Source: Bacillota bacterium
GTDB lineage: Bacteria > Bacillota > UBA4882 > UBA10575
NCBI GenBank assembly: GCA_012735135.1
Contig: JAAYHY010000075.1
Location: 1 to 37,041, forward strand
Direction of reading: 5' to 3'
DNA: 37,041 bases
Part shown: positions 1 through 37,041 of the stretch, piece by piece
Numbering within the stretch: position 1 is the first letter of the stretch
Layout: each line of letters begins with the position of its first letter
The notes under the pieces: generated by a model
The model's input: the letters and a program-made list of their open reading frames with translations, nothing else
What the model was told of the DNA's origin: nothing
Database searches by the model: none
Translations under genes and position numbers: made by a program

Positions 1-172
1 CCGAGACATAGTAACAACTGGTTTTCAAGGTCCAATAGGGGTAAATCCTTGTTGGATAAGGTTTTGCGCGCTTTTTTTGTTCCTACTTACTGTTCAACAC
101 CAGATATGTAGAAAAAAAAGAACCCCGGACCCAAGAGGCGGAAAATTTCCACCTAAAACGAGGAAAAATGGC
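1..172. other. Upstream non-coding stretch before the fla/che operon
   Basis: No recognisable gene lies here. Short open frames run in from the left edge, but their translations match nothing I know. A weak imperfect hairpin (TCCAA at about 31 with TTGGA near 56) is followed by a run of seven T at about 73-79. This could be the terminator of a gene outside the window. The rest looks like leader sequence in front of the promoter at 173. Confidence 0.4.
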
Positions 173-199
173 TAAACTTTATGTGAAATCTTCCGATAA
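173..199 (+). promoter_or_regulatory. Sigma-D (sigma-28 type) promoter of the fla/che operon
   Basis: The sequence reads TAAA (173-176), a 15-nt spacer, then TCCGATAA (192-199). The flagellar sigma factor consensus is TAAA-N15-GCCGATAA, so spacing is exact and only the first base of the -10 box differs. It sits about 40 bp upstream of flgB. The SigD gene lies near the end of the same operon, so positive feedback is expected, as in Bacillus subtilis. A housekeeping promoter is probably also present but I cannot place it. Confidence 0.75.
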
Positions 200-240
200 G
201 TGATGTATAGAGGATTGTTTGTTTTAGGAAGGTGAAGCGG

Positions 241-621
241 TTGGTTACAAACAAAACAATCGAAAATATAACCTCGGCCATGAACTGGGCGGCAGAACGC
301 CAGAAGATCCTCAATCATAATCTGGCCAATGCCGATACACCCAATTACCAAAGGCGCGATCTGGTCTTTGCTGAGGAGTTGACGAAGAAACTCAACCGTT
401 TGCCGTTAAAACAGACTCATCCCCGGCATTTACCCGCGTCCACCCGCCCCGGTTTGTTCCAGCCGAACGAATGGGGTGTTGTGCGCGTAGACCAAAACAC
501 AGTCGATCCAGAGGTGGAAATGGTGACCGCCGTAGAGAATTTCTATTATTACCAGGGCTTAACCCAGCAGTTGAATAATCAATTCCGCCGGTTACGGATG
601 GCGATTGAAGGGAGATCGTAA
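241..621 (+). CDS. flgB: Flagellar basal-body rod protein FlgB
   Basis: FlgB is a proximal rod subunit exported by the flagellar type III system. The protein has about 126 residues, close to the family's usual 130. The N-terminal rod signature NHNLANADTPNYQRRDLVF is present, and the C-terminal helix ends in a run typical of axial proteins. I chose TTG at 241 because TAGGAAGG (225-232) is then correctly spaced. GTG at 232 is in frame but sits on top of that Shine-Dalgarno site. It is the first gene of the operon and is followed after 2 nt by flgC, the usual partner. Confidence 0.95.
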   Translation: MVTNKTIENITSAMNWAAERQKILNHNLANADTPNYQRRDLVFAEELTKKLNRLPLKQTHPRHLPASTRPGLFQPNEWGVVRVDQNTVDPEVEMVTAVENFYYYQGLTQQLNNQFRRLRMAIEGRS

Positions 622-623
622 AG

Positions 624-1040
624 ATGAAAATGTTCCGGGCAATGGATATTAATGCTTCCGCCCTTGGCGCCCAACGGTTACGTTTAGATTTGATCGCGGC
701 TAATATTGCCAATGCCAATACCACCCGTACCCCGGAAGGAGGGCCCTACCGGCGGAAAGTACCTGTGTTTGCCGAAGAACTGCAACAGGCCCGTGGCACT
801 TACGGGTTGAGCGGTGTCCGGGTGTTGGCGGTGATAGAGGACCAATCACCTTTTCGTCAAGTTTACGATCCGGCCCATCCCGATGCCAATGCCGAGGGTT
901 ATGTGTTATATCCCAATGTGAATATTGTCAACGAAATGGTTAATCTGATGGAAGCCGGACGCGCCTATGACGCCAATGTGACAGCTTTTAACATGTCGAA
1001 AGAGATGTTCAAAGCTGCTCTGAGCATTGGTAAAAGCTAA
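624..1040 (+). CDS. flgC: Flagellar basal-body rod protein FlgC
   Basis: FlgC is another proximal rod subunit. The 138-residue protein carries the axial-family N-terminus (MDINASALGAQRLRLDLIA followed by NIANANT) and a C-terminal helix with NLMEAGRAYDANVTAFN, the matching C-terminal rod motif. Length is normal for FlgC. It starts with ATG 2 nt after flgB, with the ribosome site inside the flgB end (GAAGGGAG). It is separated from fliE by a 154-nt gap that holds a terminator-like hairpin, so flgBC could be made in excess over the genes downstream. Confidence 0.96.
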   Translation: MKMFRAMDINASALGAQRLRLDLIAANIANANTTRTPEGGPYRRKVPVFAEELQQARGTYGLSGVRVLAVIEDQSPFRQVYDPAHPDANAEGYVLYPNVNIVNEMVNLMEAGRAYDANVTAFNMSKEMFKAALSIGKS

Positions 1041-1072
1041 GAGATGAATATAGACGGGGGGATCTAACAAAG

Positions 1073-1162
1073 ACCCACGGAGGGAAGGACCAAGAGTATG
1101 AGGGACCAAAGGATTGGCGTTTTCATACCCTTTCTTAAGCCGTGGGTATTTTTCTCTTTATT
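1073..1162 (+). terminator. Long terminator-like hairpin (attenuator) between flgC and fliE
   Basis: An 8-bp perfect stem (ACCCACGG 1073-1080 with CCGTGGGT 1140-1147) is followed directly by ATTTTTCTCTTTATT. The 59-nt inner part folds further: GTATGA (1096-1101) pairs with TCATAC (1123-1128), and CCAA/TTGG (1106-1117) closes an AGGA tetraloop. The form is that of an intrinsic terminator with an elaborate loop, placed inside an operon that must be read through. I do not recognise it as a known riboswitch class. Confidence 0.6.
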
Positions 1163-1194
1163 ATGGAGGAATCCCCGCTGGGAGGTGAAGAAGT

Positions 1195-1488
1195 ATGAAG
1201 ATTGAGGGAATTCAACCGCTATCCTTAAAAACGGACGGGCTTGGAACCGAGAAAAAGACGAAATTTCCCGGGGATTTTCAGGAGATGCTGAAAGGATATT
1301 TGGAAGAAGTGAATAAACTCCAGCTGAAGTCGGAAGATATGGACCGACAGTTGGCGGCCGGAACGTTAGAAAACATCCATGAAGCGACGATCGCCGCCGA
1401 AAAGGCAGCTCTTGCCCTTGAGTTGACAATTCAAATTCGCAATAAAGTTGTCGAAGCGTACCAGGAAATTATGCGGATGTCTATTTAA
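1195..1488 (+). CDS. fliE: Flagellar hook-basal body protein FliE
   Basis: FliE is the adaptor between the MS-ring and the rod. The 97-residue protein fits the family (about 100 residues). Its C-terminal half, with the helix IHEATIAAEKAALALELTIQ followed by IRNKVVEAYQEIMRM, is the typical FliE conserved region. The start ATG follows a clear GGGAGGTGAAG ribosome site. It is the first gene after the attenuator-like hairpin and lies just before fliF, its partner. Confidence 0.95.
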   Translation: MKIEGIQPLSLKTDGLGTEKKTKFPGDFQEMLKGYLEEVNKLQLKSEDMDRQLAAGTLENIHEATIAAEKAALALELTIQIRNKVVEAYQEIMRMSI

Positions 1489-1513
1489 TCGATTAGGAGA
1501 AATGTGAAGGATA

Positions 1514-3004
1514 ATGGGTGAGTTAATTCAACAAATACGCCACATCTGGGAAAATATGGACAAGCGTAAGCGCCTCTTATTTGGTGGCGGGATGGGCCTC
1601 TTGCTGCTCCTGCTCGTCTTGGTTATTGCCCTGAGCCAACCGGAGTATGAGTTGTTATACGGGAATCTGCAGCAGGTAGAGCAAGATGAGATCATCGGCC
1701 GGCTCCGGGAAATGAATATTCCCTACCGGAAAGAGTATAACTCCTTATATGTCCCCAACGCCTCCGAAGTCCGGGCTGAACTAATGAAAGCGGGGATCCC
1801 GAAGGGCGGGATCATCGGCTGGGAGCTTTTTGACCGTAGCACCTTAGGGGCGACCAATTTCCAGAATGCAGTAAACTACCAGCGGGCGTTACAAGATGAG
1901 ATCCGGCGCACCCTCCGTCAGATTGAAGGCGTGGTTGATGCGGCCGTTATCATTAACTTGCCGGAACAGGAGCCGGTTTTCGAAGATGAAAAAAAGGAAC
2001 CCACTGCTTCGATTACTCTTAATCTGAGCCGGCCGAATATGCTCAGTAAGAGTCAAGTACAGGCCATCGTAAATTTTGTCGCTAGTTGTGTCACCGGGAT
2101 GTCCCCGGAACGGGTCACGATTATTGATAATTTTGCTAACGATCTGACCGCGGCACTCCGGACGAGCGCAGCTTTGGACGGGTCACTGCTGGAACAACAG
2201 ATGGCCCTGAAAACCAAGATGGAACAAGATTATAAACGGAATATCGAAAATGTTTTAGGACGGGTATATGGCCTCCATAATGTGGCCGCCACCGTCAATA
2301 TTACCTTAAACTTTGATTACCAAGAAATCAGGAAGGAAACCTATGGTGACCGGGGGGTACCCCGGAGTGAACAGGAAATTACCGAATCGTACACCGGGAC
2401 CGGGATGATCCCCTTGGGGATTCCGGGCACCGATTCGAATATAACCCAATACCGGATCGGCGGCGCCGATCAAGAGAGCACCTATGAACGGAACGAACGG
2501 ATCGTTAATACGGAAATCAACAAGGTGGAAGAACATTTTTTAAAACAAGGCCCTACCATCGAACGGATTTCGGTCAGCGTGGTGATCGGACAAAGATTGT
2601 CTGCGGCGGAAGTGGCACAGATTGAGGATACGGTCGCCGCTACGGTCGGCGCGGTTGCTGCCCGGGGCGACCGGGTTACTGTTTTCAGCCGGGAATTTTT
2701 CACCCCGACCCCGGAAAGTGTTCCAGAGACGCCGTCGACTTTCCCTTGGCCGTTCGTGACAGTTGTGGTCCTTGGTTGCTTGCTGCTTAGTGGGGGAGTT
2801 TATTATCTGGTGCGGAGAAGGAGAAAGAAAGAGTCCACAATTGATGTGGTGATCGGTGATACGGTTGAACAAACGGCAGCAACGGAAGAAATCAGTCCGG
2901 AAGAGAAGAAGCGGCGTGAAAGAGAAGAGTTTATTACGAATCTAGCCCGCAACGAACCGGATACTATGGTTGCGCTCTTGCGGACATGGATGTCGGAGGA
3001 TTAG
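1514..3004 (+). CDS. fliF: Flagellar MS-ring protein FliF
   Basis: FliF builds the membrane MS-ring that carries the C-ring and houses the export gate. The 496-residue protein has an N-terminal membrane segment (about residues 20-42), the YscJ/FliF ring-building domain (YELLYGNL and AVNYQRALQDEIRRTLRQIE), and the FliF C-terminal domain. A second membrane segment (PFVTVVVLGCLLLSGGVYYL) is followed by a charged cytoplasmic tail. The tail ends in TMVALLRTWMSED, the family's FliG-binding sequence. Length is slightly shorter than in Bacillus (about 536). fliG follows after 7 nt. Confidence 0.97.
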   Translation: MGELIQQIRHIWENMDKRKRLLFGGGMGLLLLLLVLVIALSQPEYELLYGNLQQVEQDEIIGRLREMNIPYRKEYNSLYVPNASEVRAELMKAGIPKGGIIGWELFDRSTLGATNFQNAVNYQRALQDEIRRTLRQIEGVVDAAVIINLPEQEPVFEDEKKEPTASITLNLSRPNMLSKSQVQAIVNFVASCVTGMSPERVTIIDNFANDLTAALRTSAALDGSLLEQQMALKTKMEQDYKRNIENVLGRVYGLHNVAATVNITLNFDYQEIRKETYGDRGVPRSEQEITESYTGTGMIPLGIPGTDSNITQYRIGGADQESTYERNERIVNTEINKVEEHFLKQGPTIERISVSVVIGQRLSAAEVAQIEDTVAATVGAVAARGDRVTVFSREFFTPTPESVPETPSTFPWPFVTVVVLGCLLLSGGVYYLVRRRRKKESTIDVVIGDTVEQTAATEEISPEEKKRREREEFITNLARNEPDTMVALLRTWMSED

Positions 3005-3011
3005 AGGTGTC

Positions 3012-4022
3012 ATGGTTTTGAGTAAACAATTAACCGGTCGACAAAAATGCGCCGTTATCTTAATCTCCCTTGGCTCCGAGTTATCCGCCAAGATCCTGAA
3101 GCATTTCCGTGAGGATGAGATTGAGGATTTGACTTTGGAGATCGCCAGTATGCGCCGGATTGAACCGGAAATCAAGGAAGAGGTTATGAACGAATTTTAC
3201 GAGCTTTGTTTGGCGCAAAATTATATTTCGTTGGGCGGTATCGACTACGCCAGGGAAATGTTGGAGAAGGCGCTGGGACCAACGCGGGCGCAGGACATCT
3301 TAACGAAGTTAACCAGTTCCTTACAGGTCCGGCCTTTTGATTTCGCGCGGAAAACCGATCCCAGTCAGTTGTTGAATTTTATCCAGAACGAACACCCCCA
3401 AACCATTGCCTTGGTGCTTTCCTATTTAAATCCGGATCAAGCCGGTATGATTCTGTCGTCTTTGGCCCCGGCCAGCCAGGTTGAAGTGGCCAAACGGATT
3501 GCCACGATGGACCGGGCGACCCCGGAAGTGTTGAAAGAGGTTGAGAATGTTCTCGAAAAACGCCTCTCTTCCTTTGTCATGCAAGACTTCACAATGGCCG
3601 GCGGGATTGATGCGGCGGTGGCCATTTTGAACCGGGTGGACCGGGGAACCGAAAAAACCATTATCGAAGCATTGGAAGAAGATAACCCCGAATTGGCGGA
3701 AGAGATTAAGAAACGGATGTTTGTCTTTGAGGATCTGGTCACTTTGGACGACCGTTCGATCCAGCGGGTGCTGAAAGAAGTGGATATGCGGGATCTGGCT
3801 TTAGCTTTGAAGACCGCAAGCGAAGAGGTGACCAACCGGATCTTCAAGAATATCTCGAGCCGTGCTCGCGATATGATCAAAGAAGATATGAGTTTAATGG
3901 GACCGGTACGCCTCCGCGATGTGGAGGAAGCCCAGCAAAAGATTGTCAATTTCGTCCGGCAGCTTGATGAGAGCGGCGAAATTGTAATTGCCCGGGGCGG
4001 AGAGGATGAAATCATTGTCTAA
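3012..4022 (+). CDS. fliG: Flagellar motor switch protein FliG
   Basis: FliG is the C-ring protein that binds FliF and contacts the stator. The 336-residue product matches the family length. It begins LTGRQKCAVILISLG and contains the middle-domain motif NEHPQTIALVLSYL (EHPQ). Its C-terminal torque helix carries charged residues (FEDLVTLDDRSIQRVLKEVD). The frame is open further upstream, but ATG 3012 follows AGAGGTG. That spacing is short, so TTG 3018 is a possible alternative. It lies between fliF and fliH as in most Bacillota. Confidence 0.96.
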   Translation: MVLSKQLTGRQKCAVILISLGSELSAKILKHFREDEIEDLTLEIASMRRIEPEIKEEVMNEFYELCLAQNYISLGGIDYAREMLEKALGPTRAQDILTKLTSSLQVRPFDFARKTDPSQLLNFIQNEHPQTIALVLSYLNPDQAGMILSSLAPASQVEVAKRIATMDRATPEVLKEVENVLEKRLSSFVMQDFTMAGGIDAAVAILNRVDRGTEKTIIEALEEDNPELAEEIKKRMFVFEDLVTLDDRSIQRVLKEVDMRDLALALKTASEEVTNRIFKNISSRARDMIKEDMSLMGPVRLRDVEEAQQKIVNFVRQLDESGEIVIARGGEDEIIV

Positions 4023-4914
4023 ATCGAAGATCATCAAAGCTCCGAATATCAAAAACGAAGTCTGTTTTTTGGAGGTTCCCGAACCAATCGTCGCTTCGCA
4101 AGAGTTGGCCGTTGCCATGGGGGAAAATGTGGCGGCGATGGAGGAAACAGGGGCCGCTGTGGATGAGGAGATGGGGACCGGCTTAGAGCAGGAGCCCCTT
4201 CCCTCCGATCCGGAGGCAGCTGCGGCGCAACTTTTGGCACAGACCCAATTAGAAGCGGAAGAGATCATATCCGCTGCCCGCCGGGAAGCGGATTTGCTTT
4301 TGGCGGAAGCCGAAGCCCAACGCCGGCAGGTCGAGGAAGAATTGGCCAGGACGAAAGCGGAGACTGCGGCCGAATGCGAACAGTTGAAAAAGGAGGCCTA
4401 TGATACCGGTTACCAGGAAGGCTGGGCCACCGGTCAGCAGGAAGGGGAGAAGGCGTGGGCGGAAAAGATTAGCGCCGCCGAAGCCACTTTGGAGGAAGCG
4501 AAAAAAGAAGCCCTTAATCTGATAAATCAGGCGGAGAAAGAAAGGGCCGCCCGGATCCAAGATTCGGAAGAGGAAATCCTCAAGTTAGCCGTTGATATTG
4601 CCGAAAAAATAATTAACACGGAGTTACGCGTTGAACCGGAAAAATGGTTGGGGATGATTAGAAAAGCCGCCCACAAGATTGCGGGGGCGACGGAAGTGAC
4701 CATCCGGATTGCCCCGGAAGATGAAGCTTTTCTCATCCAAAACTTACGCGCAATCCGGAGTGAATTCACCGAAGCGCCGCTGATCCAGATTAAGACCGAT
4801 GTTAATTTGAAATCCGGCGATTTTATGATCCAAAGTAACCTGGGAAATGTGGACGCGAAAATCAGCCAACAGTTGACCAAGATTTTTCAAGCCCTTAAAG
4901 TAGAGGGCAGCTAA
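4015..4914 (+). CDS. fliH: Flagellar export ATPase regulator FliH
   Basis: FliH binds the export ATPase FliI and tethers it to the C-ring. The protein (about 299 residues from TTG 4015) has a variable N-terminus and a long Ala/Glu/Gln-rich coiled coil (about residues 70-190). The C-terminal FliH/V-ATPase-E-like domain is also present (ILKLAVDIAEKIINTELRVE). I favour TTG 4015, overlapping the fliG stop, because GGAGAGG lies about 9 nt upstream. ATG 4006 is in frame but abuts that site. fliI follows after 13 nt. Confidence 0.92.
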   Translation: MSKSKIIKAPNIKNEVCFLEVPEPIVASQELAVAMGENVAAMEETGAAVDEEMGTGLEQEPLPSDPEAAAAQLLAQTQLEAEEIISAARREADLLLAEAEAQRRQVEEELARTKAETAAECEQLKKEAYDTGYQEGWATGQQEGEKAWAEKISAAEATLEEAKKEALNLINQAEKERAARIQDSEEEILKLAVDIAEKIINTELRVEPEKWLGMIRKAAHKIAGATEVTIRIAPEDEAFLIQNLRAIRSEFTEAPLIQIKTDVNLKSGDFMIQSNLGNVDAKISQQLTKIFQALKVEGS

Positions 4915-4927
4915 GGAGGGGAAAAGT

Positions 4928-6271
4928 TTGCCACGGGAGTTTCCTTCCTTTAGCGCCGAAAAATACCAAAAAAAACTGGCCACGATCGAGCCCCTCAGCC
5001 GTTCGGGGCAAGTGGAAAAAGTAGTTGGTCTAACAATTGAAGCCATAGGCCCCCCCACCTTCGTCGGGGAAACTTGTTTCTTTAAAACCCTCTCCGGCAA
5101 GGAAGTCCTGGGTGAAGTAGTAGGTTTCCGGGATGGAAAAGTGCTGCTCCTCCCTCTTGGGGAGATGGAAGGGATTGGCCCCGGTTCGGAGGTTTTTGCC
5201 CGGGACCATACCTTGACCACACCGGTCGGTCCGGGGTTGCTCGGCCGGATCTTAGACGGGTTGGGCCGCCCCATTGATGAGCGGGGGAAAATGGAGATTG
5301 AAGGGTACTACCCTTTACAGGCCACTTCCCCTAACCCGTTGGCGCGCACCCGGATTAAGACCCCCTTATCATTAGGGGTCAAAGCCATCGACGGAGTATT
5401 AACTTGTGGTCAGGGGCAGCGGATGGGGATCTTTGCCGGCAGTGGCGTCGGGAAAAGTACTTTGCTTGGGATGATCGCGCGGAACTCGGCGGCCGATATC
5501 AATGTCATCGGTTTAATCGGCGAACGGGGACGGGAGGTTAAAGAATTTATAGAAAAGGACTTGGGACCGGAGGGCTTAGCCCGCTCGGTGGTGGTGGTCG
5601 CCACCTCCGACCAGCCGGCTCTGGTCCGGATCAAAGGCGCTTACACGGCGACGGCCATTGCCGAGTATTTCCGGGACCAAGGCGCCAATGTAATGCTGAT
5701 GATGGATTCGGTGACCCGTTTTGCTTTAGCCCAACGGGAAGTGGGACTGGCTTCCGGGGAACCACCCGCCACCCGGGGTTATACTCCGTCGGTCTTTACA
5801 CTCATCCCTAAACTGCTGGAACGTTCAGGCACTGCCGAACGGGGGAGTATTACCGCCCTTTACACCGTCTTGGTTGAGGGCGACGATATGAATGAGCCGG
5901 TGGCGGATACCGTCCGCGGTACTTTAGACGGGCACATCGTCCTTTCCCGGAGTTTAGCCCATGAGAACCATTACCCGGCGATAGATGTTCTAGCCAGCGT
6001 CAGCCGGCTAATGATCGACCTGGTTCCGGCCGAACATAATAGGGCGGCGGCGATCCTCCGCCAACTCCTCGCGATTTATAAGGCGAACGAAGATCTGATC
6101 AATATCGGGGCTTACGTAACCGGGAGCAACCCCCGGGTGGATCTGGCGCTCCGGATGTATCCCGCCATTCAGAAATTCCTTCGTCAAGAGATCCAAGAGC
6201 GGTATTCGCTGGCGGAAACCGTAGAGTTATTACAAACTTTGGTGGCGGAGGTCGACGAGAGTGTCCTTTAA
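4928..6271 (+). CDS. fliI: Flagellum-specific export ATPase FliI
   Basis: FliI is the F1-beta-like ATPase that energises flagellar protein export. The 447-residue protein has Walker A GSGVGKST at residues 171-178 and Walker B with VMLMMDSVTRFA. The FliI/YscN signature GEPPATRGYTPSVF and the C-terminal helical domain are present. The TTG start follows a strong AAGGAGGGG. Length is typical (about 440). The stop overlaps fliJ by 11 nt, suggesting coupled translation with its chaperone/stalk partner. Confidence 0.97.
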   Translation: MPREFPSFSAEKYQKKLATIEPLSRSGQVEKVVGLTIEAIGPPTFVGETCFFKTLSGKEVLGEVVGFRDGKVLLLPLGEMEGIGPGSEVFARDHTLTTPVGPGLLGRILDGLGRPIDERGKMEIEGYYPLQATSPNPLARTRIKTPLSLGVKAIDGVLTCGQGQRMGIFAGSGVGKSTLLGMIARNSAADINVIGLIGERGREVKEFIEKDLGPEGLARSVVVVATSDQPALVRIKGAYTATAIAEYFRDQGANVMLMMDSVTRFALAQREVGLASGEPPATRGYTPSVFTLIPKLLERSGTAERGSITALYTVLVEGDDMNEPVADTVRGTLDGHIVLSRSLAHENHYPAIDVLASVSRLMIDLVPAEHNRAAAILRQLLAIYKANEDLINIGAYVTGSNPRVDLALRMYPAIQKFLRQEIQERYSLAETVELLQTLVAEVDESVL

Positions 6272-6692
6272 GTTTCAACCCATCTTGAACCTACGGAAAC
6301 ACCACGAAGACAACTGCCGGACCCGTTTAAAGGAAGAACAGACCAAACTGCGGCAGATTGAAGGCGAATTGACCGTTATTGAAGCCACCAAGAAGCGGCA
6401 GGAGGCGGAAGCGGAACAACTAGCCATCGGCGCCGTAAAGATGGAATACCTGCTTTCCGGTAGTGAATACCTGGAGTATTTACGGCGGAAACGAGAAGAA
6501 ACCAAAGCGCGCCGGGCCTGCCAGGAAGAAGTGGTTGAGCAGGCGCGGGTAATCCTGGTCCAAGCGCGGAAAGAAACAAAAGTCATGGAAAAACTGAAAG
6601 AAAAAAAGGCCCGGGAAGAAGTGGAAGCGGGCTTGCGTCAAGAACAGAAAAACCTGGATGAAATTGGGATTATCCAGATTTATCATAGTTAG
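6261..6692 (+). CDS. fliJ: Flagellar export protein FliJ
   Basis: FliJ is the soluble coiled-coil stalk of the export ATPase ring. The 143-residue product is almost wholly charged heptad-like sequence and begins FKFQPILNLRKHHED, the usual FliJ opening (F.F..vL.yr...e). It starts with GTG inside the end of fliI. Identification rests on the opening motif, size, coiled coil and position after fliI. Sequence conservation in this family is low. Confidence 0.9.
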   Translation: MSFKFQPILNLRKHHEDNCRTRLKEEQTKLRQIEGELTVIEATKKRQEAEAEQLAIGAVKMEYLLSGSEYLEYLRRKREETKARRACQEEVVEQARVILVQARKETKVMEKLKEKKAREEVEAGLRQEQKNLDEIGIIQIYHS

Positions 6693-6700
6693 AGGTGAAG

Positions 6701-7291
6701 ATGATGTTGCGTTACATCGCCGGAATTTTAACCGCTTTCCTGTTTTTCGGTTCGGTTTTCGGCCTGTTATATATCTTAGACCAGTATAATTACATTGAGT
6801 TAAAGCCTGCGGTCTTATATACCCTTTCCACGATTCCGGGGTGGGAGGAAGTGGCCGAGGCCTATAAACTTGGCTTAGATAACATGGATGTTTTACAAGC
6901 AAGGGAAGCAGCATTGGCCGCGCGGGCTGAGGAGCTGGCCGCCGAAGCCAAAAAACTGGAAGAGGAGAAACAAGCCCTGGTCGAACAGGTAGTAGCTTTG
7001 GAAGAAAAAGAAGAATACCTGATGGTTCAGGAAAGGAAATTGGCGGAACAACAGTCGACGACCGTTACGAGCCAGCTACCGAATGAAAACGCCCGTGAAA
7101 GGTATGCCACAGCCGCCCGGCTTTTAGAAGCAATGAAACCCGAAGCGGCGGGGGAGAACTTGTTAAAAATGCCCTTTGAAATGGGAGTTGCCGTCCTTTC
7201 CCTCCTTGATTCCAGAAAGGCCGGGCGTATTTTAGAAACGATCCCCCCGGAACAAAGCTCCAAATATATGGCAAAGCTTTCCGGTCATTGA
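6701..7291 (+). CDS. MotE/YlxF-like membrane protein with FliG-like C-terminal domain
   Basis: The product (about 196 residues) has one N-terminal membrane segment (IAGILTAFLFFGSVFGLLYI), a long coiled coil (about residues 70-125) and a C-terminal helical domain. That domain contains NLLKMPFEMGVAVLSLLDSRKAGRILETIPPEQ in two parts, the pattern of the MgtE-N/FliG-middle fold. This layout is that of the MotE/YlxF family, found between fliJ and fliK in Bacillus. MotE members act as chaperones or stabilisers for stator or export components. The start is ATG 6701 or 6704 after AGAGGTG. Confidence 0.82.
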   Translation: MMLRYIAGILTAFLFFGSVFGLLYILDQYNYIELKPAVLYTLSTIPGWEEVAEAYKLGLDNMDVLQAREAALAARAEELAAEAKKLEEEKQALVEQVVALEEKEEYLMVQERKLAEQQSTTVTSQLPNENARERYATAARLLEAMKPEAAGENLLKMPFEMGVAVLSLLDSRKAGRILETIPPEQSSKYMAKLSGH

Positions 7292-7368
7292 TCAAATAAA
7301 TCTCCTGTTATCAAGTTTTACTCCATAATTAACATAGGAACAAAGAAAAGCGGAAAGGAGGTGAAATT

Positions 7369-8955
7369 TTGCAAGTTGCCGCAGGTTTACTGGAAGGAAC
7401 GGAGCAGATTCTGGCCGGCCAGGTGAACAAGGCCACCGGGGAGCGCAGGGGAAAAGGTGCGGATGATGGAGAAAAGACGGAAGCGGGAGCGTTTCAGACA
7501 CTTCTTATGAGTGCGCTCGAACCCGCCGACGACGAAGGGAAAAATCCTTCGACCATCACCGATGAACTTGGAGCCCAACTCCTTCTCCTCTTTCCTCAGC
7601 TTGTCTCTGCTAACTTCAGTGGGGAACCCAACTCCGGAGGAGAAGAAGAGTCCTTGGCTATTTCTGGGAGTGATTTGGTTGTAACGGAGTTGTCCGGATT
7701 GGCGGTTCCACCTGCTGAAACCGGTGGAGCCATGGAAGTCAGGCAAAAGGCAGAGGGCACCGGAACCATAGAAGCCAACGAAGCAGCGGCCGCGGCCGAA
7801 TGTATAGCTCCAGCGGCCACCGGAGAAACAGTAGAGGCAGGACCGATTGTCGTTCCGCAACCAACCGGCGAAGGCGCGTTTGGCAAAAGCTTGTCACCGT
7901 CCGTTCAAACTTTGGCAGCGGCAGAGCAGTCCGGTGCATTGACCGAGGGGAGGCTGTCCGTCGACGGGTCCCCTGTTCCGCAGCGGACTGAAGAACCCCC
8001 CGAGAGTCAAGCAGCACCACCGTCTACCGATGCTGTTCGGAATGAGCCCCCGGCTACGGTTGGGATGACCGGTTCCGACGGGATTTGGCCGGCGGAGACC
8101 GGCGTAACGAGCGGCCAGGAAAGAAGCGAAGAACTGCCTCTCATCCCTCAGGGCATCCCTGACGGGCGAACGGAGGAACTCCAAACCAGTCTGGGGATTA
8201 ATGGGGAAGGTGTCAGGCGGCATTCTCAACCCTCTTCGCTGAATGGGAGACGCGCCTTTGCCGCGCAAGCCGATGACGAGCCGCTGCAGCAACAGCCGGC
8301 GTCCGCAATGAAGAACGCTGTACACCAAACCGGCGGGGACGCGGTGATTAAGACCCTTAACGAAACCGGAGAGGAGTTATCTGTTCCTAAAACCCGGCTG
8401 CGAACAGTACAAAGCGATGACCGGCAAGGGTCGAAGCTGTCGGAGACCATCATCAGTCCGGTTGATGGGAACAATTCTCCGGCTGAGCCGGCAGAGGAGA
8501 TCCCAGTCGCCAGCCCGAAGGCAACCTCCATCCCGACGGGAGAGGAACTGAAAGCCCAGATTATTAGTAAGGCCAAGGTGATGGTGAAAAATGGTCTGAC
8601 CAGGATCCAGATCCAGTTGGAACCGGCCGAATTGGGCAAATTAGAACTTTCCTTGGTTTTGGAGAGGGATTTGGTGGCGGCCCGGTTTGTCACCGCCAGC
8701 CAAGGTGTCCAGTCCCTAATTGAAGCTAACTTACCGGAACTCCGGACTTCTTTGGAGGAAGCCGGATTAAGAGTGGATCTTCTTCAGGTGGGAGTGGAAA
8801 GCGGAAATAACTCTCCGCTGCAACACGAGTCCACCACCGGTGGAGGGCAGTTTAAACGCTATTCCGGATGGGTTCCTTCCGCCGAGTATTATCATCCCGA
8901 GGAAGGGATTTTTGCCGATGAGGCTTGGCACGGTATGGTAAACCTAAGAGTCTAA
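7369..8955 (+). CDS. fliK: Flagellar hook-length control protein FliK
   Basis: FliK measures hook length and switches export specificity through FlhB. The 528-residue product has a long low-complexity N-terminal region rich in Ala, Glu, Gly, Pro and Thr, typical of the ruler part. The C-terminal Flg_hook domain (about residues 400-490) contains IQIQLEPAELGKLELSLVLE and LPELRTSLEEAGLRVD. The TTG start sits 6 nt after a perfect AAAGGAGGTG. A 77-nt gap precedes it, one of the few sizeable gaps in this part of the operon, and I see no clear promoter in it. Confidence 0.93.
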   Translation: MQVAAGLLEGTEQILAGQVNKATGERRGKGADDGEKTEAGAFQTLLMSALEPADDEGKNPSTITDELGAQLLLLFPQLVSANFSGEPNSGGEEESLAISGSDLVVTELSGLAVPPAETGGAMEVRQKAEGTGTIEANEAAAAAECIAPAATGETVEAGPIVVPQPTGEGAFGKSLSPSVQTLAAAEQSGALTEGRLSVDGSPVPQRTEEPPESQAAPPSTDAVRNEPPATVGMTGSDGIWPAETGVTSGQERSEELPLIPQGIPDGRTEELQTSLGINGEGVRRHSQPSSLNGRRAFAAQADDEPLQQQPASAMKNAVHQTGGDAVIKTLNETGEELSVPKTRLRTVQSDDRQGSKLSETIISPVDGNNSPAEPAEEIPVASPKATSIPTGEELKAQIISKAKVMVKNGLTRIQIQLEPAELGKLELSLVLERDLVAARFVTASQGVQSLIEANLPELRTSLEEAGLRVDLLQVGVESGNNSPLQHESTTGGGQFKRYSGWVPSAEYYHPEEGIFADEAWHGMVNLRV

Positions 8956-8971
8956 GGAAAGGAGGGAGAAG

Positions 8972-9565
8972 ATGATTACCCCTGTTACGAGTGGGAATGG
9001 GTCGCCGGGGTCGACGACTTCTACATCTAACATGTTAGGGAAAGATGCCTTTCTTCAGTTGCTCGTGACCGAACTTCGCTACCAGGATCCGCTGGATCCT
9101 TTAAAGGACCGGGATTTTATCGCCCAGATGGCCCAGTTTTCCACCCTTGAACAGATGCAAAACCTTTACCAAGTTGGTCAGTTGCAACAAGCGACCACTA
9201 TGATTGGCCACCCGGTTTTAGCCCAAGAAATCGAGGATAGCGGCCAGCTTGCGCTGGTCTATGGCCGGGTTACCGGAGTGCGGAACTATGAAGGCCGGAT
9301 TTACCTGATGCTGGACAGTAACCGCGAGATTCAAGCCGACCAGATCATTTCCGTCATGGACAATCAGGGTTTGGAACAATATCTGGAGTCGGTTTGTGGC
9401 CGGAAAGCGTATGTCCGGGTCTTTAACGAATACGGTGAGTTGGTTGCCATCAAAGAGATTTTAGTAACCGGTTACCGGCTGAAAGATGACGAACCGTATC
9501 TGATTTACCAGAATGGAGAAGCAGAAGAAGAGGTACCCCTCAAGGACATTTGGGGGTTTGCTTAG
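8972..9565 (+). CDS. flgD: Flagellar hook capping protein FlgD
   Basis: FlgD caps the growing hook. The N-terminal conserved part (about residues 22-75) has LGKDAFLQLLVTELRYQDPL and DFIAQMAQFSTLEQM, which is diagnostic. The 197-residue protein is longer than Bacillus FlgD (about 140) because of a C-terminal extension. The usual Gly-rich FlgD fold is not obvious there. Instead I see a small beta-rich segment (GRVTGVRNYEGRIYLML) and an acidic tail. Start ATG follows AAAGGAGGGAGAAG. It precedes the 'flagellar operon protein' gene by 11 nt. Confidence 0.94.
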   Translation: MITPVTSGNGSPGSTTSTSNMLGKDAFLQLLVTELRYQDPLDPLKDRDFIAQMAQFSTLEQMQNLYQVGQLQQATTMIGHPVLAQEIEDSGQLALVYGRVTGVRNYEGRIYLMLDSNREIQADQIISVMDNQGLEQYLESVCGRKAYVRVFNEYGELVAIKEILVTGYRLKDDEPYLIYQNGEAEEEVPLKDIWGFA

Positions 9566-9576
9566 GGGGAAGGAAA

Positions 9577-9972
9577 ATGACGGACCGAATCTTTCCACCA
9601 ATCCCACCGGTGACGCAAGTTCCGCGGGTTACCCCGCAAGGGCGGCAACCGGCGGCTAAGACCGGAGCCAGCGGCGACTTTCAGAAGATCCTAGAAGCCA
9701 AACTTGCACCCGAACTCAAAATTTCCGCTCATGCCCAGAAGAGAATGGCGGAACGGGGGATCACCCTTTCCCCGCGGGATCTGGCCGGGATCCGGGAAGC
9801 AGTTGGCAAAGCCCAGGCCAAGGGGTGCCGCGAATCCTTGGTGGTCTTGGAGCAAGTAGCCTTGGTGGTCAGTGTGGAAAACCAAACCGTGATTACCGCG
9901 GTGGATGCCCGTAGTTTAAAAGAGAATGTCTTTACCAATATCGATAGCGCGGTTTTTGTCCAAAACAACTAG
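9577..9972 (+). CDS. 'Flagellar operon protein' of the FlgD-FlgE interval (TIGR02530-like)
   Basis: The 131-residue product has a variable Pro-rich N-terminus. A conserved core follows: ISAHAQKRMAERGITLS, then a helix, and LVVLEQVALVVSVENQTVITAVD. This matches the short proteins of unproven function that lie between flgD and flgE in many Bacillota. I chose ATG 9577 after GGGGGAAGGA; the frame is open upstream without a ribosome site. A role in hook assembly is inferred from position only. Confidence 0.82.
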   Translation: MTDRIFPPIPPVTQVPRVTPQGRQPAAKTGASGDFQKILEAKLAPELKISAHAQKRMAERGITLSPRDLAGIREAVGKAQAKGCRESLVVLEQVALVVSVENQTVITAVDARSLKENVFTNIDSAVFVQNN

Positions 9973-9975
9973 GCT

Positions 9976-10003
9976 GGACCTCCTTGAGGGAGCCGTGAGG
10001 TCC
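9976..10003 (+). other. Stem-loop upstream of flgE
   Basis: GGACCTC (9976-9982) pairs perfectly with GAGGTCC (9997-10003) around a 14-nt loop. It begins 4 nt after the preceding stop codon. No T-tract follows, so it is not an intrinsic terminator. It may mark an RNA-processing or stability element. Confidence 0.45.
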
Positions 10004-10076
10004 TCCAACCGACTGCGGAGGGCCGGACAAAACCCGCTTTCCTGAAGAAAAAGGAAGGATAGGAGGCAAGAACAAA

Positions 10077-11306
10077 ATGATGCGTTCAATGTTTGCCGGA
10101 GTTTCCGGCTTGCGCAACCATCAGACGCGGATGGATGTGATCGGCAATAACATTGCCAATGTGAATACCATTGGTTACAAGACCAGCCGGGTAACCTTTG
10201 CGGATACCCTCTCCCAAACGATACGGGGGGCAACGGCGCCACAGAACAACCGGGGCGGGGTTAACCCGCAACAAGTTGGATTGGGGGTGACCCTCTCCAG
10301 TATTGACGTGATCCATACGCCCGGCAACCCCCAGTCCACCGGGGTCAATACCGACCTGGCCATCCAAGGGAACGGCTTTTTTGTCCTGAGCGATGGCAGC
10401 CAGGAATACTACACCCGGGCCGGTAACTTTAGCCGGGATCCTTCCGGCCGTTTGGTCTATAGCAACGGATTGCAGTTACAGGGTTGGATGCTCGATGATA
10501 ATGGTCAGATCATTGGTGAATTAACGGGAATAACCCTTCCAATCAACAGTACGATTGCTCCGAAAAATACCGGAAATGTATATTTTAGCGGAAACCTACA
10601 TCCTTCGGCTGACAATGACACTAACCCAACGGTGGTCAGCAGCAACATCGAGGTGGTCGACTCTTTGGGCCGGACCCATCTGATTGAAATTACGTTTACC
10701 CAATCTCCGGATCCGCTTTCACCTAGGGAATGGACTTGGGGAGCTATAGACTCCAACGGGACTACAATTGATTCAGGCAATCTGGAATTTGATGCGGTAG
10801 GTCAGATCACAGGAAATTCTACCTTCCCGATTACCTGGACCCCGAGCGGCGGCGCCAATACACTGAACTTTAATCTTGACTTCAGTCAATTAACTCAGTA
10901 CGTCGCCGTCCAATCTTCTGTTGCCTACAATCAAGACGGTTACGAGATGGGTTATATGGACAGTTTTAAAATCGACAGTGCCGGGAAGGTTATCGGGATC
11001 TACAGCAACGGGCTGACCAAGGAGATCGCCCAGATTGCGGTGGCGAACTTCCCGAACCCCGCCGGTTTGGAGAAGATGGGCGAAACCATGTTCCGGAAGA
11101 CCAGCAACTCCGGTACTGCCCAGTATAACATACCGGGAGTCGGCGGCAGCGGGACGATCTCTCCGGGCTCTTTAGAGATGTCCAACGTCGATCTATCCCA
11201 GGAGTTTACGGATATGATCGTGACCCAACGGGGGTTCCAGGCCAACTCGCGAATCATTACGACCTCCGATGAGATGCTCCAAGAACTGGTTAACCTGAAA
11301 CGCTAA
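10077..11306 (+). CDS. flgE: Flagellar hook protein FlgE
   Basis: FlgE forms the hook, the universal joint of the filament. The 409-residue protein has the axial N-terminal signature SGLRNHQTRMDVIGNNIANV with NTIGYK. The FlgE/F/G-type DLAIQGNGFFVLSDG segment (about residues 95-110) follows. The C-terminal helix ends EFTDMIVTQRGFQANSRIIT and EMLQELVNLKR. Length suits a hook rather than a distal rod protein. Two ATG codons (10077 and 10080) lie after ATAGGAGG. The gene is bracketed by stem-loops lacking T-tracts. Confidence 0.96.
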   Translation: MMRSMFAGVSGLRNHQTRMDVIGNNIANVNTIGYKTSRVTFADTLSQTIRGATAPQNNRGGVNPQQVGLGVTLSSIDVIHTPGNPQSTGVNTDLAIQGNGFFVLSDGSQEYYTRAGNFSRDPSGRLVYSNGLQLQGWMLDDNGQIIGELTGITLPINSTIAPKNTGNVYFSGNLHPSADNDTNPTVVSSNIEVVDSLGRTHLIEITFTQSPDPLSPREWTWGAIDSNGTTIDSGNLEFDAVGQITGNSTFPITWTPSGGANTLNFNLDFSQLTQYVAVQSSVAYNQDGYEMGYMDSFKIDSAGKVIGIYSNGLTKEIAQIAVANFPNPAGLEKMGETMFRKTSNSGTAQYNIPGVGGSGTISPGSLEMSNVDLSQEFTDMIVTQRGFQANSRIITTSDEMLQELVNLKR

Positions 11307-11317
11307 GGTAAGGAGAG

Positions 11318-11348
11318 GGTGAGGGGGATCTGTTTCTTCCCCCTCACC
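11318..11348 (+). other. Strong stem-loop between flgE and flbD
   Basis: A perfect 11-bp stem, GGTGAGGGGGA (11318-11328) with TCCCCCTCACC (11338-11348), closes a 9-nt loop. The next bases are GCTACTG, so there is no U-tract and normal intrinsic termination is unlikely. It starts 11 nt after the flgE stop. The likely role is a 3' stabiliser of the hook message or an RNase barrier inside the operon. Confidence 0.6.
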
Positions 11349-11373
11349 GCTACTGTATAGGTGGAAGGCGGGG

Positions 11374-11604
11374 ATGGTCATGATTAAAGTTACCAGGTTT
11401 AACGGGGAGGAATTCTGGGTTAACCCCCACCTGATTGAGTTTATTGAAGAAACCCCGGATACCGTGATTTCACTGGTGACCGGGAAAAAAGTGGTCATCA
11501 AAGAGAAGGCGGCGGAGGTTGGTAAGAAGATTCTTGTTTACCGACGCCAATTGGGTGAAGGCGGCCGGGAATGGGTTCCAACAGAGAATCGAGGTGAGCA
11601 GTGA
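11374..11604 (+). CDS. swrD: FlbD/SwrD family small flagellar protein
   Basis: The product (74-76 residues) begins MIKVTRFNGEEFWVNPHLIE and continues EETPDTVISLVTGKKVVIKE, the signature of the FlbD/YlzI family. In Bacillus subtilis the homologue SwrD raises motor torque and supports swarming. Its place directly before motA-motB fits such a stator-related job. Start is ATG 11374 or 11380. The second matches the family N-terminus better, while both share the GGTGGAAGGCGGGG site. The stop overlaps the start of motA. Confidence 0.88.
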   Translation: MVMIKVTRFNGEEFWVNPHLIEFIEETPDTVISLVTGKKVVIKEKAAEVGKKILVYRRQLGEGGREWVPTENRGEQ

Positions 11605-12404
11605 TGGATCTGGCAACGGTAATCGGAATAACTGGTGGTATCATCTTGTTGCTGATCGGTTGTTCCGGCGGGAGTATCAGTGCTTTAAGGGGCTTTTTTG
11701 ATATGAGTTCGATTTATATCACCGTCGGGGGTTCATTAGCGGCAATGTTAATTAACTTTCCCCTGGAACGGTTTTCCAAAGCTTTTAAGAGTTTGCGCTG
11801 GGTTTTCTTTACCAAGAGCTATTCGGGGGATGAAATCATCAATACCTTGGTGCGTTACGCGGAAAAAGCGCGACGGGAAGGTTTATTGGCCTTGGAAGAT
11901 GAGATTGAATCCTCTTCGGATGAGTTTTTAAAGAAAGGGATTCAGTTGGTGGTGGACGGAACCGATCCGGAGCTGGTGAAGAATATTTTGGAGATTGAGA
12001 TCGGTTTCCTTGAAGAAAGACATAACGAGAACAAAGCCTTTTGGGAGTCCTGGGGTGGGCTGGCGCCGTCGTTTGGTTTGACTGGTACCGTGATTGGCTT
12101 GATTAAAATGCTGGGTAGCTTGGATGATCCCAGTTCCATTGGGCCGGCCATGGCGGTGGCCCTCCTGACTACCTTATACGGGGCGGTTATGGCCTATCTA
12201 ATCTTTAATCCGATTGCGGCCAAGTTAGGCATTCGAACTGATGAGGAGATCATGATCCGGCAGATCATGGTCGAAGGGATCCTTTCGGTCCAAGCCGGTG
12301 AAAACCCCCGGATTGTTGAGGAAAAACTAAAATCCTTCCTCCCGCCGGCTGAACGGCATAAAGTCCGGCGCGAACGGGCTGAGGGAGTGGCGGTCCATGT
12401 TTAA
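11604..12404 (+). CDS. motA: Flagellar motor stator protein MotA
   Basis: MotA forms the ion channel with MotB and pushes on FliG. The protein has about 266 residues, and four membrane segments are visible: two near the N-terminus (VIGITGGIILLLIG; IYITVGGSLAAMLI) and two after residue 150. The conserved PSFGLTGTVIGLI and AMAVALLTTLYGAVMA lie in the latter pair. The cytoplasmic loop carries the charged EKARREGLLALEDEIE that meets FliG. Start ATG overlaps the flbD stop; GTG 11601 is also in frame. The stop overlaps motB by 8 nt, as expected for co-assembled subunits. Confidence 0.95.
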   Translation: MDLATVIGITGGIILLLIGCSGGSISALRGFFDMSSIYITVGGSLAAMLINFPLERFSKAFKSLRWVFFTKSYSGDEIINTLVRYAEKARREGLLALEDEIESSSDEFLKKGIQLVVDGTDPELVKNILEIEIGFLEERHNENKAFWESWGGLAPSFGLTGTVIGLIKMLGSLDDPSSIGPAMAVALLTTLYGAVMAYLIFNPIAAKLGIRTDEEIMIRQIMVEGILSVQAGENPRIVEEKLKSFLPPAERHKVRRERAEGVAVHV

Positions 12405-13104
12405 GAAAAAGTCGAAAGAGCGGCCCCCCGGTGCGCCCGCATGGATGACGACTTACTCGGATCTGGTCACCCAATTGTTGTGTTTTTTCGTAATGTTGTT
12501 TGCTTTATCTAGTATAAGCGAATCTAAATATGAACAAATTGCCGCATCTTTAAGGGCAGCCTTAAGCGGTTCGCCCAGTGTGTTGTCGGGCGGGCTCAAT
12601 CCGATGGGGGATCCGCTGCCCTTTGAGATTTCCCCGAATATCAACGAAGAGTTTCGCGAGGTTTATGAAGAGATCGAAGCGATGCTCGCTGAAGAGGGGG
12701 TGGGAGTCGCGGTGGAGATCTACTCGGAAGAACGGGGAATGGTCATCAGTTTTAAGGAGAAGATCTTTTTTAACATCGGTTCGGCTGAACTGCTGCCCGA
12801 AGCCCGTAACCTGTTACTGCGGGTCGGTAAAATTCTGGCCGCTGACGACCATGATATCCGGGTCGAAGGACATACTTGTGATTTACCGATTCGGACCGCC
12901 TCCTTCCCATCCAACTGGGAACTTTCCACTTCCCGGGCGACGAATGTCACCCGTTTCCTCATCGATGAGGCAGGGATTGACCCCCGCCGGCTGGGGGCGA
13001 CCGGATATGCCGAATTCCGGCCGATTGCCCCCAATAATTCTGAAGAAAACAGAGTGCGTAACCGGAGAGTCGATATCCTCTTACTCTCCCGGAATACATT
13101 TTAG
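12397..13104 (+). CDS. motB: Flagellar motor stator protein MotB (possibly Na+-type)
   Basis: MotB anchors the stator to peptidoglycan and carries the ion-binding aspartate. In this 235-residue protein the single membrane segment is WMTTYSDLVTQLLCFFVMLF, with Asp22 as the ion-carrying residue. An OmpA-type peptidoglycan-binding domain (VEGHTCDLPI through NRRVDILLL) fills the C-terminal half. The SDL and CFFV pattern around Asp22, followed by KYEQIAASL, resembles Na+-driven PomB/MotS more than Escherichia coli MotB. Ion choice is an inference, not shown. Confidence 0.94.
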   Translation: MFKKKSKERPPGAPAWMTTYSDLVTQLLCFFVMLFALSSISESKYEQIAASLRAALSGSPSVLSGGLNPMGDPLPFEISPNINEEFREVYEEIEAMLAEEGVGVAVEIYSEERGMVISFKEKIFFNIGSAELLPEARNLLLRVGKILAADDHDIRVEGHTCDLPIRTASFPSNWELSTSRATNVTRFLIDEAGIDPRRLGATGYAEFRPIAPNNSEENRVRNRRVDILLLSRNTF

Positions 13105-13115
13105 GTGGGATCAGA

Positions 13116-13580
13116 ATGGCAGAAAAAACCGGTAAAGCAAATCAAGTTATTATTACCATCACCGTTTGTCTTTTGATCTTCTTTGCGGCGGTCTTTGGCG
13201 CTACCATATTTTTTATTTATAAAATCATGCCGCAACAAAAAGAGACAATTGTAAAAGTTATGGCCGGGAATGAAGTCAAATATTTATTGCCCCTGGGTGA
13301 AGAGATTCTGGTTAATTTGGCGGATACGAACAAACAACGTTACGTACGGCTGAATTTCACCATTGTGCTGGATTCCGAAGAGACCCAACAAGAGGTCCAA
13401 AAGCGGATGGCCCAGGTCCGGGACCTTGTGATCAGCATCTGCCGGACTAAAAATTCTGAAGAATTACGGGGAAAAGAAGGAAATGATAAGCTTCGTAACG
13501 AAATACTTACTGCTATTAACGATATTTTACCAAAAGGAAAAGTAATCGATATCTTCTTCACCGATTTTATCGTGACATAA
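13116..13580 (+). CDS. fliL: Flagellar basal-body-associated protein FliL
   Basis: FliL is a single-span membrane protein around the stator that supports torque. The 154-residue product has one N-terminal membrane segment (IITITVCLLIFFAAVFGATI). The periplasmic FliL domain has ILVNLADTNKQRYVRLNFT and ends in a typical IDIFFTDFIVT. It lies between motB and fliM, the usual place in clostridia. It starts with ATG 11 nt after motB. Confidence 0.93.
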   Translation: MAEKTGKANQVIITITVCLLIFFAAVFGATIFFIYKIMPQQKETIVKVMAGNEVKYLLPLGEEILVNLADTNKQRYVRLNFTIVLDSEETQQEVQKRMAQVRDLVISICRTKNSEELRGKEGNDKLRNEILTAINDILPKGKVIDIFFTDFIVT

Positions 13581-13593
13581 CGGGGGTGGCGCA

Positions 13594-14592
13594 TTGGCCG
13601 AGATTCTTACCCAAAATGAAATTGATGCTCTCTTGCAGGCGCTCTCATCCGGGGCCATTGATGCCGAATCGGTTAAGTCGGAAGACAAAAGTAAACGGGT
13701 ACGTCCCTACGACTTTCGACGCCCCAGTAAGTTTGCGAAGGAACAAATCCGGACGATTGTTATGATCCATGAGAACTTTTCGCGTCTGTTAAGTTCCTCC
13801 TTATCGGCTTATTTACGGGCAATGGTTCAATCGGAGGTCGCCTCCGTCGACCAGTTAACTTACGAGGAGTTTATCAAATCGCTCCAAAATCCAACGGTGA
13901 TTAACGTCTTATCCTTAAAACCCCTCGAAGGGAACATGGTCTTTGAGTTCGCCACGAATTTGGCTTTTGGCTTTATTGACCGGATGCTGGGTGGGCAAGG
14001 AGCCTACGATGGGATTATCCGGGAGCTGACAGAGATTGAGCAGATGGTGACGAAGCGGGTCGTGGTCCGGATGGCCGCCAGCATAAAGGAAGCCTGGAGT
14101 AATGTGATTAATTTGGAACCGGAGTACCAGGGGATGGAGACCAATCCGATGTTCACCCAAGTAATTACCCCGACCGAAATGGTGATCCTAGTGACTTTGG
14201 ATGTCAAGATCGCTGAAGTGAGCGGCTTAATGAATGTCTGTTATCCTTATGTTCTCCTGGAACCGGTTTTAAACCGGCTAAGTTCCCAATACTGGTTCGC
14301 CAGCGCGAAAACGAGTTTTTCTACGGAAGCGACTGCTACCTTGAAAAACCGTCTTAAAGAAGCCATTCTTCCGGTGGAAGTGGAATTGGGGAAAACAACC
14401 ATCAACGTCCGGGAGATGCTAGGTCTGGCCGTTGGCGATGTTATTAAACTGGACCAATCAATTAAAGAACCTTTATGTATAAAAGTGGGTAAAGAAGAAA
14501 AATATGTCGGTTTCCCCGGGATCTCCAACAACCGGATAGCGGTACAACTCTATGGGGTAAAGCAAAAAGGTGGTGAACACGATGGCAAATGA
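13594..14592 (+). CDS. fliM: Flagellar motor switch protein FliM
   Basis: FliM is the C-ring protein that binds phosphorylated CheY. The 332-residue product begins ILTQNEIDALLQAL, the N-terminal CheY-binding peptide. The CheC-like middle domain follows (RMLGGQG with motifs around LTEIEQMV), then the C-terminal SpoA domain (EVELGKTTINVREMLGLAVGDVIKLD). Start is TTG after CGGGGGTGG. It overlaps fliY by 11 nt. Confidence 0.97.
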   Translation: MAEILTQNEIDALLQALSSGAIDAESVKSEDKSKRVRPYDFRRPSKFAKEQIRTIVMIHENFSRLLSSSLSAYLRAMVQSEVASVDQLTYEEFIKSLQNPTVINVLSLKPLEGNMVFEFATNLAFGFIDRMLGGQGAYDGIIRELTEIEQMVTKRVVVRMAASIKEAWSNVINLEPEYQGMETNPMFTQVITPTEMVILVTLDVKIAEVSGLMNVCYPYVLLEPVLNRLSSQYWFASAKTSFSTEATATLKNRLKEAILPVEVELGKTTINVREMLGLAVGDVIKLDQSIKEPLCIKVGKEEKYVGFPGISNNRIAVQLYGVKQKGGEHDGK

Positions 14593-15628
14593 AATGTTGT
14601 CTCAAGAGGAAATTAATGCTTTATTAAAAGAAGACTTGGTGGAGTTATCTCCCTTGGAAAGGGATGCGTTAGGAGAGATTGGTAATATCGCCTTCGGCTC
14701 CGGTTCGACCGCGTTGTCCCTTCTCTTAAACCGCCGGGTTGAGCTCAATACCCCGACTGTTGAACTATCGGAGATGAGTGAACTAGTCAGGAAATATCCT
14801 ACTCCTTGTATTGCGGCGGAGGTTGACTACCAGAAAGGCTTAAAGGGGACGAATCTTTTATTAATCCAGATGCGCGATGCAGCTGTGATTGCCGATTTGA
14901 TGCTAGGGGGGGACGGCACTAAACCCAACATGCAACTGGGGGAAATGGAGCTGAGCGCGATTGGGGAAGCGATGAACCAAATGATTGGTAAAGCTTCCAC
15001 CTCGATGTCGTCCCTTTTTGAACTTAGGGTCGAAATTGCCCCGCCGCGGACTCAGGTTCTGTCAATGCAGAATATCAAGGATTTTAGTAACCAGTTTATT
15101 CAGAACAATCTGGTGGTAGTCATCTATTTCCGCCTGGTCATTGAAGACTTGGTTGATAGCAAATTAATGCTGGTTATTCCTTACGCCTTTGCCCGGGAGA
15201 TGGCAGCGACGTTAATTGATAAAAACCAACCGGTTCCCGGGGAAAATAAGAAGCCGGAAACACCGAAAGCAAGCGGGCCGGTAACCCGGGAAGAAACGAA
15301 ACCTTCGGATTCCGGAGTGCGGCCAATCCAGTTTGGGGCCTTACATTCCTCCGCCCACCATGAAGAACCCAGTAACCTCAATTTGTTGCTGGATGTTCCC
15401 CTGGAGATCAGTGTCGAGCTTGGCAGTACCAAGATGCGGATCAAAGAAATTCTGGAACTGGGGATCGGTTCAGTAATCGAATTAGATCGGTTGGCTGGAG
15501 AATTAGTGGATATTCTGGTGAACGGGAAGCTAATAGCCAAAGGTGAAGTCGTCGTCATTGACGAAAACTTTGGTGTAAAGATTACCGATATTATTAGCCC
15601 GTTTGAAAGAGTAAACAATTTACAATAG
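14582..15628 (+). CDS. fliY: Flagellar motor switch phosphatase FliY
   Basis: FliY combines FliN-type C-ring function with CheY-P phosphatase activity, typical of Bacillota. The roughly 348-residue protein has a FliM-like opening MLSQEEINALLKE. Two CheC-type active centres follow: GEIGNIAFGSGSTALS, and SAIGEAMNQMIGKASTSM, each with the E-x2-N pair. A Pro/Glu-rich linker (about residues 215-255) leads to the C-terminal SpoA domain (LGSTKMRIKEILELGIGSVI). ATG 14582 follows AAGGTGGTG; the frame opens 12 nt earlier. Both phosphatase centres look intact. Confidence 0.95.
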   Translation: MANEMLSQEEINALLKEDLVELSPLERDALGEIGNIAFGSGSTALSLLLNRRVELNTPTVELSEMSELVRKYPTPCIAAEVDYQKGLKGTNLLLIQMRDAAVIADLMLGGDGTKPNMQLGEMELSAIGEAMNQMIGKASTSMSSLFELRVEIAPPRTQVLSMQNIKDFSNQFIQNNLVVVIYFRLVIEDLVDSKLMLVIPYAFAREMAATLIDKNQPVPGENKKPETPKASGPVTREETKPSDSGVRPIQFGALHSSAHHEEPSNLNLLLDVPLEISVELGSTKMRIKEILELGIGSVIELDRLAGELVDILVNGKLIAKGEVVVIDENFGVKITDIISPFERVNNLQ

Positions 15629-15640
15629 GGGGGAAGTTTC

Positions 15641-16003
15641 GTGAAAAATCGTGTTTTAGTAGTAGACGATGCAGCATTTATGCGAATGATGATCAAAGAC
15701 ATTCTCAAAAAAGGCGGATATGAAGTGGTAGGGGAAGCAGAAGACGGTATCAAAGCGGTGGAAAAATTTAAAGAATTAAAACCGGATTTAGTGACCATGG
15801 ATATTACCATGCCGGAAATGGATGGGATCACAGCTGTTAGGGAGATTAAAAAGATTGATCCAAATGCGGTAATTATCATGTGTAGCGCTATGGGACAACA
15901 AGCAATGGTAATCGATGCGATCCAAGCCGGAGCAAAGGACTTTGTGGTCAAACCTTTCCAACCCGATCGGGTATTAGAGGCTGTCAAGAAAGTTATCCAA
16001 TGA
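15641..16003 (+). CDS. cheY: Chemotaxis response regulator CheY
   Basis: CheY receives phosphate from CheA and acts on FliM. The 120-residue single receiver domain has all key residues: Asp9-Asp10 (VVDD), the phosphoacceptor Asp54 (TMDITMPEMDG), Ser82 (MCSAM) and Lys104 (VVKPF). It starts with GTG after AGGGGGGAAG. Its place between fliY and fliO is conserved with Bacillus. The stop TGA overlaps the ATG of fliO. No output domain is attached. Confidence 0.96.
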   Translation: MKNRVLVVDDAAFMRMMIKDILKKGGYEVVGEAEDGIKAVEKFKELKPDLVTMDITMPEMDGITAVREIKKIDPNAVIIMCSAMGQQAMVIDAIQAGAKDFVVKPFQPDRVLEAVKKVIQ

Positions 16004-16569
16004 TTACCTGCCTTTATCTTTTACTACCCGGATTTTTTATGCCCCTACCCGAGATGGGTGTCGGTGAAAAAGTCCTTCCAATGGAGAATCTCACCCCGGC
16101 TCAGGATTTTACCTATCTACAGTTGCTCTTTTATCTGTTTTGCTTTGTTGTCGTGCTCTTTTTAGCTTTTCGGGTAAGCCGTTGGCTTGGGGGAAAGGTT
16201 GGCGGCCGTTCCGGCCATCATCTGCGCTTGGTCGAAACCCTCTATTTAGGGCCCAATCGCAGCCTTCATCTGATCCTTGTCGGTCAGCAGTTGTTCTTAG
16301 TTGCATCGGCCGAGCGCAGTATAACCTTACTTGAAGAGATTAAAGATGTGGATCTCATTATGAAGCTGCAGGAGCAATTTGCCTTACCACCGACCGGACC
16401 TGGAAGCACCGGAGCGAAAAATTTCGCTGAGCATTTGAAAAGATTATTGGAAGGCGGGGCAACCCAAAAAGAAGCAACGGCCAGTCCGGAAAAGCTTAAT
16501 TCCGCACAGAGAATAGAGGAGAGGTTAATGAAATTTCGTACCCATCGAGGGCAAAAGACGGATGAATAA
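16000..16569 (+). CDS. fliO: Flagellar export-gate assembly protein FliO (FliZ)
   Basis: FliO helps assemble the FliP ring of the export gate. The 189-residue product has a hydrophobic N-terminus that may be a signal, and a clear membrane segment (LLFYLFCFVVVLFLAFRV). The conserved FliO core is RLVETLYLGPNRSLHLILVG with QQLFLVASAERSITLLEEI. The C-terminal tail is variable and charged. It starts in an ATGA overlap with cheY and overlaps fliP by 8 nt. Confidence 0.9.
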   Translation: MITCLYLLLPGFFMPLPEMGVGEKVLPMENLTPAQDFTYLQLLFYLFCFVVVLFLAFRVSRWLGGKVGGRSGHHLRLVETLYLGPNRSLHLILVGQQLFLVASAERSITLLEEIKDVDLIMKLQEQFALPPTGPGSTGAKNFAEHLKRLLEGGATQKEATASPEKLNSAQRIEERLMKFRTHRGQKTDE

Positions 16570-17320
16570 ACAGCGTATCCTGATTGGAATAGTGTTAGGG
16601 TTGATGGTGACCCTATGTTACGCAGAGGTCAGTTTAGGACAGCCGGTCCTTCCCCAAATTGAAATTGGCTGGAACAATACAAGTGATCCGGAACAGGTCG
16701 CGGCCAGTCTCCGGATTTTAGCTTTAATTACTATTCTTTCATTGGCGCCGGCAATCCTCATCATGACGACGGCATTTACCCGGATTGTGGTGGTGCTTTC
16801 CTTTACCCGGAGTGCCATTGGCCTACAGCAATCCCCACCAAATCAGGTGATTATCGGGCTCGCCCTTTTTCTGACTTTTTACATCATGGCGCCGACCTGG
16901 AACGAGGTGCGACAAAATGCTTTGACCCCCTTTTTGGCGGGGGAAATCACCATGGAGGAAGCTTTAACGGCCGCTGAACAACCGGTGAAGCGATTTATGG
17001 GGAAATATGCCCGGAATGAAGATCTGCGTTTGTTTATGAGAATCGGGGAGATGACAACCAGACCGGCCAACTATGAAGAGATCCCTTTACATATTATTGC
17101 GCCGGCTTTCATCATCAGCGAATTAAAAACCGCTTTCATGATGGGCTTTATCTTATACATCCCCTTTCTGGTGGTTGATATGATCGTTGCGAGCACATTG
17201 ATGTCCATGGGGATGCTCATGCTCCCACCAATCATGATTTCCATGCCCTTCAAAATTTTACTCTTCGTTCTGGTGGACGGATGGAATTTAGTGGTGAAAA
17301 GCATTTTAACCGGTTATTGA
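16562..17320 (+). CDS. fliP: Flagellar export gate protein FliP
   Basis: FliP is a core subunit of the export channel (FliPQR). The 252-residue product has a cleavable-type signal (residues 1-26) and conserved family blocks: ILIMTTAFTRIVVVLSFTRS, SPPNQVIIGLALFLT and PAFIISELKTAFMMGF. A final membrane segment is VDMIVASTLMSMGMLMLPP. Length is typical. It overlaps fliO and lies 20 nt before fliQ. Confidence 0.97.
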   Translation: MNKQRILIGIVLGLMVTLCYAEVSLGQPVLPQIEIGWNNTSDPEQVAASLRILALITILSLAPAILIMTTAFTRIVVVLSFTRSAIGLQQSPPNQVIIGLALFLTFYIMAPTWNEVRQNALTPFLAGEITMEEALTAAEQPVKRFMGKYARNEDLRLFMRIGEMTTRPANYEEIPLHIIAPAFIISELKTAFMMGFILYIPFLVVDMIVASTLMSMGMLMLPPIMISMPFKILLFVLVDGWNLVVKSILTGY

Positions 17321-17340
17321 GCAGGTGGTGGTGATGAGCG

Positions 17341-17613
17341 GTGAATGATGTGACAGTGGTGGCGATAATTCGACAAGGGGTTACAACTGTGCTTACCGTA
17401 GCCGGACCGATGCTGGGGGTAGGGATGATCATCGGGTTGCTGGTCAGTATCTTTCAGGCCACAACCCAGATTCAGGAACAAACCTTGACATTTATCCCGA
17501 AATTATTGGCTGTTTTTTTTACTTTGGTCCTCTGCGGCCCGTGGATGCTAAGAGTCTTGGTGGATTTTACTACCGAACTCTTTTCTTATCTTAGCCAATT
17601 AAGCGGATGGTGA
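17341..17613 (+). CDS. fliQ: Flagellar export gate protein FliQ
   Basis: FliQ is a two-span subunit of the export gate. The 90-residue protein shows two membrane segments (about residues 17-40 and 52-75) and the family blocks GMIIGLLVSIFQATTQIQEQ and TFIPKLLAVFF. The start is GTG 17341 after a run of GGTGGTGGTGATG that can act as a ribosome site. It lies between fliP and fliR, the invariant order. Confidence 0.96.
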   Translation: MNDVTVVAIIRQGVTTVLTVAGPMLGVGMIIGLLVSIFQATTQIQEQTLTFIPKLLAVFFTLVLCGPWMLRVLVDFTTELFSYLSQLSGW

Positions 17614-17620
17614 AGGCTGA

Positions 17621-18406
17621 GTGGATTTGGCAACTTGGACGGAGATGAAACTAACCCTGTTTATGTTGGTCTTCTTCCGGAATATCGGACTTTTAATTAC
17701 AGCTCCGCTTTTCCAAAGCCGGAACTTGCCGCCGATGGTCCGGGTCAGTATTGCGCTCTTCTTATCTTTTCTTTTCACCCCTTTACTTGAACCTTTACCG
17801 GTGCGGTCAGTCTCTTTTGGCCTCTTTGCCTTTAGCTTGCTTCAGGAGTTGGCTTTGGGTTTACTTATGGGGTATATCCTTTTCTTAACCTTTGCCGGAT
17901 TACAACTGGCCGGTCAGTTAGTGGATTTACCCATGGGTTTTTCCATGGTCAATGTTCTGGATCCCCAGACAGGGGGACAAATGCCGATCATCGGTCAACT
18001 TTATTTTATCATTGCGCTTTGGATCTTTATCTTAGTTAAAGGGGATCACATTCTGCTCACGGTGTTAGCCCAAAGTTTCCGGTTGTTGCCGGTGGGAGGG
18101 GAAATTCTCTTCGCCAAGGGTTTGCCTTATATGATCAAGGCCTTCGGTAACCTATTTTTACTTGCGGTCCAAGTAGCCCTTCCGATTTTTGGGGTTTTGT
18201 TCCTCACCGATATGGGCTTGGGCGTTCTGGCGAAATTGGTGCCCCAGATCAACGTCTTTTTCCTTGGCTTTCCACTTAAAATCTTTTTAGGGCTTTTCTT
18301 GTTGATCCTGTCCTTGCCCGTCTTATTACGGTGGTTGGCCGTAAGTTATTCTGGAAACGGGAGTGTTTGGTCTGAGTTACTGCGTTTTCTTAAAACCCTT
18401 CGGTAA
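17621..18406 (+). CDS. fliR: Flagellar export gate protein FliR
   Basis: FliR is the single-copy subunit that closes the FliPQR channel. The 261-residue protein is almost wholly hydrophobic with about six membrane segments. It carries LFQSRNLPPMVRVSIALFLS and GLQLAGQLVDLPMGFSMVNV, typical FliR blocks. It starts with GTG 7 nt after fliQ. The flhB frame begins inside its end, overlapping by up to 44 nt if GTG 18363 is used. Confidence 0.96.
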   Translation: MDLATWTEMKLTLFMLVFFRNIGLLITAPLFQSRNLPPMVRVSIALFLSFLFTPLLEPLPVRSVSFGLFAFSLLQELALGLLMGYILFLTFAGLQLAGQLVDLPMGFSMVNVLDPQTGGQMPIIGQLYFIIALWIFILVKGDHILLTVLAQSFRLLPVGGEILFAKGLPYMIKAFGNLFLLAVQVALPIFGVLFLTDMGLGVLAKLVPQINVFFLGFPLKIFLGLFLLILSLPVLLRWLAVSYSGNGSVWSELLRFLKTLR

Positions 18407-19517
18407 CGAAGATGGACCGGGCGCTAATCTTCCTTTCCGCTGGGACTTGCAGTTTTTTGCCGATGAGGAGAAAACGGAAGAAGCAACTCCGCGTAAGCTG
18501 CAACAGGCAAGAAGAAGAGGACAGGTGCCCCGGAGCGCCGAACTGAGCACCGTAGTGACCCTCCTTGCCGGTTTTCTGGTGTTAAAGGCAGGCGGTTCCT
18601 ATTTATTACGTGAATTATATTCCTATTTTCGATATAGCCTCGCCAGTGACCGTTTAAATACCTATCTGGATGAAATTAGTTTAGCCAATCTCTTTAATCA
18701 TACCGTCCTTACGGTGGCGACAATTTTTCTCCCGGTCGGCTTGGCCATCTTGGTGGCGGGGGTAATGGTTAATTACCTGCAAACCGGAGGGGTCTTCAGC
18801 CTCGAGCCGCTCAAGGTGAAGCTGGACCGGATCAACCCGCTGGCGGGCTTAAAAAGGATGTTTTCACCCCAAAAGTGGGTTGATTTGCTGAAAGCCCTCT
18901 TTAAAATTGGCGGCGTGCTCCTTATCATCTGGAACACCTTTAAAGGGCAAGTTTTTCCATTGGCGGAGACGAATGTGCTTTATCCCCCTTTGCCCTTGGC
19001 CGGGATGATTTGGCAATTGATGTTTACCATCGTGTTACGGATTGTTTTATTACTCTTGGCCTTAGCGATTTTTGATTTTTATTACCAACGTTTCCAGTAT
19101 AGAAAAAGCTTAAGAATGACGAAGAAAGAAGTACAGGATGAATTTAAGCAAACCGAAGGGGATCCCAGGATCAAAAGCCGGATCCGGCAAAAGCAGCGGC
19201 AACTGGCCATGCGGCGGATGATGCAGGATGTGCCCAAGGCTGATGTAGTCATCACCAACCCCACCCATTTGGCCATCGCCCTTAAATATGAAGCGGAGAA
19301 GATGGCAGCCCCGAAAGTCTTGGCGAAAGGAGAAGGTTATGTTGCCGCCAAGATTAAGGAGGTCGCCACCGAGCACCGGATCCCCTTGGTCGAGAATAAA
19401 CCCCTGGCCCAAACCCTCTACCGGACCGTAGAGATCGGTGAGTTGATCCCGCCCCACCTTTACCAGGCGGTGGCGGAAGTTCTAGCCTTTGTCTACAAGT
19501 TACGGCAAAAACGTTGA
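18363..19517 (+). CDS. flhB: Flagellar export switch protein FlhB
   Basis: FlhB selects export substrates and switches after autocleavage. The product has an N-terminal WDLQFFADEEKTEEATPRK, four membrane segments, and a cytoplasmic domain with the self-cleavage motif NPTH at about residues 299-302 (DVVITNPTHLAIALKYE). With GTG 18363 it has 384 residues, about 25 more than usual, and overlaps fliR by 44 nt. A TTG at 18447 would give 356 residues but would lose part of the conserved opening. The start is therefore uncertain. Confidence 0.95.
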   Translation: MFGLSYCVFLKPFGNEDGPGANLPFRWDLQFFADEEKTEEATPRKLQQARRRGQVPRSAELSTVVTLLAGFLVLKAGGSYLLRELYSYFRYSLASDRLNTYLDEISLANLFNHTVLTVATIFLPVGLAILVAGVMVNYLQTGGVFSLEPLKVKLDRINPLAGLKRMFSPQKWVDLLKALFKIGGVLLIIWNTFKGQVFPLAETNVLYPPLPLAGMIWQLMFTIVLRIVLLLLALAIFDFYYQRFQYRKSLRMTKKEVQDEFKQTEGDPRIKSRIRQKQRQLAMRRMMQDVPKADVVITNPTHLAIALKYEAEKMAAPKVLAKGEGYVAAKIKEVATEHRIPLVENKPLAQTLYRTVEIGELIPPHLYQAVAEVLAFVYKLRQKR

Positions 19518-19523
19518 AAATTA

Positions 19524-19553
19524 TTGAAAGAATCATATCATAAAATGTATAAT
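19524..19553 (+). promoter_or_regulatory. Sigma-A-like promoter upstream of flhA
   Basis: TTGAAA (19524-19529), an 18-nt spacer and a perfect TATAAT (19548-19553) lie in the 40-nt flhB-flhA gap, which is AT-rich unlike its surroundings. The expected start of transcription (about 19560) falls at the first possible flhA codons. It could drive flhA and the downstream che/sigD genes apart from the main promoter. Confidence 0.5.
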
Positions 19554-19569
19554 TTAAATGGTGAATAGA

Positions 19570-21639
19570 ATGCCAGATCAAGCAGGACAAAGAAGTTTAA
19601 TATCACGAATGGCCTTCAGCGGGGAAATCATCGTTGTTGTGATCTTGGTGCTCATTTTAACGATGTTTTTTATCCCTTTACCCTCTTTTATCCTGGATCT
19701 CTTGTTTACGGTCAACATTGCCCTCTCCTTTTTGGTTTTAATGTTGACGATGAATGTCCGGAAGGCGTTGGAATTTTCCGTTTTTCCTTCCCTCCTATTA
19801 GTAACGACCCTTTTCCGGTTGGCCTTAAATGTCTCTTCGACCCGTTCGATTTTGTTAAATGGTTATGCCGGAAAAGTGATCGCCGCCTTCGGGGGTTTTG
19901 TGGCCGGGAGCAATCCGGTAGTCGGCTTTATTATCTTTATTATCTTAACCCTGATTAATTTTCTGGTGATTACCAAAGGCTCCGAACGGGTGGCTGAAGT
20001 GGCAGCCAGGTTCACCTTGGACGCGATGCCTGGTAAACAGAAGAGTATAGATGCGGACTTGAACGCCGGGATGATCACCGAGGAGCAAGCCCGGGCCCGT
20101 CGCCGCGAGATCGAACGGGAAGCCGATTTTTACGGTTCCATGGACGGCGCCAGTAAGTTTGTGAAAGGCGATGCCATTGCCGGTTTGATTATCACCGTGA
20201 TTAACCTGCTTGGCGGCGGAATTATCGGTATGTGGCAACGGGGCCTGGATCTGATGACTGCCCTGCAGGAATATGCCCTTTTGACGGTGGGAGATGGCCT
20301 GGTTGCTCAGGTGCCGGCGCTCCTGATATCAACCGCAACCGGTATTTTGGTGACCAGGTCGGCTTCGGAGGAGAATCTGGGGGCGGATTTATCCGGTCAG
20401 TTACTGAATTATCCCCGGATCTTGCTGATGACGGCGTTGGTGCTAGGCCTTTTTGGTCTGGTGCCGGGGTTGCCGACCATTCCATTCCTCCTGATCGCCC
20501 TCCTGATGTGGTGGTTGTCTTCGGTCCTCCGCCGGGAAGGGCAAAAACAGCTTGAATCGGTGGTGGAACAAGAAGGCGCGGTTCAGGAACAAACAGCCTA
20601 CAAACCGGAGAATGTCCTTCCTTTGTTGGCGGTTGACCCCATGGAGGTTGAGATCGGTTACAGCCTGATTCCATTGGTTGATAAAAGCCAAGGAGGAGAC
20701 CTTTTTGAACGGGTCAGCTTGATCCGGCGCCAAGTAGCCTTGGAACTGGGGATTATTTTACCGGCGATCCGGATCCGCGATAATATGCAATTATCCCCCA
20801 ACCAGTACGTTATTAAAATTAAAGGGGTTGAAGTCGCCAGCGGTGAACTGATGACCCATTCTTTCCTGGCGATGGATGCCGGCGCTGTCACTGAAAAGGT
20901 GACGGGGATCCCCACCAAAGAACCGGCTTTTGGTCTGCCGGCCTTGTGGATCTCCGCCGACCAACGGGAACAGGCGGAAATGTTCGGCTATACGGTGGTT
21001 GATTGCCCTTCTGTTTTAGCAACCCTCCTCACGGAGATTATCCGCAACTATGCATACGATTTGTTAGGACGGCAGGAAGTCCAAGCTATGCTGGACTTTT
21101 TGAAAAACGATTATCCAGTGGTCGTTGATGAATTAGTCCCGAACCTAATGACGATCGGTGAGGTTCAGAAAGTCTTTGCTCAACTGTTGAAAGAGGGCAT
21201 TCCTTTGCGCAATTTGGTGACCATCCTGGAAACGCTGGCCGATTACGCGCCGATGACTAAAGATCTGAATTTACTCACCGATTACGTCCGGGTGGCTTTA
21301 AAACGGCAAATCTCAAAGATGTTGGCGGGGGAGGATGGAAAGATTCAGGTCTTGACCATTTCGCCCCAGGCGGAAGAGAGAATCCTCCAAGCCCAGGAAA
21401 ACGGAGGAGAACCTTTATCCCCGGCTTGGTTAAACCGGTTCTACGCTTCTCTGAATCAACAGATTCGCCCGATCATTCAGGAAGGACGTACCCCGGTTTT
21501 ATTGGTCGCTCCGGCGATCCGCCGTTATGTCCGGAGCATAACGGAGCGGGTATCGCCGAAGATCTTTGTCGTTTCTTATCAGGAAATAATACCGGAGATG
21601 GAAGTTCACTCCTTAGGAATGGTAGGTGCTGGTGAATGA
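19570..21639 (+). CDS. flhA: Flagellar export gate protein FlhA
   Basis: FlhA forms the nonameric export ring and docks chaperone-substrate complexes. The product (about 689 residues) has an N-terminal membrane half with about eight segments and the FHIPEP block (FSVFPSLLLVTTLFRLALN, VSSTRSIL). A large cytoplasmic domain follows after about residue 320. ATG 19558 is also in frame but has no ribosome site. ATG 19570 has only a weak GGTG ahead of it. This weak initiation is unusual for this operon. The stop overlaps the flhF start. Confidence 0.96.
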   Translation: MPDQAGQRSLISRMAFSGEIIVVVILVLILTMFFIPLPSFILDLLFTVNIALSFLVLMLTMNVRKALEFSVFPSLLLVTTLFRLALNVSSTRSILLNGYAGKVIAAFGGFVAGSNPVVGFIIFIILTLINFLVITKGSERVAEVAARFTLDAMPGKQKSIDADLNAGMITEEQARARRREIEREADFYGSMDGASKFVKGDAIAGLIITVINLLGGGIIGMWQRGLDLMTALQEYALLTVGDGLVAQVPALLISTATGILVTRSASEENLGADLSGQLLNYPRILLMTALVLGLFGLVPGLPTIPFLLIALLMWWLSSVLRREGQKQLESVVEQEGAVQEQTAYKPENVLPLLAVDPMEVEIGYSLIPLVDKSQGGDLFERVSLIRRQVALELGIILPAIRIRDNMQLSPNQYVIKIKGVEVASGELMTHSFLAMDAGAVTEKVTGIPTKEPAFGLPALWISADQREQAEMFGYTVVDCPSVLATLLTEIIRNYAYDLLGRQEVQAMLDFLKNDYPVVVDELVPNLMTIGEVQKVFAQLLKEGIPLRNLVTILETLADYAPMTKDLNLLTDYVRVALKRQISKMLAGEDGKIQVLTISPQAEERILQAQENGGEPLSPAWLNRFYASLNQQIRPIIQEGRTPVLLVAPAIRRYVRSITERVSPKIFVVSYQEIIPEMEVHSLGMVGAGE

Positions 21640-22700
21640 GGGTAAAAAGATTTGTGGCCGATACGGCGCAACAAGCCATTGCCCGTGTCAAAAGGGATTT
21701 GGGTGATGACGCTATTATTTTACATTCGCGCCCCTATAAAGAGGGGGGCTTTTTAGGCTTATTCGCGAAAAAAAGATACGAAGTCCTGGCGGCGGTGGAT
21801 AATAAAGAGACCGTACGGGTGATGGCCCCCGACAAGGGACAAAAGGTCGACGAGAAACAACGGCAATTGTTCCGGAACGAACAGGCGGTTATCCTTCCGG
21901 AACTGGAAAAAGTAAAAAAAGAATTATCAGAGATCCGGATGGCGATCGCCGGGGTGAGCCAGCAAGTACGCACCCCGGCGTCAGCGGAGTCGCCATCGGC
22001 GGAGCCCGCCGCGGAACCACGTCCAGCCGCCACCCCGGTGACACCATCGAAAAAAGAATGGCAGGAGGTATTGATCCAAACCTGTCCGATCCGGTTAAGC
22101 AGCCGCCCGACGGTGGTGGCTTTGGTTGGTCCGACCGGGGTCGGGAAAACCACGACCATTGCGAAATTGGCGGCAAATTTTGCCTTGTTTGAGGGGAAAT
22201 CGGTTGGTTTGATTACCATCGACACCTACCGGATTGCGGCGGTAGAACAATTAAAAACCTATTCCGAAATCATAAACTTGCCGATTGAAGTGGTATACAC
22301 AGCGGCCGATTTTAAACGGGCTTTGCAGAATTTAGCCAATAAACAGCTGATTCTGATTGATACGGCCGGCCGTAGCCAAAAGAACAAACAGCAAATCAGG
22401 GAGTTAAAACATTTCTTTAATGGCCGTCCCCTCAATGAAACACATTTGGTCTTAAGCGCCAATACCAAACTGGAGGATCTGTTAGAAACAGCCGATTCCT
22501 TTAAGGAACTGAATGTAAACCGGTTAATCTTCACAAAACTGGATGAAACCAATAGTCTCAGTAATGTGGTGGAAGTGGCCGAACGGTTGCAGATTCCCTT
22601 ATCTTACGTCACAACCGGTCAGAGTGTGCCTGAGGATATAGAAGTTGCAACCTTTGAAGTAATTAAGAGGTATGCGGGTAAGGAGATCGTAAATGCGTGA
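21636..22700 (+). CDS. flhF: Flagellar placement GTPase FlhF (SRP family)
   Basis: FlhF is an SRP-type GTPase that sets where and how many flagella form. The 354-residue product has a charged N-terminal B-domain and a Pro/Ala-rich linker (about residues 105-140). The NG domain follows with GPTGVGKTTT (G1), TIDTYRIAAVEQL, LIDTAGRSQ (G3) and TKLDETNSL (G4). It starts in an ATGA overlap with flhA and overlaps flhG by 8 nt, matching the functional pair. Confidence 0.96.
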   Translation: MRVKRFVADTAQQAIARVKRDLGDDAIILHSRPYKEGGFLGLFAKKRYEVLAAVDNKETVRVMAPDKGQKVDEKQRQLFRNEQAVILPELEKVKKELSEIRMAIAGVSQQVRTPASAESPSAEPAAEPRPAATPVTPSKKEWQEVLIQTCPIRLSSRPTVVALVGPTGVGKTTTIAKLAANFALFEGKSVGLITIDTYRIAAVEQLKTYSEIINLPIEVVYTAADFKRALQNLANKQLILIDTAGRSQKNKQQIRELKHFFNGRPLNETHLVLSANTKLEDLLETADSFKELNVNRLIFTKLDETNSLSNVVEVAERLQIPLSYVTTGQSVPEDIEVATFEVIKRYAGKEIVNA

Positions 22701-23550
22701 TCAAGCTGAACGTCTAAGAGAACTGGTTAATAGCCAGACTCATAAGGTCCTTTCCCATAAAGCGCGCATCATCGCTGTTACTAGTGGTAAAGGCGGAGTA
22801 GGCAAAACCAATTTATCCGTCAATCTTTCCATTTGCCTGGCTAAACTGGGTAAAAAAGTGACCTTAATCGATACGGATTTGGGTTTGGCGAATATCGACT
22901 TAATGCTGGGGATGATCCCCCAATATCATCTCGGCCACTTTTTCTCAGGTGAGCAGGAATTAGCCGATGTGGTGATGGAAGGCCCGGCCGGGGTTAAGGT
23001 GATCGCCGGCGGTTCCGGTCTGCAGGAACTGGCCGACATTAGCCCTTGGCAGTTGGAAAGCTGTATCAACAGCTTAAATACTTTAGAAGAAGATAATGAT
23101 TTTATCATTCTTGACACCGGCGCCGGAATTTCCAATAAAGTAATCCGGTTTTTACTGGCCGCGGAAGAAATCATTGTGGTCACCGTTCCGGAACCCACTT
23201 CCATTGCCGACGCTTACGGAGTCATCAAGATTATTACCAAAGAGAACCCCAAAGCCAAGATTTATATCGCGGTGAACATGGTGCGTAGTGAAGAAGAAGG
23301 CGGACAAGTGATTGAGCGATTGAGCATGGTGGCGGAGAAGTTTTTACATTTTCCGTTGGAATCCTTGGGGTGTATATTTTACGATAGTAATGTACCGAAA
23401 GCGGTCAAACAGCAACAACCTTTCTATCTTGCTCACCCCAACTCCAAGGCTTCCCAGAGTGTGATGAGAATGGCCCAACGGTTACTCCACTTACCGGAAC
23501 AGCCATCGGAAGGGTTTGCCCAATTTTTCCGGAAATTGTTCTCCAAATAG
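22693..23550 (+). CDS. flhG: Flagellar number regulator FlhG (MinD-like ATPase, YlxH)
   Basis: FlhG is a MinD/ParA-type ATPase that stimulates FlhF GTPase and limits flagellar number. The 285-residue protein begins MRDQAERLREL, the conserved DQAxxLR activator helix for FlhF. It carries the deviant Walker A KGGVGKTN (about residues 33-40) and LIDTDLGLANIDLMLG. The C-terminal end has the hydrophobic-basic pattern of a membrane-targeting helix (FAQFFRKLFSK). It is followed by a 139-nt gap instead of the cheB found in Bacillus. Confidence 0.95.
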   Translation: MRDQAERLRELVNSQTHKVLSHKARIIAVTSGKGGVGKTNLSVNLSICLAKLGKKVTLIDTDLGLANIDLMLGMIPQYHLGHFFSGEQELADVVMEGPAGVKVIAGGSGLQELADISPWQLESCINSLNTLEEDNDFIILDTGAGISNKVIRFLLAAEEIIVVTVPEPTSIADAYGVIKIITKENPKAKIYIAVNMVRSEEEGGQVIERLSMVAEKFLHFPLESLGCIFYDSNVPKAVKQQQPFYLAHPNSKASQSVMRMAQRLLHLPEQPSEGFAQFFRKLFSK

Positions 23551-23689
23551 TCGCCCGCGACCAAGAAATATTAGCCGCCGGAGAAGACCAAGCGGTCCCG
23601 GCTGAAATCTCAATTTCCAAAGATATTTGCTTGAGTACGGATCGAAAAGACGGGAGGTCTTTGCTGAACGATCCCAGGAGGTGAAAGCG
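23551..23689. other. flhG-cheA gap without a recognisable gene
   Basis: This 139-nt gap sits where Bacillus subtilis has cheB. One plus frame stays open for about 44 codons up to a TGA near 23683, but it has no start codon with a ribosome site. Its translation resembles no CheB or PilZ segment that I know. I see no promoter or terminator. The cheA ribosome site CAGGAGGTG lies at its end. Confidence 0.4.
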
Positions 23690-25684
23690 ATGGACGTTTC
23701 TCAGTATCTTAATGTGTTTATGGGTGAATGTCAGGAACATTTACAGACTCTCAACCAGTCATTACTGGCGCTGGAACAGGAACCGAACAATATGGATATT
23801 TTGAATTCCATCTTCCGGGCTGCCCATACGTTAAAGGGCGCCTCTGCCACCATGGGGTTCAATAAAATGTCCAATGTTACGCATGCGCTGGAAGATGTTT
23901 TAAGTCTCCTTCGCCAGAACGAGTTACAGGTCTCCGCCGAACTGGTGAATGTTTTATTTGAGGCCCTCGACTTATTGGAAGTGCTCGCCCAAGGCATCGC
24001 TGAAGGCCGGGAAGAAGACGTGGAGATTGCCGGCGTCATTCAGAGTTTACAGAAGTTCAGCAGTAAAAACCAGGACCAGGAAGGTAAGGCCGAACCCGGA
24101 CCGCAAAAGGAACGCCGGAAAAACCTCCAGTTACGGTATTTGCCTGCGGAGATTGAACAGATTAAAAAAGCGGTCGAGGAAGGTCTCACCCTTAACCATC
24201 TCCATGTCTACTTGCAGGAAGAATGCCTTCTCAAAGGGGCCCGCGCTTTTATGATCTTACGGGAGTTGGAAGCTCACGGCGAGATCGTGCGGACGATCCC
24301 CACTTCCAAGGAACTGGAAGACGAGCATTTTGAGAATGATTTTATCATCGGGATCTTGAGTAAGAAACCCTTGGATTTTCTGGTGCGCTTTTTAGAAAAA
24401 ATGCTGGATGTGGCCAAAGTTGAGGGTGAAATTCTTAATCCCGAAACCCTTCTGGTGGAGCGGAGAGGGGTTGAGACGAAAACCAGCCCCGATCAGGACC
24501 ACCAAAAGACGAGTCTGGTCAAAGCTCCTTCCAATGTCTCCCCCACAGTCCGTGTGGATATCCGTAAGCTGGATGATTTAATGAATCTCGTGGGTGAACT
24601 GGTGATCACCCGGTCCCGTTTGGAGCAGTTGAGTTCGGAGAAGAAGGACCAGGTTTTGGCGGAAACCGTGGAACAGCTTTCCCGTTTGACCATGGATCTA
24701 CGGGATCAGGTACTGAAAACAAGGATGGTTCCGGTCGATCATGTTTTCTCCCGTTTCCCCCGTTTAGTGCGGGATTTAGCCAAAGAGACCGGGAAAGAAG
24801 TCCAGTTGCATATCTCCGGGGCGGAAACCGAGTTAGACCGGACAGTTATTGATGAGATTGCCGATCCGTTGGTTCATATCATCAGAAACAGTGTGGACCA
24901 TGGGATTGAAAAACCGGATGAACGGAAGGCCGCCGGGAAACCCGTGCCGGGGATTATTGAGCTCAACGCCTACCAGGCCGGTAATAACGTGATCATCGAA
25001 GTTACCGATGACGGCGCCGGCCTTAATCTGGAGAAAATTAAGGCCAAAGCCCTGGAACGGGGGATTGTCACCAACGAGGTCCTGGAGAACATGGCGGAGG
25101 AAGAGGTAATGAACTTGATCTTCCTGCCTGGGTTCTCCACTTCCCAGCAGGTGACGGATATTTCCGGCCGGGGTGTGGGGATGGACGTGGTGAAAACCAA
25201 GATCACTAATCTTGGTGGGATTGTTCAACTGCATAGCCAGGAAGGGGAAGGAACGAAGATCACGATTCGACTGCCTTTGACGTTGGCGATTATTCAAACC
25301 CTCATTGTTCAACTGGGGAACGACGTCTTTGCGATTCCATCAACCTTGATCGACCAAACGATCAGCGTCGACAAGAAGGATATAAAATTGCTGCGTAACC
25401 GGGAGGTTACCTTCCACCGGGGAGAAGTGCTCCCCTTAGTCCGGCTGCAGGAATTTTTGGAAGTAGCCGAAGCGAAAAATTCCATGCTGGATGAGTTGGA
25501 TGTGGTGGTGGTCAGCAACGGAGAACGCCGGGTTGGTTTTGTCGTCGATACGCTCCTGCGCCAGCAGGATGTGGTCATTAAGTCCCTGGGGACATACTTG
25601 GGGAATATCCCCGGAATTGCCGGGGCGACCATCTTAGGTAACGGGAAGATCGCTTTGATCTTAGACCTTCGTTCCGTAGCTTAA
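23690..25684 (+). CDS. cheA: Chemotaxis histidine kinase CheA
   Basis: CheA phosphorylates CheY in response to receptors. The 664-residue product has a P1 domain with the phospho-acceptor His46 in RAAHTLKGASATMGF. A middle region (about residues 145-290) is P2-like. P3 dimerisation is marked by KLDDLMNLVGELVITRSRLE. The P4 ATPase has HIIRNSVDHGIEKPDER, VTDDGAGL and DISGRGVGMDVV, and the CheW-like P5 ends the protein. ATG 23690 follows CAGGAGGTG; the frame is open upstream without a ribosome site. No kinase box looks damaged. Confidence 0.97.
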   Translation: MDVSQYLNVFMGECQEHLQTLNQSLLALEQEPNNMDILNSIFRAAHTLKGASATMGFNKMSNVTHALEDVLSLLRQNELQVSAELVNVLFEALDLLEVLAQGIAEGREEDVEIAGVIQSLQKFSSKNQDQEGKAEPGPQKERRKNLQLRYLPAEIEQIKKAVEEGLTLNHLHVYLQEECLLKGARAFMILRELEAHGEIVRTIPTSKELEDEHFENDFIIGILSKKPLDFLVRFLEKMLDVAKVEGEILNPETLLVERRGVETKTSPDQDHQKTSLVKAPSNVSPTVRVDIRKLDDLMNLVGELVITRSRLEQLSSEKKDQVLAETVEQLSRLTMDLRDQVLKTRMVPVDHVFSRFPRLVRDLAKETGKEVQLHISGAETELDRTVIDEIADPLVHIIRNSVDHGIEKPDERKAAGKPVPGIIELNAYQAGNNVIIEVTDDGAGLNLEKIKAKALERGIVTNEVLENMAEEEVMNLIFLPGFSTSQQVTDISGRGVGMDVVKTKITNLGGIVQLHSQEGEGTKITIRLPLTLAIIQTLIVQLGNDVFAIPSTLIDQTISVDKKDIKLLRNREVTFHRGEVLPLVRLQEFLEVAEAKNSMLDELDVVVVSNGERRVGFVVDTLLRQQDVVIKSLGTYLGNIPGIAGATILGNGKIALILDLRSVA

Positions 25685-25704
25685 TTAAGGAGGGGGAAGA
25701 TAAA

Positions 25705-26190
25705 ATGAAAGAAAAGAAAGAGAAGCAAGAGGAGACCACCCAGATTATCGTTTTTAAGCTCGGCGAAGAAGAGTTCGGGGTTAATATTTTACAGGTACGG
25801 GAGATCGAAAAACTGGACCAAGGGATTACCAGGGTGCCCCGGGCCCCTCATTTTGTTGAAGGGATTATCAATTTGCGCGGGGAGATTATTCCCATTGTTG
25901 ACCTTAGAGCCCGTTTTGGGTTAACCTTACCGGAATTAGGCTACAATTCCCGGGTGATCATTGTCGAAGTGGGTGAAGCCCTGGTGGGTATGCTGGTGGA
26001 TGCGGTGGAAGAAGTTTTACGGGTACCGGTTTCAGCGATCGAACCGGCGCCGGCAATTACCAAAGGGGTGGATTCATATTTTCTGTCTGGCGTGGCGAAG
26101 CTGGAAGACCGCTTAATAGTGTTGCTTAATTTAGAGCGCACACTCAGTCCGGAGGAGGAGAAAGAATTAAGCGAAGCGGAACTGGGGTGA
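25705..26190 (+). CDS. cheW: Chemotaxis coupling protein CheW
   Basis: CheW links CheA to chemoreceptors. The 161-residue product is one CheW domain with the marks IIVFKLGEEEFGVNILQVRE, EGIINLRGEIIPIVDLRARF and VGMLVDAVEEVLRVP. It begins with a Lys/Glu-rich N-terminus and ends with a short acidic tail. The start ATG follows AAGGAGGGGGAAG. It is placed between cheA and cheC as in Bacillus. Confidence 0.97.
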   Translation: MKEKKEKQEETTQIIVFKLGEEEFGVNILQVREIEKLDQGITRVPRAPHFVEGIINLRGEIIPIVDLRARFGLTLPELGYNSRVIIVEVGEALVGMLVDAVEEVLRVPVSAIEPAPAITKGVDSYFLSGVAKLEDRLIVLLNLERTLSPEEEKELSEAELG

Positions 26191-26196
26191 TGAGAA

Positions 26197-26844
26197 ATGA
26201 TCCATAATTTGACTCCTTTGCAACTTGATGCCATCCGTGAAGTGGGTAATATCGGAGCCGGCCATGCCGCCACTGTCCTTTCCCAGCTCTTAAACCAGAA
26301 AGTGTCGATGTCCGTTCCTGAGGTTAATATTCTACCATTGGCGGAAGCCTGTGATGTGGTGGGGGGGCCGGAACAACCGATGGTCGGTGTTTACTTACGG
26401 GTTTTTGGTGGAGCGCCCAGTAAGATTCTTTATCTTTTCCCGGAGGATAAAGCTCTTTTCCTGGCCGGATTACTCATTAATGACCAAGAAAAATGCCGCA
26501 ATCTTTTGGGAGAACTAGAAGTTTCAGCGCTGAAAGAGATTGGGAATATTCTCACCGGCGCCTACGTCTACGCCTTTTCCAATTTTACCGGAATTGATAT
26601 GTTATCGTCTGTACCGGCGCTGGCCTTTGATATGGTTGGTGCGATTATAAATACAGTCCTCGCCGATCTGGGGGAAATGGGCGATTATGCTTTAATTATT
26701 AAGACACAATTGTCGGCTTGCGATGAGAGTGTTGACGGTCATTTCTTTTTAGTCCCGGATCCCGGCTCTTTGGCTACGATCTTAGCAGCGTTGGGAGTGA
26801 AGGATGGATGTCAGAAACGATCCGGGTCGGAATGTCCCAATTAG
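26197..26844 (+). CDS. cheC: CheY-P phosphatase CheC
   Basis: CheC dephosphorylates CheY-P and binds CheD. The 215-residue product has both active centres of the family, REVGNIGAGHAATVLS and ALKEIGNILTGAYVYAF, each with E-x2-N. It has no SpoA domain, which separates it from FliY. The last 12 codons overlap cheD. It starts 6 nt after cheW. Confidence 0.95.
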   Translation: MIHNLTPLQLDAIREVGNIGAGHAATVLSQLLNQKVSMSVPEVNILPLAEACDVVGGPEQPMVGVYLRVFGGAPSKILYLFPEDKALFLAGLLINDQEKCRNLLGELEVSALKEIGNILTGAYVYAFSNFTGIDMLSSVPALAFDMVGAIINTVLADLGEMGDYALIIKTQLSACDESVDGHFFLVPDPGSLATILAALGVKDGCQKRSGSECPN

Positions 26845-27293
26845 TGGTCGCCGAAGCGCCGACGATCCTTGTCACTTTAGGATTGGGTTCCTGTGTCGCC
26901 GTTTGTATTTATGATTATCTTTTAAAGGTGGGCGGAATGGCCCATGTTATGCTTCCCGACAGTTCCCTCTCCAATGATGTTACGAACCGGGGAAAGTTCG
27001 CCGATACCGCCGTCGTCGATTTGGTTAGCGCCTTGCAAAAGAAGGGAACTGCAAAAGAAAGAATGGTGGTGAAGATTGCCGGCGGGGCCCAGATGTTTTC
27101 TTACCAAGGAATCGACAATCAAATCCAGATCGGAGTAAGAAATGTTAAGGCCGTGGAGGAAAATCTTGCCCGGTTAGGGTTGACTATCACCAGCCGTAGT
27201 GTCGGCGGAAATCTGGGCCGTTCTGTTTTTATGGATTTATCCACTGGTGATGTTAGAGTTAAGATGTTGAACTCCCCCGAAATCATTTTATAA
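26808..27293 (+). CDS. cheD: Chemoreceptor glutamine deamidase CheD
   Basis: CheD deamidates receptor glutamines and is regulated by CheC. The 161-residue protein has the catalytic Cys in LGLGSCVAVCIYD, the His in GGMAHVMLPDS and the Thr in KFADTAVVDLV. It starts with ATG inside the last 37 nt of cheC, an unusually long overlap for this operon. The overlap should help match the two partners. It is followed by sigD after 80 nt. Confidence 0.95.
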   Translation: MSETIRVGMSQLVVAEAPTILVTLGLGSCVAVCIYDYLLKVGGMAHVMLPDSSLSNDVTNRGKFADTAVVDLVSALQKKGTAKERMVVKIAGGAQMFSYQGIDNQIQIGVRNVKAVEENLARLGLTITSRSVGGNLGRSVFMDLSTGDVRVKMLNSPEIIL

Positions 27294-27294
27294 G
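27267..27294 (+). promoter_or_regulatory. Possible promoter in front of sigD
   Basis: TTGAAC (27267-27272), a 16-nt spacer and TATAAG (27289-27294) lie at the 3' end of cheD. This fits a sigma-A-type promoter. A separate promoter ahead of sigD is known in Bacillus subtilis, which makes it plausible. The boxes are imperfect. Confidence 0.3.
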
Positions 27295-27344
27295 AGGAAT
27301 TTTTATAGAGGATGTCGAAGAAGAAAACGATCCAATAAAGGAAG

Positions 27345-27373
27345 TATATACCTTAAAGGGGGAAGGGTATATA
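27345..27373 (+). promoter_or_regulatory. Hairpin enclosing the sigD ribosome-binding site
   Basis: TATATACC (27345-27352) is a perfect inverted repeat of GGTATATA (27366-27373). The second arm ends on the base before the sigD ATG. The 13-nt loop holds the purine-rich ribosome site (AAAGGGGGAAG). The stem is AT-rich and thus weak, so it could modulate sigD translation with temperature or ribosome traffic. Confidence 0.5.
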
Positions 27374-28159
27374 ATGATCACCAAAGGGCGGGAAGCGCAA
27401 CTGTGGAAAGATTACCGTCAGGGAGGTTCGGAGGCCGCCCGTGAGCAATTGATTGTGGGGTACTCTCCCCTTGTTAAATATGTGGCTGGTCGGGTGGCAA
27501 TTGGTCTCCCGCCTAATGTGGAGTTTGATGATTTGGTGAGTTACGGCATCTTTGGTTTGATTGATGCCATTGACAAGTTTGAGCCGGAACGAGGGATTAA
27601 ATTTGAAACATATGCGATCGCCCGGATTCGGGGGGCAATCATGGACGGTTTGCGCAATAACGACTGGGTGCCCCGTTCGGTAAGGCAGAAAGCGAAAGAT
27701 TTGGAAAAGGTCTGTACTGACCTGGAAAACCGGTTAGGAAGATACGCCACGGATCAGGAGATCAGCGCCTCCTTAAATGTTTCTCTGGAAGAATTTTACC
27801 GGTTACTGAATGAAGTTAGTTGTACCACTTTGAGTTCTTTGGATGAATTATGGTTGACGAAAAATCCCGAAGATGATAATGTCCGAGTTTTGGATTTGAT
27901 TGAAAACGAAGACAGCTCGGATCCGGAAAAATTAGTCGAGATCGAAGAGTTAAAAGCGGCACTGGCGAAAGCCATTGATGCCCTCTCCGAGCGGGAGAGA
28001 TTAGTGATCACCCTTTATTATTATGAAGGCTTGACTCTGAAAGAAATTGGCGAAACCCTGAATATTTCCGAATCCCGAGTTTCGCAGATCCATACAAAAG
28101 CAATCTTTCGCTTAAAGGGAAGGCTGACCCGCTGGCGTAGTGCGATTGGAGTTTTATAA
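27374..28159 (+). CDS. sigD: Flagellar/motility sigma factor SigD (FliA/WhiG family)
   Basis: This sigma-28-type factor directs late flagellar and chemotaxis genes. The 261-residue product has region 2 (IVGYSPLVKYVAGRVAIGLP, DDLVSYGIFGLIDAIDKF, YAIARIRGAIMDGLR), then region 3. Region 4 carries the helix-turn-helix LKEIGETLNISESRVSQIH. The WhiG/FliA-like NDWVPRSVRQKA block separates it from sporulation sigmas. It has its own likely ribosome-site hairpin. The sigma-D promoter at 173 suggests a positive loop. An anti-sigma gene (flgM) is not in this window. Confidence 0.95.
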   Translation: MITKGREAQLWKDYRQGGSEAAREQLIVGYSPLVKYVAGRVAIGLPPNVEFDDLVSYGIFGLIDAIDKFEPERGIKFETYAIARIRGAIMDGLRNNDWVPRSVRQKAKDLEKVCTDLENRLGRYATDQEISASLNVSLEEFYRLLNEVSCTTLSSLDELWLTKNPEDDNVRVLDLIENEDSSDPEKLVEIEELKAALAKAIDALSERERLVITLYYYEGLTLKEIGETLNISESRVSQIHTKAIFRLKGRLTRWRSAIGVL

Positions 28160-28175
28160 CGGAGGGGTGTTTTAG

Positions 28176-29549
28176 TTGGGTTTGGAACAAATTAAAGTTG
28201 ATGTAACCTCCGATCAAATGCAAGCTTATTTACAATTACAACCACCACCGGAGGGAACAGCTTGGCCTACCTATGAAGAAGTACTTGCGAAATTAAGAGA
28301 AGAAGGAGTCGTTTTTGGCCTTAAGGAGGAAGTAATCCGTCGTTTACTCGAAGAAAAATCATCGAAATTAACCTTGGTTGCGGAAGGACTCTACCCGATA
28401 AATGGCGAGGACGCCAGTCTGAAGTTTTTCTTTGAAACAAACCGCATCCGGCTGCTGCCGAAAGAGTTGGAGAACGGCCGGGTCGACCACCGGGAATTGT
28501 CTTTGGTCCAGAATGTGCAGAAAGGCCAAGCATTGGTCGAAAAGAAACCGGCGACGCCCGGTGTGGCCGGGAAAAATGTCCGGGGCGAAGAAGTGAAAGC
28601 CGTCCCCGGGAAGGACGTCAATATTATTCTGGGGAAGAATGTGGTCTGGGAGAAAAATCAGGTGATCGCTACTTGTGACGGAGAGCCTACCAAAACCGGG
28701 AACAAAGTCTCCGTCCAGGTAGTGCATGAGATCAGGGATAATGTAGGCTACCGGACCGGGAACATTGATTTTGTCGGTTCCGTCCACATCCGGGGCGATG
28801 TGGAGAACGGCTTTACCGTGAAAGCCGGCGGTGATGTTGTGATCACCGGTAATGTGGAGGGCGGCATCATTGAAGCCGAGGGTAACATCACCATTAACGG
28901 TGGGATTATCGGGCAGGATAAATCGAAGATTAAATGCAACGGTGATCTCTACGCCCGTTACATTGACCATGCCCAAGTCGATGTGGAAGGCGAAATTAGA
29001 GTCCGGGACGCAATTATGCACAGTGTGGTTAACTCGGGGCAGAAAATAATCTTGGGCACGAAAAAAGGCATGATTATGGGAGGCGTTGTCCGGGCGGCCG
29101 ATTTGATCGATGTCCAGTTCTTAGGTTCGAAAATGGGCACCCAGACCGAAGTGGAAGTGGGGATTAACCCCGGATTCCGCCGGGAGCTTAATGAGATTGA
29201 GAAAAGGTTGCCGGCCCTGGAGAAAGAATTGGATATGGTCGAAAAAGCGCTCAACATTCTGAACCGGCAGGAGGAACTCTCCCCAAAACGGGAAGAACAG
29301 AAGGCAAAATTGATCCGGACCTCCTTTGTGCTTAAGGCGGAGAAGCGGAAACTGGAAACACGCCGGGATGAGATCCTAACCCTGATCAACGAACGTCAGT
29401 TGGAACGGGGTTGTATTAAAGTGCGTCAGACAATTTATCCGGGGGTTAGGGTGATCATTGGGAAAGCTGTCCGGATCTTCAAGGACGATTTCAATTTTGC
29501 CATGTTGACATATAATGAAGGAGAAATTTCGATTCAACCATACCGCTAA
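28176..29549 (+). CDS. FapA family protein (DUF342)
   Basis: The 457-residue product has an N-terminal sugar-phosphate-protein-like part. A central right-handed beta-helix region follows (about residues 195-310), with repeats such as VHIRGDVENGFTVKAGGDVV and ITGNVEGGIIEAEGNITING. The C-terminal part holds a long coiled coil (about residues 325-410). This is the DUF342/FapA family; the Vibrio member links flagellar polarity to a PTS protein. TTG start after ACGGAGGGG. It lies between sigD and the swrB-like gene, as in many clostridia. Confidence 0.85.
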   Translation: MGLEQIKVDVTSDQMQAYLQLQPPPEGTAWPTYEEVLAKLREEGVVFGLKEEVIRRLLEEKSSKLTLVAEGLYPINGEDASLKFFFETNRIRLLPKELENGRVDHRELSLVQNVQKGQALVEKKPATPGVAGKNVRGEEVKAVPGKDVNIILGKNVVWEKNQVIATCDGEPTKTGNKVSVQVVHEIRDNVGYRTGNIDFVGSVHIRGDVENGFTVKAGGDVVITGNVEGGIIEAEGNITINGGIIGQDKSKIKCNGDLYARYIDHAQVDVEGEIRVRDAIMHSVVNSGQKIILGTKKGMIMGGVVRAADLIDVQFLGSKMGTQTEVEVGINPGFRRELNEIEKRLPALEKELDMVEKALNILNRQEELSPKREEQKAKLIRTSFVLKAEKRKLETRRDEILTLINERQLERGCIKVRQTIYPGVRVIIGKAVRIFKDDFNFAMLTYNEGEISIQPYR

Positions 29550-29562
29550 GGGGGGATAAAGG

Positions 29563-29883
29563 ATGATCGGACCCTTAGACACTCAAGTATTGGTCAATCG
29601 AACTTTAGAGGTACAAAGAATCCAAGGTAATGCCAACCAAATCAAGGAAGATGAGGACCAAAACCAGAAGGAGCGGCTGGATAACCAAATACGAACCGAA
29701 GCCCAAAGAGTGCAACGGAAAAGCGAAACGGTGCAAGGACGCATCCAGGAACAGGGGAAGCGTCGGGAAGAGCATCCCCCGCAAAACAGAGAAGGAAAAC
29801 CAAAAGTAATGGTGGCAAAAGAAAAAAGATCCAGAACCAATCCGAACGAATGGCGCGGACGTTTTATCGATCTTGAGCTCTAG
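29563..29883 (+). CDS. Small charged hypothetical protein of the fla operon
   Basis: The product has 106 residues and is rich in Gln, Arg, Glu, Lys and Asn, with a likely coiled or disordered middle. No signal or membrane segment is visible. Only its two ends look conserved-like: the opening GPLDTQVLVNRTLEVQRIQ and the closing WRGRFIDLEL. I recall short proteins of this kind after fapA in other clostridia, but I cannot name a function. A good AAGGGGGGATAAAGG ribosome site and its place in a tight operon argue that it is real. Confidence 0.7.
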   Translation: MIGPLDTQVLVNRTLEVQRIQGNANQIKEDEDQNQKERLDNQIRTEAQRVQRKSETVQGRIQEQGKRREEHPPQNREGKPKVMVAKEKRSRTNPNEWRGRFIDLEL

Positions 29884-29902
29884 CGAAAAGAGGGATTATT
29901 TC

Positions 29903-30433
29903 TTGCAAGGCTGGTACATCTTTATTCTCCTTGTCTTGCTCGTTTTTGGTTTTTGGGAGCGTAAAAAATACGGGCGAAAACTGTCTGAGCTAACTTCCCG
30001 TCTTACTCAGGTTGAAGAGTTGTTGTTAGAAGTCTGCGCCCTAGTTGAGGAAGGACAAACCGCCAATGAACCCTCTTCCCCTGCCGCCTTTGAAGAAAAG
30101 AAGGGTGAAGAAGGGGGAGAGGCAAATCGTGAAACCATAGCGCAGGCCCCGCCGTCCAGTGCTCCCGCTCAAGAGAAAAAAAGGGTGGCGCCGCCAGAAC
30201 AACCGCCGTCACCTCCTCCCCAAACAGGGTTGACGGAGCTACCAAATAAGGATGGCAAGAAGGATAAAAAGCTAAAGATCATCCGGGAAAACCTTCCCGA
30301 ATGGAATCAACAGATCATCGAATTATGGCAGCAAGGATTGCCCGTGCCGGAGATTGCTCGTCAAACCGGAAAAGGCCAAGGCGAAGTCCAATTAATTGTT
30401 GAACTTTATTGTAAAGAGAGACCGCAAAGCTAG
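29903..30433 (+). CDS. SwrB-like single-span membrane protein
   Basis: The product (about 176 residues) has an N-terminal membrane segment (WYIFILLVLLVFGFWERKK) and a short coiled coil (LTSRLTQVEELLLEV). A Pro/Glu/Ala-rich linker (about residues 50-120) leads to a C-terminal helix-turn-helix-like end (QIIELWQQGLPVPEIARQTG). The layout and terminal position match SwrB/YlxL, which in Bacillus subtilis supports export-gate maturation and flagellar activation. I chose TTG 29903 after AAAAGAGGG. TTG 29873 is in frame but lacks a ribosome site. Confidence 0.75.
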   Translation: MQGWYIFILLVLLVFGFWERKKYGRKLSELTSRLTQVEELLLEVCALVEEGQTANEPSSPAAFEEKKGEEGGEANRETIAQAPPSSAPAQEKKRVAPPEQPPSPPPQTGLTELPNKDGKKDKKLKIIRENLPEWNQQIIELWQQGLPVPEIARQTGKGQGEVQLIVELYCKERPQS

Positions 30434-30435
30434 GA

Positions 30436-30464
30436 GAGGAGACAAAGGTCTCTTCGTTTTATTT
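30436..30464 (+). terminator. Intrinsic terminator of the fla/che operon
   Basis: GAGGAGAC (30436-30443) pairs with GTCTCTTC (30448-30455) around AAAG, with one G-T pair, followed by GTTTTATTT. It starts 3 nt after the swrB-like stop codon. Confidence 0.85.
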
Positions 30465-30520
30465 CTCTCTCATGAAAAAACAGGATAAATATTTCAGATC
30501 AAGCAGGGAACTGATTAGCT

Positions 30521-30549
30521 TTGTGGAACATCTATTTTTTAGGTAATAC
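30521..30549 (+). promoter_or_regulatory. Possible ftsZ promoter
   Basis: TTGTGG (30521-30526), a 17-nt spacer and TAATAC (30544-30549) lie in the gap before ftsZ. The match to consensus is only partial. The -10 box overlaps the right arm of an 8-bp inverted repeat (30467-30474 and 30549-30556). Confidence 0.28.
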
Positions 30550-30592
30550 ATGAGAGCTGGCCTTAGGGCTTTGAATGAATAGGGGGAGCATT

Positions 30593-31648
30593 ATGCTTCA
30601 GTTTGAAGTAACAAATCAACAGTTTGCTTCGATCAAAGTTATCGGTGTTGGCGGTGGGGGAACGAATGCGGTGAACCGCATGATCGAAGCGGGTTTACAA
30701 GGGGTAGAATTTATCGCCATCAATACGGACGGACAAGCCCTGCTCCGCTCGAAAGCAGATGTTAGATTGCGAATTGGAGACCAATTAACCAAGGGATTAG
30801 GCGCCGGCGCCAACCCCGAGATTGGACGGCAGGCCGCGGAGGAAAGTAGGGAAGAGATCAAAAGCGTTCTGGAGAACGCGGATATGGTCTTCATCACGGC
30901 CGGGATGGGGGGAGGCACCGGAACCGGAGCGGCCCCGATCATCGCGCAGATGGCCAAAGAAGCCGGTGCTTTAACCGTCGGTGTGGTTACCAAACCTTTC
31001 AATTTTGAAGGGAAAGTCCGGATGGCCCAGGCGGAAGAGGGGGTTAAAGCCCTGGAGGAAAGGGTGGACACCTTAATCACCATCCCCAACGAACGGCTTT
31101 TTCAGATTGTCGATAAAAAGACCTCCTTCATTGAGGCCTTTAGATTTGCCGATGATGTGTTGCGCCAAGGGGTACAAGGGATCTCCGATTTGATTACCAT
31201 TACCGGCTTGATTAATGTGGATTTTGCCGACGTAAAAACGATTATGAATAATGCCGGTTCCGCCCTGATGGGGATCGGGGTAGCCCGGGGCGATAACAGA
31301 GCGGCGGAGGCGGCGAAAACAGCGGTTTCTTCCCCTCTTTTGGAAACTTCCATCGCCGGCGCCAAGGGGATTTTGCTTAACGTAACCGGCAGTTCCGATC
31401 TGGGCCTCTTTGAAATCAATGAAGCCGCCTCCATAATTACCGAGGCGGCCGATCCCGACGCCAATATAAATTTCGGGGCGGTGATCGATGATAAACAAGG
31501 GGACGAGATCCGGATCACCGTGATCGCCACCGGTTTCCGTCAGAAAAAGCAACGTTTGGGTTTGGAAGAGTTGGAATTAAAATCGCTGGTGGACGGTGAA
31601 GAGTTGGAGATACCTTCCTTCCTTTGGAAAAAAGGAAAACGCGGCTAG
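30593..31648 (+). CDS. ftsZ: Cell division protein FtsZ
   Basis: FtsZ is the tubulin-like GTPase of the division ring. The 351-residue product has [15 protein letters not shown], the tubulin signature GGGTGTG at about residues 106-112, and the T7 loop ([11 protein letters not shown]). The C-terminal peptide [14 protein letters not shown] is the docking tail for FtsA/ZipA/SepF-type partners. The linker between core and tail is only about 22 residues, shorter than usual. ATG 30593 follows AGGGGGAG; an upstream ATG (30575) lacks a site. No ftsA lies beside it; the fla/che operon does. Confidence 0.97.
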
Positions 31649-31685
31649 AACCGAACGTTTTTTGTTCAAATTAAAATATTTTAGC

Positions 31686-31714
31686 AAAATGGCCTGAACA
31701 GGCCATTTTGTGCT
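31686..31714 (+). terminator. Intrinsic terminator after ftsZ
   Basis: AAAATGGCCTG (31686-31696) pairs with CAGGCCATTTT (31699-31709), giving a stem with a tight loop. The T-rich end GTGCTTTA follows. The A-run on the 5' side means it could also work on the other strand. It lies 38 nt after the ftsZ stop. Confidence 0.75.
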
Positions 31715-31879
31715 TTATAGGAGAAAACGGCGGTTTTCGGGATTTTTCGGGAAAGACCATCCATTAAAAATGGTCCGAAAAAGAGGTTGGACAGTATAAA
31801 TTGTTCAAACGAAAACTGTGGTCAAAAAAGGATTGCGGGCTTCCGATCGGTAGATTAAGAACAGAAAGAAGGTGGGTCG
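31715..31879 (+). promoter_or_regulatory. spoIIGA upstream region with tandem 9-bp repeats
   Basis: This 165-nt gap should hold the spoIIGA-sigE promoter. TTTTCGGGA occurs twice (31734-31742 and 31744-31752), spaced by one helical turn. The core resembles a Spo0A box (TTCGNCA) with one mismatch. A small hairpin (GACCAT 31755-31760 with ATGGTC 31770-31775) follows. I cannot place -35/-10 boxes with confidence; TATAAA at 31795 is one option. Confidence 0.3.
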
Positions 31880-32782
31880 ATGCGGGAAGTTTACATTGAT
31901 GACTGGCTCTTTGGATCTTTAATTAGCTTACTCATGAATTATTTGCTGCTCTGGGCAACCGGCCGGATCCTGAAGAAAAAACAAGCCCGGTGGCGTCTGT
32001 TTTTGGCCGCCTTCTTGGGTGGGGTCTATTATTTTTTCCTTTGCTACCGGTTGGCGATCGGATTAGTCAGCAAGATGGAGGTTTTGGCCTTTATCGGGAC
32101 CGGCCTTCTGATGATCGGGCTTGCCCTTCCTCTCCGGTCCATCCATGATTTTCTGCGCACCGTCGGCCTTTTTGTTTTGCTCCTTGTGCTTACTTCGGGG
32201 ATAACCTATTTTCTGCTCTATCCGCCCTTTTTTGCCCGTCCGGTGGCCTATAGTCCATGGCAGGTTGTTTTCATCAACGTCCTTTCTTTATTGATCGTTA
32301 CCGAAGCGGGGTGGGGATTGGTCCACCAACTGTTGATGGAGAAAGAATGTCTCTTTTCCCTTCGGCTCAGCGTAAATGGGGTCACCAAGGAGTTCTCGGC
32401 TTTACTGGATACCGGGAATACCCTAGTCGACCCGTTGACGAAGGAACCGGTCCTCGTGGCCGAAGCGGATCTTTTCCGGGAAGTCCTGCCCCGGGAGATT
32501 CTTACTTTAAGCCAACTCTTGGCCCAAGGGGGTTTCCCCGATAATAAAGCCCTCGATCTTAATCCGGAGTGGGCGGCCCGGATTCGCTTCATCAGTTATA
32601 CAAGTGTCGGGAAGAAAAGGGGTTTTCTCTTGGGCTTTCGCCCCGATGAAGTCTGTTTAATGCAGAAAGAACCGAAAAGACTGCCACCGGTGGTGATCGG
32701 TCTTTATCCGTTGACTGCTTTGAGTCGGGCCGGCAATTACCAAGCTCTCTTACCTGCTTCGATCCTGAACGGCGTTTATTAG
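31880..32782 (+). CDS. spoIIGA: Pro-sigma-E processing protease SpoIIGA
   Basis: SpoIIGA is a septum-located aspartic-type protease that activates pro-sigma-E in the mother cell. The 300-residue product opens with [20 protein letters not shown] and has about five membrane segments in the first 145 residues. The C-terminal protease domain has the catalytic Asp177 in [17 protein letters not shown], and the end motif [11 protein letters not shown]. It starts with ATG after AAGAAGGTGGG. sigE, its substrate, follows after 56 nt, the invariant pair of endospore formers. Confidence 0.95.
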
Positions 32783-32838
32783 CTCGTCGCTACGCAGATG
32801 GTTTCAGCGTTATTCTGAAATTAAAGGAGGAGTCGGCC

Positions 32839-33573
32839 GTGGTGGGGATAAACTGGTGGCGAATCCGGTTAGGAATTAAAATCCAAATTGTCCGGATTCT
32901 GCAAAAACTTACTCTATACCCCAAGGTCATTTATTATATCGGTGGTAGTGATGCCCTTCCTCCTCCGCTCAGTAGCGAAGAGGAAGGTTATCTGCTGGAA
33001 AAATTGAAAACCGGTGATCCGGCGATCCGGGGGCTTTTGATTGAGCATAATCTCCGGTTGGTGGTATATATTGCCCGGAAATTCGAGAATACCGGGATCG
33101 GGATTGAGGATTTGGTTTCCATCGGCGCCATTGGCTTAATTAAAGCCGTGAACACTTTCGATCCGGACAAAAAAATCAAGTTGGCGACCTATGCCTCCCG
33201 TTGCATTGAAAATGAAATCTTGATGTATCTGCGCCGGAACAGTAAAATCCGCTCGGAAGTTTCCTTTGATGAACCCCTCAATGTGGACTGGGATGGGAAT
33301 GAATTGCTCCTTTCCGATGTTTTAGGAACCGATAATGATGTGGCCTATAAGCAGTTGGAGGAGGAGGTTGACAAAGACTTGCTGGCCTCGGCCATGGCGA
33401 TGTTATCCCGGCGCGAACGGTCCATTGTGGAGCTTCGCTTTGGGTTAAAAGACGGGGTGGAGAAGACCCAAAAGGAAGTGGCTGATTATTTAGGGATTTC
33501 CCAGTCTTACATCTCCCGGTTAGAAAAAAGGATTATCAAAAAATTACAAAAAGAGATCAGAAAAATGGGTTAA
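32839..33573 (+). CDS. sigE: Sporulation sigma factor SigE (pro-sigma-E)
   Basis: SigE directs early mother-cell sporulation genes. The 244-residue product has a pro-sequence of about 30 residues with an amphipathic membrane helix, ending at [16 protein letters not shown], the SpoIIGA cleavage region. Region 2 ([36 protein letters not shown]) is nearly identical to known SigE, and the region-4 helix-turn-helix is [18 protein letters not shown]. It starts with GTG after AAAGGAGG. A 6-bp hairpin (TTTCAG/CTGAAA, 32802-32820) lies just upstream of that site. A terminator follows and sigG does not. Confidence 0.98.
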
Positions 33574-33595
33574 GCCATAAAACAAAGGAGGAATT

Positions 33596-33672
33596 CCGGA
33601 CAGGAAGAAGAAGTAACTTATACTATGCTAGTTTCACCAAAGCCCACCTTCTTCCTCCGGTTTATTTTTTTT
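33596..33672 (+). terminator. Intrinsic terminator after sigE
   Basis: CCGG (33596-33599) plus GGAAGAAG (33603-33610) pair with CTTCTTCC (33648-33655) plus CCGG (33657-33660). TTTATTTTTTTTG follows. The stem is about 12 bp with a small internal asymmetry and a loop of 37 nt, long for a terminator. Confidence 0.75.
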
Positions 33673-33746
33673 GTGATGGGCGGAAGAAAAGAGGCTATCT
33701 AAAGGTATGACAGTTGATCGAGATCCGGTACTTTAGGAGGAAACTG

Positions 33747-34256
33747 ATGATGAATATTGCCAATCTACTGTCTTTAAGTCGGCTTCTTTTAGCCCCATTG
33801 ATCCTGGTCTTTTTCTCCCGTAAAAACCTCTTCGGTGTAATTGTGGTTTGGACGCTGGCGGCGCTCACCGATTTCCTGGACGGACGGATGGCGCGTAAAC
33901 TGGGAGAAATTAGCGAGCTGGGGAAGATCCTGGATCCGGTGGCTGATAAGATGACCCTTTGCTTCTCCTTTATCTCACTGATGATCTGGTATGACTTACC
34001 GCTTTGGCTTGGGGCGATCTATATAACGAAAGAAATTTTCCAGTTGATTGGCGGTTTATTTTTCCTGAAGACCAGACAGAAGGTAATCCCCAGTAATTAT
34101 TGGGGAAAAGCCAGCACCTTTATTTTTTTTGTCGGCCTTTTTCTTTACTGCTTAAATCCCCAAATTGGGGTGGTCGTCCTCTCCGTAGGCTTAATCCTTT
34201 CCCTGATTGCTTTTTACACTTATTCCCGGAAGATGTTGAGAAAGAATGAGGCTTAA
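33747..34256 (+). CDS. CDP-alcohol phosphatidyltransferase (PgsA-like)
   Basis: This membrane enzyme family moves a phosphatidyl group from CDP-diacylglycerol to an alcohol, most often glycerol 3-phosphate. The product (about 169 residues) has several membrane segments. The full CDP-alcohol motif DG-x2-AR-x8-G-x3-D-x3-D is present (DGRMARKLGEISELGKILDP, then VAD). ATG 33747 (or 33750) follows TTTAGGAGG; the frame is open earlier without a site. It is a bit shorter than typical PgsA (about 180). The alcohol used cannot be told from sequence alone. It stands alone between two terminators. Confidence 0.88.
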   Translation: MMNIANLLSLSRLLLAPLILVFFSRKNLFGVIVVWTLAALTDFLDGRMARKLGEISELGKILDPVADKMTLCFSFISLMIWYDLPLWLGAIYITKEIFQLIGGLFFLKTRQKVIPSNYWGKASTFIFFVGLFLYCLNPQIGVVVLSVGLILSLIAFYTYSRKMLRKNEA

Positions 34257-34306
34257 ATTATCTTGAGATCAGATTGACCGCGAAAGTTAAAAATTTCCCT
34301 TTCCGT

Positions 34307-34335
34307 AAAACTGGCCTTGGGCCATTTTCTTTTTT
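34307..34335 (+). terminator. Intrinsic terminator after the phosphatidyltransferase gene
   Basis: TGGCC (34312-34316) pairs with GGCCA (34320-34324) around TTG. An A-run precedes it and TTTTCTTTTTT follows. The stem is short but GC-rich and the T-tract is good. Confidence 0.65.
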
Positions 34336-34376
34336 GATCCGGGCATAATAAGCTCATGCTTTGACAAGGAGGAAGC

Positions 34377-35057
34377 ATGATGTTGTTATCCCTGATCTTA
34401 GTCTCGATCCTGCCGGGTGTCTTATGGCTTAGCTATTTTTACCGGAAAGATCGATACGAGCCGGAACCCAAAAAAGTTATTGCCCGGGTCTTTTTCGGCG
34501 GAATGCTGATGGTGATTCCCGCCGGAGCGCTGGAACTGATCGGCAAAGATGGCCTAGCCGCAGCCAGGTCCACCGGGGATTTGGGGTTAATCTTTTTTTA
34601 TGCCTTCTTTTTTATTGGATTGATTGAAGAAGGACTCAAGTTTCTGCTCCTGGTGTTGGCGGTTGATTACCGTAAAGATATGAACGAACCGGTGGATGGG
34701 ATTATTTACGGAATTACGGTGGGTTTGGGTTTTGCTGCCCTGGAAAACCTGCTTTATACCGAACCCATGGGTTTTCAGGTAGGCCTTTGGCGGGCGGTGG
34801 TCACTTGTCTTGCCCATGCCACCTTTTCCGGCTGGGGCGGTTATTTTTTAACCGCCGGTTTGCCCAAGCTCCCAGTGGTCCAGCGTTTCCTAACCGGTCT
34901 GGGCGTAGCCTTTTTTTGGCATGGCTTGTATGACTTTCTAATCTTTCTGGCTACGCCGTTTTTCACCGGCGCTTCGCTCATGCTCACAGGATTTTTAGTT
35001 TATCGCTTGCTCCGCAAAATCCGGGAACTGGAGGACTTATCGCCCTTTGCCAATTAA
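34377..35057 (+). CDS. prsW: PrsW-family intramembrane protease
   Basis: PrsW is a membrane-embedded glutamic-type protease; in Bacillus subtilis it makes the first cut in the anti-sigma factor RsiW. The 226-residue product has about seven membrane segments. Family residues are present: Glu84-Glu85 in LIEEGLKFLLL, Glu in GFAALENLLY, and His in CLAHATFSGWGGYFL and WHGLYDFLIF. It starts with ATG after AAGGAGGAAGC. No anti-sigma gene lies nearby, so its substrate here is unknown. Confidence 0.88.
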   Translation: MMLLSLILVSILPGVLWLSYFYRKDRYEPEPKKVIARVFFGGMLMVIPAGALELIGKDGLAAARSTGDLGLIFFYAFFFIGLIEEGLKFLLLVLAVDYRKDMNEPVDGIIYGITVGLGFAALENLLYTEPMGFQVGLWRAVVTCLAHATFSGWGGYFLTAGLPKLPVVQRFLTGLGVAFFWHGLYDFLIFLATPFFTGASLMLTGFLVYRLLRKIRELEDLSPFAN

Positions 35058-35113
35058 GTTTGTCCCCGCCCGCCCGGGAAAGGCTGAATCCCTTTCCGTT
35101 CCTGAGGAAAGTC

Positions 35114-35122
35114 TGGTATAAT
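35114..35122 (+). promoter_or_regulatory. Extended -10 promoter of yebC
   Basis: TGGTATAAT is an extended -10 element (TGn-TATAAT) 37 nt upstream of the yebC start. No good -35 box is seen 17 nt further up (TTCCGT), which is common for extended -10 promoters. Confidence 0.5.
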
Positions 35123-35158
35123 TAATGCAAGAATTTAGTTTAGTTTGAGGTGAAAGCA

Positions 35159-35890
35159 ATGGCCGGACATTCCAAATGGTCAACGATTAAACGGAAAAAG
35201 GAGAAGACCGATGCCCAGAAGGCGAAGGCCTTTACCAAGATCACGCGGGAGATAATTGTGGCGACCAGAGCGGGCGGGGGTGACCCGGACGCTAATTTCC
35301 AATTGCGGTTGGCGGTCCAAAAGGCCAAAGCGATCAATATGCCCAACGAGAACATTAACCGGGCAATCAAGCGGGGCTTAGGTTCCAGTGAGGCCGAAGA
35401 TTATGAGGAGATTATCTATGAAGGATACGGCCCCGCCGGGGTGGCCTTTTTAGTCCAGACCCTATCGGATAACCGCAACCGGACCGCCAGCGAGATGCGG
35501 TATATTTTCTCCCGCAACAACGGCAGTCTAGGGGAGACCGGTTGTGTGGCCTGGTTGTTTGACCAAAAAGGAGTCATTACCCTTCTGAAGGAGAAAGTGG
35601 ATCTGGATGAAGAAAAATTATTCGAATTGGTGTTGGAAGCCGGAGCCGAAGACCTCCGGGCTGAAGAGGATTATTACGAGATCATCACCGGTCCTACCGA
35701 ATTGGAAGCCGTACGCAACCATTTAGAAGGAAAAGTGATCATTGAGGAGGCTGAGTTAGCCTTTCTGCCCAAGAATACGGTGACGGTAAGCGGCGCCGAT
35801 GCCGAAAATTTGGTCAAGTTGGTGGAAGCCCTGGAGGATCATGATGATGTCCAAAATGTCTATACCAATTTTGAGCTGGACGAGGAGTGA
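35159..35890 (+). CDS. yebC: YebC/PmpR family protein
   Basis: YebC proteins bind DNA or ribosomes; recent work ties some members to translation of proline stretches, others act as transcription regulators. The 243-residue product opens with AGHSKWSTIKRKKEKTDAQK, the family hallmark, and has GGGDPDANFQLRLAVQKAKA and NMPNENINRAIKRG. Length is typical. ATG 35159 follows GAGGTG; GTG 35150 is in frame but overlaps that site. It precedes the bofC-like gene, a known pairing in clostridia (often followed by ruvC). Confidence 0.96.
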   Translation: MAGHSKWSTIKRKKEKTDAQKAKAFTKITREIIVATRAGGGDPDANFQLRLAVQKAKAINMPNENINRAIKRGLGSSEAEDYEEIIYEGYGPAGVAFLVQTLSDNRNRTASEMRYIFSRNNGSLGETGCVAWLFDQKGVITLLKEKVDLDEEKLFELVLEAGAEDLRAEEDYYEIITGPTELEAVRNHLEGKVIIEEAELAFLPKNTVTVSGADAENLVKLVEALEDHDDVQNVYTNFELDEE

Positions 35891-35906
35891 ACGGGTATAA
35901 ACCGGA

Positions 35907-35935
35907 CCATTTTTGGGTAATTTATCCCAAAATGG
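35907..35935 (+). other. Stem-loop between yebC and the bofC-like gene
   Basis: CCATTTTTGGG (35907-35917) pairs with CCCAAAATGG (35926-35935) with one bulged T, around an 8-nt loop. No T-tract follows. It sits just before the ribosome site GGGAG of the next gene, so it may affect RNA stability or initiation there. Confidence 0.45.
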
Positions 35936-35953
35936 AAATGGGAGCGATCGCCG

Positions 35954-36454
35954 ATGAAAAAGGTGGGTCCCGTTCTATTCCTGGCTTTACTTTTCGGGGG
36001 GGCGGGCCTTCTGGCGCAGAACGGGAAACTTTCCCCCATCATCAGTCGTGTCCTAACGCGGGAAGAGGTAACCGTTGAACTCATCACATCATATACAGAA
36101 TGCCAACATGAAGAGGGGGTCACTGCGAAGTACCCCCAAAAAAAATGGGCTGACGTCTTGGAATAACACTCCCGGGACGGGTGGGTGATTGCCAGTTTTG
36201 CGGCGGAACGAGTTGAACTGCGGAAAAAGGTGGCGGATCTTTGCCGGGACTGTCGGGAGCAAGAGTTCATTGGGATTTACGGTCAAGAGATCGGAGTGTA
36301 CGCCGGGAGTCCGGACCAACCGGGCCCTTTGAAACAAGTCATTCCGGTAGATATAGGGCGGCTCCCCCCGGCTGAAATCGAAGATCTCCGGACGGGGATC
36401 ATCTGCAACCAACCGCAAGATAAATGGCGTATTTTAGAAGGATATCAAAATTAG
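35954..36454 (+). pseudogene. bofC: BofC-like gene interrupted by one in-frame TAA
   Basis: BofC-type proteins are exported into the forespore intermembrane space, where Bacillus BofC restrains the SpoIVB protease. The frame from ATG 35954 has an N-terminal signal-like segment (VGPVLFLALLFGGAGLLAQN), then VTVELITSYTECQHEEG. After the stop at 36164-36166 the same frame continues with DGWVIASFAAERVELRKKVA, CRDCREQEFIGIYGQEIGVY and a final EGYQN. Without the stop the protein would have about 165 residues, the family length. CAA to TAA is the simplest change. It could be a recent pseudogene, a sequencing error, or read-through. Confidence 0.75.
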
Positions 36455-36462
36455 TCCAGCCT

Positions 36463-36492
36463 AAAAAGCCTGGAGGATGGACTCCTCCAGGC
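36463..36492 (-). terminator. Strong minus-strand intrinsic terminator
   Basis: On the minus strand GCCTGGAGGA (36492-36483) pairs perfectly with TCCTCCAGGC (36477-36468) around GTCCA, followed directly by TTTTT (36467-36463). On the plus strand there is no T-tract after the stem. It therefore points to a transcript that comes from the right on the minus strand. It lies 8 nt past the bofC-like stop. Confidence 0.75.
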
Positions 36493-36857
36493 GACTTGGG
36501 TGATGGACCGACCTTCACGCCGGCTAACAAGGATCCCGACAAGGGCGGTAAACGGTTCACCCTTTCCTCAGCACCCCGGTTAACCTTTGTTCGAACCCAT
36601 TCCCTACCGGTTGAAGATCCCGTCTTACCATTTTACTTCCCCTCTAGGGCAAGAAAAGGGTTCTGCACTCGGCCGCAACGACTCCACCTTAGCGGGGATA
36701 AGATCAAATCGTTGGGACCTTCGCGCCGACCGGTTAAGGTAAGGATAAACATTAACCAATACCCCAACCGCTCTTTGCTCGACCTCCTTCCACCGGTGTC
36801 GGCCGCTTCCGACGGGGTAAAATTCAGTCTTCGTTCAGCCGGCCATCTACCATCTTT
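36463..36857 (-). ncRNA. Candidate structured non-coding RNA, class not recognised
   Basis: No credible protein is seen on either strand between 36455 and 37027. The minus-strand terminator at its end implies an RNA. Several helices can be drawn. CAACGA/TCGTTG (36709-36714 with 36676-36681) encloses ATCTTA/TAAGGT (36699-36704 with 36686-36691). GCCGAC/GTCGGC pairs 36798-36803 with 36725-36730. GAACCC/GGGTTC (36658-36663 with 36593-36598) encloses a TTTTCTT...AAGTAAAA hairpin. The 5' end is a guess, from a TAGAAT box at 36858-36863 without a good -35. I do not see RNase P, tmRNA, SRP or 6S hallmarks. Confidence 0.4.
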
Positions 36858-36863
36858 ATTCTA

Positions 36864-37027
36864 TCCGGTTTTGCATAAAATATCCCTGCGGAGGAAAATC
36901 GGCGGTGGCGAAGAAAAATAGGGGAAGGGATCGTATAAAAAAATTTACTTTGGGAGGAAATACTTAAAGATAGTAGAATAATCTTAACGTTATGTGATTT
37001 TTTTGCGCAATTCGAGGAGGGTTTGTT
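36864..37027. other. AT-rich intergenic region before the last gene
   Basis: This stretch probably holds the promoters for the minus-strand transcript and for the plus gene starting at 37028. On the plus strand TTGGGA, an 18-nt spacer and TAGAAT near 36951-36980 is a weak candidate. The ribosome site GAGGAGG lies at 37014-37020. No gene is visible. Confidence 0.35.
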
Positions 37028-37041
37028 TTGAAGAGTTATAC
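37028..37041 (+). CDS. Start of a gene cut by the window edge
   Basis: TTG at 37028 follows a strong GAGGAGG (37014-37020) with a 7-nt spacer and reads (M)KSY before the window ends. The context yebC-bofC would suggest ruvC next, but this opening is not that of RuvC. The product cannot be told. Confidence 0.5.

Follow-up and report, generated by a model that had tools for sequence, protein, structure and literature searches.

The stretch of DNA analysed here (the window; 37,041 nucleotides) carries at its 3' end yebC and a bofC-like gene, both on the plus strand, followed by ~580 nt without a protein. An earlier note had proposed that this tail harbors an unrecognised large and ornate structured RNA, transcribed from the minus strand and ending in a perfect 10-bp hairpin followed by TTTTT. 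The hairpin and its T-tract are indeed present on the minus strand at 36492-36468 and form the only terminator-like site in 35800-37041; taken alone, a site of this kind is not above chance (shuffle mean 1.9). None of 100 dinucleotide shuffles folds as well as the minus strand of 36455-36900 (z -4.78), whereas the folding signal on the plus strand is much weaker (z -2.36). The plus-strand ORF at 36424-36921 (165 aa) was rejected as a protein: every homolog contains in-frame stops, 1-9 in each, and a Pfam search of the ORF returned no match. The homolog stops and the Pfam result rule out a protein-coding origin on either strand, in agreement with the note's statement that no credible protein is encoded here.

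Further features of the region were recorded. An in-frame TAA at 36164-36166 breaks the reading frame of the bofC-like gene (35954-36454), whose C-terminal part matches BofC_C. Relatives such as L029 have the gene intact, and the interruption reflects either a genuine pseudogene or an error of assembly. A noncoding block at 36954-37010 (GGAGGAAATACTTAAAGATAGTAGAATAATCTTAACGTTATGTGAT), which lies upstream of the next gene on the plus strand, is nevertheless almost invariant across the genus. Positions 1-46 of L015 (G000:C125) are 100% identical to window 36915-36960, and contig C125 probably continues the contig of the window.

Homologs of the region were collected by a DNA search that took in the window's genome and 60 relatives. 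All eight genomes of the genus (the window's own counted) have the stretch, as do further family members, with DNA identities of 69-80%. Conservation in the minus-strand alignment consists of a promoter-like block followed by ~390 nt that extend up to the terminator hairpin. The homolog alignment contains 299 G-U cells vs 26 C-A cells among the wobble pairs, and because G-U exceeds C-A, the RNA strand is the minus strand, the orientation first proposed from the T-tract. In the RNAalifold consensus of the family alignment, covariation supplies about half of the energy. The 122 proposed pairs are 92.6% paired in alignment A6, compared to 31-50% after sliding the partners by 1-3 columns; both sides have changed in 54 pairs (24.4 in shuffled alignments), and the number of double-changed cells, 119 vs 39.6, was not reached in any of 500 shuffles. 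Alignment A4, built from 24 diverse lineages, gave 91% paired vs 25-45% slid and 189 double-changed cells vs 57.6 shuffled, with both sides changed in 26 of 32 pairs. The covariation that the earlier note had suggested looking for is thus very strong in both alignments. The features of the locus are as follows.

36463..36851, minus strand: whole RNA, ~389 nt including the terminator; supported by genus and family conservation, covarying structure and a covariance model match
36499..36851, minus strand: structured core of the RNA
36463..36492, minus strand: intrinsic terminator, 10-bp hairpin then TTTTT; hairpin kept across the genus
36881..36886, minus strand: putative -35 element GGGATA, from the de novo motif and the sigma-F/G consensus
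36857..36866, minus strand: putative -10 element GGATAGAATA, fitting GGNNANAATA and the sigma-F/sigma-G consensus
36851-36837/36513-36499 (span 36499..36851), minus strand: closing helix P1, 14 bp; 97.4% of cells paired, 5 pairs double-changed
36829-36826/36784-36781 and 36822-36809/36802-36788 (span 36781..36829), minus strand: spoke P2 (helices 3-5), class-wide in A4; 95-100% of cells paired, 9 pairs double-changed
36773-36753/36747-36728, minus strand: spoke P3; 12 of 18 pairs double-changed, class-wide 13 of 15
36719-36699/36691-36671, minus strand: spoke P4; 10 of 20 pairs double-changed
36668-36648/36608-36589, minus strand: spoke P5; 8 of 18 pairs double-changed
36585-36570/36537-36522, minus strand: spoke P6; 97.4% of cells paired, 3 of 14 pairs double-changed
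36830..36836, minus strand: linker L1, GAACGAA; near-invariant in the family, class consensus GRGCNAA
36774..36780, minus strand: linker L2, GAGCAAA; GC dinucleotide paired with that of L3
36720..36727, minus strand: linker L3, GGCGCGAA
36586..36592, minus strand: linker L5, GAACAAA; its AC pairs with the GT of L6
36514..36521, minus strand: linker L6, GGCGTGAA

Four individual helices had been listed in the earlier note. Two of them were recovered, 36676-36714 within P4 and 36593-36663 within P5, whereas 36725-36803 and 36631-36657 fall outside the covarying consensus.

Known RNA families were assessed using Rfam 15. No match was obtained anywhere in the window at the gathering cut-off, and a search of 35800-37041 at E<=10 gave only chance-level matches. 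The relatives tested likewise have no Rfam match at the RNA, and 20 diverse loci have none even at E<=1. The proposal of an unrecognised large ornate minus-strand RNA withstood the Rfam comparison and is supported by the covariation. RNase P RNA and tmRNA, neither of which the earlier note could recognise here, were excluded as identities since their genes lie elsewhere in the genome (G000:C22, 282 bits, and G000:C153, 195 bits, respectively). OLE RNA was excluded as well: its model RF01071 does not match the RNA, and L090 has a separate OLE gene. The latter lies at L090 2241-2866, ~1.1 kb from the new RNA of that genome (G339). OLE RNA resembles the new RNA in being large, ornate, stand-alone, found in Bacillota (many of them anaerobes or extremophiles) and of unresolved biochemical function, but it is ~600 nt long and has another fold. 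ROOL and GOLLD are also large ornate RNAs with repeated modules; their Rfam models do not match the new RNA, and an exact class pattern found no member of the new class in viral contigs. The raiA motif (ModT RNA) is similarly large, stand-alone and widespread in Bacillota (PMC11706538), but its Rfam model does not match the new RNA, from which it differs in layout and context. A literature search, which included comparative-genomics surveys and left preprints and most subscription papers outside its scope, found no description of the RNA. The RNA at this locus almost certainly belongs to a class of stand-alone structured RNAs that has not been described before and is absent from Rfam 15.

To map the class we combined a pattern scan with two covariance models. 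The scan, which covered one genome per GTDB species, returned 30 loci, and every one of these belongs to Bacillota or Clostridia MAGs; carriers include Hydrogenispora sp., Ca. Fermentithermobacillaceae (one complete genome, CP062796) and Syntrophomonadaceae. Model R1, derived from the window's family, matches 41 of 398 phylum genomes, some of which were missed by BLAST. Model R2, built from 24 diverse lineages with the window among its training sequences, matches 172 of the 398 (~43%) and 121 of 266 genera, with E down to 1.7e-24, and its match recurred in 60 of 60 loci retrieved afterwards. The window RNA itself matches R2 with E 1.9e-14 (G000:C35:36715-36843), a value to be read with its membership of the training set in mind. 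In L012 (G011:C74) the RNA occurs twice in tandem; both copies have a terminator hairpin of their own, and they differ chiefly in P2 and P3. G101 and G171 have two copies each, and one of the G171 copies adjoins an apparent CRISPR array (L096 from ~4150; repeat with GTTTCAATCCACACTCCCACATGGGGAGTGAC).

In most lineages the RNA is ~420 nt long and is organized as a wheel of six helices, in which the closing helix P1 and five spokes, P2-P6, are arranged around a hub of repeated 7-8 nt linkers. The spokes measure about 45, 48, 85, 75, and 88 nt across the class and are GNRA-capped, and the linkers follow the consensus GRGCNAA or GG[A/C]GCGAA. Dinucleotides of L2 and L3 pair across P3 in all 24 lineages compared, as GC/GC in 15 of them and as CC/GG in 9 (100% paired); those of the window are GC/GC. 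Within the window's family, L5 and L6 pair across P6 in the same manner, as AC/GT, GC/GC, GC/GT or GT/AC. Defined by P1 with five spokes, by linkers L1-L6 and by the L2/L3 pairing, the class includes the window RNA, which meets all of these criteria. Conserved wobble pairs recur in P2 and P3 ~11 bp from the hub. A second R2 match is located further 3' in 42 of the 60 loci, and many show the same for R1; in the loci inspected by eye it corresponds to linker4-P5-linker5-P6-linker6, which the unit linker1-P2-linker2-P3-linker3 resembles. From these second matches the RNA therefore looks like two two-spoke units separated by P4 and P1.

Because the hub modules are repeated and near-identical, we infer a scaffold role, in which the hub and wobble-pair modules would provide binding sites for multiple copies of a protein or of the RNA itself. 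Neither a bound protein nor a catalytic site has been identified, and a trans-acting scaffold that binds multiple protein or RNA copies remains a tentative proposal to which we give slightly less than an even chance. The pseudo-twofold internal repeat, the GNRA-capped spokes and the wobble motifs that recur regularly, roughly one turn away from the hub, could also point to a homo-oligomeric particle made of RNA only, like GOLLD, ROOL, and OLE; the new RNA has no sequence relation to any of these, and we regard such a particle as possible but unlikely. A new ribozyme with the conserved hub as its active site would account for the large size and for the highly conserved unpaired hub nucleotides, an argument also made for OLE RNA. 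However, the conserved nucleotides are one short linker repeated, an arrangement more in keeping with a structural or binding module than with a single active site, and catalysis at the hub seems improbable.

The region immediately 5' of the RNA start was analyzed in 73 non-redundant upstream regions by Gibbs sampling for a two-block motif, with no consensus supplied. The motif found was TGNATA followed, after 12-13 nt, by NNGGNNANAATA, or, in another notation, GNATA-N14/15-GGNNANAATA. It reached 13.9 bits (best of eight restarts, range 8.5-13.9) compared to 7.0-8.1 on shuffles, and a regular expression written to the same pattern was enriched 57-81x over loci at large. The B. subtilis sigma-F consensus has GTATA at -35 and GGNAANAMTR at -10, and that of sigma-G has GNATA and CAWAMTA (PMC3416734); for C. 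difficile, a G that precedes the -10 is a mark of sigma-F, and spoVT carries both marks (PMC3789822). The de novo motif fits the consensus of sigma-F/sigma-G regulon promoters. Several lineages match it imperfectly; the window is one example, its -35 reading GGATA, not GTATA. The same layout precedes the RNA-adjacent spoVT in L103-L107 and L109. Sigma-F and sigma-G promoters are indistinguishable here, and it is probable, judging from the promoter sequence and in the absence of expression data, that RNA polymerase with sigma-F and/or sigma-G transcribes the RNA inside the forespore. The noncoding RNA csfG and other forespore small RNAs are under forespore sigma control; csfG is smaller than the new RNA and has another structure, and the new RNA has no Rfam match.

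The distribution of the RNA was compared with that of sporulation genes, a strong sporulation sigma being defined as a best E <1e-75 to the spore sigma-F profile (our threshold). Such a sigma is present in 171 of 172 RNA-bearing genomes vs 169 of 226 RNA-lacking ones (Fisher p 1e-14), and Spo0A in 168 of 172 vs 177 of 226; neither comparison is corrected for ancestry. Among the 58 genomes without a strong sporulation sigma, 57 lack the RNA, and the one genome that departs from this (G303) has a completeness of 61%. Not every spore former has the RNA, which is absent from 169 genomes with sporulation sigmas. This last observation, the clustering of sporulation losses in a few families and a -10 (ANAATA) that partly resembles TATAAT would be compatible with a vegetative housekeeping RNA that is read from an ordinary sigma-A promoter and is linked to sporulation by shared ancestry only. 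In contrast, the discovered -35 is TGNATA rather than TTGACA, a GG lies upstream of the -10, and in family f15 the RNA is present in 3 of 3 genomes with sporulation sigmas and in 0 of 2 without. We consider the vegetative alternative doubtful and retain transcription in the forespore as the preferred reading.

The genomic position of the RNA is stable within a lineage and variable between lineages (the names of neighbour genes were read from sequence, and not all were profile-tested). In the window's family, bofC and an EF-G-like gene flank the RNA, which is read from the opposite strand. In family f66 it precedes spoVT, with RNase P RNA nearby; it is located between cation-ATPase-like genes in Fermentithermobacillaceae and near radA in f18, with rRNA among the neighbours in other lineages. 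No neighbour gene is common to the 60 loci, and the flanking gene runs opposite to the RNA in 39 of 56 downstream and 39 of 60 upstream cases. Because the neighbours vary, the RNA is stand-alone; it is not tied to bofC, and the context fits a trans-acting RNA. The arrangement in the window's family by itself would allow control of either neighbour, bofC or the EF-G-like gene, in cis or by antisense, but with spoVT, radA, cation ATPase genes or rRNA as neighbours elsewhere, a mixed strand relation, and conservation of structure rather than of complementarity to a neighbour, this is very unlikely. A mobile or phage-borne RNA, suggested by the tandem or otherwise duplicated RNAs of G011, G101 and G171, is scarcely credible, as the exact class pattern has no match in 2.9 million viral contigs and there is usually one locus per genome, in a context conserved within lineages.

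The best overall explanation is that the locus belongs to an undescribed class of stand-alone RNAs that is probably transcribed in the forespore and, more tentatively, acts in trans as a scaffold. We assign this reading as a whole a probability of roughly 0.78, without transcript data to support it and with a lower probability for the scaffold role. The RNA, once made, may serve as a stable scaffold in the developing spore. It is reasonably probable, though far from settled, that the class represents an unrecognised RNA of the endospore programme across much of the Bacillota: large, pseudo-symmetric, made in the forespore, and packed into the spore or needed to build it, acting either as a scaffold for proteins or as a particle of RNA alone. 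The class enlarges the small set of large ornate bacterial RNAs, and its simple repeated hub invites structural study. Sporulation is among the best-studied bacterial developmental programmes and has been described almost wholly via proteins; if the proposed reading is true, a ~420-nt structured RNA, present in ~43% of the sampled phylum genomes and nearly confined to carriers of sporulation sigmas, would be a missing component of that programme.
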